In this document: piece by piece, positions 1-64,000 of the stretch
Position numbering within the stretch: position 1 is the first letter of the stretch
Layout of the letters: the number at the start of each line of letters is the position of its first letter
NCBI GenBank assembly: GCA_016930015.1
Contig: JAFGHR010000059.1
Location: 1 to 64,000, forward strand
DNA length: 64,000 nt
Direction: 5' to 3'
Source: Anaerolineae bacterium
GTDB taxonomy: Bacteria > Chloroflexota > Anaerolineae > Aggregatilineales > Aggregatilineaceae
Program-made: the position numbers and the translations under genes
The notes under the pieces: generated by a model
Seen by the model: the letters and a program-made list of their open reading frames with translations, nothing else
Databases searched by the model: none
What the model was told of the DNA's origin: nothing

Positions 1-106
1 AATACACGTACAGACGGAAACAGCAGCACGAGCAAACCGATCAGAACCGATAGTGTGTGTCTGAACACGGTGCAGCTCCTTCGCTCTTTCTCTACAGGCA
101 CGGCGC

Positions 107-736
107 TCAGTAAGATTCGTCGTCTACGAAATCCACTCCGCCGGGGTTGCCGCTGCGGTCGCCACTGCGGTCGCCACTGCGGGCTGTGGTGTCTGGCGCA
201 TAGCCAAAATCGGGTTCGGGCGGGATAGGGTGTTCGCCCAGCCGCGCGGCCACGGTCCGGCGCGCGGGTGTAGGTGTGGCCGGTTTCCGGGCGGCCTGGT
301 TGATCTGGCTGGTGGCGCAGTAGGGGCACAGGTTCCAGGCGAGTTCCAGCATTTCACCACACGCGATACAGGCTTTCTTGAGCTTGGTATGGCAGTAGGG
401 GCACACCTGCCAGTTGTCGCGGGTGGTGCGTCCGCAGCCCGGACAGACGGGTTTTTCCTCGATGTTTTGCAGCAGCGCTTCTTCTTCAAGTGACCGTTCG
501 TAGGCTTCGGCCAGTGTCTCAGCCGGGCGCAGCATCACGTAAATCACCAGGCCAAAAATGCCGAGCACGACCACGACCAGGCTGGCCGCGATCCGGGCCA
601 GGGTATCCCGTGAGCGCAGGCCCATGTCACGCCACGTCCACAGCACCAGCCCGGCCCAGATGGCCGTGACAACGGCGCCGCTAATGGTGATAGAAAACAA
701 CAGGATATCGTTAATCGTTGCCTGATCGAGCGTCAT
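107..736 (-). CDS. membrane-anchored double zinc-ribbon protein
   Basis: N-terminal TMs, then CPGCGRTTRDNWQVCPYC and CIACGEMLELAWNLCPYC zinc ribbons; start at internal Met chosen. Confidence 0.75.
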   Translation of the reverse strand: MTLDQATINDILLFSITISGAVVTAIWAGLVLWTWRDMGLRSRDTLARIAASLVVVVLGIFGLVIYVMLRPAETLAEAYERSLEEEALLQNIEEKPVCPGCGRTTRDNWQVCPYCHTKLKKACIACGEMLELAWNLCPYCATSQINQAARKPATPTPARRTVAARLGEHPIPPEPDFGYAPDTTARSGDRSGDRSGNPGGVDFVDDESY

Positions 737-840
737 ACGCCTGGTCCCGGCGGCCCTGTAATCGGCACGTCCGGCGACAGCCGCCTGCAACCACCGGACG
801 CCGAGAGTATAGCACGGTGAAGATCGGCAGGCAATTGGGG

Positions 841-2145
841 TTATTCGCTGGCTGCTGCCATGTCGTCCGAGACGGGTTCCACAGCCAACAGCGACACTTC
901 GTTCAGCATCACGTCATATTCATGGCCAGACGCATAAAACTTGAGTTCGAGTAACGAGCCGGGACGCTGGCTTTCGGGTAAGTCGGTCAGCAAGTCGCCG
1001 GACTCGTAAATGTACCATGCATCTTTGGTAATACGCTCGTGTTCTTCCAGGCAGGAATCACATTTTGTGCGGCCTACATTGGGTGTGTATTCGGCGTAAA
1101 AACCGTGATACCAATCGCGCTCGTTGCCGTCCTGGTCCACGTAGCGCATATAGAGCATCACCGGGCATTCCGAACCGGCGATCCCGCACGCGCTGAGTTT
1201 TTGGTAGTGCACGCGCATCGACACGCGCAGGTGAATGCTCTCAAAGCCGGTGACATCGAGTCCTTCTTGCCCGTTCAAAAACTGCTGGCAGCCGGTTTCA
1301 CCGGGGCCGGAATCTTTTTCCAGACGCTGGATGTGGACGACCGAGCGCCCATCAAAAGTAGTGAATCGGAACTGTCCCGGCGGGCCGTTCGGATTATCCG
1401 GTGACGGGTAGTGCGCGCAGGTCCATTCGACCGGCCATTCGGTTTCATCGGCCTGGACAAAGGTGCTGTTCGGGAGCAGATCGATCGCGGGTTGGCCGCT
1501 GACAATCGCGGGGTCATCAGGATAAATGGTCGAAATGGCCGGGCTGGCGAGGTGCTGAGTCTGCCCGGCATGGTTAACGAGTGTGCCACTGCCTTCGCGG
1601 GCGAAAACTTCGAAATACGCCGGGGTGCTGTTAATCATAAACTCACCGCTTTCACCGATGCGCAGCGTGGCCAGATCACTGTCGATATCCAACCGGATTT
1701 CACGATCCAGGCTGGGACTGACCCACACTTCGATACGCCCGCTAATCCGTTTCAGGCGAATCGCGTACGGGTCATCGCTCAGGTTAAAGCGCGGGCGCTG
1801 CGCAGTGTCCAGTGTCACAATGCTGTCACTGCGCAGCGTGACGGTGGCGATAACGTCGCCGGAGTAGGGATCGCTAAATTCGAGATAACCTTGTGACACG
1901 CTGTCCGTGCTCAGCGTGTTGCGGTGCCCGACCTGGTTCGGAAGGCGCACCGCTTTTTCGTCGGAACTGCCGGGTTCGGCCAATCCGACGGTACCCCGCC
2001 CAACGACGACGGTTACGTTAAGCTGCGTTGGTGATTCAAACACAAGCCAGCGTGCAAACACGATTACGCTGACACACGATACACAAAACAGTGCTAGCGC
2101 ACTGATCAACGTTAGCCACGCCAGCCGCTGGGGATTATTTCGCAT
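841..2145 (-). CDS. single-pass membrane protein with FecR-like segment, function unknown
   Basis: N-terminal TM; IEVWVSPSLDREIRLDIDSDLATLRIGESGEF resembles FecR-type repeats. Confidence 0.65.
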   Translation of the reverse strand: MRNNPQRLAWLTLISALALFCVSCVSVIVFARWLVFESPTQLNVTVVVGRGTVGLAEPGSSDEKAVRLPNQVGHRNTLSTDSVSQGYLEFSDPYSGDVIATVTLRSDSIVTLDTAQRPRFNLSDDPYAIRLKRISGRIEVWVSPSLDREIRLDIDSDLATLRIGESGEFMINSTPAYFEVFAREGSGTLVNHAGQTQHLASPAISTIYPDDPAIVSGQPAIDLLPNSTFVQADETEWPVEWTCAHYPSPDNPNGPPGQFRFTTFDGRSVVHIQRLEKDSGPGETGCQQFLNGQEGLDVTGFESIHLRVSMRVHYQKLSACGIAGSECPVMLYMRYVDQDGNERDWYHGFYAEYTPNVGRTKCDSCLEEHERITKDAWYIYESGDLLTDLPESQRPGSLLELKFYASGHEYDVMLNEVSLLAVEPVSDDMAAASE

Positions 2146-2173
2146 AGTGCCTCAACTCATCGCCTGTGATTGA

Positions 2174-2485
2174 TCAATAGCGGATCGAAAACCCACCAAA
2201 CGAGCCGCTCGCTTCGCCATACGTCACATCAACACGCTCGACGCGGGCCGTGGATGGACCACGGTTCAGAAAGTGCTCAAACGTCTTCAGCGCCGGTAAT
2301 GGGCCTTCGGCAACCGTTTCGACGGTGTCATCCCAGCAGTTGCGCACCCAGCCCGTCAGGCCGAGTCGCGCGGCTTCTAGCTGGGTGTAGTACCGGAAGT
2401 TCACGCCTTGAACCCGTCCGTGAACGATGGCGTGCAGGCGGAATGATGTCTCGCCGGGTGATTCTGACATTGCCGTGTTACCCAT
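2174..2485 (-). CDS. acyP: acylphosphatase
   Basis: HAIVHGRVQGVNFRYYTQLEAARLGLTGWVRN matches the acylphosphatase signature. Confidence 0.93.
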   Translation of the reverse strand: MGNTAMSESPGETSFRLHAIVHGRVQGVNFRYYTQLEAARLGLTGWVRNCWDDTVETVAEGPLPALKTFEHFLNRGPSTARVERVDVTYGEASGSFGGFSIRY

Positions 2486-2644
2486 GTTGATGTTATACGC
2501 GGCGACAGACCCTGCCGCGTGGCGATTATAACAGGCGGCTTTGTCCCGTACAATGCGATCACACTACGGGCAGTTAACGTTCCAGCCGGGCGCAGCAGAA
2601 CATCGGATCGCCCGGCTGCTCCGGGTTGTTGGCGGGGAACCGCG

Positions 2645-3250
2645 TCAGTTCATGCGAACATCAGGCGGGCGGCTGCGGATTTCGTTCAGGCGATTCAACA
2701 TGGCGTGCGCGTCTTTGTCGTGCGGATTGGTTTCGATAGCACGACTAAACGCGGTATGAGCCGCATCCCAGTCCCGCTGGTCGATATAGATCAGACCCAT
2801 GTTATAGTGCACATTCGGATATCCCGCGTCAAGTTCAATGACACGAGCATACGCTGCCAGCGCCCGGTTCTGCCGGTTACGTGATGCCGTGACCAGTTTG
2901 CCCAGGTAGGCCGCTGCCAGATTTGACCACACCGCCGGGTTGTCCGGGTCGATCTCGACCGCTTTTTCAAGATAGGGCACAGCCTGTTTGTGTTTTTCGG
3001 CCAGGATGTACGCGCCGCCTAAATTGATCAGCACATTTTCATCTTCAGGGCGAAGTCTGAAGCAGCGTTCGAGCAGCGGGATCGCTTCGCGGCCTTTGCC
3101 GTGTGATAACAGCACAGCGGCGCGGTGCATGTGCTGTCGAAACTCATCTTCGGTGAGCGGTTCGTGCTGCACCTGCCCATGTTTTTTGTCGTCACGGTGA
3201 TCCTGGTGCTGATCGTGTGACTGTGATTCAGGCATCTTGGAATCGGCCAT
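2645..3250 (-). CDS. TPR-repeat protein
   Basis: Tandem TPR motifs (NLGGAYILAEKHKQAVPYLEKAVEIDPDNP...). Confidence 0.85.
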   Translation of the reverse strand: MADSKMPESQSHDQHQDHRDDKKHGQVQHEPLTEDEFRQHMHRAAVLLSHGKGREAIPLLERCFRLRPEDENVLINLGGAYILAEKHKQAVPYLEKAVEIDPDNPAVWSNLAAAYLGKLVTASRNRQNRALAAYARVIELDAGYPNVHYNMGLIYIDQRDWDAAHTAFSRAIETNPHDKDAHAMLNRLNEIRSRPPDVRMN

Positions 3251-3358
3251 AAAAGCTCACTCCTGGGTATGGATGGCAGCCGGGTGGGCGGTGCGTATCA
3301 AAGAGCGCCCGATCAAAGCCGGGGGAGACAGACGGTAGTGGTTGTACACACAAACGGA

Positions 3359-4426
3359 TTACAGCATATCGTCAAATGGATCGTAGTTGTCATCATCATC
3401 GTCATCGCTGCCGTACTCATCGTCATACTCATCGCTGTCGTCGTCCAGGTCGCCGAAATCAAACAGCGGCAGCACATCTTCGCCCGCCAGAGTCGCGGCT
3501 GACTGGGCTTCGGTTATGACATCGAGCAGTTCATCATCGTCGGATTCTTCGGCCAGCGCTGCCAGTTGTGTTAACACACTGCGGGCCTGCTTATTGCCGA
3601 TTTCACCCAGCGCCCACACGGCCATTTCCTGCACTTCGCGGTCGTCTTCGTAGGCCATCTCGATCAGGCGCGGCAGCGACTTACGGAGTTCCAGTTCACC
3701 CGCCGCGCGCGCCGCTTCATAGCGCATTTCCGGGTACTCACTGTCCAATTCTTCGAGAATGTGCGGTTCCCACACCTCATCACACGAACGGCCCATCGCA
3801 AACACGGCGCTGACCCGCATCAGGAGTTCGTCGGCGTAGTACGATTCACGGATCAGTTCCTGAACGCCGTCGCGCCCACAGTTTGCGATCGCTTCCAGCG
3901 CACGCCGCCGCACATCGAGCGCTTCGTTCGGGTTGCGATACAGGGCCAGGACGGTATCTTGTAGACGCGTGTTAAAGGTGGCGGGCAGTTTCCCTAACTC
4001 ACCCTGAAGCACAAACGGGCCGAGCGCACTCACCGCCGCCGCCCGTACCTCGAAAAACGGGTCTTCCTGGGCCAGCGTCATCAGCTTACGGATGGTGCTG
4101 TGCGAGCTTTCCTCAAAAATGCCGTCGATGGCTGTTTTACGCACATCCATATCCGGGTCGTTGAGCGCGGCGGTGATAATCGTGGTGTAATCGAACTCAA
4201 AATTAGTCTCAGCCGTCTCAACCAGCCGGGTGATCAGGCTGCGGCGGCGTTCGGTAGGCATCGTCGCCCACATGCCAAGGAATGTGTCCAGGTGCGTGCC
4301 GCTCAGGTCGGATAGACCGCGCACGAGTTCGGCTGTAAATGCCGCTTCGGGATCGCGCAGCAGTTCGAGCGCGCGCTCGTTTTTTTGCGTTTGGGATATT
4401 GCATCGTCCATGTCAATCATGGCCAT
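3359..4426 (-). CDS. HEAT-repeat protein with highly acidic C-terminus
   Basis: HEAT-like repeats (DPDMDVRKTAIDGIFE..., DREVQEMAVWALGEIGNKQA) and a D/E-rich tail. Confidence 0.85.
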   Translation of the reverse strand: MAMIDMDDAISQTQKNERALELLRDPEAAFTAELVRGLSDLSGTHLDTFLGMWATMPTERRRSLITRLVETAETNFEFDYTTIITAALNDPDMDVRKTAIDGIFEESSHSTIRKLMTLAQEDPFFEVRAAAVSALGPFVLQGELGKLPATFNTRLQDTVLALYRNPNEALDVRRRALEAIANCGRDGVQELIRESYYADELLMRVSAVFAMGRSCDEVWEPHILEELDSEYPEMRYEAARAAGELELRKSLPRLIEMAYEDDREVQEMAVWALGEIGNKQARSVLTQLAALAEESDDDELLDVITEAQSAATLAGEDVLPLFDFGDLDDDSDEYDDEYGSDDDDDDNYDPFDDML

Positions 4427-4435
4427 TCCGTCTCT

Positions 4436-5836
4436 TTACTTCAACCCTCCGATATCGATCGGATTCACGATGTCGTTGATCAACGTCAGCGCGACCAGCC
4501 CCAATAAAAGCAGCATGCCGATAAAATGGATCACGCCTTCGCGTTCCGGTTCCATCGGTTTACCGCGGATTAACTCGATCACAACGAACAGAATACGCCC
4601 GCCGTCCAGCCCTGGAATGGGCAGTAAGTTGGTTACGGCCAGCGCAATGCTGATCATGGCCGCGAACCCCAATATGGGCCAAGCGACGTCGTCATCCAGG
4701 CTTTGTTCGAGCATGGGACCGCCGATCTGGCCGATGCCTACCGGGCTGACCGGGCGTGCCGCTTCGGGCGAGATTTCACCGGAGAACAGCTCGTCCACAA
4801 ATTCGCCTAAACGGGTCATGAAGTTGACAAAATTATCGCTGCCGGTTTGGATGGCGTCGATGAACGGTAGTTTTTCGGTGAAGGTATCGGTATCCCGATT
4901 GACCGCCGTCAGGCCGATGATGGCCGGTTTGACAGCGCTGATGGTGATACCGATACGGACCACGCCTTCATTTTTCCTGGGGGCGAGGCTAAAGGTGAGT
5001 TTGTCGTTGCCGCGCAGAACTGTTACCGCCATCTCGACGCCTTCGTGAGCCTGGGTATAGTCCTGCAACTGGTCGATGCTGGTGATCTCGATCCCGTCCA
5101 CGGCGATGATCACGTCTTCCGGTTCCAGCTTGCCGACGGCGGGCATATCCTCCATGATGCCTTCGATATACACGCGCTCAACATCGCTGGATTCAACGGG
5201 CTGCGCGGTGAGCGCCAGTTCAAACGGTTCGCCGTCGCGCTGGACAAGCAGCGTAACGGTTTCGTTAGCCTGATCACTGATGCTGGTGTTGAACCGGTCC
5301 GCCGACTTGATCTCCTCACCGTTCAGTTCCAGCAGAATGTCACCTTCCTGCAAACCGGCTGCGGCGGCGGGCGAGTCGGGCATGATATCGTACACCGTCA
5401 CATCAGCTTTAGCGTAGGGCTGGCCGGTGAGCGCCATCGCCACGAACAGCACCCACGCCGCAATAAAGTTGATACCCGGTCCGGCGGCCATGAAGAACAA
5501 ACGCTGCCAGGGAGTCGCCTGGAACACGCTTTTGGGGTTGGTGATCCCGCGTTCTTCGATCTCGCTGCGGTCATACGACATTTCTTCTTCGGTCTTCGGC
5601 TTGACAAAGTCTTCACCGTAGGGCCGGACAAAACCGCCGATGGGCAGCCAGTTGAGCGTGTAGATCGTGTCGCCGCGCCTGAACAGGGTCAAGGCGCGCG
5701 GTGGAAACCCGATCCCGAATTCGAGCACGGTAATACGTGACAGCTTGGCGGCTATGAAGTGCCCAAACTCGTGGATGATGATCAGCGGGACCAGCACCAG
5801 GACAAATGACATCACGCCCATAAAAAAATCGCTCAT
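4436..5836 (-). CDS. rseP: site-2-protease family M50 metalloprotease with PDZ domains (RseP/RIP type)
   Basis: HEFGH motif, PDZ regions, C-terminal NLLPIPGLDGGRILF. Confidence 0.92.
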   Translation of the reverse strand: MSDFFMGVMSFVLVLVPLIIIHEFGHFIAAKLSRITVLEFGIGFPPRALTLFRRGDTIYTLNWLPIGGFVRPYGEDFVKPKTEEEMSYDRSEIEERGITNPKSVFQATPWQRLFFMAAGPGINFIAAWVLFVAMALTGQPYAKADVTVYDIMPDSPAAAAGLQEGDILLELNGEEIKSADRFNTSISDQANETVTLLVQRDGEPFELALTAQPVESSDVERVYIEGIMEDMPAVGKLEPEDVIIAVDGIEITSIDQLQDYTQAHEGVEMAVTVLRGNDKLTFSLAPRKNEGVVRIGITISAVKPAIIGLTAVNRDTDTFTEKLPFIDAIQTGSDNFVNFMTRLGEFVDELFSGEISPEAARPVSPVGIGQIGGPMLEQSLDDDVAWPILGFAAMISIALAVTNLLPIPGLDGGRILFVVIELIRGKPMEPEREGVIHFIGMLLLLGLVALTLINDIVNPIDIGGLK

Positions 5837-5869
5837 CGAGATATGCCTCTGTTAGTTTTGAACTCAAGC

Positions 5870-5900
5870 AAAAACAGGGCGTCATCGATAAGGACGCCCC
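5870..5900 (-). terminator. intrinsic terminator-like hairpin
   Basis: GGGCGTC(atcgataag)GACGCCC with an A-run on + (T-run on -), downstream of the 6052 gene. Confidence 0.6.
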
Positions 5901-6051
5901 GGTATGGTCGATTTGGGATGTTGCCTTATACAGGATTATATCGACTGGGCAGGGCAAGAGCAAGGCTGCGGCTGTGGTTCTGGGGGACTCTAATACACGT
6001 CTTATCTTTGCTGCGCTGGTGTGGGGATCGAGGATAGCGGCAGGCTGCCGG

Positions 6052-6648
6052 TCAGAAGCGCGATCCTTTTTGTCTGCGTGAGGCGGGGGGTTTGTCAAAG
6101 CCGAGCGTGTTGATACGTTTGCCCCGGTTTTCGGCCAGCGCCACCATATAAGCGACAAAGGAAATCGCGTCGTTTTGCCCATCGATAGGGATGATGATGT
6201 CCATCGTCCGGCCTGAGAGCGGCACGACCAGGACATGAAACGAATACCCGGTGGTGACGGAATTATGCGATGTTGTGTCCATATCTGGCCGGATGAAACG
6301 GAAACCCGGCTGCATGCGGATACCCACACCGCTGATCCGGTGCCACGGCAGGTGGCCAGCGGTTTTTTGTGATGATAACCAGTGTTCGGTCACGCCGCTG
6401 TGGTCGATGGTGTAGTACCCGCCCAGGGGCGACTGCCACGACACGTGTAAACCTGCCTCGATCTGGTTTCTGATCTGGTGGTAGCGCTCTATGACGTCTA
6501 ACAGCGTGGTGTGGCAGCGCTGGTACGATACCGGTGACCCGCGGCTGGTTATTTCGGGATGGGCGTTCACGTAGGCCAGCGCGCGCTGAATGACGATACA
6601 TGTCACTGCGAGAAGTACGAGCGCGCTGATCAAGGCAAACGGGAGCAT
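6052..6648 (-). CDS. hypothetical membrane-anchored protein
   Basis: ORF with N-terminal TM, co-oriented with neighbours. Confidence 0.6.
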   Translation of the reverse strand: MLPFALISALVLLAVTCIVIQRALAYVNAHPEITSRGSPVSYQRCHTTLLDVIERYHQIRNQIEAGLHVSWQSPLGGYYTIDHSGVTEHWLSSQKTAGHLPWHRISGVGIRMQPGFRFIRPDMDTTSHNSVTTGYSFHVLVVPLSGRTMDIIIPIDGQNDAISFVAYMVALAENRGKRINTLGFDKPPASRRQKGSRF

Positions 6649-6666
6649 GGCCTGGGTACCGGGTGG

Positions 6667-7626
6667 TTATCCGACGGTTGTATGTATCACCCGAACGGCA
6701 CCGGCAGCGCGCAGCGCCTGGGCGACGGCTGGTATATCGTCCGGTTGAGTCAGGGCGATCATGTTGCCGCCGCGTCCTCCCCCGGACAGCTTGGCCCCCA
6801 ATGCACCCGCGCGTCGTGCTGCCTCGCATAAACGATCCAACTGGCCAGACGAAACGGTCAATTCTTGCAGCAGCGCGTGATTGGTGTTCATGAGCGGTCC
6901 AAGTGTTTCTATTGTACCCGATTCGATGGCTGTACGCGCCGCGTGTACCAGGGCACCGATCTGCTCGAACAGCGCCCCGACGCGATCGGGTTCAGCATCA
7001 ACCAACGATCGCACGTCACTTACGGTTAGGCGTGTGGGGCTGCTGTGCCCGGTGTCACCCACGACCAGCGAAAACGGGCGCGTAATGGTAAACGGCTCCG
7101 GGGGTGTACCGCGCACAAAAAAAACAGGGCGTTCATATACAATCACCGTGTTGTCGATGCCGCTGGGGGTGCCGTGATGCCGCTTTTCGACCTCGTACAC
7201 CAGCGGATTCAACGCGTCATTATCCAGGGGATGATCCAGGGCGGCTGTCGTAGCCCGGATCAACGCTGCCGCGAGCGCCGCGCCGCTGCCAAGCCCGCTG
7301 GCGATCGGGATCGTAGAACGCACCGTCAGCGCCAGGTCAGGGACCGGCTGATCACACACGGACAGCGCCAGTTTTACCGGGTACACGAGCGCGTTATAAA
7401 GCGGATCGGGTGTGTCGGCGGATTCGCCCGTGCCGGGTTTGATAAACCGCGTTTGATCCACATCGGGCGCATGGATCACGGTGCCGGTGCCCGGTGGTGC
7501 CGGTTCGGCGCAAACCGTAACCTGTACGGCGGCCAGCGGGACGGCGATGGCCGGTTGGCCGTGGACCACCGCATGCTCACCGAACAGGATGATTTTTCCG
7601 GGGGCCGACGCGCTCAGCGGTTGCAT
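6667..7626 (-). CDS. mvk: mevalonate kinase (GHMP family)
   Basis: SAPGKIILFGEHAVVHGQPAIAVPL, PIASGLGSGAALAAAL and KLSGGGRGGNMIAL motifs. Confidence 0.9.
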   Translation of the reverse strand: MQPLSASAPGKIILFGEHAVVHGQPAIAVPLAAVQVTVCAEPAPPGTGTVIHAPDVDQTRFIKPGTGESADTPDPLYNALVYPVKLALSVCDQPVPDLALTVRSTIPIASGLGSGAALAAALIRATTAALDHPLDNDALNPLVYEVEKRHHGTPSGIDNTVIVYERPVFFVRGTPPEPFTITRPFSLVVGDTGHSSPTRLTVSDVRSLVDAEPDRVGALFEQIGALVHAARTAIESGTIETLGPLMNTNHALLQELTVSSGQLDRLCEAARRAGALGAKLSGGGRGGNMIALTQPDDIPAVAQALRAAGAVRVIHTTVG

Positions 7627-7639
7627 GGCGTGTTGGTGT

Positions 7640-8563
7640 TTACAGGATGTAAAGAATCACAACGTCGAGCAGACCCCACAGCGCGACAGTCGCCAGCAGG
7701 GGCAGGTCCTTGAACAACAACTCGTCCGGGGCGCTGCCTTCGCCGCGCACGTGGATCAGGTAGAGATATCGGAAAATGCCATACAGCACAAATGGCACCG
7801 TTAGCAGCATTTTGTAGCCGTTGCTGCGGATGGTTTGGGCTTCGATCGTGTAGAGCGTGTACGTCAGCACGCAGCCGGTTGTCACCATGCGTAACATGTC
7901 ATCCAGCAGGGGGAGATTGTAGTCTTTGTAGGTCGCGCGATACGCCTGGGCGTCGTCGGCCAGCATGATCAGTTCCTGCCGCCGCTTGCCGATTGCCAGG
8001 AACAGCGCCAGCAGCCCGACACACACGTATAACCACGGCGAAAAGTTGGTCACATCGATCACGACCACACCCGCCACAACGCGCAGCACAAATCCCGCCG
8101 CAAGGGCGAACACGTCCAGGATGACGATGTTCTTGAGCCAGAACGAGTATGCAATTTGCAGCGCCATGTACCCGGCTACCACCGCCGTCAGCGATAGGCT
8201 GACCAGCAGGCTGAGTCCGATAACCAGGACCGGCAAGATCACGGCGGCGGTTTTGGCCCACGTAACCGGGAGTTGGCCCGATGGTAGGGCACGCCTCCGT
8301 TTTTTGGGGTGGACCCGGTCGCGTTCGATGTCTGCCAGGTCGTTTACAATGTAGATGGCACCTGCCGCCAGGCACAGCATCGCAAATGCAAACAGAACAC
8401 GTGCCAGCGAGTCGGACTGGTCTAACTGCTGGTCGAACATGATTCCGGCGAATACAAACCCGTTTTTGGGCCACTGCTTGGGTCGCATGGTGCGGATCAG
8501 ACCGCGTACCGGGTTGGGGATCGTGATCCAGATGCTTTTTAGGGGTGCTTTCACTACGTCCAC
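7640..8563 (-). CDS. UbiA-family prenyltransferase (decaprenyl-phosphate phosphoribosyltransferase-like)
   Basis: IRTMRPKQWPKNGFVFAG, NDLADIERDRVHPKKRRRALPSG, multiple TMs. Confidence 0.88.
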   Translation of the reverse strand: MDVVKAPLKSIWITIPNPVRGLIRTMRPKQWPKNGFVFAGIMFDQQLDQSDSLARVLFAFAMLCLAAGAIYIVNDLADIERDRVHPKKRRRALPSGQLPVTWAKTAAVILPVLVIGLSLLVSLSLTAVVAGYMALQIAYSFWLKNIVILDVFALAAGFVLRVVAGVVVIDVTNFSPWLYVCVGLLALFLAIGKRRQELIMLADDAQAYRATYKDYNLPLLDDMLRMVTTGCVLTYTLYTIEAQTIRSNGYKMLLTVPFVLYGIFRYLYLIHVRGEGSAPDELLFKDLPLLATVALWGLLDVVILYIL

Positions 8564-8651
8564 TCTTATTTTTCCTGGGCTGGGCTGTCACATACAATGG
8601 AGCATTATAACAGCAATTGGCGTGTGTGCGGTAGAATGTTCAGGATAGTTT

Positions 8652-8851
8652 CAGGGTAATCGCTTCAAAATCGAAAAACGCCCCTCCCCTCCGGGCTTCA
8701 GCCACGGACTTTAGCCCGCAGGCTGCGCTCGGTATCCCCTCCCCAGCCGAGCTATGGAGGGGAAAAAGCAGCCGATCGCGTGCGTTCAGAGAACGCGTGT
8801 TGTGAAGTCCCCCGTCCAGCTTGGCTGGAAGGGGGATTTAGGGGGAAGGCG
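8652..8851. repeat. dispersed intergenic element, copy 1
   Basis: 47-bp core 8805-8851 matches 42806-42852 in reverse complement (46/47); 18-mer at 8652-8669 identical to 42765-42782; CCCCTCC...GGAGGGG hairpin. Confidence 0.8.
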
Positions 8852-8876
8852 TTCAAACGAACAGGACGGCGAATTC

Positions 8877-9725
8877 ATGGCAGGCAAAAACAAGGTGCGT
8901 CTGGATGTGCTGCTGGCCGAGCGTGGATTGGCTCCCAGCCGCGAAGCCGCCCGGCGTATGATCATGGCCGGTGAAGTGCAGGTTAACGGCGCACTGCGTG
9001 ACAAACCGGGGATGCGTGTTGCCGCCGATGCCGCGATCAGCGTGCGGCAGGCGCCGCGCTTTGTGAGCCGTGGAGGCGATAAGTTGGCGGCAGCGCTGGC
9101 GGCGTTTCCGGTTTCTATTGCCGAGCAGGTGTGCGCTGACGTGGGCGCGAGTACGGGCGGGTTTACCGACTGCCTGTTAAAGCACGGTGCCGCGCGCGTC
9201 TACGCGATTGACGTGGGTTATGGGCAGCTTGACTACCGTTTACGGTCCGATCCACGCGTGATCGTGATGGAACGTACCAATGCGCGTTACGTGGAAACGT
9301 TGGATGAGCCGGTAAGCGTGGTTGTGGTCGATGCTTCGTTTATTTCACTGCGGCTGCTGCTGCCCGTGTTTCGCCGCTGGTTAACCGAACCGGCAAACGT
9401 GATTGTGCTGATCAAGCCCCAGTTTGAAGCTGGTAAAGGCCAGATTGGTAAGGGTGGGGTGGTACGTGATCCGGACGTGCACCACCGCGTGTTATCAGAC
9501 GTGCTGGCGGCGTCTGTTGAATCCGGTTATACGGTTCAGGGGGTGATCCCTTCGCCGCTGAAAGGTCCGGCGGGAAACATTGAGTTTTTAGCGTGGTTGG
9601 CCGTTGGGCGGCGCGAACCGTCCACCGCACCGGATGACCTGATCAACGCGGCTGTGGCTGCCAGCCGGTCGTTGTTCGGCAGTGACCGGGAACCGCCTAC
9701 TGGGCAGGTTGAAACCCCAGCTTGA
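8877..9725 (+). CDS. tlyA: TlyA-family rRNA methyltransferase / hemolysin A-like
   Basis: S4 domain (VRLDVLLAERGLAPSREAARRMIMAGEVQVNG) plus FtsJ-like methyltransferase (DVGASTGGFTDCLLKHGAARVYAIDVGYGQL). Confidence 0.92.
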   Translation: MAGKNKVRLDVLLAERGLAPSREAARRMIMAGEVQVNGALRDKPGMRVAADAAISVRQAPRFVSRGGDKLAAALAAFPVSIAEQVCADVGASTGGFTDCLLKHGAARVYAIDVGYGQLDYRLRSDPRVIVMERTNARYVETLDEPVSVVVVDASFISLRLLLPVFRRWLTEPANVIVLIKPQFEAGKGQIGKGGVVRDPDVHHRVLSDVLAASVESGYTVQGVIPSPLKGPAGNIEFLAWLAVGRREPSTAPDDLINAAVAASRSLFGSDREPPTGQVETPA

Positions 9726-10095
9726 TAGCGATGTCTTCCAGGGTTTGGTAGGGGATCGGTTTGGATACAAACGTTTGGCAGCCCGCGACAAGCGCGGCGG
9801 AACGCTCGGCGGACGTGGCATTTTCGGCAGCCGCGATTATGATCATAGTGCGGCATAAGGGATGCTGTCGCAGCGTGCGTATGACATCAACGCCGGAACA
9901 GTGCGCGCCGTCAGAAATTCGCACGTCAAGCAGCACAACGTCCGGGCGCTCCAGCGGGATGTCGTTTAGGGCTTCTGTGGCCGATTTATACAGTTTCAGC
10001 TCTGTGTCGATACCTCGTTCTTGCAGTTGTTTGGTGGCATCTTGAAACTGAATACGACTTTGTGGGTTGTGATCGACGTATGCAATGTGAATCAT
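9697..10095 (-). CDS. response-regulator receiver domain protein
   Basis: Receiver fold with phospho-acceptor PDVVLLDVRI and conserved SKP lysine; stand-alone. Confidence 0.8.
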   Translation of the reverse strand: MIHIAYVDHNPQSRIQFQDATKQLQERGIDTELKLYKSATEALNDIPLERPDVVLLDVRISDGAHCSGVDVIRTLRQHPLCRTMIIIAAAENATSAERSAALVAGCQTFVSKPIPYQTLEDIAIKLGFQPAQ

Positions 10096-10427
10096 GATTG
10101 TGTGTGAAGTGGAATAAACCATTCTATAACCCTAACGATACACCATGTTTACCATATTTCGCAACCGGTTGTCTGGCGTATGCCGGAGAGCGTGGTTTTT
10201 AAGGGATTCATCATTTCAATATGCACGCGGCACAGTGTATAATGAGCGTGCCACCCTGGTACATGGGTGGGTAGTGTATAGTTATCCGTTTGTAAGGCCG
10301 AACCATAAAAATAACTCTCCCGTTTGTTTGCCCTTGCCCCCCTTTCCTGAGGGAAGGGGTAACGCGAGCTTGTTCGCGCGGGGATTGGGGTAATTATTTC
10401 TATGGCGTAGCCTAAAAGGGCTAGACA

Positions 10428-10931
10428 ATGCAAGAATGTCCTAACTGTGGCAAAGAGAACATTGATACTGATGCTTATTGTTATGCCTGTGGCCACATCC
10501 TGCCATCCTCATTAGGTGGATTTGTGGGTGAAACGAACCGGCTTCAGGAAGTGTACGAAATGCTTGAACCTCGGCGGCGATGGGGAACGGCCTACTTTGA
10601 CCGGCAGAATCAGCTTCAATTTCAAATCCGTGACACTGGCGAAGTGATGGTGCTAAACGTGGAAAATGAAGTAGTTTTGGGCCGGGGAGGTGATGGTGCA
10701 GAAGATGATCTGCTGATTGACCTGACGCCTTTTGATGCATTAGAAAAAGGGGTGTCACGTCGTCATTTGTTGATCAGGCGTGATGCTGATACCATCGTTG
10801 TAGTTGACCTGGGCAGCGCAAATAACACCTATTTAAACGGTCAGCGTTTAATCCCGCACGAACCGCGTATTTTACGTGATAACGACGAACTCCGACTGGG
10901 GCGGCTGGTGCTCCGGGTGGGGTTCGCATAG
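10428..10931 (+). CDS. zinc-ribbon plus FHA-domain protein
   Basis: CPNCGKENIDTDAYCYACG ribbon; FHA motif GRGGDGAEDDLLIDL...VSRRHLLIRRDADTIVVVDLGSANNTYLNG. Confidence 0.9.
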   Translation: MQECPNCGKENIDTDAYCYACGHILPSSLGGFVGETNRLQEVYEMLEPRRRWGTAYFDRQNQLQFQIRDTGEVMVLNVENEVVLGRGGDGAEDDLLIDLTPFDALEKGVSRRHLLIRRDADTIVVVDLGSANNTYLNGQRLIPHEPRILRDNDELRLGRLVLRVGFA

Positions 10932-10972
10932 ATTCCTGTATTCTCGGCGTAACCGAGTTGGATCAAAGCCAT

Positions 10973-11692
10973 ATGCCAGACCTCAACGCGATACAGCAGC
11001 GAATCGGAATCAGATTTTCCGATCTTTCCTTGTTGCAACGTGCGCTAACGCATCGTTCCTATTTGAACGAACACCCCGAATACATTCTCGAAGATAATGA
11101 GCGGCTCGAATTTTTGGGCGATGCCGTGCTCGATTTTATCGCCGGGGCGTGGCTGTATCACCGTTTTCCTGAAATGGATGAAGGACGGCTGACCCGTTTT
11201 CGCGCCGGGCTGGTCCGGACTGAAACACTGGCGTTGTTTGCCTCCGAGATCAACCTGGGCCGCGTGCTGTTGTTGGGGCGGGGTGAGGATGAATCAGGCG
11301 GGCGCGAACGCCGCAAAAATCTGTGCGGTGCGTTTGAGGCGCTGATCGGCGCTGTGTTTCTTGATCAGGGCATGGCAACGGCCCAGGTGTTTGTCGAGCC
11401 GTTTTTTGGACCGGCGCTCGATGATATCCTGGCGCAGGCAACCGATAAAGACCCCAAGAGCCTGTTTCAAGAGTGGAGTCAGGCGCAGTTGGGCGAAACC
11501 CCGTTTTACCGCACGGTGGTCAGCCGGGGACCTGATCATGCCAAGGAATTTACGGTAGCGGTCATGGTTGGCCCGACTGTATGCGGACAGGGGACTGGCC
11601 ACAGCAAACAGGTCGCGGCGCAGGCGGCGGCGGCGCGTGCGCTGGAAGCGATTGCCGCCGGGGATGTCATTTTTGACGCGATGGAAACATAA
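10973..11692 (+). CDS. rnc: ribonuclease III
   Basis: NERLEFLGDAVLDFI signature and C-terminal dsRBD. Confidence 0.95.
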   Translation: MPDLNAIQQRIGIRFSDLSLLQRALTHRSYLNEHPEYILEDNERLEFLGDAVLDFIAGAWLYHRFPEMDEGRLTRFRAGLVRTETLALFASEINLGRVLLLGRGEDESGGRERRKNLCGAFEALIGAVFLDQGMATAQVFVEPFFGPALDDILAQATDKDPKSLFQEWSQAQLGETPFYRTVVSRGPDHAKEFTVAVMVGPTVCGQGTGHSKQVAAQAAAARALEAIAAGDVIFDAMET

Positions 11693-11695
11693 CCC

Positions 11696-12553
11696 GTGGC
11701 CGGGCGGCGGTTGTTAGTTGCCGGGGGCAGCGGCACGCTTGGCGGTCCGCTGTCAGTCTGCGCGACGGCGGCGGGGTGGGATGTGGCGGCAACGTACCTG
11801 ACGCGCCCCGACCGCATTCTTGCGGGAACCCCGGTTCAGCTTGATCTGCGCGACGAGTCTGCCACACGGGACGCGATTCGGGCATTTCGCCCGACAGCGA
11901 TCATTCACGCGGCGGTGACCGAACGCAGCGGCACCGGTTACGATGACGCGATCCGGCTGTCCGCGCAGCACCTCGCACACAGCGCCGTGGATACCGGTAC
12001 ACGGCTGATCGCGCTCTCGACCGACCTCGTTTTTGATGGCACCGAAACACTGTACACTGAAGAATCCCCCGCGCAGCCATCTCCCAACAGCCTGTATGGA
12101 CAGGCCAAACTCGACGCCGAACACACGATCCGGGCGATCAACCCGGCGGCGCTGATCGTGCGTACCAGCCTGATCTACGATTTTGACCGCGAGAACGCCC
12201 AGGTAGCCTGGATGCTGCGGGCCATCGAGCGCGGCGAAAAACTGCGCCTGTACGTCGATCAGATTCGCTGCCCGATCTGGGCCTGGAACCTGGCGGGAGC
12301 GCTGCTCGAACTGGTCGATTCGGATGCGGCGGGTCTGCTGCATGTCGTCGGGCCGGAGCCGGTCAGCCGCTACGATCTGGGTGTGGCGCTGCTGGAGGCG
12401 CTGGGGATCGATCCGGCGGGACACGTGCAGCCCGCTGACGCACCGGGTACACTGCCGCGATCACTGGTGCTCAGCGTGGCGCGGGCGCGGAATTTGCTGA
12501 TCAACACGCCCTTGCTCACAATCGCGCAAGCAAGGGCGCAGTGGACCACGTAA
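11696..12553 (+). CDS. NAD-dependent epimerase / dTDP-4-dehydrorhamnose reductase-like (RmlD family)
   Basis: GTG start; N-terminal Rossmann GGSGTLGGPL, LYGQAKLDAE motif. Confidence 0.85.
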   Translation: MAGRRLLVAGGSGTLGGPLSVCATAAGWDVAATYLTRPDRILAGTPVQLDLRDESATRDAIRAFRPTAIIHAAVTERSGTGYDDAIRLSAQHLAHSAVDTGTRLIALSTDLVFDGTETLYTEESPAQPSPNSLYGQAKLDAEHTIRAINPAALIVRTSLIYDFDRENAQVAWMLRAIERGEKLRLYVDQIRCPIWAWNLAGALLELVDSDAAGLLHVVGPEPVSRYDLGVALLEALGIDPAGHVQPADAPGTLPRSLVLSVARARNLLINTPLLTIAQARAQWTT

Positions 12554-12618
12554 ACCGGTCCCGGTGGTTGGAGTGAATCAGGCTGTCGTGACAGGTGTAT
12601 GCACCGGGATACGGAGAG

Positions 12619-13041
12619 TCACGACGATGGGCAGGGATATTCGCCAAGCAATAACAGCATTTCACGCTCCATGATACGCTGAGGATCATTAAAACGCAGA
12701 AGTGACGCTGTCACACGACCGTTTGCTGTCAACGGGCGAATGACCGCACCATCCAATTGGAAATGTTCCGACCATGTATGTCTTCGAGGATCAAATAACG
12801 GCACTACTTCTCCTGTACCTGACCAGTCGACGGAACTGATGTCGCTGCCTTTGTGACTGTTGCACCAATAACAACTCAAACAGAGGTTATCGGCGTTTGT
12901 TGGCCCTCCGTGTTTTTCGGCAATGATGTGATCAATCGCAAAGTCGATTACTCGTTCGCTCTGTCCCACTCGGCAGTATTCACAACAGTTGTTTGAACGC
13001 TCGACAACTAGGTGGCGGAGATGGGCCGGAATATGCGTCAT
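12619..13041 (-). CDS. HNH endonuclease family protein
   Basis: CEYCRVGQ...FAIDHIIAEKHGGPTNADNLCLSCYWCNSHKGSD. Confidence 0.92.
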   Translation of the reverse strand: MTHIPAHLRHLVVERSNNCCEYCRVGQSERVIDFAIDHIIAEKHGGPTNADNLCLSCYWCNSHKGSDISSVDWSGTGEVVPLFDPRRHTWSEHFQLDGAVIRPLTANGRVTASLLRFNDPQRIMEREMLLLLGEYPCPSS

Positions 13042-13292
13042 GGCTGCCCTATCTGTTTCAAGCGTGCTTTGGCTTTCACTAACGTCATGATGTGGTCAAT
13101 CTGCAAAAATTCGTCCATTTCCTGGCGCTCAGACGGTGTCAACCCTTCGCCGCGATTTTTCTCAAGCAAGAAATGAGACCGTTCTTGTAGATAATCGGGC
13201 AAGCGGTACGCAATGATCTCATCTACAGAGGGTGCAGATGCCAGGAAGTCAGTGATAACATCTTTGACAGTTTTCTCCGGTGCGATGGCCAT
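13038..13292 (-). CDS. small protein translationally coupled to the HNH gene
   Basis: 84 aa; 4-bp overlap with the HNH start. Confidence 0.7.
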   Translation of the reverse strand: MAIAPEKTVKDVITDFLASAPSVDEIIAYRLPDYLQERSHFLLEKNRGEGLTPSERQEMDEFLQIDHIMTLVKAKARLKQIGQP

Positions 13293-13355
13293 GTATTCCT
13301 CCAGGCTACTCGTTCATGTCTATTCTATCACCGTTTCGTTAGAGATATGGCTCCC

Positions 13356-14627
13356 CTAGTAGATCGTATAGATGATAGCCTCGACCCTGGGGAACAGGCA
13401 GTCGATCAAATACTCGGATTGTCCCCTGCCGACATCGGGATAAAAGCTGGCCAGTTCCGCGCGGGTGCGGTGACCCAGCACCAGCGGCGCTAACAGGTTC
13501 GGCGGCAGGTTGATGTCGCCCCCCTCGCAGAATCCCGCCGCTTCGACCGTGGACAGTGTGCCCGCTTCAAAGCGCATGTCGAACGCTTCACGGTACAGGT
13601 TGATGCGCACGCGGCGCGTCATTCCGGCGAAGGGACTGCCAGCCAGCCGCCGCTCAAAGACCGGGCCAAGCTGGTGTAACAGGCTGCGTACGTCGGGCAG
13701 GTAAATTTGCCACGCGTAACGATTCAGTTTGTGGGCGCCCCAGGTGCGCGCGGTTTGTAACATGGCGCTGCTTTCGTATCCGTACAGGCGCATAAACGGC
13801 TTATCGCGTTTTACGGCCAGGGTTTTGAGATAGCGCAAAACGGCGGCAGCGGCCTCGCTGCTCAGGCGTGACGTTTCGGGCACGTTCAGCCCGATGCCGA
13901 AGTCGTGCAGCGCGATTAGCCAGTACCCGACCGCCTGCCCGTCGTGATCCAGCACCAGCCAGAATTCCCCCTCGGTTTCGCTGCCGCTGGTTTGAGTCAG
14001 CAAAAAACGCCAGATATCGGCATCGCGCACGGTGGTAATGCTCAGGTCGTGCGCGGTGGTATCGTACAGGCGCTGTAGGACCGGGATATCGTCCGGTGTC
14101 GCGCGGCGGAACCGGTACGGCGCGAGTTCTTCGGCGTCAGCATCGGGAACGGATCGCAGCTCAAGCTGCCAGCCGCCCTGGAGCGGCAGCGCGTATTCAT
14201 AACCAAGCTGGCGGTAAAAGTACGGGATGCCCTGAATCTGGCTCAGGACAAACTCGCCCGACCGCAGCAGGTCCTTAAAGTACCCGTCGAGTTTGCGGAT
14301 CAGGCCCCGGCTCCGGTAGGCTTCCGCCGTGCCGACGATGCCCATTTCACCCACTTTGAGCGTGACATCTTCATAACGCCACGTCCAGGGGATCAGGCAC
14401 AGGGCTGATACGATTTCACCGGTTGATTCGTCTTCGATAAACGGCCAGTAATCCGGGCGCGTGTTAGGATGCTGCGTGATCAGTTGGTAAGTCGTAGAGT
14501 CAACACCGTCGCCGTGAATGGCTTTGTTAAACGCGGCGAGGCGTCCGGCATCCTCGACGCTGCCCACGGAGGTCAGCACAAGGTTGTCACCCAGTGGCAT
14601 ACGCTTTGGCGGATTTGAGTCAAACAT
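13356..14627 (-). CDS. GNAT-family N-acetyltransferase (Eis-like tandem architecture)
   Basis: KVGEMGIVGTAEAYRSRGLIRKLDGYF acetyl-CoA-binding motif; length. Confidence 0.8.
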   Translation of the reverse strand: MFDSNPPKRMPLGDNLVLTSVGSVEDAGRLAAFNKAIHGDGVDSTTYQLITQHPNTRPDYWPFIEDESTGEIVSALCLIPWTWRYEDVTLKVGEMGIVGTAEAYRSRGLIRKLDGYFKDLLRSGEFVLSQIQGIPYFYRQLGYEYALPLQGGWQLELRSVPDADAEELAPYRFRRATPDDIPVLQRLYDTTAHDLSITTVRDADIWRFLLTQTSGSETEGEFWLVLDHDGQAVGYWLIALHDFGIGLNVPETSRLSSEAAAAVLRYLKTLAVKRDKPFMRLYGYESSAMLQTARTWGAHKLNRYAWQIYLPDVRSLLHQLGPVFERRLAGSPFAGMTRRVRINLYREAFDMRFEAGTLSTVEAAGFCEGGDINLPPNLLAPLVLGHRTRAELASFYPDVGRGQSEYLIDCLFPRVEAIIYTIY

Positions 14628-14950
14628 GGTTGAACTAAACAACGTGATACGCTCCTTGTTGGTCAAACACATAGAGTTAACCGGATGCGTGGCCAGGTTA
14701 CAGGTTACGCACCGGCCAGCAGTTTGTTATTCGGTTGGTTGGGATCATGATACGAAAAACGGGCGTGCCTGAACAGGTGTCAGGACGCAGGGAACAAGGG
14801 TATGCGGGGTGCCGGGAATCAGTCCCGACTAGAGGACAAGTGCCCTATTCTTGTTTGTAATCATGCGCCAATGATACCGGGTGCCCCGGCGAAGCGTCAA
14901 TAGTGAGTTTGCGCCGGTTTTCGGGTGTTATGGCGCGCACGCAGCGAGCG

Positions 14951-17173
14951 TTAGGGCTCGCACGTGATCCCCTCGCGGCGGCTGATGGCGACGATCGCCG
15001 GGCGGTGATCGGATGCGTTGGCCGCTTCGGGACTGATGTCGATCAAAACGCCGCTGAAGGGAAGTTGATACACCCACAGGTAGTCATAGCGCGCTGCCGT
15101 GCCATCCACCAGATAAACGGTGTTGGCGGTTTCGGCGCGCAGCCCGGCGAAGGGGTCTTTGATGCCGGGGTTATCCAACTCGTTCATGCGCAGCCGCTGG
15201 TAGAGCGGTGAGTCCGGGATGTAATTAAATGTGCCGCCAATTAACAAACGGTTGTTCCAATCGGGCACATTACGCGCTGCGATCCAGTTGAGCATGGCAT
15301 CATGCTGCCTGTTCTGGTCCTGATCACCTTCGGTGACCGGCTGCCCGTCCCGTTCGGATACGCGGAAACCCAGCCACGCGTTATAAACGTGCAGATCGCC
15401 GAGTGTCGCATTGTCGGGATCGTTGGCGAGTGTATCGACGTCAAGCGTGACGTGCATCACGGCAGCTTGATTCCCGTCGCTGGGAAGCAGCAAGGCTTCG
15501 GTATCTACAATTGGAATCCGCGAGAGCACGGCCAGGCCCTGTAGTTTTTCGTTCTGCGGGAAAAACGCGGATTCCATGTCCAGGCGCCGCGCTAACCACA
15601 TCACCTGGTCAACGCCAAAACTGGCCAGCCGCCCGGTTTCGATCTCTTGAAGCAGCACGATATCCGCGCCGTTCAACTCGATGATCTGGGCCACGTCTTC
15701 GAGGTTTGAGTTAAAGAACTGCGAGTAGCCGCCATGTATATTGTACGTAGCCGCGCGCAGACAGTCGGGATTGAGTGGGCGGCGCACCGTGGCATCACCG
15801 GCGATGACTGCCCCGGCAAAACTTACGCCGAGCACCAGGACAAGCGCCAGCAGGGTATGCACCGTTTTGCCGCCGCGCCAGGGAATCCGCCTGCGCGACA
15901 GGATCATGGGGATGCACGCTAACAGCGCCGCGATCAAAGCCAGTCCCAGCCCCATATCACGGAACGAGCGTAAGACATCGCTCACATTCTGGTACGGTTC
16001 GGACAGATCGCGCACATAGGCGTAGTCATATGTGAAATAATCGCCGAGCGCCAATACGCCAAAACTGAATACACCGGCTAACACCATCAAGCCGGTTGGA
16101 TTACGGCGCGGGGTGCCGACCTGGACCAGCCACCACAGCGTCAGGCCGGCCAGAAATTGCACCAGCACGAGCGCGATCCCGGCGGGGATGCCCTCGTAAC
16201 GCTGCCCGACGACCAGCAGCAGCCCCAACAGCAGCATCCACAGCCAACCGCGCCACGCCCCGTCAAACATGCCTGCGAACCGGCGCGCGATTTCGCGCAC
16301 TTCCGGCACCAGCGGCAGCGCAGTTGCCGCCAGCAGCCACGGCACCAGCCCGGTATAATCCACGCCGGACCAGTGCGCGACCACGTTGGGCAGTGAGAGC
16401 AGAGTCAGTTCCAAAAACAGGATTCCACCCAGCGCCAGCCCGCCCCACAAACTCAGTACGCCGCGCTCTGAGCCGGGGCGCGTGCGGCGGCTGTCGCGGT
16501 GCGGACGGTACGTGTTCGCCGCCGCGGCGGCTTCCTGTTCGGCGGCTTGCTGCGTTTCCAGCCGTGCCGTCTGGCGTTCGACAAACCACAGCAGCAGAGT
16601 CAGCAGAATCAGCAGCACCGAGACGACGGCAATCAGCAGACCCATTTCGACATCGACCCGGTCGGCAAACCGGAGCGTGTAATCGCTTTGCCAGGTGTGA
16701 TCAACCGTGTTATCCAGGGCACGGATGACCTGTTCGGCGGTCAGGCCCACCAGTAACATAATCGGGAAAAACGTATGCCGCCGGATGATGACCAATGCCA
16801 GGTAAAGCAGGCCCGCCCCGACGACTAACGCGGTGGCTGGCACTTCGAGATCAGGCGTTTGCAGGGCCATCGAACGACCCAGCGCGACCAGGATCACGGT
16901 GATCGACAGGCTGATCCGCCAGCGGCTGATAACAATCGCCAGCAGCGGCAGCGCCAGCAGCCCTAATGCCAGCAGATCATGTTGAACTGTCGCCACTTCA
17001 ACAACGCCCGGCACGTCGATCAGTGCGTCAGGGTTTGGGACACGATCGACCAGGTCGGCGCTGCTGGCATGGGCGTACAGCGTCGCATACAGGAAACGCA
17101 CGCCCTGGATCAGGAACAGGCCGACGGTTCCGGCTTCCAAAAAACGGAGAAGATCGCGTCGAAATAACGGCAT
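14951..17173 (-). CDS. multi-TM protein with C-terminal endonuclease/exonuclease/phosphatase domain
   Basis: Many TMs, then RAATYNIHGGYSQFFNSNLEDVAQIIELNGADIVLLQEIETG...ASDHRPAIVAI. Confidence 0.85.
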   Translation of the reverse strand: MPLFRRDLLRFLEAGTVGLFLIQGVRFLYATLYAHASSADLVDRVPNPDALIDVPGVVEVATVQHDLLALGLLALPLLAIVISRWRISLSITVILVALGRSMALQTPDLEVPATALVVGAGLLYLALVIIRRHTFFPIMLLVGLTAEQVIRALDNTVDHTWQSDYTLRFADRVDVEMGLLIAVVSVLLILLTLLLWFVERQTARLETQQAAEQEAAAAANTYRPHRDSRRTRPGSERGVLSLWGGLALGGILFLELTLLSLPNVVAHWSGVDYTGLVPWLLAATALPLVPEVREIARRFAGMFDGAWRGWLWMLLLGLLLVVGQRYEGIPAGIALVLVQFLAGLTLWWLVQVGTPRRNPTGLMVLAGVFSFGVLALGDYFTYDYAYVRDLSEPYQNVSDVLRSFRDMGLGLALIAALLACIPMILSRRRIPWRGGKTVHTLLALVLVLGVSFAGAVIAGDATVRRPLNPDCLRAATYNIHGGYSQFFNSNLEDVAQIIELNGADIVLLQEIETGRLASFGVDQVMWLARRLDMESAFFPQNEKLQGLAVLSRIPIVDTEALLLPSDGNQAAVMHVTLDVDTLANDPDNATLGDLHVYNAWLGFRVSERDGQPVTEGDQDQNRQHDAMLNWIAARNVPDWNNRLLIGGTFNYIPDSPLYQRLRMNELDNPGIKDPFAGLRAETANTVYLVDGTAARYDYLWVYQLPFSGVLIDISPEAANASDHRPAIVAISRREGITCEP

Positions 17174-17425
17174 GGCACGGATTTCCTCGCAGTGTAGACA
17201 GGCTGCATACGAGTTGTTTGCGAGTTGATCGGTTATCAACTCGCTGATGTGTATGATTTTACGCACTGTTGGGGTTCTCGCCAGCCGGGTTATTACGCGC
17301 CGCGTGAATCACCCGCACAAACAGCGACCGGAAGTAAAAATAGGCTTGTGTTGAGGCTGACTACCTCTTAACCGGGTTTGGGTTATAATACTCAGAATTT
17401 TACCTACCCAAAAAGGAATGTGCTT

Positions 17426-19411
17426 ATGGAGACAGTAGATATACTCCTCACCGGCGGCATGGTTCTCACGATGAACGGTGTTATGGACCGCTATGCCGAT
17501 GGCGCGGTCGCGATTCGGAATGACAGCATTGTGGCGGTTGGTCCGACAGCGACGATTCAAGCCGATTACCGGGCCAAAGAGATTATCGACTGCCGTGGCC
17601 AGCTTGTGATGCCTGGCCTGGTGAATGCCCACACCCATATGCCCATGACGCTGCTGCGGGCTATGGCCGACGACTTGCGGCTTGATGTGTGGCTGATGGG
17701 TTACATGATGCCAACCGAACGCGAATTTGTTAACGAAAAATTCTGCCGGTTGGGCACCGAGTTATCATGTGCGGAAATGATCAAGGGTGGCACAACGCTG
17801 CTGGCCGACATGTATTATTACGAAAGCGAGGTCGCGGCCACGATTGCCGGGGCCGGGCTGCGTGCCATATGTTCTCAAACCGTGTTGAAGTTCCCGGCGC
17901 CGGATGCCGATAGTTATGAAGACAGCCTGGCCTATACGCGCGAGTTCGTCCAGGAATGGAAAGGCCACTCGCTGATCGTGCCGTCGGTGGCGCCGCATGC
18001 GCCGTACACGTGTACCGACGAGATTCTCCAGGCGTGTGCTGCTATTGCCATCGACTATGGCGTGCCGCTGCATACGCATATCCTCGAAACCCGCCAGGAA
18101 GCCGACGATAGCTGGCGCGAGTTCGAAAAGAAGGTCGTCAACCGCGTGGCCGATCTGGGTGTATTTGAAGCAAAAACGATCGCTGCGCATTGCGTACACG
18201 TCGATACCGAGCAGATCATGCTGCTCAAACAACACGGTGTCGCCGTGGCCCATAACCCGACCAGTAATCTGAAACTGGCCAGCGGTATTGCGCCCGTCAA
18301 AGAGATGCTCGAACGCGGTATAAAACTGGCCGTTGGGACGGATGGCGCCGCCAGTAACAACGACCTGGATATGTTCGAGGAAATGCGGTTGGCGGCCATG
18401 CTGGTCAAGGGCGCGACGTTTGATCCGGTTGTGCTCCCGGCCAAAGATGCGTTGTTGATGGCAACCCGCTGGGGCGCGGAAGCGCTGGGGCTGGGCGAAA
18501 TCACCGGCAGCCTGGAACCCGGCAAACGCGCCGACCTGGTCATCTTGCGGCGTGACCCGCTGCACAACGTGCCCCACTTTGAGCGCGATCCCCACAGCGT
18601 GTATTCCCAGGTCGTCTACGCGGCTCACGCGTCGGATGTACAGCATACGATGGTCAACGGCCAGTGGCTCATGCGGGATCGGGAGCTGCTGACGCTGGAC
18701 GAGGATCGTATCCGGTCCGAGGCGTCCGGTATGGCCCGCCAGATCGACCAGTTTTTGATCGAACGCGAGGACAATGTATTAAACAAGCTGGTGGCCATCG
18801 GCGGAGTACACCAGGAGGAGAGTTTCGAAATCCAGGTCAAGGCACGGATCGAGGACGACAGCCTGATTCGCGACTTGTTGGAGCATTCGCTCGTGAGTGT
18901 CGTGCGGCATAACCACTACCGGCAGTATGACACATATTTCCTGTTCTCTGACGAACAGCAGGGGCGTGTGCGCTACCGCGAGGATGATTTTATCGATGAG
19001 CACGGCCAGCTTATCAGCGCTCGCACGCGGTTAACCTACACCATTCCAGACAAGGCCGCGGAATTTGATGAGGCGGTGCTGCTGTCGCATTCGCGGTTTA
19101 TCGCGCCTGCTGATCGTCCGCTGCGCTTTTACCGCGAGTATTTCCAGGCCAACCGCGAATGTGAGATTCAGAAAGACCGGCTGCGCTGGCATATTCTGTA
19201 CAAAGGGGTGCTGTTCTACCTCAACTATGATCGCATCATGGTGCCGGAAACCGACGCGCGTTTTATCGAGATCAAATCGCGCACGTGGTCGAAGGGGGAT
19301 GCTGAATACAAGGCGGCGCTCACCACTGAAATGTTGACCGATATCTTAGGAATTCCCAGCGATGCACGTGTACGGCTGGAGTACGTGGATTTGTGTCCCT
19401 ATAGTCCGTAG
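17426..19411 (+). CDS. SsnA-like/TrzA-type amidohydrolase fused to a C-terminal CYTH-like domain
   Basis: VMPGLVNAHTHMPMTLLRAMADDL, VGTDGAASNNDLDMFEEMR; C-terminal FEIQVKARI...YDTYFLFSDEQQGRVRYREDD. Confidence 0.85.
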   Translation: METVDILLTGGMVLTMNGVMDRYADGAVAIRNDSIVAVGPTATIQADYRAKEIIDCRGQLVMPGLVNAHTHMPMTLLRAMADDLRLDVWLMGYMMPTEREFVNEKFCRLGTELSCAEMIKGGTTLLADMYYYESEVAATIAGAGLRAICSQTVLKFPAPDADSYEDSLAYTREFVQEWKGHSLIVPSVAPHAPYTCTDEILQACAAIAIDYGVPLHTHILETRQEADDSWREFEKKVVNRVADLGVFEAKTIAAHCVHVDTEQIMLLKQHGVAVAHNPTSNLKLASGIAPVKEMLERGIKLAVGTDGAASNNDLDMFEEMRLAAMLVKGATFDPVVLPAKDALLMATRWGAEALGLGEITGSLEPGKRADLVILRRDPLHNVPHFERDPHSVYSQVVYAAHASDVQHTMVNGQWLMRDRELLTLDEDRIRSEASGMARQIDQFLIEREDNVLNKLVAIGGVHQEESFEIQVKARIEDDSLIRDLLEHSLVSVVRHNHYRQYDTYFLFSDEQQGRVRYREDDFIDEHGQLISARTRLTYTIPDKAAEFDEAVLLSHSRFIAPADRPLRFYREYFQANRECEIQKDRLRWHILYKGVLFYLNYDRIMVPETDARFIEIKSRTWSKGDAEYKAALTTEMLTDILGIPSDARVRLEYVDLCPYSP

Positions 19412-19483
19412 GGGTTGAGATATTCTTATGTAACATGTCGCGCATGTTGTTTCGAGGGTGTTTTACTCGTGCAAAGCAACAAA

Positions 19484-19508
19484 CGCCGCCTTGATGACCA
19501 GGGCGGCG
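19484..19508. terminator. possible hairpin between convergent genes
   Basis: CGCCGCC...GGCGGCG, weak T-run. Confidence 0.35.
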
Positions 19509-19533
19509 CTTATGGTTATGAGCCAGAAAACGG

Positions 19534-21675
19534 TTATACGATCCGTTCGCGGATCGCGGCGCTGGCGTAGTCCAGCACGGACACCACGATCGCAATCGCC
19601 AGCACGGCTACGCCCGCTTGTCTGTAACGAAGCAGGTTGATCTGTTGTTGCAGCAGGAAGCCGATACCACCGCCGCCCACAAAACCGATGATGGTGGACA
19701 TACGCACGTTGATATCCCAGCGGTACATGGTAAACGCGATGTACGGCGGCACAATCTGCGGTACGACGGCGTAGACGATGGTCTGGAGCCGGTTAGCGCC
19801 CGTTGACTGGATCGCTTCGATCGGCCCGGCGTCGATATTTTCGACCTGTTCGGAATACAGTTTGCCCAGCGCGGCGACCGAGTGGAGGGTTAACGCCAGC
19901 ACGCCCGCAAACGGCCCGACGCCCACCCAGATCACGAAGACGATGCCCATGATCAGCGGCTCGATGGAGCGCAGCGTGTTAAGAATGGTGCGCGCTGTGT
20001 TATACAAGGTCATACCTAGCGGGAACGGTGTTTGTGTGCCGGACAGCCCACCGGCTGCACCGCCCAGTACAGCGCCAACGAGCGCGGCGTTAGCTACGTA
20101 GGTTTGCACGTCGAACAGCCCTAGATCGGTGGTGAGTTGTGATGGCAGCCGCTGGTCAACAATAGCCCGCATCAAGTCCATGAACAACGCGACGACCACA
20201 AAGGTCACGATCGCGCCGATCCAGAAAATGACGGTGCGGATCACGCGTTCGGTATCGCTCTGGTCGGCCTGAATCCGGCCCACCGACCGGGCCAGCAGCC
20301 CGATATGCTCAACCAGCAGTAACGCCAGTTGGCCGCCGATGACCGCCGCCACAATAGGTGTGAGCAGGGTAAACAGCGCGGCCTGGGTACCAACATAGGC
20401 TACACTGGCCAGCAGAATCGCACCGCTGAGCAAGCCCAGGATCGCGCCCAGGATATGGCTGGGCAGCCCGTACACGTGGCGCAGCGCACTTGCGGCCAGG
20501 GTTGATCCCACCGATCCCAACCAAAACGCACCGCCAATGGCGGCAATAATCGTTATGGTCAGGTCAACCAGTTCACCCAGCGTGCCTACAAAACTACCCA
20601 GGTCTTTTAGCAAACCCTCTTCAAGCGATTCACTGGCTTTGATGCCGATGCCACCCAGCGCTCCCAGCACAAAAACGAGTACGACCAACATGAACACATT
20701 GATCGCGATTGTGCGGGCACGGCTGGCAAGACCGCTCAGGGGGTAGCGTGAAACCAGACGTGTGAGCACGCTAAAAGCGGCGATCAGGACCACTGCCCCG
20801 GCAATTCCCGGTATGATGTCCTTGCCCCAATCAACGCCCAGTTCACCGATCGGGCCGAGAAGCTGTGCCCCCAGGAAACCGCCCACCGGCAGTAACACAA
20901 AACCAACCAACACATTGCCCATCGGCAGGTTGATCTGGCGCATCAGGTTACGTGCGGCAATAAAGCTCAGCGCAACCGAAATCGGTAATGCCAGCGTGGT
21001 TGCCATCAGCGCCAGGAATATCGTTTCGACCATCTTGTCGAGCACAGTATCGGTTGTGTCGCTGAAGCGCGGCCAGCCCGTCGGTGAAATGGTCTGTATT
21101 TCCAACTGTTGAGTATTACCTGACAGGCCGCGCCCTTTGGGAACCTTCAAATTCACTTTGAAATAACCGGAGCCATCGACATCAAATATCGATTCATCAC
21201 TGGTCGTCTCGACGTCTGTCGCGTCCTCGACCAGCTTAAACGGCATGTTTTGGCCCTCCTCACGGACAAGCTGAATCCGGGCAATCGCGCTGTTGGGGAA
21301 GTTGCGTCCCTCAACTGTGATCACCTCGTCCATGTCGGCGCATGGCGGCGAAACTAACATGTAGGTATCGCCTTCAATGTTGATCCGTTCATCAGGCAAT
21401 TCGCCATCGGGACAGCCGATCTGGAATTCGACAAAGAAAGATTTGTCATCCTGGTCCCGTGTAAAAATGTCGGGCGACAGCAGTTCGCGCATGGCGCGTG
21501 TTACTGACGCTTGCCGCGTTTCATCCTGCACTTCCTCCAGGCTGATTTCCGTCGTATTCCAGCCATAGGCGTAAACGATGATGCCCACGACGACAGCTAA
21601 CACGGTCAGCAGGGTGCGCAGCGCTCTTTTGGATGGGGAAGAAGAATGATTATTGGTATCCATACAGCCTCTCAA
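19534..21675 (-). CDS. phnE: phosphonate-type ABC transporter permease, enlarged (PhnE family)
   Basis: C-terminal PhnE signature (SIEPLIMGIVFVIWVGVGPFAGVLALTLHSVAALGKLYSEQVENI...); N-terminal extracytoplasmic region and long TM insert. Confidence 0.88.
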   Translation of the reverse strand: MRGCMDTNNHSSSPSKRALRTLLTVLAVVVGIIVYAYGWNTTEISLEEVQDETRQASVTRAMRELLSPDIFTRDQDDKSFFVEFQIGCPDGELPDERINIEGDTYMLVSPPCADMDEVITVEGRNFPNSAIARIQLVREEGQNMPFKLVEDATDVETTSDESIFDVDGSGYFKVNLKVPKGRGLSGNTQQLEIQTISPTGWPRFSDTTDTVLDKMVETIFLALMATTLALPISVALSFIAARNLMRQINLPMGNVLVGFVLLPVGGFLGAQLLGPIGELGVDWGKDIIPGIAGAVVLIAAFSVLTRLVSRYPLSGLASRARTIAINVFMLVVLVFVLGALGGIGIKASESLEEGLLKDLGSFVGTLGELVDLTITIIAAIGGAFWLGSVGSTLAASALRHVYGLPSHILGAILGLLSGAILLASVAYVGTQAALFTLLTPIVAAVIGGQLALLLVEHIGLLARSVGRIQADQSDTERVIRTVIFWIGAIVTFVVVALFMDLMRAIVDQRLPSQLTTDLGLFDVQTYVANAALVGAVLGGAAGGLSGTQTPFPLGMTLYNTARTILNTLRSIEPLIMGIVFVIWVGVGPFAGVLALTLHSVAALGKLYSEQVENIDAGPIEAIQSTGANRLQTIVYAVVPQIVPPYIAFTMYRWDINVRMSTIIGFVGGGGIGFLLQQQINLLRYRQAGVAVLAIAIVVSVLDYASAAIRERIV

Positions 21676-22430
21676 GAAATCTCGACACGAACGGCCTCTT
21701 CACCGTAAATATCTTTAAAACGCTGGTCATCGATCTGGTCAGGTGAACCGTCAAACTCTATGCGGCCATCCTTCAGCGCGATGATACGATCGGCATAGGC
21801 ACGCGCCAGGCTGAGAAAATGCAGACTGCACATAATGGTAATGCCGTCTTCTTGGTTGAGCAGTTCCAGGTATTTCATCACCGAGTGGGATGTGGCCGGG
21901 TCCAGGCTGGCAACCGGTTCATCAGCAAGCATGAGGTCGGGTTCCTGCATGAGCGCGCGGGCAATGCCGACCCGCTGCTGCTGGCCGCCGCTGAGTTGGT
22001 CAGCGCGAATGTAGGCTTTTTCACGGATGCCAACCCGGCCCAGTTTTTCGAGCGCTTTTTGCCTGTCGCTGGCAGAAAAGTAGTTGACAAAACTCCACAA
22101 CGGGTTGGTGTAGCCTAACCGTCCGGCCAATACATTTGTCATCACCGGGGCACGCCTGACCAGGTTAAACTGCTGGAAGATCATGCCGATCTTGCGGCGA
22201 ATGTGGCGCAGTTCTTCATCGGTGGCACTGGTGATCTCGATGTCGTTCCAAAAAATGCGGCCATCGGTCGGTTCTATCAGGCGGTTAATGCAGCGCAGCA
22301 GCGTCGATTTGCCGGAACCGCTCAGGCCGATGATCACCAAAAATTGGCCATCCGGTACTTCGAAGCTGATATCGTTGAGGGCCTGGACGCCGTTGTCATA
22401 TATTTTGCTTAGGTGCTCTATCTTCAGCAT
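21672..22430 (-). CDS. phnC: phosphonate-type ABC transporter ATP-binding protein
   Basis: Walker [36 protein letters not shown]; 4-bp overlap with phnE. Confidence 0.93.
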
Positions 22431-22463
22431 CTGTTTCTCCGGTACGTCAACAAGTGCACCGAT

Positions 22464-22503
22464 GTTTGTGCACTATCAAACACGTTTGTGCATTATCAAA
22501 CAC
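22464..22503. repeat. tandem 20-bp direct repeat upstream of phnC
   Basis: GTTTGTGCACTATCAAACAC / GTTTGTGCATTATCAAACAC, 19/20 identical. Confidence 0.85.
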
Positions 22504-22514
22504 ATGTACCTGTA

Positions 22515-22550
22515 AAAAAAGGGCAGAGGAGTTACCTCACTCTGCCCAAC
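22515..22550 (-). terminator. intrinsic terminator downstream of phnD
   Basis: GGGCAGAG...CTCTGCCC followed by a T-run on the minus strand. Confidence 0.8.
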
Positions 22551-22578
22551 AGTAACTTAAGGGGCTTGTGGTGGCGAA

Positions 22579-23610
22579 TTAGCCGCCAAAAATATCCTCT
22601 TCGGTTAGCCCCAGGATTTCGAACTGGAGACGTACAGAGTCGAAGGCCGAGTCGTCCATCTCGGCCAGACCGGTCCAGTTATAGGCAGTATACAGCGCGG
22701 TAGAGTTCCAGGCTTCTTCGTCTCCCGCCAGGGCAAACAGCGCCGCCATGATCTCAGAACGAATTTCTGCGGGAAACTCTGGGCCAAAGCTCAGGGTGTC
22801 ATTGGGGATCGCGGCGCTGATCGCCAGGATACGGACCTGATCCACGATGTCGGGGGCTGTCTCGGCGGCGGTGTTACGCGCGTCCATGATGCGGATATCG
22901 CCCACGTACAGATCGCCGTCTGCGTTGATGTACGACTCGTCGATCGTCAGATCGTAGGGTTCGGGCAGATCCTGGTTGCCCCACGGGGCGCCGGGTGTAA
23001 GCGGCGGGCTGAAGTAAACGGTGCCGAAGTCCACTTCACCGTTGTACACGGCCAGAACGGTCTGGTTGTGGCCGCCAGTCTGAACCTCTTCACCGGGGGT
23101 GATGCCCGCCGCTTGAAGTTCAACCGATGGCACGATGTAACCGGAAGTCGAGCCGGGATCACCATAACCCCAGGTCTTGCCTTCCAGGTCACCGAAAGTA
23201 TAGATATCGCTGTCACGACGCACGATGTATTCGGCCCAGTAGGCGGGCCAGCCGTAGCGCACTGCCGCGGCTGCAACCTCGACACCGCAGCGGTTATTGG
23301 CAATGACATAACCCGCCGCAGGGATGAAGCCTATCGTGCTGCCGGGGGCGGCGCACATGGCTTCGATCGTTGCGGCGTAGGAGGTTGGTACGAAGACTTC
23401 ATATTCATAACCGGTGGCTTCTTTCAGCACGTCAGCCAGCACTTCGCCGCCTTCAACAATCGTTGCCGCTTCACCTGAAGGGACAAAAAACACCTGGATC
23501 GGGTTATCGGCGGTGCCCAGGCCATCCTGCGCGGCAACGCCCGGCACAAGCAGCATCGCGGGCAGCGCCAGCGCAGCTACCAACAAAACGGAAAACAGTT
23601 TCTTGGTCAT
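22579..23610 (-). CDS. phnD: phosphate/phosphite/phosphonate ABC transporter substrate-binding protein
   Basis: Signal peptide; VFFVPSGEAATIVEGGEVLADVLKEATG and GDPGSTSGYIVPSVEL typical of PhnD. Confidence 0.9.
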   Translation of the reverse strand: MTKKLFSVLLVAALALPAMLLVPGVAAQDGLGTADNPIQVFFVPSGEAATIVEGGEVLADVLKEATGYEYEVFVPTSYAATIEAMCAAPGSTIGFIPAAGYVIANNRCGVEVAAAAVRYGWPAYWAEYIVRRDSDIYTFGDLEGKTWGYGDPGSTSGYIVPSVELQAAGITPGEEVQTGGHNQTVLAVYNGEVDFGTVYFSPPLTPGAPWGNQDLPEPYDLTIDESYINADGDLYVGDIRIMDARNTAAETAPDIVDQVRILAISAAIPNDTLSFGPEFPAEIRSEIMAALFALAGDEEAWNSTALYTAYNWTGLAEMDDSAFDSVRLQFEILGLTEEDIFGG

Positions 23611-23774
23611 GATACAAACCTACTCCTTTTTTGCTCGTGTGAACGGGAGCACAACAACATTATCTATTTAGAGAGTCACGATTTCTCTCAACATGAGTTT
23701 AGCCCCGTGCCATTTCTTCCGCAAATCAAATTTCCTTTCCTCAGGCTAAGATTTTTTCACGCAGCAACCGGGTA

Positions 23775-24791
23775 TCACCAGCGATAACGAGCCGGGCCAA
23801 AGTCCGCGGCCCCATCGATGTAATAGTACGGGACGGTGATACTTCCAGGCGGCACGATGGTATCGATCTGCGCCATGTCATCCGGGGTCAGGTTGACATC
23901 AAACGCGCCGAGAGCGTCTTCCAGGTAAACAAGTGTGCGTGCGCCCAGGATCGGGCTGGTGATGCCGGGTTGTGCGGCGACCCATGCCAGGGCTAGCTGG
24001 CTCAGCGTGCAGCCCTTGTCGGCAGCGAGCGTGTGCAGGGCCGAGACAGCATCGAGCGCCGCATCGGTCAGATGCCGGTCTCCCCAGGGATTACCGGGCT
24101 GGATACGCCAGCCGGGTTGTTGAACACTCCCACGCGTGTATTTGCCGGTCAGCAAGCCGCCCGCCAGCGGTGACCAGGGCGCCAGCGCGATCCCGTAGGT
24201 TTGCGCCATAGGTATCAGCTCGCGCTCGATGCTGCGGTCGAGGAGATGGTAGGGCGGTTGTTCGACCACAAACCGGTTGAGTCCGTAGTCTTTCGAGGTC
24301 CACAACGACTCGAGTATTTGCCAGGATGCAAAGTTGCTGCACCCGATGTAGTGTACCTTGCCCGCGTGAACCAGGTCATCGAGCGCCCGCAAGGTCTCGT
24401 CGATGGGAATGGTGGACATGGCGCGGTGGATGTAGTACACGTCGATCCAATCGGTTTGCAGCCGCCGCAGTGAGGCATGGCACTGCTCGATGATGTGCCG
24501 TCGATGGTTGCCAAACGCGTTGGGATCGGTGTCGTCCATGCGGACGTGTACTTTGGTTGCCAGTACGATCCGCGCGCGCTGACCGTTGCGTTTGAACACA
24601 TTCCCGACAATTTCTTCGCTGATGCCGCGATTGTAACAATTGGCCGTGTCAAAAAAGTTGATGCCTGCATCCAGGGCGCGGTTGATCACGGCGGCTGCCT
24701 CCCGTTCGTCGGATTTGCCGCCAAAATCCATTGTGCCCAGGCAAAACTGGCTGACCATAACACCTGTACGTCCCAGTTGGCAGTACTTCAT
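23775..24791 (-). CDS. aldo/keto reductase
   Basis: LGTMDFGGKSDEREAAAVINRALDAGINFFDTANCYNRGISEEIVG. Confidence 0.93.
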   Translation of the reverse strand: MKYCQLGRTGVMVSQFCLGTMDFGGKSDEREAAAVINRALDAGINFFDTANCYNRGISEEIVGNVFKRNGQRARIVLATKVHVRMDDTDPNAFGNHRRHIIEQCHASLRRLQTDWIDVYYIHRAMSTIPIDETLRALDDLVHAGKVHYIGCSNFASWQILESLWTSKDYGLNRFVVEQPPYHLLDRSIERELIPMAQTYGIALAPWSPLAGGLLTGKYTRGSVQQPGWRIQPGNPWGDRHLTDAALDAVSALHTLAADKGCTLSQLALAWVAAQPGITSPILGARTLVYLEDALGAFDVNLTPDDMAQIDTIVPPGSITVPYYYIDGAADFGPARYRW

Positions 24792-24920
24792 TTTGTGACT
24801 CCTTTATTCCAGGTCTCCCGGTGGTTGTCTGGCTTTATCAAGCGAAACAATTGATCACATTATGACCCATGTGTGGGGTGAGGGAAATATGGCAAAAGTG
24901 GTATTTGGACAGGGATGGTC

Positions 24921-24950
24921 TTGACAGGAGACTATACCGTTCGGTATACT
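24921..24950 (+). promoter_or_regulatory. promoter plus TetR-type operator upstream of the TetR gene
   Basis: TTGACA (24921-24926), 18-bp spacer, TATACT (24945-24950); palindrome TATACCGTTCGGTATA at 24933-24948. Confidence 0.8.
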
Positions 24951-24970
24951 TCGAACATCTGAATGATCGA

Positions 24971-25552
24971 ATGGATATTATGAGCCAGAACAACCGCGTT
25001 TTTATCCTGCACCATGCGCTTAACCTGTTCGCCACACGCGGTTATGATGCCGTCGGCGTGCAGGAAATCGCTGAGGCAGCAGGCGTAACCAAGCCGACCT
25101 TGTATCACTATTTTGGTAACAAACACCGGCTGCTGGATACCCTGTTGGCGGAAAACCTTGACGCGTTTATCGCACAGATCAAGGACGCGGCATGTTATCG
25201 CGGCGATCTTCCATTAACGCTGGCTACCGTCACATCGACCTGCTTTCTGTTCGCCAAACAGCATCCCGTGCTGTACCGGCTGCAACTGGCGATGTGTTTC
25301 GCCCCGCCTGACAGTGATCCGGCCCGTGCGATTCGACCGTATAACGAGACGCAGTACCGGCTGCTGGAAGACCTGTTCAAGCGGGCGGCTGAGGACCATG
25401 GCAACATGCGCGGGCGCCACCGGCGGTACGCGGTCACATTTCGCGGCATGATCGATACCTACATTGGACTGTATCTCAACGGCTATGTCCGGCTCAATGA
25501 TGAGGTGTTATACCAGGCTGTGCACCAGTTTATGCACGGAATCTATTCCTGA
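24971..25552 (+). CDS. TetR/AcrR family transcriptional regulator
   Basis: HTH ALNLFATRGYDAVGVQEIAEAAGVTKPTLYHYFGNKHRLL. Confidence 0.92.
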   Translation: MDIMSQNNRVFILHHALNLFATRGYDAVGVQEIAEAAGVTKPTLYHYFGNKHRLLDTLLAENLDAFIAQIKDAACYRGDLPLTLATVTSTCFLFAKQHPVLYRLQLAMCFAPPDSDPARAIRPYNETQYRLLEDLFKRAAEDHGNMRGRHRRYAVTFRGMIDTYIGLYLNGYVRLNDEVLYQAVHQFMHGIYS

Positions 25553-25566
25553 CGTTTCTCTTTTTT

Positions 25567-25596
25567 TTGCCAATTGATTATACCGTTCGGTATACA
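25567..25596 (+). promoter_or_regulatory. promoter plus second identical TetR-type operator upstream of the amylase-like gene
   Basis: TTGCCA (25567-25572), 18-bp spacer, TATACA (25591-25596); palindrome TATACCGTTCGGTATA at 25579-25594. Confidence 0.8.
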
Positions 25597-25607
25597 TTGG
25601 AGGTAGT

Positions 25608-26987
25608 ATGAGTTCCCATCACAACGCACATTGGATCAACGACGCCGTTTTTTACCACATCTACCCGCTGGGTTTGTGTGGCGCACCCGCTCGGAACGAC
25701 TTTTGCTCATCCCCCGAACCCCGCCTGGAAAAAATTTACGGCTGGCTGGATCACCTGCAATACCTGGGTGTGAACACGCTGTATCTGGGGCCGGTATTCG
25801 AGTCCGGTCGGCATGGTTACGACACGGCGGATTATTTCCGGGTTGACCGCCGCCTGGGTACTAACGATACGCTGCGTGATCTCAGTGCCGAACTGCACCG
25901 GCGCGGTATGCGGCTGGTTTTGGACGGTGTGTTCAATCATGTCGGGCGTGACTTCTGGGCGTTCTGTGATGTGCTGGCGCACGGTGAGGCGTCGGCCTAC
26001 TGTGATTGGTTCGCCGGACTCCGGTTTGGCGAATCCACGCCGTACCACGATCCGTTTACCTATGGGTGCTGGGACGGTCATTACAGCCTGCCCAAGCTGA
26101 ATCTGCACAATCCCGCGGTGGCTGATCACCTGTTTCAGGCGGTCGCGATGTGGATCAACACGTTTGGCGCGGACGGCCTGCGGCTGGATGCTGCCGACTG
26201 CGTTGATCGGGCGTTTTGGGAACGGTTCGCCGCGTTCTGCCGCGATTTGCGGCCTGATTTCTGGTTGATGGGTGAGATCGTGCGCGGCGATTACCGCCAG
26301 TGGGCCAATGCCAGAACGCTTGACTCGGTGACGAACTACGAGTGTTACAAAGGGCTGTATTCGAGTCACGTTGATCGCAACTACTTTGAGATCGCGTATT
26401 CGCTCAAGCGCCTGTTTGGTCCGGGCGGCCTGTACCGTGACCTCGTGCTGTACAATTTTGCCGACAATCACGACGTGAACCGCGTGGCGAGCAGTCTTAC
26501 GAACCCGGCAGACCTCTACCCGCTGTACTGTTTGTTGTTTACCATGCCGGGTGTGCCGTCGATCTACTACGGCAGTGAGTGGGGCATCGCGGGCGAAAAA
26601 TCCAACGGAAGCGACCGCGCCCTGCGTCCCGCTCTTGAGTTGGGCGACATGAACCGCTCGAATCCACAGCCCGGACTCCCGGCAGCACTTGCCCGGCTGG
26701 CGCGGACGCGGCGGGCTGTCGAAGCGCTGCGATACGGGGACTATCACGAACTGTGCAAAGATCATGAGCAGTTGGTTTTTGTGCGGCAGGCCAACGGCAG
26801 CCGCGTCGTTGTGATCGTCAACGCGTCCGATCAGCCGGTCGCGCTGGACCTCGATCTGTCCGCGTGGGGCGGGGCTGAGTTGGTGGACGTGCTGAACGAC
26901 GGCGGCGACGTGTTCCCGGTGCGGGGCGGGCGGGCACGCGTTGACCCGGTGTGGTCGCGCTGGGCGCGGATCATGGTGCTTCGATAA
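25608..26987 (+). CDS. alpha-amylase family glycoside hydrolase (GH13)
   Basis: LVLDGVFNHVGRDF, GADGLRLDAADCV, LMGEIVRGDY, YNFADNHDVNR. Confidence 0.93.
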   Translation: MSSHHNAHWINDAVFYHIYPLGLCGAPARNDFCSSPEPRLEKIYGWLDHLQYLGVNTLYLGPVFESGRHGYDTADYFRVDRRLGTNDTLRDLSAELHRRGMRLVLDGVFNHVGRDFWAFCDVLAHGEASAYCDWFAGLRFGESTPYHDPFTYGCWDGHYSLPKLNLHNPAVADHLFQAVAMWINTFGADGLRLDAADCVDRAFWERFAAFCRDLRPDFWLMGEIVRGDYRQWANARTLDSVTNYECYKGLYSSHVDRNYFEIAYSLKRLFGPGGLYRDLVLYNFADNHDVNRVASSLTNPADLYPLYCLLFTMPGVPSIYYGSEWGIAGEKSNGSDRALRPALELGDMNRSNPQPGLPAALARLARTRRAVEALRYGDYHELCKDHEQLVFVRQANGSRVVVIVNASDQPVALDLDLSAWGGAELVDVLNDGGDVFPVRGGRARVDPVWSRWARIMVLR

Positions 26988-27079
26988 TGTGCTGGCGGGT
27001 GGATATTTGCCAGAACCGGCAGTTGAACCCAGAATACGGGTAGGTTTCTTCATGCGTGTATCAGGAAAAGAGGATACTG

Positions 27080-29695
27080 ATGAAACGAACGCTTATCCTG
27101 AGTGTCATTTTGATGATGGTGTTGGGCATGGTAAACATAAGCCTGGCCGCGCCGTTGCGTCAGGATGACTGCCAACCCCTTGTTTTTGGCGAAACGGTGA
27201 CAGGTGATATCACAAACGATACGCCAGCGGTGTGTTTTGTACTTGAGCCGACGTTAGGCCAGCAGTTTGATGTCGAGATGCGGGCGGTTGATGGCGACCT
27301 GGACACGGTTGTCCGCGTGTTGTCAACGGCTCAAATCATTCTGGCGAGCAACGATAACGCCGACGACACAACCACCGACTCGCGGATCACAAACTACATG
27401 GCGATGCTGCCCGGCCCGCTGACCATTCTGGCGACGCGTGCCGGTGGTGCGGACGGCACCACGTCCGGGACGTTCGAACTGCGGGCGGGTCTGTTTGCGG
27501 AAAGCATCGAACCGGCGGACGCCGACGCGCTGCCGGTGGCGCTGGACGAGCCGGTCGAAGGCGAAATCTCGGATGCTGCATCACGCGTGTTTTACGAACT
27601 TCCCGTAGATGAAGAAGCACTGCTGATGGTGTATGCCGACGCCGCCGACGATGCCTTGACGCCCTACGTGGCCGTGCACCGGATTTCGGGCAAATTCAGC
27701 GCTATGCTTGCAGATGCCGAAGCATCCGAGGCCGGTGGTACGGTGGCGCTTGGCCCGCTGGTGCTGCGTCCGGGCCTGTACCGGTTCGAGGTGTCACGCG
27801 CGGGCGATGCTGGTGAAGGCGCGTTTTCGTTCTCGGTGGTCGAGCCGGTGCTAGCAGCCGATCAGATGGTGTTGACCTACGGTGAAATGGTGGTCGGGTT
27901 GTTCGAAGAAGCACCCGACGCGCTGACGTTTACGTTTGATGGCGCGGCGGGGGATGTCGTGGGGCTGGAAATGGCGCCCGCGATTGGATTGAGCGAGCCG
28001 ATGCGGGCCGGACTCGAAGTGGCCCGGCTTGACGACGGCGAGCCGGTTGTGCTGGTATCCAGCCAGGACCCGACAGCCCCGACAATAGGTGTGCTGCTGC
28101 TTGAGGAAAACGCTTTGTACCGGGTGACGGCTTCCGCGCTGCTGGGGCAGGGGGCGTTTTCACTGAATCTCAAGTTGTGGCAGACCGGCGGTGTTCCCTA
28201 TGACGTGCCGACAAGCGAGTTTGTCGCGGGTGAAACGATCACAGGTGAGATCGGGCTGCTGGATTATGCACATATCTATCGTGTTGATATCGAAGCCGGG
28301 TCGGAGATCGACCTGATTATGCAAAACGCGAGCGGCGACCTCGACCCGTTCCTGGAACTGGTCCAGGTGCTCCCTGACGGCGCGCGAAAAGACGTAGCCC
28401 AGAACGATAACCGGACCGCGTTCAGCACCAACGCCGGGATCACCAACCTGTACATGGTGGAAGGCGGGACGTTCGAAATCAAGGCCACGCGCTCGGAGCA
28501 AGAACACGGCGCGACGACCGGGTCATATGAGCTGACGCTGACGGTGCTGTCGCCGGACGAAGTGCCGGAGCGCCCGCCGCTGCGCCCGGTGCCCGCTGCC
28601 GGGGGACACAGCACGTGGACCGTGCTGCTCTACATGGGCGCGGATAACGATATCGAAGCGCCGATCTATTCGGATTACAACGAGCTGGAAGCCGTCGGCT
28701 CATCGGACGAGGTGCGTTTTGTGGTCCAGATGGACCGCTCGATAGGGTATTCGCGGGCGGGCGGTAACTGGTTTGGGTCGCGGCGTTGGGCGGTCGGCCA
28801 GGATTACAACATGTATTCGATTGGCTCGCCGTTTATTGAAGACCTGGGCGTGATCGACAGCGGGATTCCCGAAACGCTCGAAGACTTTTTGATCTGGGGC
28901 ATCGATAACTACCCGGCGGACCATTACGCGGTCGTGCTCAACGATCACGGCGGCGGTTGGCGCGGGGCCGTGGTGGATGACGACACCGGCCATATCCTGT
29001 CGGTGCCGGATATCGCCCAGGCGCTGGTGAACGCTGGCGCGAAAACCGAATCCGGCACAATCGATGTGCTGGCGTTTTCCGCGTGTTCGATGGGCGCCAT
29101 CGAAGTGATCGACGGGCTGTCAGGGGCTGCGGATTGGGTGGTTGGATCGGCCAAAATGGTTGACTTCAGTTCGTTCGATTTCATCGACCTGGCGGAACGC
29201 CTGATCGCTAATCCGGACGCCGACCCGGTCGAGTTCGCGAATCTGTTCACGCTGTCGTTTGATGCATCACACGCGGACGCCAGCGCGAGTTATATGATGG
29301 CGACTTATGACAGCGCCCACGTGCCCGCGTTGATGGCGGCATTGGAAAATTTCGCCGACGTGATCGAAGAAGACCCGGCCCGCTGGGACGAGATCATCGA
29401 TATTTACATCAAGACGTTTGCCTACGTGGGCGATAATTACGCTGACCTGGGGCATCTGGCCGAGAATCTCGTGGCGGACAGTGATGACGAGGGGTTCGTT
29501 GCGGCGGCTGAAATGGTGTTAGCGGCGCTCGATGACACGATTGTACTGTACGAGTCCAGCCCATCCGGCGAGATCGCCAGTGGCCTGTCTATCCGGCTGC
29601 CGCGCTACAAGCAGATTCCGGAGCGTTATGCAGAACTGCTGGATAATCCGTTCTGGGCACGCTGGGCCGAACTCGTGAACACTATGAATGGGTAG
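27080..29695 (+). CDS. secreted clostripain-like (C11) cysteine peptidase with N-terminal PPC-like domains
   Basis: Signal peptide; TWTVLLYMGADNDIE, YAVVLNDHGGGW (His), VLAFSACSMG (Cys). Confidence 0.9.
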   Translation: MKRTLILSVILMMVLGMVNISLAAPLRQDDCQPLVFGETVTGDITNDTPAVCFVLEPTLGQQFDVEMRAVDGDLDTVVRVLSTAQIILASNDNADDTTTDSRITNYMAMLPGPLTILATRAGGADGTTSGTFELRAGLFAESIEPADADALPVALDEPVEGEISDAASRVFYELPVDEEALLMVYADAADDALTPYVAVHRISGKFSAMLADAEASEAGGTVALGPLVLRPGLYRFEVSRAGDAGEGAFSFSVVEPVLAADQMVLTYGEMVVGLFEEAPDALTFTFDGAAGDVVGLEMAPAIGLSEPMRAGLEVARLDDGEPVVLVSSQDPTAPTIGVLLLEENALYRVTASALLGQGAFSLNLKLWQTGGVPYDVPTSEFVAGETITGEIGLLDYAHIYRVDIEAGSEIDLIMQNASGDLDPFLELVQVLPDGARKDVAQNDNRTAFSTNAGITNLYMVEGGTFEIKATRSEQEHGATTGSYELTLTVLSPDEVPERPPLRPVPAAGGHSTWTVLLYMGADNDIEAPIYSDYNELEAVGSSDEVRFVVQMDRSIGYSRAGGNWFGSRRWAVGQDYNMYSIGSPFIEDLGVIDSGIPETLEDFLIWGIDNYPADHYAVVLNDHGGGWRGAVVDDDTGHILSVPDIAQALVNAGAKTESGTIDVLAFSACSMGAIEVIDGLSGAADWVVGSAKMVDFSSFDFIDLAERLIANPDADPVEFANLFTLSFDASHADASASYMMATYDSAHVPALMAALENFADVIEEDPARWDEIIDIYIKTFAYVGDNYADLGHLAENLVADSDDEGFVAAAEMVLAALDDTIVLYESSPSGEIASGLSIRLPRYKQIPERYAELLDNPFWARWAELVNTMNG

Positions 29696-29717
29696 CGGTT
29701 GAGTGCTTGAATCAACC

Positions 29718-31709
29718 TCACTCGGGCGGGCTGGCAGCCTGTGACGGGATGGGCAAATACATCCACGAAGCAACGGGAATGCCGGAGTCATCGATGACTC
29801 CGGCATTTTTAATCTCAGGCCAGGAATACATCACGAGCTGTACTTGCAGGCCGTCAGCCGGTAGATCGTCGCTGGCCGGAAGCGTGACCGGGTTCAACAC
29901 CAGATCACCCGCGTGCCACAGCCAGCCCTGGAGTGACGTGATATCCATCTGGCTGTAGGTGGTGCCCTGTGTGTCAACCAGCCGGATCGAAAACTGGTAC
30001 TGCTGGTCGATGTCGCTGCGTTCGGGCTGCCAGAGCAGCAGCAGCGGCCAGGGTTCGCCGGGCTGGGGTAGGGCGTCAGCCTGGTACCCGATGATATGTG
30101 CGCCATTGGCGAACCGGGCCGGACCGTCGGGCGTGACATCGGGTGTTGGCTGGTAGCCAGGCGGAATCTGCACCCAGTTAAACATGGTATGCCCATCTGC
30201 GAGTTCACCGGCAGGTTCGCCAGGACCGAACAAGTCCGGGATGGTTGTGCCCGCCGATGTGCCCACCAGGATTTCGCCGTCCGGGTGGATGGGGATACCT
30301 TGTGGCATGGTGACAATGCGGGCCGGGTACCCCTCGCTGACCACGCGCCACAGCCGGTCCTGGTGAAGGGGACTGTACTTACCTTCGTCGGTTTCCGTGA
30401 TGATCGTGATATGCTCGCTCTGGTCGGCCCATTCGTCCAACACATCCAGGTAGAGCGACATCGGCGTGCGCAAAAATTCCTGGGCGCCGTCCAGGTGCAG
30501 CCAGCGCCATAACCCCAGCAGCAGCCAGGACTGCATCACCAGGAAGACGCACAGCGCCGCCGTGACCGGCCAGCGTGCCCAGGATCGGGCCTGCGCCAGC
30601 CGGGCGAGCAGTATGCCCTGGATCGGGTAGGCGCCAAACAGGATCGGCAGCATGTAAAACTCGTACACAAAAAACGGCGTCACCAGGAAAACGCTCAACG
30701 GGATGAGGGTAATCAGGGCCAGCAGAATCCCCGGCATACCGGCCCAGCGTTTGCGCCAGCCTTCGACCAGCAGCCAGCCTGCCCCCGCCAGTGTGAGCCA
30801 TGTTTTGACCCACAGCACCGTGTCCATATCGAAGGACGGCCACCAGTTGCCACTGCCAGCGGATTCCGCACGCTGAATCGAATAAAAGTCGGTTGAGCTG
30901 GTGACATAAGAAAACACGATCTGCACGTAACGAAAGCTGTGGGTGACATGTTCGACCGCCAGGTCGGAATCGCCCTGGTCCAGAATGCCACCTTTGATCA
31001 GGCCGATCATCCAGGGAACCGCCGTCAGGATACCCAGCGCCCAGCCGAGCAGGGTATACCGGATCAGCGTGCGGCGGTTTGTTTCCGGGCGGTACCAGCC
31101 AGCGCCAAGCACAACCAGTGATATCAACGTCAGGGGCATCACAAAGGCGATTTCCGCCTGCACACATACGCTGTACGACAGCCAAAACACCGGCAGCGCC
31201 CACCGCTTGCCCTCATAATAACCCAGCAGCCCGGTGAGTATCCACAGCGCCAGGAATGGCTGGGCCATGTTCGGGTGTAACGCGACGCGGCTCCAATCGA
31301 CGGCGGTCGGGCTGAGCGCAAACAGCAGGCCAGCCAGCACCGCCGCTCTGCGCCCAAAATAACGATCGGTCGTGATGACCATCAGCCACACGGCGATCAC
31401 GCCCATCAGGCCGACAAAAACACGCGGCGCGCGCGGATCGGGCGTAAACAGGTACGGGATCGCCAGCATGTAATTCGTGATCGGCGGGTGTCCCGGCAGC
31501 GCGTCCCATGACGTGATGTTGGACAGCCACATCCATTCACCGTGACGCGCCAGCCGCACCGTTTTATCCAGAAAGTGCGACTCGTCATAACGAAACTGGT
31601 GCAGGCCGGGTTCGGATACCCGAACTACAGCCGCCAGCAGGAGTATTCCGATCAGTACCGCATCCCAGCGTTTGATGGCGGTGAGCATGTTCGATATAGG
31701 TTTGGGCAT
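29718..31709 (-). CDS. GT39-like glycosyltransferase, multi-TM membrane protein
   Basis: RYDESHFLDKTVRLARHGEW, multiple TMs, C-terminal beta-rich domain. Confidence 0.8.
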   Translation of the reverse strand: MPKPISNMLTAIKRWDAVLIGILLLAAVVRVSEPGLHQFRYDESHFLDKTVRLARHGEWMWLSNITSWDALPGHPPITNYMLAIPYLFTPDPRAPRVFVGLMGVIAVWLMVITTDRYFGRRAAVLAGLLFALSPTAVDWSRVALHPNMAQPFLALWILTGLLGYYEGKRWALPVFWLSYSVCVQAEIAFVMPLTLISLVVLGAGWYRPETNRRTLIRYTLLGWALGILTAVPWMIGLIKGGILDQGDSDLAVEHVTHSFRYVQIVFSYVTSSTDFYSIQRAESAGSGNWWPSFDMDTVLWVKTWLTLAGAGWLLVEGWRKRWAGMPGILLALITLIPLSVFLVTPFFVYEFYMLPILFGAYPIQGILLARLAQARSWARWPVTAALCVFLVMQSWLLLGLWRWLHLDGAQEFLRTPMSLYLDVLDEWADQSEHITIITETDEGKYSPLHQDRLWRVVSEGYPARIVTMPQGIPIHPDGEILVGTSAGTTIPDLFGPGEPAGELADGHTMFNWVQIPPGYQPTPDVTPDGPARFANGAHIIGYQADALPQPGEPWPLLLLWQPERSDIDQQYQFSIRLVDTQGTTYSQMDITSLQGWLWHAGDLVLNPVTLPASDDLPADGLQVQLVMYSWPEIKNAGVIDDSGIPVASWMYLPIPSQAASPPE
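29781..29810 (+). terminator. perfect-palindrome terminator of the C11 gene
   Basis: GCCGGAGTCATCGATGACTCCGGC then ATTTTT; lies inside the antisense GT39 CDS. Confidence 0.75.
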
Positions 31710-32076
31710 TATGTATTTGACCGTGTTTTTGCGTTTGTTGACCCGGTTGTTCGCATGGCTCGACGGCGGTCTATTATGCCGGATGGCTGCCGGAAATGCG
31801 AACTGCCCGGCTGTCAATGCGCCAGGGATGGGGTTTTGTCACGCCGGGATGAGCACCGACAGCAGGAAGGGAAACACGTGTTTCACTTCCGCAGTAGTGA
31901 TTCCCATGCTGATCAACATCTAGTGTACTTCCGGGGCGAGGTCGTCGCCTTCATGATCCCCAGCATGCGCCGATCACCGCTATTTACCCTATCCGCGCGG
32001 CTTACTTGAGAACCAGCCAGGGGTGGCATATACTAATCGACAGGTTCGTTTCCCCGCGCTCATCAAAGGGGCTGAC

Positions 32077-33732
32077 ATGGCGCGTATATTCATTTCCTAC
32101 AGCCGGAAAGACGAAACCATTGCCCGACGCCTGGCAGCCGATCTGGATCGGCTGGGAGCGGACATCTGGATCGACGTTGACGATATCCCGGCTGGGATGA
32201 AATGGAGCACAGCCATCCAGCAAGGGCTGGATTCGTGCGAGGTGATGATCGTGATCATCTCGCCGGACGCGATGGCGTCTCGCAACGTGGAAGACGAGTG
32301 GCAGGCGTACCTGGACGATAGCAAGCCCATCATTCCGATACTCTGGCGACCGGCGCGGGTGCATTTCCAACTGCGACGTATCCAGTACATCGACTTTCAC
32401 ACCCAGGATTACGACACAGCGTTTGCGCAGTTACATTCTGCGCTGCGGCGCAAAAGAATCTACATTGCGCCGCTATCGGACACCGATCCCAGCGTGCAGA
32501 TTCCGGCGCAGAAACTGCTGCCGGTGCAGGGAGAAGAATTCCCTCGCTCGTATCTGGCGATAGGCGCGACGGGACTCGTATTGGTGGCGGTGGTGATCTT
32601 CCTGCTGTTGAGTGGAGTCCTCGGTGGTGGGGATGGTGAACCGGAAGCGACCGCTGAGACACAAAGTGCAGCCAGTATCATGTCTACGCCAACAGATCAA
32701 CCAGAAACCGGTGCAACTGCGGTTGTATCCCAGCAGACGCCATTGCCACCAGAGGCACAGGTGCCATTGGACTTGACCAATACTGCTCTAGCGCAGCCAA
32801 CGGCTACGCCTATGCCAACAAGCACGCCCACGCAGACACCGAATTACGACGCGACCTACAATGCCGTAGCGACACATATTATGGGCACAGAGATGGCAAG
32901 CTGGACTGATACTCCTGCACCAACGGCGACCGCAACCATACGCCCGACAGACACACCCGCGCCGGTGCCGACCGAAGCCCCGATTAATGCGCTGACGCCG
33001 ATGCCAAGCCCGATACCGGCGGGAAGCAGCAACCGCGACTGGACACCAGCGAGCCAGGAGATCAACGGGGTGACCATGATGTTGGTGCCAGCGGGCTGCT
33101 TCATGATGGGTAGTGAGACGGGGACAGACAATGAAAAACCAGTGCATGAAATCTGTTTTGATGAGCCGTTCTGGATAGATCGCACCGAGGTGACACGGGG
33201 GATGTATACAGAATGCGTGGCTGACGGAGTGTGTTCAGAAACGCTGGCTTCAAACTATTCAACGGAAAACAACCAGCCGATCAACAACTTAACATGGTTC
33301 CAGGCTAAAGATTACTGCGCATGGCGAGAGGCGCGGCTGCCAACCGAAGCCGAGTGGGAGTATGCAGCACGTGGGCCGGAAGGATGGACGTATCCCTGGG
33401 GTGATGAGTTTGCCTGGAACTATGTGGTATATAGCGGCAATTCCCCACAAACAGCGGAAGTGGGCAGCAGGCCGGATGGTGCGTCATGGGTAGGTGCGTT
33501 GGACATGAGCGGCAATGTGTGGGAGTGGACAAGCACAATCAATGAGGCCTATCCATACCGGGCAGATGATGGACGCGAAGATAATAGCGATGCTAACAGT
33601 TCGCGCGTGTTGCGCGGTGGCTCGTTCTTCGACGATTCCTCGGACAGCCTGCGCGCCGCCTTTCGCAACTGGAACCATCCCGGTCTTGAGTATTTCAACA
33701 TCTTCGGTTTTCGGTGCGCCCGCTCTCATTGA
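32077..33732 (+). CDS. TIR domain - TM - FGE/sulfatase-modifying-factor domain fusion
   Basis: MARIFISYSRKDETIARRLAADLDRLGADIWID (TIR); TM IGATGLVLVAVVIFLLLSGVL; FGE motifs MMLVPAGCFMMGSETG, RLPTEAEWEYAARG, MSGNVWEWT, RVLRGGSF. Confidence 0.93.
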   Translation: MARIFISYSRKDETIARRLAADLDRLGADIWIDVDDIPAGMKWSTAIQQGLDSCEVMIVIISPDAMASRNVEDEWQAYLDDSKPIIPILWRPARVHFQLRRIQYIDFHTQDYDTAFAQLHSALRRKRIYIAPLSDTDPSVQIPAQKLLPVQGEEFPRSYLAIGATGLVLVAVVIFLLLSGVLGGGDGEPEATAETQSAASIMSTPTDQPETGATAVVSQQTPLPPEAQVPLDLTNTALAQPTATPMPTSTPTQTPNYDATYNAVATHIMGTEMASWTDTPAPTATATIRPTDTPAPVPTEAPINALTPMPSPIPAGSSNRDWTPASQEINGVTMMLVPAGCFMMGSETGTDNEKPVHEICFDEPFWIDRTEVTRGMYTECVADGVCSETLASNYSTENNQPINNLTWFQAKDYCAWREARLPTEAEWEYAARGPEGWTYPWGDEFAWNYVVYSGNSPQTAEVGSRPDGASWVGALDMSGNVWEWTSTINEAYPYRADDGREDNSDANSSRVLRGGSFFDDSSDSLRAAFRNWNHPGLEYFNIFGFRCARSH

Positions 33733-33795
33733 GCGAGCCCGCTCTCGCTGAGCGTGCCAGCAAAGCTGGCGTTGGCGGCTGGACTCTGGCACGCT
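33718..33795. repeat. short tandem duplication and inverted repeat at the 3' end of the TIR-FGE gene
   Basis: GCCCGCTCTCATTGAGCG / GCCCGCTCTCGCTGAGCG; AGCGTGCCAG (33751) ... CTGGCACGCT (33786). Confidence 0.7.
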
Positions 33796-33855
33796 GCGGG
33801 GAGCATGAATTGAGGCAAGCAGTAGCGTGTCCGCCTGCCTCAGCCGTGAATGATA

Positions 33856-34518
33856 CTAATCCTCGGATGGATTATCCAGGCGGAAGCCGTGACCGCGCAC
33901 CGTTACGATGTATTGGTATTCGGGATCAACTTCGGCCAGCCGGTCACGCAGGCGGCGTACCAGCGCATCAATCGCCTGTTCGCTGACACCTTCGCCCACC
34001 GCATCCGGCCAGACGGACTCGACAACCTCGTCACGCGTGCGGACGGCGCCGCCGCCATCGTACAGTAGTTCCAGCAGCCGGTACTGCGGCAGACTCAACG
34101 GTGGATCAACCTCAATATTGCCCACAAACACACGCCGCGAGTCCCGGTTGATCTGGAGCCTGCCCAAACGGCCCGGCAGTTCATTCAGGAACAGCGGCGC
34201 TGTGGCTTCTGACCCGACAAACGTGATCTTGACCGCCAGCGCGATCTGGATTTCGTCGCCATCTTTGATCGGAACAGTTTCAGCTTTGACCTGTTTTCCA
34301 TTAACCCAGGTGCCGTTTTTGCTGTCCAGGTCTTCCAGAAAATACGTGTCTCCCGACCGGAAAATGCGGATATGCTCACGCGAAACCTGGCGTTCCGGCA
34401 AGACCAGATCACATTCGCCGCCCCGGCCTACCACCAGTTCAGGTTCACGGATGGTCCAGCGCTGGCCAGCTTTTTCACCCTCATGAATAAGCAATACTGG
34501 TTTTTCTGCTTCTGGCAT
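33856..34518 (-). CDS. FHA domain plus OmpR-type winged-helix transcriptional regulator
   Basis: FHA VGRGGECDLVLPERQVSREHIRIF...LEDLDSKNGTWVNG; wHTH LSLPQYRLLELLYDGGGAVRTRDEVVESVWPD...YIVTVRGHGFRL. Confidence 0.92.
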   Translation of the reverse strand: MPEAEKPVLLIHEGEKAGQRWTIREPELVVGRGGECDLVLPERQVSREHIRIFRSGDTYFLEDLDSKNGTWVNGKQVKAETVPIKDGDEIQIALAVKITFVGSEATAPLFLNELPGRLGRLQINRDSRRVFVGNIEVDPPLSLPQYRLLELLYDGGGAVRTRDEVVESVWPDAVGEGVSEQAIDALVRRLRDRLAEVDPEYQYIVTVRGHGFRLDNPSED

Positions 34519-34639
34519 AAGCTCTCTTCCTTGACATTTGCGGTACGCCGGGCTATGGTGGTCACATCTCGCTGGCTGTGAGTATCCCTCGCCGCATTCC
34601 GGCGCCAACGCGAGTCTGTATAGGAGTATAGCGAGTGTT

Positions 34640-35656
34640 ATGATTCACCTCAAGCCCGGCGACGTCCTGCGTCACCGTTACGAAATCGTCGAGATCATCG
34701 GGCAGGGCGGGATGGGCTGCATCTACAAAGCTGCCGACCGGCGGTTGGAAGGGCGTTTTACTGCGCTAAAAGAAATTCAGCCCGACCCCAATAATACCCC
34801 TGAAGAGCGACAACAGGACCGGCTCCAGTTTCAACGCGAAGCCAGTACACTTGCGTGCCTGGATCATCCCAGCCTGCCGAAAGTTTCGGATTTTTTCTCC
34901 GAAAATGATCAAGACTATCTGGTGATGGATTTTGTGCCAGGATACGATTTAAGGCAAGCGGTCGAGCGTGCGCGGCACCGGGATGAGTTTATCCCCGAAG
35001 CTGAAGTCTTGCGCTGGGCCAACCAACTTACCGATGCGCTGCGCTACCTGCACACACAAGACCCGCCGGTGCTCCACCGCGATATCAAACCCGCGAATAT
35101 CAAGCTGACACCCAATGGCCTGATCAAACTGGTGGATTTTGGGCTTGTCAAGCTGCTGTCATCGGATGAAAACCGCACGATCACGGTGGTGCAGGGACGC
35201 GGCACAGCCCTGTACACGCCGCTGGAACAATACGGCGGCGACCTGGGCCATACGGACGTGCGGAGCGACCTGTATGCATTAGGCGGGACGTTGTATCACC
35301 TGCTGACGAATACGCCGCCGGTAGAAGCCCGGCAGCGCTTTCTGACACCTTCCGCCCTCCGTGATCCGCGTGATATCAACCCGGCGCTCAGTGATCGTAC
35401 TGCGCGGGCGGTGCTGTGGGCGATGTCCATGCACCCGGACGACCGCCCACGCGATGTGAAAGCTTTTGCCGAGTCCCTGTTTGGCCAGGGCGCGCTGCCG
35501 CTGCGCCCGACCGGAACCGGCTTGCGCCGCGTCTCACCCGACGTGAGGGAGCACACGCTGGTTTTGGGGCCCGGTAATGTTGCGCTTGGCGTGCTGGCTG
35601 CCGTGTTGTTGATCGTGTCTGTGATCATCACACTGGCCGCGCCAACGCTGCCCTGA
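34640..35656 (+). CDS. Hanks-type Ser/Thr protein kinase with C-terminal TM
   Basis: IGQGGMGCIYKA, VLHRDIKPANIKL, KLVDFGLVK; C-terminal hydrophobic segment. Confidence 0.95.
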   Translation: MIHLKPGDVLRHRYEIVEIIGQGGMGCIYKAADRRLEGRFTALKEIQPDPNNTPEERQQDRLQFQREASTLACLDHPSLPKVSDFFSENDQDYLVMDFVPGYDLRQAVERARHRDEFIPEAEVLRWANQLTDALRYLHTQDPPVLHRDIKPANIKLTPNGLIKLVDFGLVKLLSSDENRTITVVQGRGTALYTPLEQYGGDLGHTDVRSDLYALGGTLYHLLTNTPPVEARQRFLTPSALRDPRDINPALSDRTARAVLWAMSMHPDDRPRDVKAFAESLFGQGALPLRPTGTGLRRVSPDVREHTLVLGPGNVALGVLAAVLLIVSVIITLAAPTLP

Positions 35657-35923
35657 AACGAAAACACAGCCGCTTTTGCGCCGGGCGATCGTGATCGTTT
35701 GCGGCCCCGCTTGTGTCCCTTCCCAGGCAAGAATTTGCTGGTCGGGCGCGTCCGACGGGGTGGGTGTTCCACCGGAAAGTTTTACTTCATACCTACCAGA
35801 TATCAGGCACGTAAACGAGCGTTGCGCGGTGATGGCGGCGTTGACCGTGATCGTAGCCATGCTGGTGTCGTGGTCGAAGTGTACCCGCTGCGCGCTGCGT
35901 TTTGACGTAATGACCCCGGTGGG

Positions 35924-38770
35924 CTAATTCCACTCCCGGCGCAGAGTCCACCACGTGTACACCAGTCCGATAATGCCTGACCCGATGGTGACTAACACCG
36001 GGCCGAATTCCTCCAGCCGGGGGGCGATGACTGAGGCGCCAGGGCCGCCCAGGCTGAAGTAGATGTACCCGATGAGGCCGGTCACGATGCAGCCCAGACC
36101 AACCCGAATGCCGCCCGCAGCGGTGCGGATGGTGGCTATGCCCACCGAAAAACCCGCCCCGCTGACCAGGACCAACCCGACCAATGACAGCATCAGATCG
36201 AGCCAGTCTAAATGGCGCGGTCCGGTGTTTTCGTCCGTACGGCGGGGTGCGGGCGGTTCCGGCGGGCCGGGTTCGCTGGTTCCGAGCAGGGCGGCGGCAG
36301 TGGGATCAGGTTCATCACCGGCGCCCGGCGTGCTGCTCGTGTCGAGTGGTAAACCGGCGGTGTTCTGGCTGTCGCCGGGGGCTGTCGTGGATGGTGTATT
36401 CAGCCCGGTTTCACTGCTGCTTTCGATGATGATGTCCAATGTGTCGGATGTGACCGCGTCCAGACTGGTGACCGTGATCCGTACCCGTCCGGCCCGGCTG
36501 GGTGTGAAACTGGTGGTAGCGATGCCATCGACCGTCACGGCGTCCTGGCGTGTGAGCAGGCTTTCGTTCAAAAAGTTGAGGTGAAATTCGACCGGCGTGT
36601 TATCCGGGACATTGTGACCGTTACGATCGTTGATAGGCTCGGTGCGAATCGTCAGTTTGTTGCCAACGACCAGGTCAAGCGTATTAGCGTGGGCGATCGA
36701 GGCGGGTACGCTGCTGTTATTGATTGTGTCTACGACAAGCCGGATGGTTTGCCCCGGTTCCGGCCCGGTGGCTTCGAATAGATCGTATCCTACCGCCGGA
36801 AGGCTGATCGGCAGCGTACCCGCAAAGCCGGTTTCCTGGAACAATGCCCGCGCGGCGGCATCAATAAACGGCGTGATGTGGCTGTAGAGGCCATAATAGG
36901 CCGTCAGCTTGCTGATCTCGGTGGAAGACAGGTATACGGGTGCGCCCAGCGCGATGACGATCACATTCGTGCGCTCGACCAAAACCGCTTCGCTTTCGAG
37001 AAAGCGTCGCACCACCAATGACGTAGGGACTTCGGGCGATACGTCCAGCATGACAAATACCAGCCAATCGACGTGTCGCAGGGCTTCGGCGATGCGCTGT
37101 TTGGTTTTGATCTGGCTGGATTCGGCGGATAGATCGTCCAGATTGTTTTCCAAATAGGATTCAAGCTGGGCCGCCGAAAAACTGATGACTTGTTCCGGGT
37201 CAATCTGTGCGCCTGCCGATGGTCCATAAATCCGTTCGACGGCGGCTTCAAGCTCATTTTCCGCCACCAGCGGGTAGAGCGGGCAGGTTGAACACTGCTG
37301 GACCATACGCACGTCAGTAACGATTACGATCGTGTCGTCACGCGTGGGCGGCGGGGGTAAGCTTTCCCGCTTGGGCGCGATCAACGTGACGCTGTCCTGA
37401 GCAATGGGATATAACTCGGACTCGAACTGGCCGACTTCGTCGATGTCGCTGACCGGCGTCAGGATATTTTCCAGAGAGATGTCGCCGTCATACAGCGCCA
37501 GTTTCAGGCGTAAAATGCGGGTGAGGGCGCTGTCTACCTGGGCGCGGAATACCGGGTCGCTGTCGTAACGCTCAGCGAAAAACGTGATCACGTCGATGAT
37601 GTTGTCTAACTGGTCCTCACCGGGGGTGGGCCCAAAATCGTTCAACAGCAGGAGATCGTTTCCCGCCAGAAACGCCTCGCGCGCTACCTGCCGGTGAGGA
37701 AAAGGCCGCGTATTGTAATAACGGCGTATGGCCTGGCTGCCCAGTGAACTGCTGATCACAACGCCGCGCTGCCGCCAGCGCCGGAAATAGTCCAGGTCAA
37801 ATAACTCGCCCGCTGCCTGCTCGTCAATGCATACCGGGCGTGTCACGGTGCGGATGTTTTCGCCCTGGTAGCGGATATTGGCACACTGCACGCCGTCGGC
37901 GCGCGCGGGGGTGTTATCGACGGCGCCTGTGACCGCGTAATACGGGATCAGGTCAAACCGGCGCAGCTCTTCCACCGAGCGCGGCACGACCGGGATTTCC
38001 TCATCGGGCTGGGTGTCGGCCAATCCCAAGCCGGGAAAGTGTTGGGGGAAAACCGCGATCCGGTTTTGGCTGCCTTCATGTAGGCCCGTGACGTATGCTT
38101 GTCCCAGCTTGCCGACCCAGTACGGATCACCGCCGAACGTATCGACTCCCAGGTCCAGAGTACGCTCAGTCTGCGGCTGTTGGAGCACGTCAAGTGATGG
38201 ACCAAGCAGCATGTTAATACCCATTGCGCTCAGTTCGTACCCGGCAATGGTTCCTGTCAGGCGTGCGTAGTCTGGATTCCAGGTCGCGCCCAGCGCCAGG
38301 TTACTGGGTAAGGGTGTGGTGCCCTGGACGATCTGGGTGCCGGGCTGGCCATTGCCGGGATGCGTGGTAACAATAAACAGCGGCACGAATGAACGCGGGA
38401 TATCACGGTCCTGGGTTGCGGCGGCGGCCTCGTAAGTCAGTTTTTGCAGATCGGTTGTGAGCTGCTGGACCAGGCGCGGGGTGTTGGTATTCCCGGTGAT
38501 ATTGTCGTTTTCGGCCAGCAGCAGCACGCCGCCGATGTTGTAGTCGCGGATCAACACGTTGAGCGCGTCATTGGTGCTGACAGTACCGCCCTCGAACGTG
38601 ACGACCATCAGTTGGCCGACACGTTCTTCCGATGTGAGCGATGACCGGACGCGCTCAACCAGGCGATCAAACCGATCAGCCGCTGCTGCCGGTGTCCCCG
38701 CCTGGGTGTGCGGCGGCGCGGCGGAAAGCACAACAACGCAGATCAGGAACGTGGCAGTCAGATATCGCAT
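35924..38770 (-). CDS. GH3-like secreted/membrane protein, catalytic motifs degenerate
   Basis: GH3-type N-terminal fold (EERVGQLMVVTFEG, PQHFPGLG, GVVISSSLG), Ig-like domain and C-terminal TMs. Confidence 0.75.
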   Translation of the reverse strand: MRYLTATFLICVVVLSAAPPHTQAGTPAAAADRFDRLVERVRSSLTSEERVGQLMVVTFEGGTVSTNDALNVLIRDYNIGGVLLLAENDNITGNTNTPRLVQQLTTDLQKLTYEAAAATQDRDIPRSFVPLFIVTTHPGNGQPGTQIVQGTTPLPSNLALGATWNPDYARLTGTIAGYELSAMGINMLLGPSLDVLQQPQTERTLDLGVDTFGGDPYWVGKLGQAYVTGLHEGSQNRIAVFPQHFPGLGLADTQPDEEIPVVPRSVEELRRFDLIPYYAVTGAVDNTPARADGVQCANIRYQGENIRTVTRPVCIDEQAAGELFDLDYFRRWRQRGVVISSSLGSQAIRRYYNTRPFPHRQVAREAFLAGNDLLLLNDFGPTPGEDQLDNIIDVITFFAERYDSDPVFRAQVDSALTRILRLKLALYDGDISLENILTPVSDIDEVGQFESELYPIAQDSVTLIAPKRESLPPPPTRDDTIVIVTDVRMVQQCSTCPLYPLVAENELEAAVERIYGPSAGAQIDPEQVISFSAAQLESYLENNLDDLSAESSQIKTKQRIAEALRHVDWLVFVMLDVSPEVPTSLVVRRFLESEAVLVERTNVIVIALGAPVYLSSTEISKLTAYYGLYSHITPFIDAAARALFQETGFAGTLPISLPAVGYDLFEATGPEPGQTIRLVVDTINNSSVPASIAHANTLDLVVGNKLTIRTEPINDRNGHNVPDNTPVEFHLNFLNESLLTRQDAVTVDGIATTSFTPSRAGRVRITVTSLDAVTSDTLDIIIESSSETGLNTPSTTAPGDSQNTAGLPLDTSSTPGAGDEPDPTAAALLGTSEPGPPEPPAPRRTDENTGPRHLDWLDLMLSLVGLVLVSGAGFSVGIATIRTAAGGIRVGLGCIVTGLIGYIYFSLGGPGASVIAPRLEEFGPVLVTIGSGIIGLVYTWWTLRREWN

Positions 38771-38863
38771 GGACGGTTACACTTGTGTACGGTCACGGTC
38801 AGCACCAACGGTAGCCAATACCAGTATACTCGCTCGTATTGGGGCCGACCAGGACATTCACCG

Positions 38864-41149
38864 CTAATTATGGCTCAACGCAACATCGATTTCGATCGGA
38901 CTTTCGGTGATATCCGTGATGATGATTCCGTCAGTCGTGATGGGAATATACCCCTCGGCGTTGGCCAGCACACTGTACAGGATCGGCTCGTCCAACGTGC
39001 CGCGCGGCAGCAGCACCGGAATCTGGAAACGGCCCTCGTTGTCGGCCAGCGATACACCGAGCACCTGGTCTTTGGTCCACAGAAAATCCTCAATGGCGTA
39101 TTCGGATTTGAGCACGATAAACATCGCGCCGGGAATGCCCTGGCCGGTTTCGGCGTCGGTGATGCGGCCTGTCATCTGGATACCCTCGGCGCTGGCAAAC
39201 GCCCCAACCGGGAGCTGTCCCAGGCCGACTTTGACCGATACCATTTCTAGAATCACGTTGGAAATGCTGATTTCCAACGCGTAGGTCGCGTCGGGCAGTG
39301 TATCCAGGCTTTCCAGGTTCAGGAGGTAGTTTTCACCTTCAGGGGGGGCGTTCCACGGCTCGGTGATCTCAAATAACACATCACCATCGACCGACCAGCG
39401 GCGCGTCCACATGGTGCCCGGCGCGATCAGGCGCCAGTTAAAAAACACATACAACGCGGCGATATCTGCCGGAAAATCGGCGCGTACCGTTTCTGCTACA
39501 GGGAGGCCGCCAGCGGCCTCGCTTGCAAACCGGAAATCAGTAAAAATGACCGACCGCGATATCTCCGCCCCGCCCGCGATCACAAAATCCGCGGTCGCGC
39601 TCAGCCCGCCGTCGATGTACAGTTCCAGCCGGTATTGGCCGGGCAAAAAATCAGCCGCCGCGGTGATCGTGCGCGTGCCTTGTTCGTCACCGTCCCAGGG
39701 GGCGTTAGCGCGGAATAACTCCTCGCCCTCAAAATACCAGATATGGCTCCACGTGAGGCCCGGCTGCATGTTATGGTACACGAACCGGGCCTGAATGCCG
39801 CTGCCTTCCGGAAGTACGTAATTTGTGCCGACGAGGTTGTTGTTTTCATCCAGCAGGCCGAATACCACGTCGGAAAAACCCGGATTCGCGCGCGGTCCCT
39901 GGCCGACGGTGATCCGCGCGCTGGCGGTTTCGCGGCCTTCGATGAACAGGCGGAAATCGTACATGCCGTTGCGCAGCGGCGTGCCCGTCGTGCCGATGTA
40001 CCACAGGCCGCGCTCGCCGCCGCTCCAGGTGACGGGCGGCAGGCTGTACAGTGCATCCGGCACATTGTCCACCGCGACGCGCAGCTCGTATATCATGCCA
40101 TCGACCATGTTGTCATAGTCAAAGAACAGGTAAAGGCTGGTAGTACCGGCAGGTATCCCGCCTACTACATTGGATGGCATACCGGCTTCGTTGATGCGCG
40201 TGGTAAAAAACGGGCGGCTGAAGTCGGGAGAGCCGCCGGGCAGCGGGGCAGTCGATCCGGTCAGGTCCTGGCCCTGGCGGATTCCGAGTGTGGCGGCACG
40301 CACCAACCCGCGCGCCAAACGAGAGGGGCGCAGCGCGCTGATAAACCCGCCGACGGGCACACAGGTATCATTACGGTCGGCGCGTCCATCTGCGTTTGAG
40401 TCCTGGATCACGCGGCAGTCTACGGCTTCGCCGCTGGCACGGGCCGGGGCAATGGTGGGGATGCCGACAAGCTCCCCATCCCGGTTATACGCGCCGCCGC
40501 CGCTCATCAGGCCGGGGATCGTGGCGCTCGTGCGAATCCAGGCGCGATCACCGACACGGGCTTCGGCGGTAAACCCGCTGACCGTGCCGCGTGTAACGGT
40601 CACCGCCTCGTTGCCGATGTTGGGATAACCTATCACCGTGATCGTGTTGTCAAGCTCAACCGTGCTGGAATCGCCGAGTTCGACAAACGGCAGTTGCAGC
40701 GTGCCCGGTTCGATGATGCGCCCGTCCAAATAGCCGTTGATGCGCAACACGGCGAGGTCTAATCCCTGGCTGTAATCGATAACTTCGACGGTGTAGGTGG
40801 GGATCGGCGGTTCGTCCAGGCGCACGGTGATCCCGATCGTGATGCGGTCGGATGGACAGGCGTCACTGGGTAGGGCGCTGTGCGCGTTGGTCAGGATCAG
40901 GCCGTTAGCGCTGACCAGCGTGCCGGACCCCACGCACGAGATCACCGGGCCGCCTTCAGTCTCGTAGGTCTGCATTACAAACACCGTAGCGCGTTTGATG
41001 ATGTCCTCGTTGAGTTCTACCGGTGGCGGGTCGGATTGGGCCTGGCCATAGCGCAGCGGCACGACCACCGCGCCCAGCGTAATCAGCAGGCTGGCGGCGA
41101 TACCACAGGCCAAAAACCGGCGCGTCAGGGGATAGTGTTGATCACACAT
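38864..41149 (-). CDS. trypsin-like (S1/HtrA-type) serine protease with tandem beta-domains and a carboxypeptidase-regulatory-like domain
   Basis: GSGTLVSANGLILTNAHSA, DLAVLRI, MSGGGAYNRDGELVGI. Confidence 0.85.
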   Translation of the reverse strand: MCDQHYPLTRRFLACGIAASLLITLGAVVVPLRYGQAQSDPPPVELNEDIIKRATVFVMQTYETEGGPVISCVGSGTLVSANGLILTNAHSALPSDACPSDRITIGITVRLDEPPIPTYTVEVIDYSQGLDLAVLRINGYLDGRIIEPGTLQLPFVELGDSSTVELDNTITVIGYPNIGNEAVTVTRGTVSGFTAEARVGDRAWIRTSATIPGLMSGGGAYNRDGELVGIPTIAPARASGEAVDCRVIQDSNADGRADRNDTCVPVGGFISALRPSRLARGLVRAATLGIRQGQDLTGSTAPLPGGSPDFSRPFFTTRINEAGMPSNVVGGIPAGTTSLYLFFDYDNMVDGMIYELRVAVDNVPDALYSLPPVTWSGGERGLWYIGTTGTPLRNGMYDFRLFIEGRETASARITVGQGPRANPGFSDVVFGLLDENNNLVGTNYVLPEGSGIQARFVYHNMQPGLTWSHIWYFEGEELFRANAPWDGDEQGTRTITAAADFLPGQYRLELYIDGGLSATADFVIAGGAEISRSVIFTDFRFASEAAGGLPVAETVRADFPADIAALYVFFNWRLIAPGTMWTRRWSVDGDVLFEITEPWNAPPEGENYLLNLESLDTLPDATYALEISISNVILEMVSVKVGLGQLPVGAFASAEGIQMTGRITDAETGQGIPGAMFIVLKSEYAIEDFLWTKDQVLGVSLADNEGRFQIPVLLPRGTLDEPILYSVLANAEGYIPITTDGIIITDITESPIEIDVALSHN

Positions 41150-41751
41150 TAGAAGATTTCCAGGGTTTGCAGCAGATTTTCGAAACGATACAGGTTGTCG
41201 TCAAAACTGTTTTGTTCTTCGCGGTAGGTGATCACCAGCGCTTGAGACCGGCGCAGGATCACGACATCCACCCCTTCAACCACGACCGGCAGGCTTTCGA
41301 GAAACGGGTTACGTTCGTCCTGGGTGTAGGCATAGTGCATGCGGATCGCGGGTGTGCCGTCGCGCAGGGTTTCTTCGGTGCGAGAGATCACGCGGTAGGC
41401 CGATAGTTGGCTGGCGCGTTGGATATCCAGGATGTCGAGCACATTACGCGGCGCAGCATCCGGCCCGACGGTCAGGGTGGATACTTGCAGCAGTGTTTTG
41501 AACGGTAGGGCGTTTGGGTCTTCGGCGCGGATCACATACTCGTCACTTTTGCTGTCGATCAGCCAGTTGAGCGGCACCTGGGCACGGATGCCGGCTTCCT
41601 GGTTTTCGAAAACTTGCGCGGCGTTCAGGCTGCTGCTGCGCATGCTGATCCCCAGGAACAGGACCACACCGGCCATGACGAGCGCGAGGTAGCTGTTCCA
41701 GCGTTGGGTAAATGTCAGTTCGCGGTGGATGTCCGGGAAAAAGTCGCTCAT
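41149..41751 (-). CDS. single-pass membrane protein, function unknown
   Basis: One N-terminal TM; overlaps both operon neighbours. Confidence 0.65.
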   Translation of the reverse strand: MSDFFPDIHRELTFTQRWNSYLALVMAGVVLFLGISMRSSSLNAAQVFENQEAGIRAQVPLNWLIDSKSDEYVIRAEDPNALPFKTLLQVSTLTVGPDAAPRNVLDILDIQRASQLSAYRVISRTEETLRDGTPAIRMHYAYTQDERNPFLESLPVVVEGVDVVILRRSQALVITYREEQNSFDDNLYRFENLLQTLEIF

Positions 41752-42746
41752 AGCTCCTCCCGGCGCCCGGTGCGTGTGATCATGCGTGTATCAGCGCTTT
41801 CGATGATAAACGCCATGGTGATGTACATCATGACGATCAAACCCAGCGCCAGCGCCAGCCCGCGAACGGGTGAGCTGGCATCGGCACCCACGTTCAGGCC
41901 GCTGACGATTGCAATTCCCCGGAATCCGTAATACAGCCCGCTGATGAACGATGCCAGGAACAGCCCTGCTGGAATCCAGAATATAGGCGGGTGGCCGATC
42001 CGTAATTCGACCAAAAAGTAGCCCATGATCAGCCCGGCGGCGATCTGCGAAAACATGATACTGGCGACCCGCAGCGCGGTTGCTAACAGGGTGGCGTCTG
42101 TGTACAGCGCAAACCGGAGGTTATAGACAACGGCGAATCCCAACGATACCGTGATGGCAAAGGCCATGCCATCTACCCGGCGTTCGAGGCGCTGCGGCCA
42201 GACGGTATAACGCAGCACGGCATATTTCAGGAATTCGGCGGTGAAGCCTATCGTAAACATATAACCCAGCACGCGCCCAAAGAAACCCTGGTAAGGCAGC
42301 CAGCGTTCGGGCGTAAAAACGCGTTCTTCCAGCGGCACAGCGATACCGTTGGCGACCAATCCCCCCAGAATCAGTACGCCAATCAGCCCGAAACGTGGTT
42401 TCAGGGCGCGGCGTTCGCCCCGGTATGAGAAGACCAGCCACGCCGCCAGCGGCAGCAGCGCGATCCCCGTTTTGGCGCGTATATCGGTCAGGTCGGCGGG
42501 CAGCATGCCGAACAGATCGGTCAGCAGCCAGATCATAAACACGACCAGGAACACCACCAGGACTTCAAGCGAACTGGTGCGCCATACACGCCGGTACGGG
42601 AATATCTCTTCCGGTTCTTCTTCCGGGGTGAGCAAAATCGGTTCAAACGACAACCTTAATGCTCCTCTATGGCTATTGATTACACTCCGGCGCGGTGGTA
42701 CACTCCCCTCCGCTGCCAGACTCGATTCTACCGTGCTCTGTGGCAC
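41748..42746 (-). CDS. PrsW-like multi-TM protein
   Basis: FTAEFLKYAVL, LGFAVVYNLRFAL, GHPPIFWIPAGLFLA resemble PrsW core TMs; some catalytic residues not conserved. Confidence 0.65.
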   Translation of the reverse strand: MPQSTVESSLAAEGSVPPRRSVINSHRGALRLSFEPILLTPEEEPEEIFPYRRVWRTSSLEVLVVFLVVFMIWLLTDLFGMLPADLTDIRAKTGIALLPLAAWLVFSYRGERRALKPRFGLIGVLILGGLVANGIAVPLEERVFTPERWLPYQGFFGRVLGYMFTIGFTAEFLKYAVLRYTVWPQRLERRVDGMAFAITVSLGFAVVYNLRFALYTDATLLATALRVASIMFSQIAAGLIMGYFLVELRIGHPPIFWIPAGLFLASFISGLYYGFRGIAIVSGLNVGADASSPVRGLALALGLIVMMYITMAFIIESADTRMITRTGRREEL

Positions 42747-42764
42747 ATGCCCACAGCCCGGTGG

Positions 42765-42925
42765 CAGGGTAATCGCTTCAAATGGAAAGATGACTTTTAA
42801 AGCAGCGCCTTCCCCCTAAATCCCCCTTCCAGCCAAGCTGGACGAGGGACTTGACGCACGATCAAGGATCACGCGCGATCGGCTTTTTCCCCTCCCCGGC
42901 CCGTACACCAAGCCATAGAGGGGAA
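42765..42925. repeat. dispersed intergenic element, copy 2 (core inverted relative to copy 1)
   Basis: 47-bp core 42806-42852; shared 18-mer and CCCCTCC...GAGGGG hairpin. Confidence 0.8.
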
Positions 42926-43031
42926 AAGACCGGTTGCGGGTGCGCGTGTTCAGCGAATATGCGTTGGGAAAGGGATTGGAGGGACGCGTTAATGTCCGTG
43001 TTTTGCTCAAGATTCTCATTTAGGGATTGTT

Positions 43032-44675
43032 ATGAAGCTGGAATCGCTACGACGGCGTGCGCCGTTTCGGTTAGGATTGGTCGGGATGCTGGTGATCGGG
43101 TGCTGCCTGATCACGGCGGTCATTGCCGTGCTGCTGCTGGTGGGTGCGCCGGACGAAAACGGCGACGGTGGAAACCGGATCGTCTATGGCCTGACGCTGA
43201 ACCCCAGCGGGTTTGATCCGCACCGGCATATATCGAGTGAACTCGGCATCCCGTTTTTCTCCGTGTATGACACGCTGGTGTATCGCCATCCCCAGACCAT
43301 GGATTTTGTGCCCGGTTTGGCCGAGCGCTGGGAGATGGCGCAGGACGGCCTGTCGTGGACGTTTTACCTGCGGCAGGATGTCACGTTTCATGATGATACG
43401 CCGTTCAACGCGGCAGCGGTCGGCGCGAACCTGGACCGGATCATGAATCCGGATATCGATTCGGGTAAAGCGCGGTTTCTGCTGGGATCGTACACCGGCT
43501 ATGAGATCATCGACGCGTACTCGATCCGCCTGAACCTGTCGGAGCCATTCGCGCCGCTGCTGGATGGGTTGAGCCAGGTGTACCTGGGCATCGCCAGCCC
43601 TACGGCGCTGAGCGCCTATACCAAAAACACCTACCAGTGGCACCAGGTGGGCACGGGGCCGTTTCGCCTGGACGAGGTGATCCCCGGCGACCGGATCATC
43701 CTCAAGCGTAACGAGGATTACGCCTGGGGACCGGTGTTTTACGCCGAAGCCACCGATCAATCGCTGGATACGGTCGAGTTCCGGTTTTACACCGATCCGG
43801 CCACGCGCAGCCTGGCGCTTGAAAGCGGCGAAATCCAGATGATCGGTGACCTGCTGCCGACAGATGCCGAATTGTTATCCGGCAACCCGGCGCTGCGTAT
43901 TTTCCGCGTACAGGTGCCCGGCCTGCCGCAGCAGTTTTTCCTCAACACGCAGCAAGCGCCAACTAACGATATCGCCGTGCGGCAGGCGCTGCTGTACGGT
44001 ACCAACCGGACCGCGATTGTTGATGCCGTGTTTCAGGGGCAGTCGCCGGTCGCATATGGCCCGCTCAGCTCGGCCATGCCGGATTATTACAGCGAAGTCG
44101 AGCGGTTATACCCGTATGATCCCGAATTCGCGCGGACGCTGCTGGCCGGTGCCGGTTACGTTGATATGGATGGCGACGGTATGTTGGAATTGGACGGCGA
44201 GCCGCTGACGCTGCGGATGGTGTTCGCCGGTTGGAACCAAATGGCCGACGTAGCGCAGTTGGTGCAAAGCCAGTGGCGCGACCTGGGTATTGATCTCGAA
44301 TTGATCCAGGTGCCGGACTTTCCCACGCTGCAACAGCACGCCACTGACGGCGACTTTCACCTGATCGCGTTTTACGATTTTGGCGTGGATGCCAGCATTC
44401 TGAACCGGTTCTATTTTACCGGCGCACAGAACAACTGGTCCGGGTTCAGCGATCCGGAGGTGGATACCTGGCTGCAAGAGGGCGGTCGCCAGAGTGATCC
44501 CGAAGCACGCGCGCAGTATTACGCCGCGATCCAGCAGCGGATCATGGAACAGGCGGTCGTTTTGCCAATCCGCGAGTACGTGAATCTGAACGGGATATCG
44601 GACCGGCTGGACGGCGTGATCTTCAGCGCGCAAGGCTGGTGGCCCCTGCTGCGTAATCTGTTGTTTGTTCCCTGA
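43032..44675 (+). CDS. ABC transporter substrate-binding protein, peptide/nickel family (SBP_bac_5)
   Basis: LAERWEMAQDGLSWTFYLRQDVTFHDDTPFNAAAV. Confidence 0.92.
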   Translation: MKLESLRRRAPFRLGLVGMLVIGCCLITAVIAVLLLVGAPDENGDGGNRIVYGLTLNPSGFDPHRHISSELGIPFFSVYDTLVYRHPQTMDFVPGLAERWEMAQDGLSWTFYLRQDVTFHDDTPFNAAAVGANLDRIMNPDIDSGKARFLLGSYTGYEIIDAYSIRLNLSEPFAPLLDGLSQVYLGIASPTALSAYTKNTYQWHQVGTGPFRLDEVIPGDRIILKRNEDYAWGPVFYAEATDQSLDTVEFRFYTDPATRSLALESGEIQMIGDLLPTDAELLSGNPALRIFRVQVPGLPQQFFLNTQQAPTNDIAVRQALLYGTNRTAIVDAVFQGQSPVAYGPLSSAMPDYYSEVERLYPYDPEFARTLLAGAGYVDMDGDGMLELDGEPLTLRMVFAGWNQMADVAQLVQSQWRDLGIDLELIQVPDFPTLQQHATDGDFHLIAFYDFGVDASILNRFYFTGAQNNWSGFSDPEVDTWLQEGGRQSDPEARAQYYAAIQQRIMEQAVVLPIREYVNLNGISDRLDGVIFSAQGWWPLLRNLLFVP

Positions 44676-44694
44676 TCAACCCCAGTCGATGGTT

Positions 44695-45612
44695 ATGTAT
44701 GTACTGCGGCGGTTGGTGACGGCCCTGGCGGTCGCGTGGTTGGCGATTTCGCTGGCGTTTGTGGCGCTGCGCTGGGCGCCCGGTGACGCGGTCGATGCGA
44801 CGATGGGGCGGGCCGGTGTGCCGCCGGAAGACCTCGAAGCCCGCCGCGACGAACTCGGCCTGAACGATCCGGTCTGGCGGCAGTACGGCGCTTACCTGGG
44901 CGGGATCGTGCGTGGCGAGTGGGGCGAATCGCTGGTATCCGGCCAGCCGGTGCGCGAGATGATCGCGCAGTCCATCGGCGCGACGGCAGTTTTGGCGCTG
45001 TCCGCGCTGACAGTGGCGGTTGTGCTCGGCATCAGCCTGGGGATTGTGGCGGGGGTGTCGTCGTGGGCCGGGCTGCGCTACGGGGCGGAGGCGCTGGCCT
45101 CGCTGGCGCTGTCTACGCCGATCTACTGGACGGCAACCCTGGTGATATACCTGTTTACGGTCGTGCTGGACGTGCTGCCGGGCGTCGGAGGGCGCGGCGT
45201 GCGTTACCTGATTCTTCCGGCGTGCGTGCTGGGTTTTCACACGGCGGGCAGTATCGCCCAGGTTACGGCCAGCAGCGTTCGACAGGCTGCCGGTCAGGAT
45301 TTTGTCTGGACGGCGCGCGCTAAAGGGCTGCCGGGCTTGGACGTGCTGGACCATATTTTGCGGGTCGGGCTGCTGCCGATCGTGGCGGTGGTGGCGCTCC
45401 AGTTTGGTTTTTTACTGGGCGGCACCGTGATCACCGAGATGATTTTTGTGCGGCAGGGATTGGGCCGCGTGCTGCTGACTGCCGTTGATACACGCGACTA
45501 CCCGGTGATTCAGGGTGTCGTCGCGTTTTCCGCGCTGGTGTACAGCCTGATCAATGCGCTGGCGGATGTGCTCTATCGGCTGATCGATCCGCGCCTGGAA
45601 GGGGCATCATGA
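44695..45612 (+). CDS. ABC transporter permease (DppB/OppB type)
   Basis: N-terminal YVLRRLVTALAVAW; GGTVITEMIFVRQGLGRVLLTAVDTRDYPVIQGV. Confidence 0.93.
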   Translation: MYVLRRLVTALAVAWLAISLAFVALRWAPGDAVDATMGRAGVPPEDLEARRDELGLNDPVWRQYGAYLGGIVRGEWGESLVSGQPVREMIAQSIGATAVLALSALTVAVVLGISLGIVAGVSSWAGLRYGAEALASLALSTPIYWTATLVIYLFTVVLDVLPGVGGRGVRYLILPACVLGFHTAGSIAQVTASSVRQAAGQDFVWTARAKGLPGLDVLDHILRVGLLPIVAVVALQFGFLLGGTVITEMIFVRQGLGRVLLTAVDTRDYPVIQGVVAFSALVYSLINALADVLYRLIDPRLEGAS

Positions 45613-46442
45613 TCGCGCGCGGCGTGATCCCGCGAATCACCGACCGGCGCGGCGTGCGAATGCGCCGGATCGTGGCCCTGGCGCTGCTGGGCGTAATCGT
45701 GATGGCGGTGATGGGTGCGCCCTGGCTGGCGCGTTATGGTCCGCGTGAGACGGCACCGGACGATCAATTTCAACGCCCGTCAGCCGATCACCTGTTTGGT
45801 ACCGATTTATTGGGGCGCGACGTGTACAGCCGCGTGTTATACGGTGGGCGGCATACATTAAGCCTGGCGCTGCTCACGGCGGCGATTACCCTGCTGCCGG
45901 GCTTAGGAATCGGGTTGGTCGCGGGCAGCGCCGGGGGTTGGATCGACCGGGGATTGATGGCGTTCATGGACGCACTGCTGGCGATCCCCAGCCTGGTAAC
46001 GGCGCTGGCGCTGGTGGCGCTGGTTGGCAGCGGGTCCGCCGAGATCGCGTTAGCGGTGGGGATTGCGGGCGTCCCGGCGTATGCGCGTGTGACACGTGCT
46101 GCCGTGCTGGCGGTGCGTGCGCGCCCGTTCATTGACTCGGCGCGCGCCATTGGCACACGGTATCCCGGTTTGCTGCAACGTTATATCCTGCCGAACGCCG
46201 CCGCGCCGCTGGTCGCGTTTGCCGGAGTCACACTCAGTTGGGCGATTCTGAACAGCGCCGCCCTGACGTTTTTGGGTTACGGGGGTGATATCACGTCACC
46301 GGATTGGGGCGTGATGCTGGCCGACGGGCGGCAGGCGTTCCGTACTGCGCCGTGGGCTGCATTTGCGCCCGGTGCGGCGTTAAGCCTGACGGTGTTTGCG
46401 ATTCACCTGCTGGCGGGCAGTTTCAGGGCGCAGCCGGGATAG
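45609..46442 (+). CDS. ABC transporter permease (DppC/OppC type)
   Basis: HLFGTDLLGRDVYSRVLYGGRHTL; 4-bp overlap with the previous gene. Confidence 0.93.
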   Translation: MIARGVIPRITDRRGVRMRRIVALALLGVIVMAVMGAPWLARYGPRETAPDDQFQRPSADHLFGTDLLGRDVYSRVLYGGRHTLSLALLTAAITLLPGLGIGLVAGSAGGWIDRGLMAFMDALLAIPSLVTALALVALVGSGSAEIALAVGIAGVPAYARVTRAAVLAVRARPFIDSARAIGTRYPGLLQRYILPNAAAPLVAFAGVTLSWAILNSAALTFLGYGGDITSPDWGVMLADGRQAFRTAPWAAFAPGAALSLTVFAIHLLAGSFRAQPG

Positions 46443-46474
46443 GGGCCGCATTCTGGCGCACGCGGGCCGCGTCG

Positions 46475-47212
46475 TTACTGCGTTGGGCCGCGCACCGTGA
46501 GCAGTCCCTCTGATGATGAAATCTGGCCGGTCCAGACGCCCTGGTCAAAATAAGCCGGGGTCGCGGTGGGCGTGGCATCACCGGCTAACAGGGTTCGCTG
46601 CGCGCCGGGATTGTTGTTGCGATAGTAGGCGCGGACGCGGTATTCACCGTTAACCTCAAGCGGTACACCCGCCGCCAGCAGCAGATCGGGGCTGATGCGG
46701 AATTCCTCGGTACAGCGGGCGCGCGATCCCAGCAGGTGCAGTTCTTCGGGGTTGACCCGGCTGGGGACTACAGCGGGGAGCGCCTGTTCAATGCGCGTAA
46801 AACTGGTGCCAACGCGGGTAACCTCAAACGTGACGCCTGCATTCGTGACCGGCTGGTCCGGGCGGATGAGGATCACCGGGTTGTCACGTGGCAGGTACAG
46901 GATCGCCGGGCCGATGTCCTCGTTGACAAATGTCACCCTGGCGATGATGGCTTCGGTCGGGTTGATGGTATCTTTTTCGAGTGTTATGTCCAGGCCGAGC
47001 AGCACCTGGTCGTTTTTGGAATATGACAGCGATGACCGGTTGTTTCCCCCCAGCGGATTTGCCAGATCGGAGCAGGTCGGGCCGCGCTTAGCTGCCGGGT
47101 AAACGCGCGGAAACGCGATCGCCAGCACCAGCATTAACGCGGCAGCGCCAATCGCGACATTGGTTCGGTTCAGCCGATTTGAGGTGGTCCTGCTGCTGCG
47201 TCGTCGTGCCAT
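46475..47212 (-). CDS. hypothetical membrane-anchored protein
   Basis: N-terminal TM and beta-rich domain. Confidence 0.65.
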   Translation of the reverse strand: MARRRSSRTTSNRLNRTNVAIGAAALMLVLAIAFPRVYPAAKRGPTCSDLANPLGGNNRSSLSYSKNDQVLLGLDITLEKDTINPTEAIIARVTFVNEDIGPAILYLPRDNPVILIRPDQPVTNAGVTFEVTRVGTSFTRIEQALPAVVPSRVNPEELHLLGSRARCTEEFRISPDLLLAAGVPLEVNGEYRVRAYYRNNNPGAQRTLLAGDATPTATPAYFDQGVWTGQISSSEGLLTVRGPTQ

Positions 47213-47218
47213 GTCCGT

Positions 47219-48322
47219 TCACGTCTCCCTGGTGGCGAGCCACTGCGATATCTGTTTTATCACAGTGCCCGGTGTAGTCTCTGCCGGGTCTAACCACGTG
47301 ATGCCGTCATCGTGCCCGTAAAACCATGTATACTGGCGGCGGACAAAGGCTCGCGTGTCGCGCCGGATGGCGGCGACGGCATCTTCAAAAGTGATTTTCC
47401 CTTCCAGATAGGGCCGCCACTGCCCGTAACCCAGCCCGCTCATGGCCGGACAATCCCAAGTATAGCCCCGATCGATTAATCTGCGCACTTCGTCGAGCAG
47501 ACCGGCTTGCAGCATGTGATCGATGCGTGTATCGATGCGTTCATATAACACTTCTCGCGGGCAGGTTAGCCCCAACTGGAGAATGGTATAAGGGGGCGGC
47601 TGTTTGCGCTGGAGCACCGTGATTGGTGTGCCGGTTTCCATGTACACTTCAAGCGCCCGGATCACGCGCCGCACGTTGCGATAGTCGATGCGGTCGGCGG
47701 CGGCGGGATCATACTGGCGCAGGCGATCATGCAGCGCCTGCGCGCCGTGTGTGTCCGCGTAGGTTTGCAACTCGGCGCGCCGGTCGGGGTTTGGCGGCAC
47801 TTCGGGGATACCCCAGCCTTCGATCACGGCGGTGAGGTATTGGCCCGTCCCGCCTACCAGCAGCGGCAGATCGCCGCGATTGTGCACATTTTCGATGGCT
47901 GAATAGGCCGCCCGCTGGTACTGGGCCAGGGTATATGTTTCGTCCGGTGTGACCACATCTATCAGGTGATGCGGCACCGCCGCACGCCCGGCGGGCGTAG
48001 GCTTGGCGGTGCCGATGTCCATGTATTTGTATATCTGGCGGCTGTCGGCGCTGATGATTTCACCGTTGAGCGCTCGCGCAACCGGGATCGACAGCGTCGT
48101 TTTGCCGCACGCCGTCGGCCCCAGGATCACGACCAGCGGAATCGGGGCCGTCCCGGTGGCTGGTTCCAACTCCGGCAGCGTGACCGGTTGGGTATCTTCA
48201 TCGGCTACCGGCGGCTCCGTTATGAGGTCCGACACACGACCTGGCGTTAATTCGGGTGTTTGGACACCGGCGGCGCGCGGCTGTGATGCGCCGGGGTGGG
48301 CGCGGTTACCAGTCCACGGCAT
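47219..48322 (-). CDS. miaA: tRNA dimethylallyltransferase (start uncertain; N-terminal extension)
   Basis: VVILGPTACGKTTLSIPVARALNGEIISADSRQIYKYMDIGTAKP. Confidence 0.93.
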   Translation of the reverse strand: MPWTGNRAHPGASQPRAAGVQTPELTPGRVSDLITEPPVADEDTQPVTLPELEPATGTAPIPLVVILGPTACGKTTLSIPVARALNGEIISADSRQIYKYMDIGTAKPTPAGRAAVPHHLIDVVTPDETYTLAQYQRAAYSAIENVHNRGDLPLLVGGTGQYLTAVIEGWGIPEVPPNPDRRAELQTYADTHGAQALHDRLRQYDPAAADRIDYRNVRRVIRALEVYMETGTPITVLQRKQPPPYTILQLGLTCPREVLYERIDTRIDHMLQAGLLDEVRRLIDRGYTWDCPAMSGLGYGQWRPYLEGKITFEDAVAAIRRDTRAFVRRQYTWFYGHDDGITWLDPAETTPGTVIKQISQWLATRET

Positions 48323-48680
48323 CGGTGATCACCTCCATAACGAACGTGTGCCCATCAAAACCCACGGCGGCTACGTCGATGCGCCATGCAGCCGCGTCGA
48401 GATCATGTTCCGCTAAATAAGCCTCGGCCAGCCGCGCCAGCCGGGTTTGTTTGGCCGCGTTTACACTTTCCAGCGCGTGCGTAACCGCGTCATTGAGTGG
48501 GCCGCGCCGGGTGCGAACTTCCACAAAAACGATCGTGCCGCCGTGCTGCGCCACGATATCAAGTTCGCCGGATTCAGGATGGCGCCAGTTGCGGTCACGG
48601 ATCACATAACCGGAGCGCTGCATCTGCGCGGCTACCCAGTTTTCGCCTTGTTGACCCAGTTTATGCCGTGCATCAGACAT
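48306..48680 (-). CDS. yraN: YraN/UPF0102 family endonuclease-like protein
   Basis: GENWVAAQMQRSGYVIRDRNWRHPESGELDIVAQHGGTIVFVEVRTR. Confidence 0.93.
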   Translation of the reverse strand: MSDARHKLGQQGENWVAAQMQRSGYVIRDRNWRHPESGELDIVAQHGGTIVFVEVRTRRGPLNDAVTHALESVNAAKQTRLARLAEAYLAEHDLDAAAWRIDVAAVGFDGHTFVMEVITDAVDW

Positions 48681-48842
48681 GCTCGTTAGGCCATCGACTC
48701 ATCGTTACCTTGCCAGGGTTTTTGAGATCATGCTACAATGCCTGCCAGGATTGTAACGTATTTCCTTCAAGTGTCACGGTGATGGGAGCAGGCGCCGCTC
48801 ACCGCTGGTTATGTGGGGTTGATCTCGGCTCAGGAGATGGTT

Positions 48843-49334
48843 ATGGCCATTACAAATGTGCTCAGACAGGCGGATATATTCTACGAGCTGACCTCAACCC
48901 AGCTTGAGCTGGTCGCGTCGATTTGTGAGGAAAAAGCCTACAACACCGGCGATCTGGTTTTTGCCGAAAATACGGCTGGCGACGAGTTGTATGTGATCGT
49001 AGAGGGTGAAATAGATATCGAAGTTGATCCGTCACTGGTTGACCAATCACGCAGCGATGGGCCACAAACAATTGCGACACTGCGGCGCGGACAGTCGTTT
49101 GGCGAGGTGGCATTAGTGGATCAGGGGCTGAGGTCGGCGGCGGCGCGCTGCGTGCGGCACAATACGCGGCTGCTGGTGATTCCACGCTATAAGTTGATGC
49201 TGCTGTGTGATACGTATCCCCAGCTTGGTTATCGCCTGATGCGCAACCTGGCGGCGGACCTGGCGATGAAAATCCGCAATACCGATTTGTTGATGCGCGA
49301 GCGGCTAACCTGGGCGCCAAAATCGCCCGACTAG
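48843..49334 (+). CDS. cyclic nucleotide-binding (Crp-type) domain protein, no HTH
   Basis: AENTAGDELYVIVEGEIDIE...LRRGQSFGEVALVDQGLRSAAARC. Confidence 0.88.
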   Translation: MAITNVLRQADIFYELTSTQLELVASICEEKAYNTGDLVFAENTAGDELYVIVEGEIDIEVDPSLVDQSRSDGPQTIATLRRGQSFGEVALVDQGLRSAAARCVRHNTRLLVIPRYKLMLLCDTYPQLGYRLMRNLAADLAMKIRNTDLLMRERLTWAPKSPD

Positions 49335-49362
49335 CGTCATAACCTGGTGGTAATGTATGGAG

Positions 49363-49395
49363 ACGCACGGACCCTCTTTTTCCGTGCGTTTTTTC
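49363..49395 (+). terminator. intrinsic terminator
   Basis: ACGCACGGA...TCCGTGCGT followed by TTTTTT. Confidence 0.85.
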
Positions 49396-49424
49396 TTATG
49401 TGTCTGAACACGTGAGGAGGAACC

Positions 49425-50654
49425 ATGAACGCGGAAATCATCAGCATTGGCACCGAGCTGTTATTAGGTGAGATCGTGGACACAAACTCAACCTATATCG
49501 CGCGTGAACTGCGCGACATTGGCGTGAACATTTTTTATATCACCACGGTGGGCGATAACCTGGCACGTATCACCGAGGCGGTGCGTGCCAGCCTGGAACG
49601 GGCGGACGTGGTGATTACCACCGGCGGCGTCGGACCAACGGTTGACGATATGACTCGTCAGGCCGTGGCCGACGCTACTGATCGCACGCTCGAATTTCGC
49701 CCCGAACTGCTGGAAGAGATCGCAGAACGGTTTCGCCAGTTTGGGTCACGCATGAGCGAGAATAACCGGGTGCAGGCGTATATTCCGGAGGGCGCGATCC
49801 CGGTGTATAACCGCCTTGGCACGGCGCCGTGTTACATTGTCGAAGCAAAAAACGGCACGGTCATCAGTTTGCCCGGCGTCCCCCGCGAGATGAAAGATAT
49901 CATGATCGCGACCGTGCTGCCCTACCTGCGCGAACGGATGGGCGGCCTGGGGATCATCAAGGCGCGGATTTTGCGCTCGGCAGGGATCGGTGAAAGCAGC
50001 ATTGACGCCAGGATCGGCGACCTGGAAACATGGAGCAATCCCACGGTGGGCCTGGCCGCCCATACCGGCCAGACCGATATTCGTATCACGGCGCGGGCGG
50101 ATACCGAAAGCGAAGCTGATAGCCTGATCGCAAAGGCGGAGTCGATCATCCGTGAGCGGTTGGGGGATTTTGTGTATGGCACCGATCGTGAACGGCTGGA
50201 AGATGCGCTGGTGTCTGCCCTCCGTGATCAGGGCTGGACGCTTGCCGCGAGTTATAACGGCCCGTCGGCGACGTTCTTTAAAGACCGCATCGGTGGGGGT
50301 GATCAGGGGGGGCGCGACCTGATCGTGGTCGATATCGCCGATCATGACCTGGCTGATCTGCTGGATCGCCTGGGGCAGTCGGACGGTGATGGGGAACGAC
50401 CGGTCACGGCTGACACTTACCGCGACCTGTCACGCGCCGAAGCCCGGCGATTGCGCGAGGCCAGCGGTGCAGATGTGGCTCTCGCGATTGTGTCGCACAT
50501 CGACGGCACCGGGATCACGGCGTCAACGCCGTATAAGGAGCGCAGCCGCTCATACCAGTTTGGCGGCTCGGATACCGATGCGCCGGTGTGGGCGGTGACA
50601 TGGGCTATGAGCATGGCATGGCAGCTTGTGCGGCAGGCCGGGCACCATTCATAA
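49425..50654 (+). CDS. cinA: CinA-family protein (MoCF-like domain; divergent C-terminus)
   Basis: AEIISIGTELLLGEIVDTNSTYIARELRDIGVNIFY...TTGGVGPTVDDMT. Confidence 0.92.
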   Translation: MNAEIISIGTELLLGEIVDTNSTYIARELRDIGVNIFYITTVGDNLARITEAVRASLERADVVITTGGVGPTVDDMTRQAVADATDRTLEFRPELLEEIAERFRQFGSRMSENNRVQAYIPEGAIPVYNRLGTAPCYIVEAKNGTVISLPGVPREMKDIMIATVLPYLRERMGGLGIIKARILRSAGIGESSIDARIGDLETWSNPTVGLAAHTGQTDIRITARADTESEADSLIAKAESIIRERLGDFVYGTDRERLEDALVSALRDQGWTLAASYNGPSATFFKDRIGGGDQGGRDLIVVDIADHDLADLLDRLGQSDGDGERPVTADTYRDLSRAEARRLREASGADVALAIVSHIDGTGITASTPYKERSRSYQFGGSDTDAPVWAVTWAMSMAWQLVRQAGHHS

Positions 50655-50724
50655 CCAACAATGGAACCAAATCATCACGCCGTTCGTCTTGATAGTGAGA
50701 TTAAGCCCGAAACAGGAGGATAAG

Positions 50725-52515
50725 ATGAACCGCAGAACGCTTTGGTTGCTTGTTGGATTGTTAGCAGTTGTGGGGATTGTGGTGCTCGCGGTGGTGTTGG
50801 CGGGTTCCCGTGATTCGGATGATAGCGGCGGCGAAACTCAGCGCCAGGAAAAAGATGAACAGACAGCGCAAACCAGCACATTGAGCACACCTTCACCGCC
50901 GTCCACTATGACACAGGCGCTCATAGTACCTGGCGATGCTGATGCCGCTGACGAATTGGCATTCGCCGAGGAATACGTTGCCGACAGTGGCGTGGTCGAT
51001 GGACTGCCCGCCGAACCGGCAGTGGATGGGCAAGGGGCTGCCGCCAATGCGCCGGGTGCGGTATCGGCTACGGCGGTGGGCATGGTTCAGCCGCAGGGCA
51101 CGCCCGCACCGGATACCGAGTCTGAGGGCACGCCTGTGCCGCCGGACGACATGTTTTTTGAGGATTACGGCGTTAACCCCTTCCTTGATACGGATGACGA
51201 TCGTCTCAGCACGTTTGCGATGGATGTAGACACGGCGTCGTATACGCTGGTACGCAGTTATTTGATGGACTACGAGCAGTTGCCGCCGCCGGAAGTTATC
51301 CGCTCCGAAGAGATGATCAACTATTTTGACGTGGACTATGAAAATCCGGGCGGCGATGACGCGTTTTCCATTAACCTGGACGCAGCACCGGCGCCGTTTG
51401 GTTACGAGGGGCATTACCTGCTGCGCGTGGGTTTGCAGGGACGTTACATTGCGCCCGAAGACCGTGATCCGGCCCTGCTGATCTTTGTGATCGATGTGTC
51501 GGGCAGCATGGATCGCGGCGATCGCCTGGAGTTGGTCAAAAAGGCGCTGGACCTGCTGGTCGGCGAACTGCGCGAAGATGACCGGGTGGGGATCGTGGTG
51601 TATTCCGAGAACAGCCGCGTCGTGCTCGACCCGACGCCCGCCAGCAATACCGACACGATACTCAACGCAATCCACGCGCTGCGTCCCGAAGGCAGCACCA
51701 ACGTCGCCGATGGGCTGCGCCTGGCATACGATCTCGCGCAGAAAAACCGCCGCGACGAGGGCATTACCCGGCTGGTTGTGCTCAGCGACGGTGTCGCCAA
51801 CGTGGATGTTACCGGCCCGGATGAAATCCTGAACCTGGTGCGCGACAGCGTGGAAGACGGGATCACGCTCAGCACGATCGGCTTTGGTATGGGCAACTTC
51901 AACGATGTGCTGATGGAACAGCTCGCCAACGACGGCAACGGCAATTATTACTATGTGGATACCCTGCGCGAAGCACGCCGTATCTTTGTGCACAACCTGA
52001 CCGGCACGCTGCAAGTGATCGGGTACGATGCCAAAGTCCAGGTTGATTTTGACCCGGCAGTGACCGATCGTTACCGTTTGATCGGGTACGAAAACCGGGC
52101 GATTGCGGACGAGGATTTCCGCGACGATACGGTCGATGCGGGCGAGGTTGGCGCCGGGCACAGCATCACGGCGTTGTACGAACTGGCGCTCGAAGAGGGT
52201 GTGAGCGAGGGCGTAGTCGCAACCGTGTATATTCGTTACCAGGATGCCGATACGCGCGAAGTGGTCGAGGTCAGCCGCGATATCACGGTGGATGACCTGC
52301 TGCCCAGCATCGACGATGCCGCGCCGGACTTCCGCCTGCTGGCGGCGGCTGCCGAATTTTCCGAACTGCTGCGTGAAAGTTACTGGGCGCAGGACGGCTC
52401 ATACGCTGCCGTGCTGGACCTGGCTAAACCACTGCTGGACGATATGCCCGGCAACGAGGAAGTCGCCGAATTTGTCGAACTCGTCCGGCTGGCGGGTCGT
52501 TACGTTGACCGCTAG
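50725..52515 (+). CDS. VWA domain-containing lipoprotein/membrane protein (YfbK-like)
   Basis: FAMDVDTASYTLVRSYL, LLIFVIDVSGSMDRGDRLELVKKAL (MIDAS DxSGS). Confidence 0.92.
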   Translation: MNRRTLWLLVGLLAVVGIVVLAVVLAGSRDSDDSGGETQRQEKDEQTAQTSTLSTPSPPSTMTQALIVPGDADAADELAFAEEYVADSGVVDGLPAEPAVDGQGAAANAPGAVSATAVGMVQPQGTPAPDTESEGTPVPPDDMFFEDYGVNPFLDTDDDRLSTFAMDVDTASYTLVRSYLMDYEQLPPPEVIRSEEMINYFDVDYENPGGDDAFSINLDAAPAPFGYEGHYLLRVGLQGRYIAPEDRDPALLIFVIDVSGSMDRGDRLELVKKALDLLVGELREDDRVGIVVYSENSRVVLDPTPASNTDTILNAIHALRPEGSTNVADGLRLAYDLAQKNRRDEGITRLVVLSDGVANVDVTGPDEILNLVRDSVEDGITLSTIGFGMGNFNDVLMEQLANDGNGNYYYVDTLREARRIFVHNLTGTLQVIGYDAKVQVDFDPAVTDRYRLIGYENRAIADEDFRDDTVDAGEVGAGHSITALYELALEEGVSEGVVATVYIRYQDADTREVVEVSRDITVDDLLPSIDDAAPDFRLLAAAAEFSELLRESYWAQDGSYAAVLDLAKPLLDDMPGNEEVAEFVELVRLAGRYVDR

Positions 52516-52520
52516 GGCAT

Positions 52521-52571
52521 AACCCGTTCAGGCTTGAACGAACCCGTTCAGGCTTGAACGAACCCGTTCAA
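52521..52571. repeat. 20-bp tandem hairpin repeat, about 2.5 copies
   Basis: AACCCGTTCAGGCTTGAACG x2 plus a partial copy; each unit carries CGTTCA-ggct-TGAACG. Confidence 0.95.
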
Positions 52572-52573
52572 GA

Positions 52574-52599
52574 GGGGCAGCGCGCACTGTCCCTTTTTT
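52574..52599 (+). terminator. intrinsic terminator of the VWA gene
   Basis: GGGGCAG...CTGTCCC followed by TTTTTT. Confidence 0.65.
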
Positions 52600-52613
52600 G
52601 TCATGCTGCCCGG

Positions 52614-53084
52614 TTATTCCGCCTGTTCGTTCTGTTCGTCCACAAAATTCGCGGCCAGCGCGTTAACGTCGCGGTAGGCGTCATTCATCAGTTGGCCGTG
52701 TATGGCCGCGTTGTCGATATCTTTTACGCCGGTGAACAACAGCACGATCAACGTTTCGCTGAGCACCTCGGATATGCCATCCGCGATTTCGACGCCCAGC
52801 GCACACCGTGGAAAATCGGCTTTGCCGCGCGCCAGCCAATCCACGTACAGGTCGTTGGCGTCATTCAGAACACCGTCATAATTGCCGGTCCGGTTGAGCC
52901 TGGTGACGTCCGCGCGAATGTCTTTAAGCGGCACAAGGTACAGGAAGATGCCGAGCGCGATCTGATCGTTGTCTGCCTGTTCACAGGGCGGAATAGCGCG
53001 GTTGTCACCGGGTGACTGGGCGGCGGCGGGCGCATAGGCTGCCAGCAGCATAACGATCAGGGCGCACACGATCACTTTATGCAT
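52614..53084 (-). CDS. small secreted protein, function unknown
   Basis: Signal peptide MHKVIVCALIVMLLAAYAPAAA. Confidence 0.7.
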   Translation of the reverse strand: MHKVIVCALIVMLLAAYAPAAAQSPGDNRAIPPCEQADNDQIALGIFLYLVPLKDIRADVTRLNRTGNYDGVLNDANDLYVDWLARGKADFPRCALGVEIADGISEVLSETLIVLLFTGVKDIDNAAIHGQLMNDAYRDVNALAANFVDEQNEQAE

Positions 53085-53178
53085 GGTCGGTTTCCTTTTT
53101 ATGATACGCTAGACAGCAGTACTATGGGACGGGTTAACATGGCCCGTCTGCCTGTCATTTTATCCGAAATGAGGTGGT

Positions 53179-53814
53179 ATGTCTGGCTCGTCCCTGTCTG
53201 ACTCAACACCAACTGGCACCCACGCCCTGATTTTGGCGCTGGCAAACGTCGGATTGATCCAGTTTGGCCGGTATGTGCAGCCCGATCACACAGTGTGGCC
53301 GGTTGCCGTAAATTTGCGCTGGCTGCCATCATATCCTGACCTGCTGCGCACGGTCGCGGGGGCATTGGAGCCGCTGCTGCTGAGTACCGATGCCGACCGC
53401 GTGCTGACCACGGCGGACGCGATCCCGCTGGGTGTGGCGCTGAGCTTGCGCACCGGGCGGCCTATGGTCTATCCCTACGGTGATGTCCGTGATTACACGG
53501 CGGCGTATGTCATCGAAGGGGCGTATGATGTCGGGCATCCAACCGTGCTGCTGTCGGATGTGCTGATCGATGCGGCGCAGGCTAAGGCGATTACGGCTCT
53601 GGCCCGGCGCGTTGGGTTGGATATTCACAGCGTGCTGGCGGTGATCGATCTGGGGTTGGGGGCCGATCGGGCGCTGCGCGCAAGCGGGTACGCGGTATCC
53701 AGCGTGCTGGCGCTGCGTGACGCTCTGCCGGTGCTGCACGCGCACGACCTGCTGACATCTTCCATGCAGACAGCGGCAGAGGTCTGGTTAGACGGGTATG
53801 GTGAAAACGATTGA
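53179..53814 (+). CDS. orotate phosphoribosyltransferase-like protein (PRPP loop degenerate)
   Basis: LTTADAIPLGVALSLRTGRPMVYPYGDVRDY, HPTVLLSDVLIDAAQAKAI. Confidence 0.75.
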   Translation: MSGSSLSDSTPTGTHALILALANVGLIQFGRYVQPDHTVWPVAVNLRWLPSYPDLLRTVAGALEPLLLSTDADRVLTTADAIPLGVALSLRTGRPMVYPYGDVRDYTAAYVIEGAYDVGHPTVLLSDVLIDAAQAKAITALARRVGLDIHSVLAVIDLGLGADRALRASGYAVSSVLALRDALPVLHAHDLLTSSMQTAAEVWLDGYGEND

Positions 53815-53834
53815 GTTATGCCGGTTGGAACCTG

Positions 53835-55100
53835 CTAATCGAAGCCGGGAACCGGTGTGATCTGTGCGGCAGCGCGTTGTTCGTAAGGCCGGACGCGCAG
53901 CGTTATGACAAAGCCGAGAAGGCCCAGACCCATAGCGACGATGGCCGTGACCACGAACAACTGGCTGAAGTCGTTCCCGTCGATTAATCCAGAAAAAACC
54001 TGGGCGTAGGTGCCAACACCGCCGTCAAAACTGGTGTACGCAATCGCCGCCGCAGACCCGCGCAGAGCCGGTGACACGACATCCTGAGACAGCGCGTCGG
54101 CCATGCCGCGCGTGATACCCCAACCCGCCGATATCGCCACAATCGCCAGATAGGCGCTGGCCGTATTGTTGGCCCGGCTGAGTGTGTAAATGCCGATCGC
54201 AGCCAGGATCAAGCCCGGAATGATGATCGGCTGGCGTCCGATGCGGTCGGAAAGCTGCCCGGCCAGGGGTTCGATGATGGTGTCGGTCAGCGCCCAGATG
54301 CTTAAGCCCATCCCCAGCGCGATCGAAGACAGCAGCTTCGGCGCATCCTCATATAGATCGTTACGTTCGGCCAGCAGCGGGTAAAACGTGTACATGAGGG
54401 TCAGGATCGAGGCCATACCGAGCATGATCATGCTGGTGGCCCAAGTGCCGCGCTCAGCAAGCGTGGCCTTAAGATCACGACCGATGTGTTGCCCGGTTGG
54501 GGCGGTGGGGGGATCGGCTGGCAGCATCAGCGTGACGACAAAAGCGATAACCAGCAGGATACCGTTGAGCACAAACACGGCGTGGAAGCCGAGCGCATTT
54601 TTGATCCCTTCGCCCAGCAGCGGGCTGAATATCGTGGCGAATGAAAAGGCCGCGTTATAGATACCCATGGCTTCACCCCGGCGCGGTGCCGGGGCGAGGT
54701 CGGTGGATAGTGCTTTTCCGGCTGTCGTAAAAATGCCGAGGCCAAGCCCGATCAATAGACGCGAGAGCAGGAACAGGAGGAGCGTTTGGCTGAAGATAAG
54801 CATGGCGCCGGACACAACGCCCAGCACGGCACCGATCACCAGCAGGCGCCGCCGCCCGTACCGGTCTGACAGGACACCAGACGGAATCCGGGTGAAAACG
54901 GCAGCGAGCGCAACCGCCAGGGTAGACGTACCCACCCACCGTTCGGCCTGGTTGAGTTCGTCGGTGATGTAAAGCGGGCCAATCGGGATCATGATCGTCA
55001 TGCCCATGGCGAACATCACGGTTGCCAGCAGGATGGTGTAAAACGAACGTGGCAGCCGGTTCTGTGCCGGGCGTGATTCTGGTGTGGATTGTGAGCGCAA
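53835..55100 (-). CDS. MFS transporter
   Basis: 12-TM pattern, GVLSDRYGRRRLLVIGAVLG. Confidence 0.92.
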   Translation of the reverse strand: MRSQSTPESRPAQNRLPRSFYTILLATVMFAMGMTIMIPIGPLYITDELNQAERWVGTSTLAVALAAVFTRIPSGVLSDRYGRRRLLVIGAVLGVVSGAMLIFSQTLLLFLLSRLLIGLGLGIFTTAGKALSTDLAPAPRRGEAMGIYNAAFSFATIFSPLLGEGIKNALGFHAVFVLNGILLVIAFVVTLMLPADPPTAPTGQHIGRDLKATLAERGTWATSMIMLGMASILTLMYTFYPLLAERNDLYEDAPKLLSSIALGMGLSIWALTDTIIEPLAGQLSDRIGRQPIIIPGLILAAIGIYTLSRANNTASAYLAIVAISAGWGITRGMADALSQDVVSPALRGSAAAIAYTSFDGGVGTYAQVFSGLIDGNDFSQLFVVTAIVAMGLGLLGFVITLRVRPYEQRAAAQITPVPGFD

Positions 55101-55150
55101 AGGTCCCTCACTGTTTGTGTAGTGGCGCGAACGGGTGATTGATATCGGTG

Positions 55151-55735
55151 TTACGAGTGCGCTTCGGCGGTATATTGGCGCAGTTCGTAGGCGGCTTTAG
55201 TCAGCAGCATGGTTTGGAATTCGCCATTGGCCCACACGTGTTCGACCACAAAACCGACTTTTTTTGCCATGTGAATCGCGCCGGAATTGTCACGGCGTGT
55301 GTCCAGACGCACCGCGTTACACTCGCTGCTGGCGAACAGCACTTTGGCGTAACTCTCGACTGCTTCGCTGCCATAACCTCGTCCCCATAGGGTGGTTTCG
55401 CCGATCGCCAGGGCGATATCCACGCAGCCGGGGCGGTCATCACAGGCAATGTAAAACTCACCGATCGGTTTTTCTTTTGGCTCGCGCAAGCAGATCACAA
55501 AATGGGTGGCATAAGCCTGTCCATCTACATAACGCCGCAGCCAGTCTTCCATGTCGCTGTCGTCGTACTGCATCCCGTCCGGGTTGCCGTCAGGCGCCAT
55601 GACGGCGGGGTCGTTCCACCATTTTTGCAAGCAGGATGCATCTTTTCGTTTTGTCGGACGGATGATCAAACGGTCACTGACTACGTGCTGTGGAAGTGGA
55701 GGGAGATCGTTTGGTACTTGGTTAGTCATCATCAT
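55151..55735 (-). CDS. GNAT-family acetyltransferase (RimJ-like)
   Basis: [63 protein letters not shown]. Confidence 0.9.
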
Positions 55736-57527
55736 CCAACCTTAATACTGCCATAAAGGCCTCCTGCGGCACTTCGACATTGCCGATCATCTTGAGCCGT
55801 TTTTTACCTTTTTTTTGTTTTTCCAGGAGCTTTTTCTTCCGCGTGACATCGCCGCCGTAACATTTAGCGAGCACGTCTTTGCGCAGCGCCTTGACGTTGG
55901 CACGGCTGATCACGTGTTTGCCAACGGCGGCCTGAATCGGGACTTCATAGAGCTGGCGTGGAATGAGACGTTTGAGCCTGGAGACGAGCCGCTGGCCCTT
56001 GTGATAGGCGTCGTCTTCGTGAACGATCATGGCCAGGGCGTCAACCGGCTGTTTGTTGACCAGCACATCGAGCTTGACCAGTCTATCGACCTGGAAGCCG
56101 TCAAAGTGGTAGTCCAGGCTGGCATAACCGCGTGTGCCGGACTTGAGCCGGTCGTAAAAATCGACAATGAGTTCGGCCAGGGGAATCGTGTATTTGAGTT
56201 GAACGCGCTTGCTGTCCAGGTATTCCATGCTGAAGTATACGCCGCGTTTTTTGGTCACCAGGTCCATGATCGGGCCGATGAATTCTTCGGGCGTGAAGAT
56301 TTCGATGGCCATCCACGGCTCGCGGATTTCATCAACGACGCTGGGATCGGGCAGTTCGGCGGGACTGTGAATCGTCAGGATGTCGCCGCTGCGTAACACG
56401 ACCTGGTATTCTACGCTGGGCGCTGTCGCCAGGATGTCGAGATCGTATTCACGTTCCAGGCGTTCTTGTATGATCTCCATGTGGAACAGGCCGAGAAAGC
56501 CTACTCGAAAACCAAAGTTGAGGGCCTGGGAGGTTTCGGGTTCATACACCAGCGCGGCGTCATTAAGCTGTAGTTTTTCGAGCGCGTCGCGGAGATCGAT
56601 GTAAGCATCGTTGTCGGTGGGGTAGAACCCGGCAAAGACCATCGGTTTGGCCTGTTTGTAGCCGGGGAGTGCATGCGCTGCGCCATCAACACCAAGCGTA
56701 ATGGTATCACCGACGCGGCACTCACGCACGGTTTTTAAGCCGGTGGCGACATAACCTACTTCGCCCGCGTTGAGCCGGTCTACCGGGGTCATGTGCGGGT
56801 TAAAGATACCGATCTCAACCGGGGTGGTTACAACATTAGATGCTATCAGGCGCAGGGTGTCAGTTTTGGTGATCACGCCCTCCATGACACGCACATAGGC
56901 GATCACACCTTTGTACGAATCGTAGTGACTGTCAAAGATCAAAGCACGCGCCGGGGTATCCGATGCGCCTTTGGGCGGGGGGATTTTTTCGACAATGGCT
57001 TCAAGAATTTGGGCCACACCTTCGCCCGTTTTGGCGCTTACCTGGATCACGTCGGCAGCGTCAATGCCGATCAGGTCTTCGATCTCCTGGGCGATTTCAT
57101 CCGGACGTGCCGCCGGGAGGTCGATTTTGTTCACGACGGCGATGATCTCCAGGTCTTGTTCAAGCGCCATATACAGGTTGGCGAGTGTTTGGGCTTCGAT
57201 GCCCTGCGTACTGTCCACGACCAGGATCGCGCCTTCACACGCCTGGAGCGCCCGGCTAACTTCGTATGAAAAATCGACATGGCCGGGGGTGTCGATCAGG
57301 TTCATTTCATAGGTCTGGCCGTCGTTGGCCTGGTAGCTCATACGCACGGCAGAGGCTTTGATCGTGACGCCGCGCTCGCGTTCCAGCTCCATATCGTCCA
57401 GCACCTGTTCTTGCATGTCGCGCTCACTGATCGTGCCGGTGATTTGAAGCAGGCGATCGGCAAGGGTACTTTTTCCGTGATCGATGTGGGCAATGATGGA
57501 GAAATTACGGATACTCGTTGTGTCCAT
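55722..57527 (-). CDS. lepA: elongation factor 4 (LepA)
   Basis: [32 protein letters not shown]-terminal [27 protein letters not shown]. Confidence 0.97.
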
Positions 57528-57756
57528 GTAGTAGGTTGCCTAGTTGGGGTCGCCGTCAGGCAAAATACACCGGCCAGGTAGGTGTACTGACGACGACCTG
57601 GAAATTCGGAACAGGGTTCAATCATTATCTAGTATAGCCCGATCAGGGCTGGTTGAATAGGTTGCAGGGCCGGATACGACACACTATACTCTTCCACTGC
57701 ACTTTTGCACAGACATGTTTCGACCGTGCGTAGATCACAGACGAGGTAAATGCAGC

Positions 57757-58668
57757 GTGGCTTCACTGCGAAAAGGCTTGAGCCGGACGCGCCAGTCCTT
57801 TTTTGGGCGGATCGCCCAGGCGTTGGGCGCAACAGAGATAAATGACGATACCTGGGATGATGTTGAGGAACTGCTGATTCAGGCTGATGTTGGTGTGCCG
57901 ACCACGATGCAGTTGATCGGCCAGATGCAGGGCCGTGTACGCCGTGAAGGAATCACCCGTTCGGATCAACTGATCGAGGCGCTCAAGGACGAACTGCGCG
58001 GTTTACTCAAGGCGCCGACGCCGCTTAATTTGAGTGGCCGTGTTCTGTCGGTGGTGCTGGTGGCAGGTGTAAACGGGTCGGGCAAAACGACATCTATCGG
58101 TAAGATGGCGTACCGGATGAAGCTCAATAACCGTAGGGTGATGATAGCAGCGGGTGATACGTTCCGCGCGGCAGCTATTGACCAACTCAAATTGTGGGGT
58201 GAGCGAGCGGACGTGCCGGTGATCGCCGGTATGCCCAACAGCGATCCCGCGGCGGTGGTGTACGATGCGGTCAGCGCGGCCCACGCTCGCAAAATGGAAG
58301 TGCTGATCGTGGATACCGCCGGGCGGCTGCACAGCAACTTTAACCTGATGGCCGAACTGGTCAAGGTGCGCGATGTGCTGCGTAAAGTGGTGCCGGATGC
58401 GCCGCATGAAACGCTGCTGGTGCTGGACGGTACCACGGGGCAGAACGCGCTCACCCAGGCGAAAAAGTTCCAGGAAGCGATCGATATCACCGGCGTAGTA
58501 GTGACCAAACTCGACAGCACGGCTAAGGGCGGCATGTTGTTCGCCATCCAGCAGGAACTTGACCTGCCGATTCACTACATCGGTATCGGCGAATCCATTT
58601 ACGATCTGGTATTCTTTAATCCAGCGACGTTTGTTGATAGTTTGTTCGAGAATGGAAACGAGGAGTAA
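57757..58668 (+). CDS. ftsY: signal recognition particle receptor FtsY
   Basis: GTG start; VVLVAGVNGSGKTTSIGKMAYR, DTAGRLHSNFNLMAEL, TKLDSTAKGGMLFAI. Confidence 0.95.
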   Translation: MASLRKGLSRTRQSFFGRIAQALGATEINDDTWDDVEELLIQADVGVPTTMQLIGQMQGRVRREGITRSDQLIEALKDELRGLLKAPTPLNLSGRVLSVVLVAGVNGSGKTTSIGKMAYRMKLNNRRVMIAAGDTFRAAAIDQLKLWGERADVPVIAGMPNSDPAAVVYDAVSAAHARKMEVLIVDTAGRLHSNFNLMAELVKVRDVLRKVVPDAPHETLLVLDGTTGQNALTQAKKFQEAIDITGVVVTKLDSTAKGGMLFAIQQELDLPIHYIGIGESIYDLVFFNPATFVDSLFENGNEE

Positions 58669-58674
58669 GGACCA

Positions 58675-59767
58675 TTGGAAGACCTGATGAGTCGACTTAA
58701 CGAGACGCGCCAAACGGTTGAGCAGTTAATGGTGCGTCTTTGACATTGCCAGACAGGAATCTGAAGCTCACACTCTAGAAGAAGAATCCGCGCAGCCCGA
58801 TTTTTGGGATGATCCCCAACACGCACAGCGTACCATGCGCCGGTTATCGCGCCTGAAAAACAATATCGAAGCCTGGAACGGTGCTTACCAGCAGATAGTC
58901 GATGCTATTGAACTGGCCGAACTTGGCGATCCCGATATGGACGCTGAACTTGCCGCCGAAGCCGACACCATCACGCACACTGTTGACCGGCTGGCGTTCC
59001 GCGCCAAGCTGAGCGGGAAATTTGACGCCGAAGATGTTTACCTGGCGATTCATGCAGGCGCAGGCGGCACCGATGCCCAGGACTGGGCGCAAATGCTGCT
59101 GCGCATGTATTTACGCTGGGCTGAACGGCGCGGTTTTAAGACCGAGATCGTAGACCAGATGGCGGGTGACGAGGCCGGGATCAAAAGCGCGACGGTTGCC
59201 ATTCAGGGTGATTATGTGTACGGCTTTGCCAAGTCGGAACGCGGCGTACACCGGTTAGTTCGCCTCAGTCCGTTTGATTCGGCGAGCCGCCGCCATACGT
59301 CATTTGCGCTGGTCGAAGTGTGGCCGGACGTGCAGGTTGATATCGACCTGGTCATCGATGAAAAAGACTTGCAGATCGACACCTTCCGGAGCAGTGGGGC
59401 AGGGGGGCAGAACGTCCAGAAGAACGAAACCGCCATCCGCATCACCCACCTGCCGACCGGGCTTGTCGTGAGCTGCCAGAACGAGCGCAGCCAGACACAA
59501 AACAAAGACCGCGCGATGCAGGTGCTCAAGATACGCTTGCTTGACCTCGAACACCAGAAGCAAGAAGAGGAGTTTGCCGAACTGAAGGGCGAACACGTCA
59601 GCGCGGGGTGGGGCAACGCGATCCGGTCTTACGTGCTGCATCCCTACAAAATCGTCAAGGATACACGCACGGCGCACGAGTCCGGTAATCCGCAAGCCGT
59701 GCTTGACGGTGACCTTGACGGTTTCATGGAAGCGTACCTTGATGCGACGGTCGGGGATAAAACGTAA
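58675..59767 (+). CDS. prfB: peptide chain release factor 2 with programmed +1 frameshift at CTT TGA C (58738-58744)
   Basis: Frame 1 TTG 58675 to TGA 58741; frame 2 open from 58742 (DIARQESEAHTLEEESAQPDFWDDPQ...); SPFDS and GAGGQNVQK motifs. Confidence 0.93.
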
Positions 59768-59796
59768 CACACGATCGTCACGACCGTTCATGATTC

Positions 59797-59839
59797 ATTC
59801 CCTCTCTCGCGGTATCTGCCAGGGAGGGAATTGTTTTTT
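59797..59839 (+). terminator. intrinsic terminator of prfB
   Basis: ATTCCCTC...GAGGGAAT followed by TTTTTT. Confidence 0.75.
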
Positions 59840-59929
59840 GCAGCAGCCGGGTTGCATTTTCTATGATACAGGGTTATATACGCCACAAAGGGTAAACACT
59901 ATAATGTTGTTTCAGAAGGAGAGCATTAC

Positions 59930-60970
59930 ATGAGCGACAACGGGCCAACCCTGGATGAAAAAATCAATGGTTTACGCGGTGATTATGAACGTTTACAAAA
60001 CGACATCGGCATGAAAGATGTCACGCAGCAGTTGGGCGACGTGTCTACGGATATCACCGGGCTGCCGGGTGCGATCGCGTCGATGCGCGAGCGCGGGTAT
60101 GCGTTTGCCGGTTACCTGGAGCGCCAGGCCGAATCGCTCGCTGAGCAGTGGGATGACGTTCAGCGGCAGGTGCGCCAGTCCGTAGATCGTGAGATCGATC
60201 GCATGCAGGAGCGGTTCGAGGAAGTGCGCGACCAGTGGCACCGGCTCAACGATCAGAGCACCGACACCGGGCGCGAGCGTTATTATGAACGGGCGCGGCG
60301 TGTGATCGATGAAGTCAAGGAGATACTCGGTGATGCGCGTGGACGGATCGAAGGGCTGTACGGTGGTGTGCCGGAAGCGGTTTACGATGCCAAGCGCCAG
60401 ATTCAAACGATCCTGGGTTATCTCGAACTGGTGGACGAAGCGACCGTTGACTGGGACCCGACTGAAGCGATCTTTGTGGCGGTTGAAGCCGAGTGGGTGA
60501 AAACCGGTAAAGACAAAAAAGACCCGGACGGCATTCTGTACCTGACCGATCACCGGCTGATTTTTGAGCAAAAAGAAAAAGTGGGTGGACGGTTGGGCAT
60601 GGGCGGCGAAAAAGTCCAGGACGTGTTGTGGGAAACGCCGGTTGGCGCGATCACCGATATTCGCGCCGAACACAAGGGGATGTTGGGCGGTAAAGATATG
60701 CTCAACCTCAAATTAAGTTCGGGCGACTATGACGAGATGACATTTGAAGTCAAAGGCGGCGTTGATAGTAAGTGGTACGCCGAACAACTCAGCCACGCCG
60801 TTAGTGGTGACATCGAAAAAGAACGCGCGATCAGTGTCGATGAAGACCTCGCCCAGGCCGTCAGTGATGCGCCGACCGCGTGCCCGACCTGCGGCGCGCC
60901 CTTACCATCGCTCGTGCGGGGTATGACTGAGCTTCGCTGCGAATACTGCGGCACTGTTGTCCGGTTATAG
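59930..60970 (+). CDS. coiled-coil / PH-like / C-terminal zinc-ribbon protein
   Basis: Helical N-terminus, GILYLTDHRLIFEQKEKVGG GRAM/PH-like core, CPTCGAPLPSLVRGMTELRCEYCG. Confidence 0.8.
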   Translation: MSDNGPTLDEKINGLRGDYERLQNDIGMKDVTQQLGDVSTDITGLPGAIASMRERGYAFAGYLERQAESLAEQWDDVQRQVRQSVDREIDRMQERFEEVRDQWHRLNDQSTDTGRERYYERARRVIDEVKEILGDARGRIEGLYGGVPEAVYDAKRQIQTILGYLELVDEATVDWDPTEAIFVAVEAEWVKTGKDKKDPDGILYLTDHRLIFEQKEKVGGRLGMGGEKVQDVLWETPVGAITDIRAEHKGMLGGKDMLNLKLSSGDYDEMTFEVKGGVDSKWYAEQLSHAVSGDIEKERAISVDEDLAQAVSDAPTACPTCGAPLPSLVRGMTELRCEYCGTVVRL

Positions 60971-61062
60971 ATAGGTTGGGTCCAACGCCAGGGGACGAAT
61001 TGCGTTTTTGGCCGACGCTCGTACAATGAATTTGTTATGGTTGGTATCCGAAGGTGGGTCCC

Positions 61063-63159
61063 ATGAGTACGGCGCACAAATACCTGGACTTTGAACTCCG
61101 GATCGATGAACTCGGCGGCGAGCGGTATCGCGCCACGGTGGTCGATATGCCGCTGGGCGAAGACCAGGCCCAGGTGATCAATGATTTCGTGTTGCCGTTT
61201 GCCGGTGATGAGTTGAACCGTACCCTGGCGGTGTTATCCGGTCGGCTGCGTGTGTCCGGTACTGAGCGCGCGCGCGTGGCTCGCACGTTTGGTGAAGGGT
61301 TGTTCAAAGCCGTTTTTGCCGGACCGGTCTATACCGTGTATTTTTCCAGCCGTGACCGGGCCCGCATGGTGGAAGGGCTGCGTATCAAGCTGGCGTTGGA
61401 GCAGGCAGGCTCGCTCCGTGACCTGCCGTGGGAGTTCCTGCGCGATCCCGCCGTTGATTACCTGGCGCTGTCACGCACGACGCCGCTGGTACGCTACCCC
61501 CGCCGCATGGTGATCCGGCCCCGCCCCGCATTTAAACCCCCGCTGCGCGTGCTGGTGATGGTGTCGAGTCCATCGGACATGGAGCCGATCGACGTGCAGG
61601 CGGAATGGCGCAATCTCCAGGCGGCGACGGCCAGTTTGCGCGCGCAGGGTAAGTTGGAACTGGACCTGCTGGACGATGCTTCGCTGCGCACGTTGCAGCG
61701 TGTGCTGCGTGCCGGGGATTATCACGTGTTTCACTACATCGGGCACAGCGCATTTGATGCCACCACCGAACAGGGCATGCTGGCGCTGGAAGACCCGTTT
61801 GGCGAAGGCAGCAGTTTTGCGGTGCGCGGCGAAGACCTGGCGCGCGAGTTGAGCGAGGAAAATACGATCCGGCTGGTTGTGATGAACTCGTGCCAGAGCG
61901 CCGTCACGCAAGAAACCGATCCCTTCGCCGGGATCGCGAGCAGCCTGGTCGCGCGTGGTCTACCGGCGGTTGTGGCTATGCAATACGCGATCAGTGACCG
62001 GGCCGCGCGGGTGTTTTCTGAAGAATTGTACCGGTCGGTGGCGGATGGGCTGCCGGTTGATGCGGCTGTGGCTGAAGCGCGGCGTGCGATCAGCCATACC
62101 GCGGGCGGGATCGAGTGGGCCACGCCGGTACTTTTTATGCGGGCGGGTGACGGTTACCTGTTTGATTTTGGCACCGAACGCGCCGGTCAACCGCTGTGGC
62201 GGCGGCTGCCAGCGCCGGTCCTGGCGGCGGGGATCATGATAACCCTGATCGCGCTGCTGGTGCTGGCGGCGGTATTGGGGTTTCTGCCCGATGGCGATGG
62301 CCCGGATCAGAGTCCGACTGCCGACCTGTCAATTGAACAGATCGAAATATTCCCGCCGCGCCCGATTCCCGGCGAAAAAGCGGCGATCATCGTGCATATT
62401 GTGAATAACGGTGACAAAACCATCGGCCCCTTTGACTATGATTTCCGCGAGGACGTGCTGAGCGACTCGCCGGATTTTGTCGGGACCGTGTCCAGCCTGG
62501 CGCCGGGCGACTCGCTGGCGGTGTTTATTCCGCACGCGTTTACGTGGTGGGGCGCGTTTGTGTCAGAAGTGCGTGTCGATGCCAGGAGCGATATCCCCGA
62601 AATTGACGAGTTCAACAACATCCGGCGTAACCCGATTGTCACGACCAACGAGGCGTTTGTGATCACGTTTGACGAACTGCCGGACGGTGCGCCGGTGACG
62701 GAGTCTATGCCGCTGCCAGATGATGCATTCGCAGCCTGGGGGTTTGAGTTAGCCGCCGTGCCCGCAGAAGACTCAGATTGTGCTGGGGCTGTGCCCTGGA
62801 TTATCGTCGAGGGCAGCACGCGCTACCTGGGAACAGGTTTACCGACAGCGCCGGATCAATGCAGTGATGCCGGGCTGGCGATCAACTTGGTGCGCGGCAC
62901 GATCGGTGGGTTGGTCGCCGTGGTGGACGTTGACCAGGCGAGGACATACAGCCTGACTGCATTTGATCCGGGCGGGGATGCGGTTGAAGAAGCGGTCGAA
63001 AACTTGACTGCCGGTGAGGGCGAATTGAGCGTCAGCGGCGAATTCCCGAACCGGCTGGATATGGCGCGCGGTGAACTCCAGGGCGCCACAGGAACACCGC
63101 TGCGGGTTACACGCCTGGAATTAGCCCAGCCGTCACTGGTTGGGCGCGTGCTGCGGTAG
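61063..63159 (+). CDS. CHAT-domain (caspase-like) protein with TM and CARDB-like domain
   Basis: HVFHYIGHSAFD (His codon 61744), LVVMNSCQSAV (Cys codon 61891), TM, CARDB-like PGEKAAIIVHIVNNGDKTIGPFD. Confidence 0.9.
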   Translation: MSTAHKYLDFELRIDELGGERYRATVVDMPLGEDQAQVINDFVLPFAGDELNRTLAVLSGRLRVSGTERARVARTFGEGLFKAVFAGPVYTVYFSSRDRARMVEGLRIKLALEQAGSLRDLPWEFLRDPAVDYLALSRTTPLVRYPRRMVIRPRPAFKPPLRVLVMVSSPSDMEPIDVQAEWRNLQAATASLRAQGKLELDLLDDASLRTLQRVLRAGDYHVFHYIGHSAFDATTEQGMLALEDPFGEGSSFAVRGEDLARELSEENTIRLVVMNSCQSAVTQETDPFAGIASSLVARGLPAVVAMQYAISDRAARVFSEELYRSVADGLPVDAAVAEARRAISHTAGGIEWATPVLFMRAGDGYLFDFGTERAGQPLWRRLPAPVLAAGIMITLIALLVLAAVLGFLPDGDGPDQSPTADLSIEQIEIFPPRPIPGEKAAIIVHIVNNGDKTIGPFDYDFREDVLSDSPDFVGTVSSLAPGDSLAVFIPHAFTWWGAFVSEVRVDARSDIPEIDEFNNIRRNPIVTTNEAFVITFDELPDGAPVTESMPLPDDAFAAWGFELAAVPAEDSDCAGAVPWIIVEGSTRYLGTGLPTAPDQCSDAGLAINLVRGTIGGLVAVVDVDQARTYSLTAFDPGGDAVEEAVENLTAGEGELSVSGEFPNRLDMARGELQGATGTPLRVTRLELAQPSLVGRVLR

Positions 63160-63217
63160 CGGCTGGCTGCGATCCCTTCACTGCCTGTCTTTTTCCCCGA
63201 AAAACGCCAATTAACCT

Positions 63218-63245
63218 TTGACTTATTGCGGGAGTTTGATATAAT
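63218..63245 (+). promoter_or_regulatory. sigma70-type promoter upstream of rpoC / short leader ORF
   Basis: TTGACT (63218-63223), 16-bp spacer, TATAAT (63240-63245). Confidence 0.7.
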
Positions 63246-63286
63246 CATAGTTTAGCATAGTTGCGATCGTTATTTTTGGGGAGATT

Positions 63287-63382
63287 ATGTCTTCTCCCGG
63301 CAAGCGAACCGAGCATCAAGGCCGTCGACAGCCGGACTTTTGGGCGCATGGTGGTGATGGCGAATCCCCTCTCAAAGCGTAG
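63287..63382 (+). CDS. possible 31-aa leader peptide / small protein
   Basis: MSSPGKRTEHQGRRQPDFWAHGGDGESPLKA*, preceded by GGGGAG. Confidence 0.4.
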   Translation: MSSPGKRTEHQGRRQPDFWAHGGDGESPLKA

Positions 63383-63512
63383 ATGATTAACCAAAGCGCT
63401 GAAACGCGGAAATGTTTCATGCGCCGTTTTGCTTTTGGAGTTTTCGCAGTTGGCACTTATTCGATCCGGTGTGGACGCTCCACATTTGTTAGTGATTCAC
63501 GAGACGCGTTGA

Positions 63513-64000
<488 letters not shown>

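Follow-up and report, generated by a model that had tools for sequence, protein, structure and literature searches.

What becomes of a triphosphate tunnel when it is joined to a nucleoside deaminase: does it cleave its ligand, transfer a phosphate, sense a metabolite, or bind no small molecule at all? CYTH/TTM proteins are classed almost entirely as enzymes, and the question is raised by a gene in a 64,000-nucleotide stretch of DNA from an Anaerolineae bacterium (contig JAFGHR010000059.1, positions 1 to 64,000; the window), where positions 17426..19411 of the plus strand encode a 661-amino-acid fusion of a deaminase-type amidohydrolase and a CYTH/TTM-like domain. An earlier note on this DNA had proposed such a fusion from the letters and their translations. 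Our computational analysis finds that it is real: the frame is uninterrupted, the start is shared with homologues, and the same fusion is present in 71 of 101 close relatives and in 244 of the 396 genomes of the class.

The fusion gene, its distribution and its neighbours

The ATG at 17426 has an AAAGGA ribosome-binding-like sequence just ahead of it, the frame stays open through a TAG ending at 19411, the start residue of the protein is that of its homologues, and orthologues of about 660 amino acids are found in many genomes. The protein consists of an amidohydrolase domain (amino acids 1-440; 17426..18745, plus strand), a helical linker (amino acids 441-462; 18746..18811, plus strand; helices 426-448 and 451-459 in the AF2 secondary structure) and a tunnel domain (approximately amino acids 463-640; 18812..19345, plus strand). 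Both domains are confident in the AF2 model of the full-length fusion (mean pLDDT 85.4, pTM 0.71), and the best structural matches of this model are MTA/SAH-type deaminases, with a TM-score of 0.93 of the target.

Could the two halves have been brought together by a frame artefact or by assembly? Single open frames of about 660 amino acids across many genera rule this out, and the isolated frame artefact that the earlier note had named as a danger to its proposal is not borne out by a phyletic survey. Of 301 genomes sampled across the phylum, 62 carry the fusion, 29 of them outside the class, and these out-of-class carriers include single-contig genomes of 5,258,541 and 5,801,598 bases as well as a 6,346,587-base contig. 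The tunnel domain sits, with few exceptions, in an open frame of 650-750 amino acids, the short frames that were inspected lying at contig ends. Named records with the fusion are Chloroflexota, mainly Anaerolineae MAGs, and the matches in a contig scan of close relatives are all Chloroflexi, Anaerolineae, Anaerolinea or Thermoflexus; no plasmid-borne fusion was found. When deaminase domains are placed in a maximum-likelihood tree, those from fusions group in one clade with support of 100/99, which rules out a recent or scattered fusion; the sole unfused row within this clade (L138, genome G007) is a gene running off a contig end. The best fit is a single old fusion with vertical inheritance and with losses here and there (genus g35, for example). 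In other words, the gene is an ancient fusion of an intact nucleoside deaminase and a CYTH triphosphate-tunnel domain, carried by two Chloroflexota lineages.

No operon or neighborhood conserved across the fusion family was found; there are local associations only, with no link to a triphosphate ligand. Many loci of the order to which the window belongs have, upstream of the fusion gene and divergent from it, a membrane protein of the endonuclease/exonuclease/phosphatase type. In the window, a 771-amino-acid protein (14951-17266, minus strand) has a long hydrophobic-rich N-terminal region and a C-terminal endonuclease/exonuclease/phosphatase domain, and several genomes of this order have its relatives in the divergent upstream position. 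Several out-of-class genomes (L121, L123, L128 and L129) have a dephospho-CoA kinase (CoaE) gene directly downstream on the same strand, and a gap of 8-10 bases in L121, L128 and L129 suggests co-transcription of the two genes in these genomes. On the other side in the window, next to PhnC and PhnD, is a 713-amino-acid phosphonate-type ABC permease (19534-21675, minus strand) with a long N-terminal extension; it matches PhnE (TIGR01097) in two stretches, the best being residues 543-712, and seems to be an extended or duplicated permease of unusual form.

The deaminase half and SAM by-products

The amidohydrolase domain is readily placed. PF01979 (Amidohydro_1) matches residues 60-414 with 241.7 bits (E 1.7e-71), the nearest PDB entry is the Chromobacterium MTA/SAH deaminase 4f0r (E 5.6e-95), and Pseudomonas MTA-type deaminases are also among the nearest structures. 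The earlier note had called this half an SsnA/TrzA-type amidohydrolase; amidohydrolase it is, and the subtype gives way, with SsnA profiles scoring 210-218 bits as against 354-454 for PRK09045, PRK06038 and PRK07228. On profile scores, the domain is better stated as a member of the MTA/SAH or 5'-deoxyadenosine deaminase branch. It matches the MTA/SAH deaminases (4f0r, 4dyk/4gbd and TM0936 1p1m; PRK09045, PRK06038 and PRK07228) over its full length, at 34-39% identity across the domain and with the zinc and catalytic residues alike. Unlike them, the fusion protein bears a C-terminal tunnel domain, groups in a clade of its own and misses every NCBIfam equivalog cut-off (454 vs 540 for PRK09045; 427 vs 609; 354 vs 522), such that a named substrate cannot be read off from these scores.

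What, then, does the deaminase act on? The zinc and catalytic residues H69, H71, H218, E221, H255 and D306 are invariant in 104 of 104 full-length fusions, and so are W89 and E98, which are of the nucleoside-binding type. From family and residues together, we infer that 5'-modified adenosines are the likely substrates, not nucleoside triphosphates; the earlier note had suggested that the deaminase could act on nucleotides or a signalling metabolite. In TM0936, two arginines bind the SAH carboxylate; they are absent from the aligned places in the fusion deaminase, which would favor MTA or 5'-deoxyadenosine over SAH. The proposed reaction would be the metal-dependent deamination of adenosines modified at the 5' position, with 5'-methylthioadenosine and/or 5'-deoxyadenosine, by-products of S-adenosylmethionine (SAM) chemistry, as the most likely substrates.

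SAH hydrolase and members of the purine nucleoside phosphorylase family are present in all 30 genomes checked, with or without the fusion, and this rules out the lack of either as the explanation for the gene. Additionally, one can ask whether the deaminase serves an S-inosylhomocysteine route, in which deamination of SAH is followed by cleavage with an inosyl-preferring SAH hydrolase. Methanocaldococcus has such a pathway, and its deaminase is a homologue (PMC10978960). Among the fusion-bearing genomes sampled, however, every SAH hydrolase with a readable nucleobase motif has HxTxE, never HxExK, and HxTxE marks the SAH-preferring form of the enzyme (PMC10978960); this motif makes the S-inosylhomocysteine route very improbable for these organisms. 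Outside of the fusion family, a Monoglobus replicon (L226:24-2246) carries genes for a purine nucleoside phosphorylase, LuxS, an amidohydrolase and purE consecutively. This row is possibly a cluster for salvage through MTA/SAH deamination, and the position of the stand-alone homologue beside purine nucleoside phosphorylase and LuxS agrees with a role in SAM by-product salvage.

The tunnel half and its altered metal site

CYTH is the sole match of the last ~200 residues, at a score for the window protein (16.3 bits) below the PF01928 cut-off of 23.2, which would be too little evidence by itself. The domain is matched by 19 of 23 aligned homologues (best E 4.3e-7), and a whole-genome search places five fused orthologues above the cut-off, at 23-35 bits; G592, G557, G025 and G126 pass at 28-35 bits, G001 clears the cut-off only together with its neighbors in frame, and G008 fails. 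A search of the PDB with the tunnel-domain sequence gave no relevant match. An AF2 model of the domain, built from the family alignment (mean pLDDT 87.3), has eight long strands and helices in the order beta1-alpha-beta2-...-beta8-alpha, which is that of CYTH. Foldseek ranks the archaeal triphosphatase SaTTM first among PDB entries (7ns9, E 2.4e-7), followed by class IV adenylyl cyclases, plant and animal TTMs, and the Mediator subunit Med18; probabilities are 1.00 to SaTTM, AC-IV and ThTPase, and TM-scores to known TTMs are moderate, at about 0.5-0.67. Judged by this model, the C-terminal domain has the CYTH/TTM tunnel fold, and the tunnel that the earlier note had asked of a structural model is present.

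The appearance of Med18 chains among the best fold matches is of some consequence, as the TTM-like fold of Med18 appears to be a structural or protein-interaction module that has no small-molecule ligand, and the CYTH-fold part of the fusion might be a module of the same kind. We consider this unlikely. Conservation is highest at the charged tunnel residues, with 28 positions above 99% in 104 sequences, and a scaffold would not need them.

Which residues are these? Strand beta-1 carries E468-I-Q470-V-K472 (18827..18841, plus strand), strand beta-3 carries R516-x-R518-E-D520 (18971..18985, plus strand; RxRxD in canonical proteins), strand beta-6 carries K583-x-R585-x-R587 (19172..19186, plus strand; canonical KxR) and strand beta-8 carries E615-I-K617 (19268..19276, plus strand). 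All of the residues numbered here, and N600 and D602 as well, never vary among 106 distinct fused domains. The first strand is therefore ExQxK rather than ExExK in 106 of 106, and the last is ExK rather than ExE. The earlier note had read the first strand as close to ExExK; a CYTH-like strand it is, with the qualification that its third position is an invariant glutamine. These two equivalences come from profile alignments (hhalign, HMMER) with stand-alone CYTH proteins, whereas the middle strands (RxR, KxR) are paired by secondary-structure order and not by sequence. In the stand-alone CYTH proteins of the same genomes, ExExK, RxRxD, KxR and ExE are all invariant. The unbroken conservation of E468, K472, R516, R518, K583, R585, D602 and E615 means that the fused tunnel is strongly constrained rather than a remnant in decay.

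The meaning of the two replacements can be gauged from characterized enzymes. Metal 2 of E. coli YgiF, the proposed activator of the attacking water, is bound by Glu4, Glu6 and Glu162, and metal 1 by Glu160; activity suffers from the substitutions Glu6Ala and Glu160Ala (PMC4641920). When both motifs are aligned by sequence, Q470 and K617 are the equivalents of Glu6 and Glu162, and E615 is the metal-1 glutamate (Glu160 in YgiF, Glu169 in AtTTM3), which is invariant in characterized TTMs. In other words, the fused tunnel retains the metal-1 glutamate and has Q and K in place of two glutamates through which characterized triphosphatases hold their second, catalytic metal (PMC4641920, PMC8233210). 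The changes from ExExK to ExQxK and from ExE to ExK imply that the fused tunnel has lost this second site. Its sequence is that of a constrained tunnel with no site 2, which sets it apart both from canonical triphosphatases and from decayed copies of them.

Might the tunnel nonetheless be a working PPPi or NTP triphosphatase, so that one protein clears both PPPi and a 5'-nucleoside, each a by-product of SAM chemistry? The CYTH fold and most of the tunnel residues are there, as they are in SaTTM, YgiF, AtTTM3 and thiamine triphosphatase, with which the domain shares the predicted fold, the strand order, the metal-1 glutamate, RxR, KxR and D. It differs from these enzymes in having ExQxK for ExExK, ExK for ExE, and a deaminase as its partner rather than CHAD or a kinase; with Q and K at the Glu6 and Glu162 positions in every copy, and given what Glu6Ala does to YgiF (PMC4641920), such activity is quite unlikely. 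Moreover, a CYTH protein with unchanged ExExK is already encoded in the same genomes: in that of the window it is a separate, stand-alone copy with both ExExK and ExE intact (L001:1486-2106), and most other sampled genomes have related stand-alone copies, which would leave the fused tunnel free to specialize. Given these substitutions, the earlier note's proposal that the domain acts on triphosphates as a CYTH enzyme is not supported in the form in which it was put.

Other named tunnel families fit no better. The class IV adenylyl cyclase (CyaB) structure 2fjt is among the top fold matches, and the signature of that class is a small residue at the central arginine position and replacement of the second glutamate of ExE by alanine (PMC8233210); the fused domain, in contrast, keeps the central arginine (R516 and R518 are invariant) and has K617 instead of alanine. 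The W/YxRxR motif of thiamine triphosphatase is likewise missing from most members, position 514 being R in 99 of 106 and W in 2 of 106.

The VTC polyphosphate-polymerase domain (PF09359) is the more instructive comparison. In yeast, the polyphosphate polymerase Vtc4p lacks site 2 and works on site 1 only (PMC4641920). Bacterial VTC-domain proteins share E-x-K on the last tunnel strand, as seen in each of eight compared from several Chloroflexota genomes (L227-L234). The fused tunnel might thus be a single-metal phosphotransferase of the VTC kind, with an NTP as the donor of a gamma-phosphate and, e.g., polyphosphate or the nucleoside product of the deaminase as the acceptor. However, none of 23 fused members matches PF09359 even with E-values allowed up to 10, the first strand is ExQxK as opposed to the Rx[E/D]xK of VTC proteins, and the C-terminal SKYC-type motif of the Chloroflexota VTC proteins is lacking by inspection; we regard a phosphotransferase of this kind as improbable.

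A putative one-metal sensor

The most likely reading, to which we give about an even chance, is an active deaminase that carries a ligand-sensing, one-metal tunnel. The tunnel would keep its triphosphate-gripping residues and the metal-1 glutamate while lacking the water-activating second metal site, and because of this combination it most likely binds rather than hydrolyses. Replacement of the second site in every copy suggests that a phosphorylated ligand is sensed or bound and not destroyed. Weighing against this reading, Q and K could also serve a different chemistry, the TM-scores to known TTMs are moderate, the middle strands are paired by order, and the gene neighborhood offers no link to a triphosphate ligand. 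We infer both the ligand and the regulatory role: the tunnel would most likely hold a triphosphate-bearing ligand with one metal, for example ATP or another NTP, tripolyphosphate or polyphosphate, and its occupancy would be coupled to the deaminase.

Both parts of this protein are of known kinds. The earlier note knew of no description of the fusion, and our search of the open-access literature likewise found no paper on a CYTH-amidohydrolase fusion; the fusion and its invariant ExQxK...ExK tunnel appear to be undescribed there. Automatic annotation of such fusion proteins as "adenylate cyclase" or "triphosphatase" would be mistaken. Widely conserved and vertically inherited, with its catalytic metal site consistently replaced and its partner an intact enzyme whose substrate can be guessed, this family lends itself to asking whether the tunnel can act as a sensor or a one-metal transferase. 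Tentatively, and at somewhat less than even chances, we propose that a nucleoside deaminase is regulated by a tunnel turned one-metal sensor (or phosphotransferase), in Anaerolineae as well as in a second lineage of Chloroflexota, and that the tunnel may thereby link the salvage of SAM by-products to the triphosphate or polyphosphate state of the cell.
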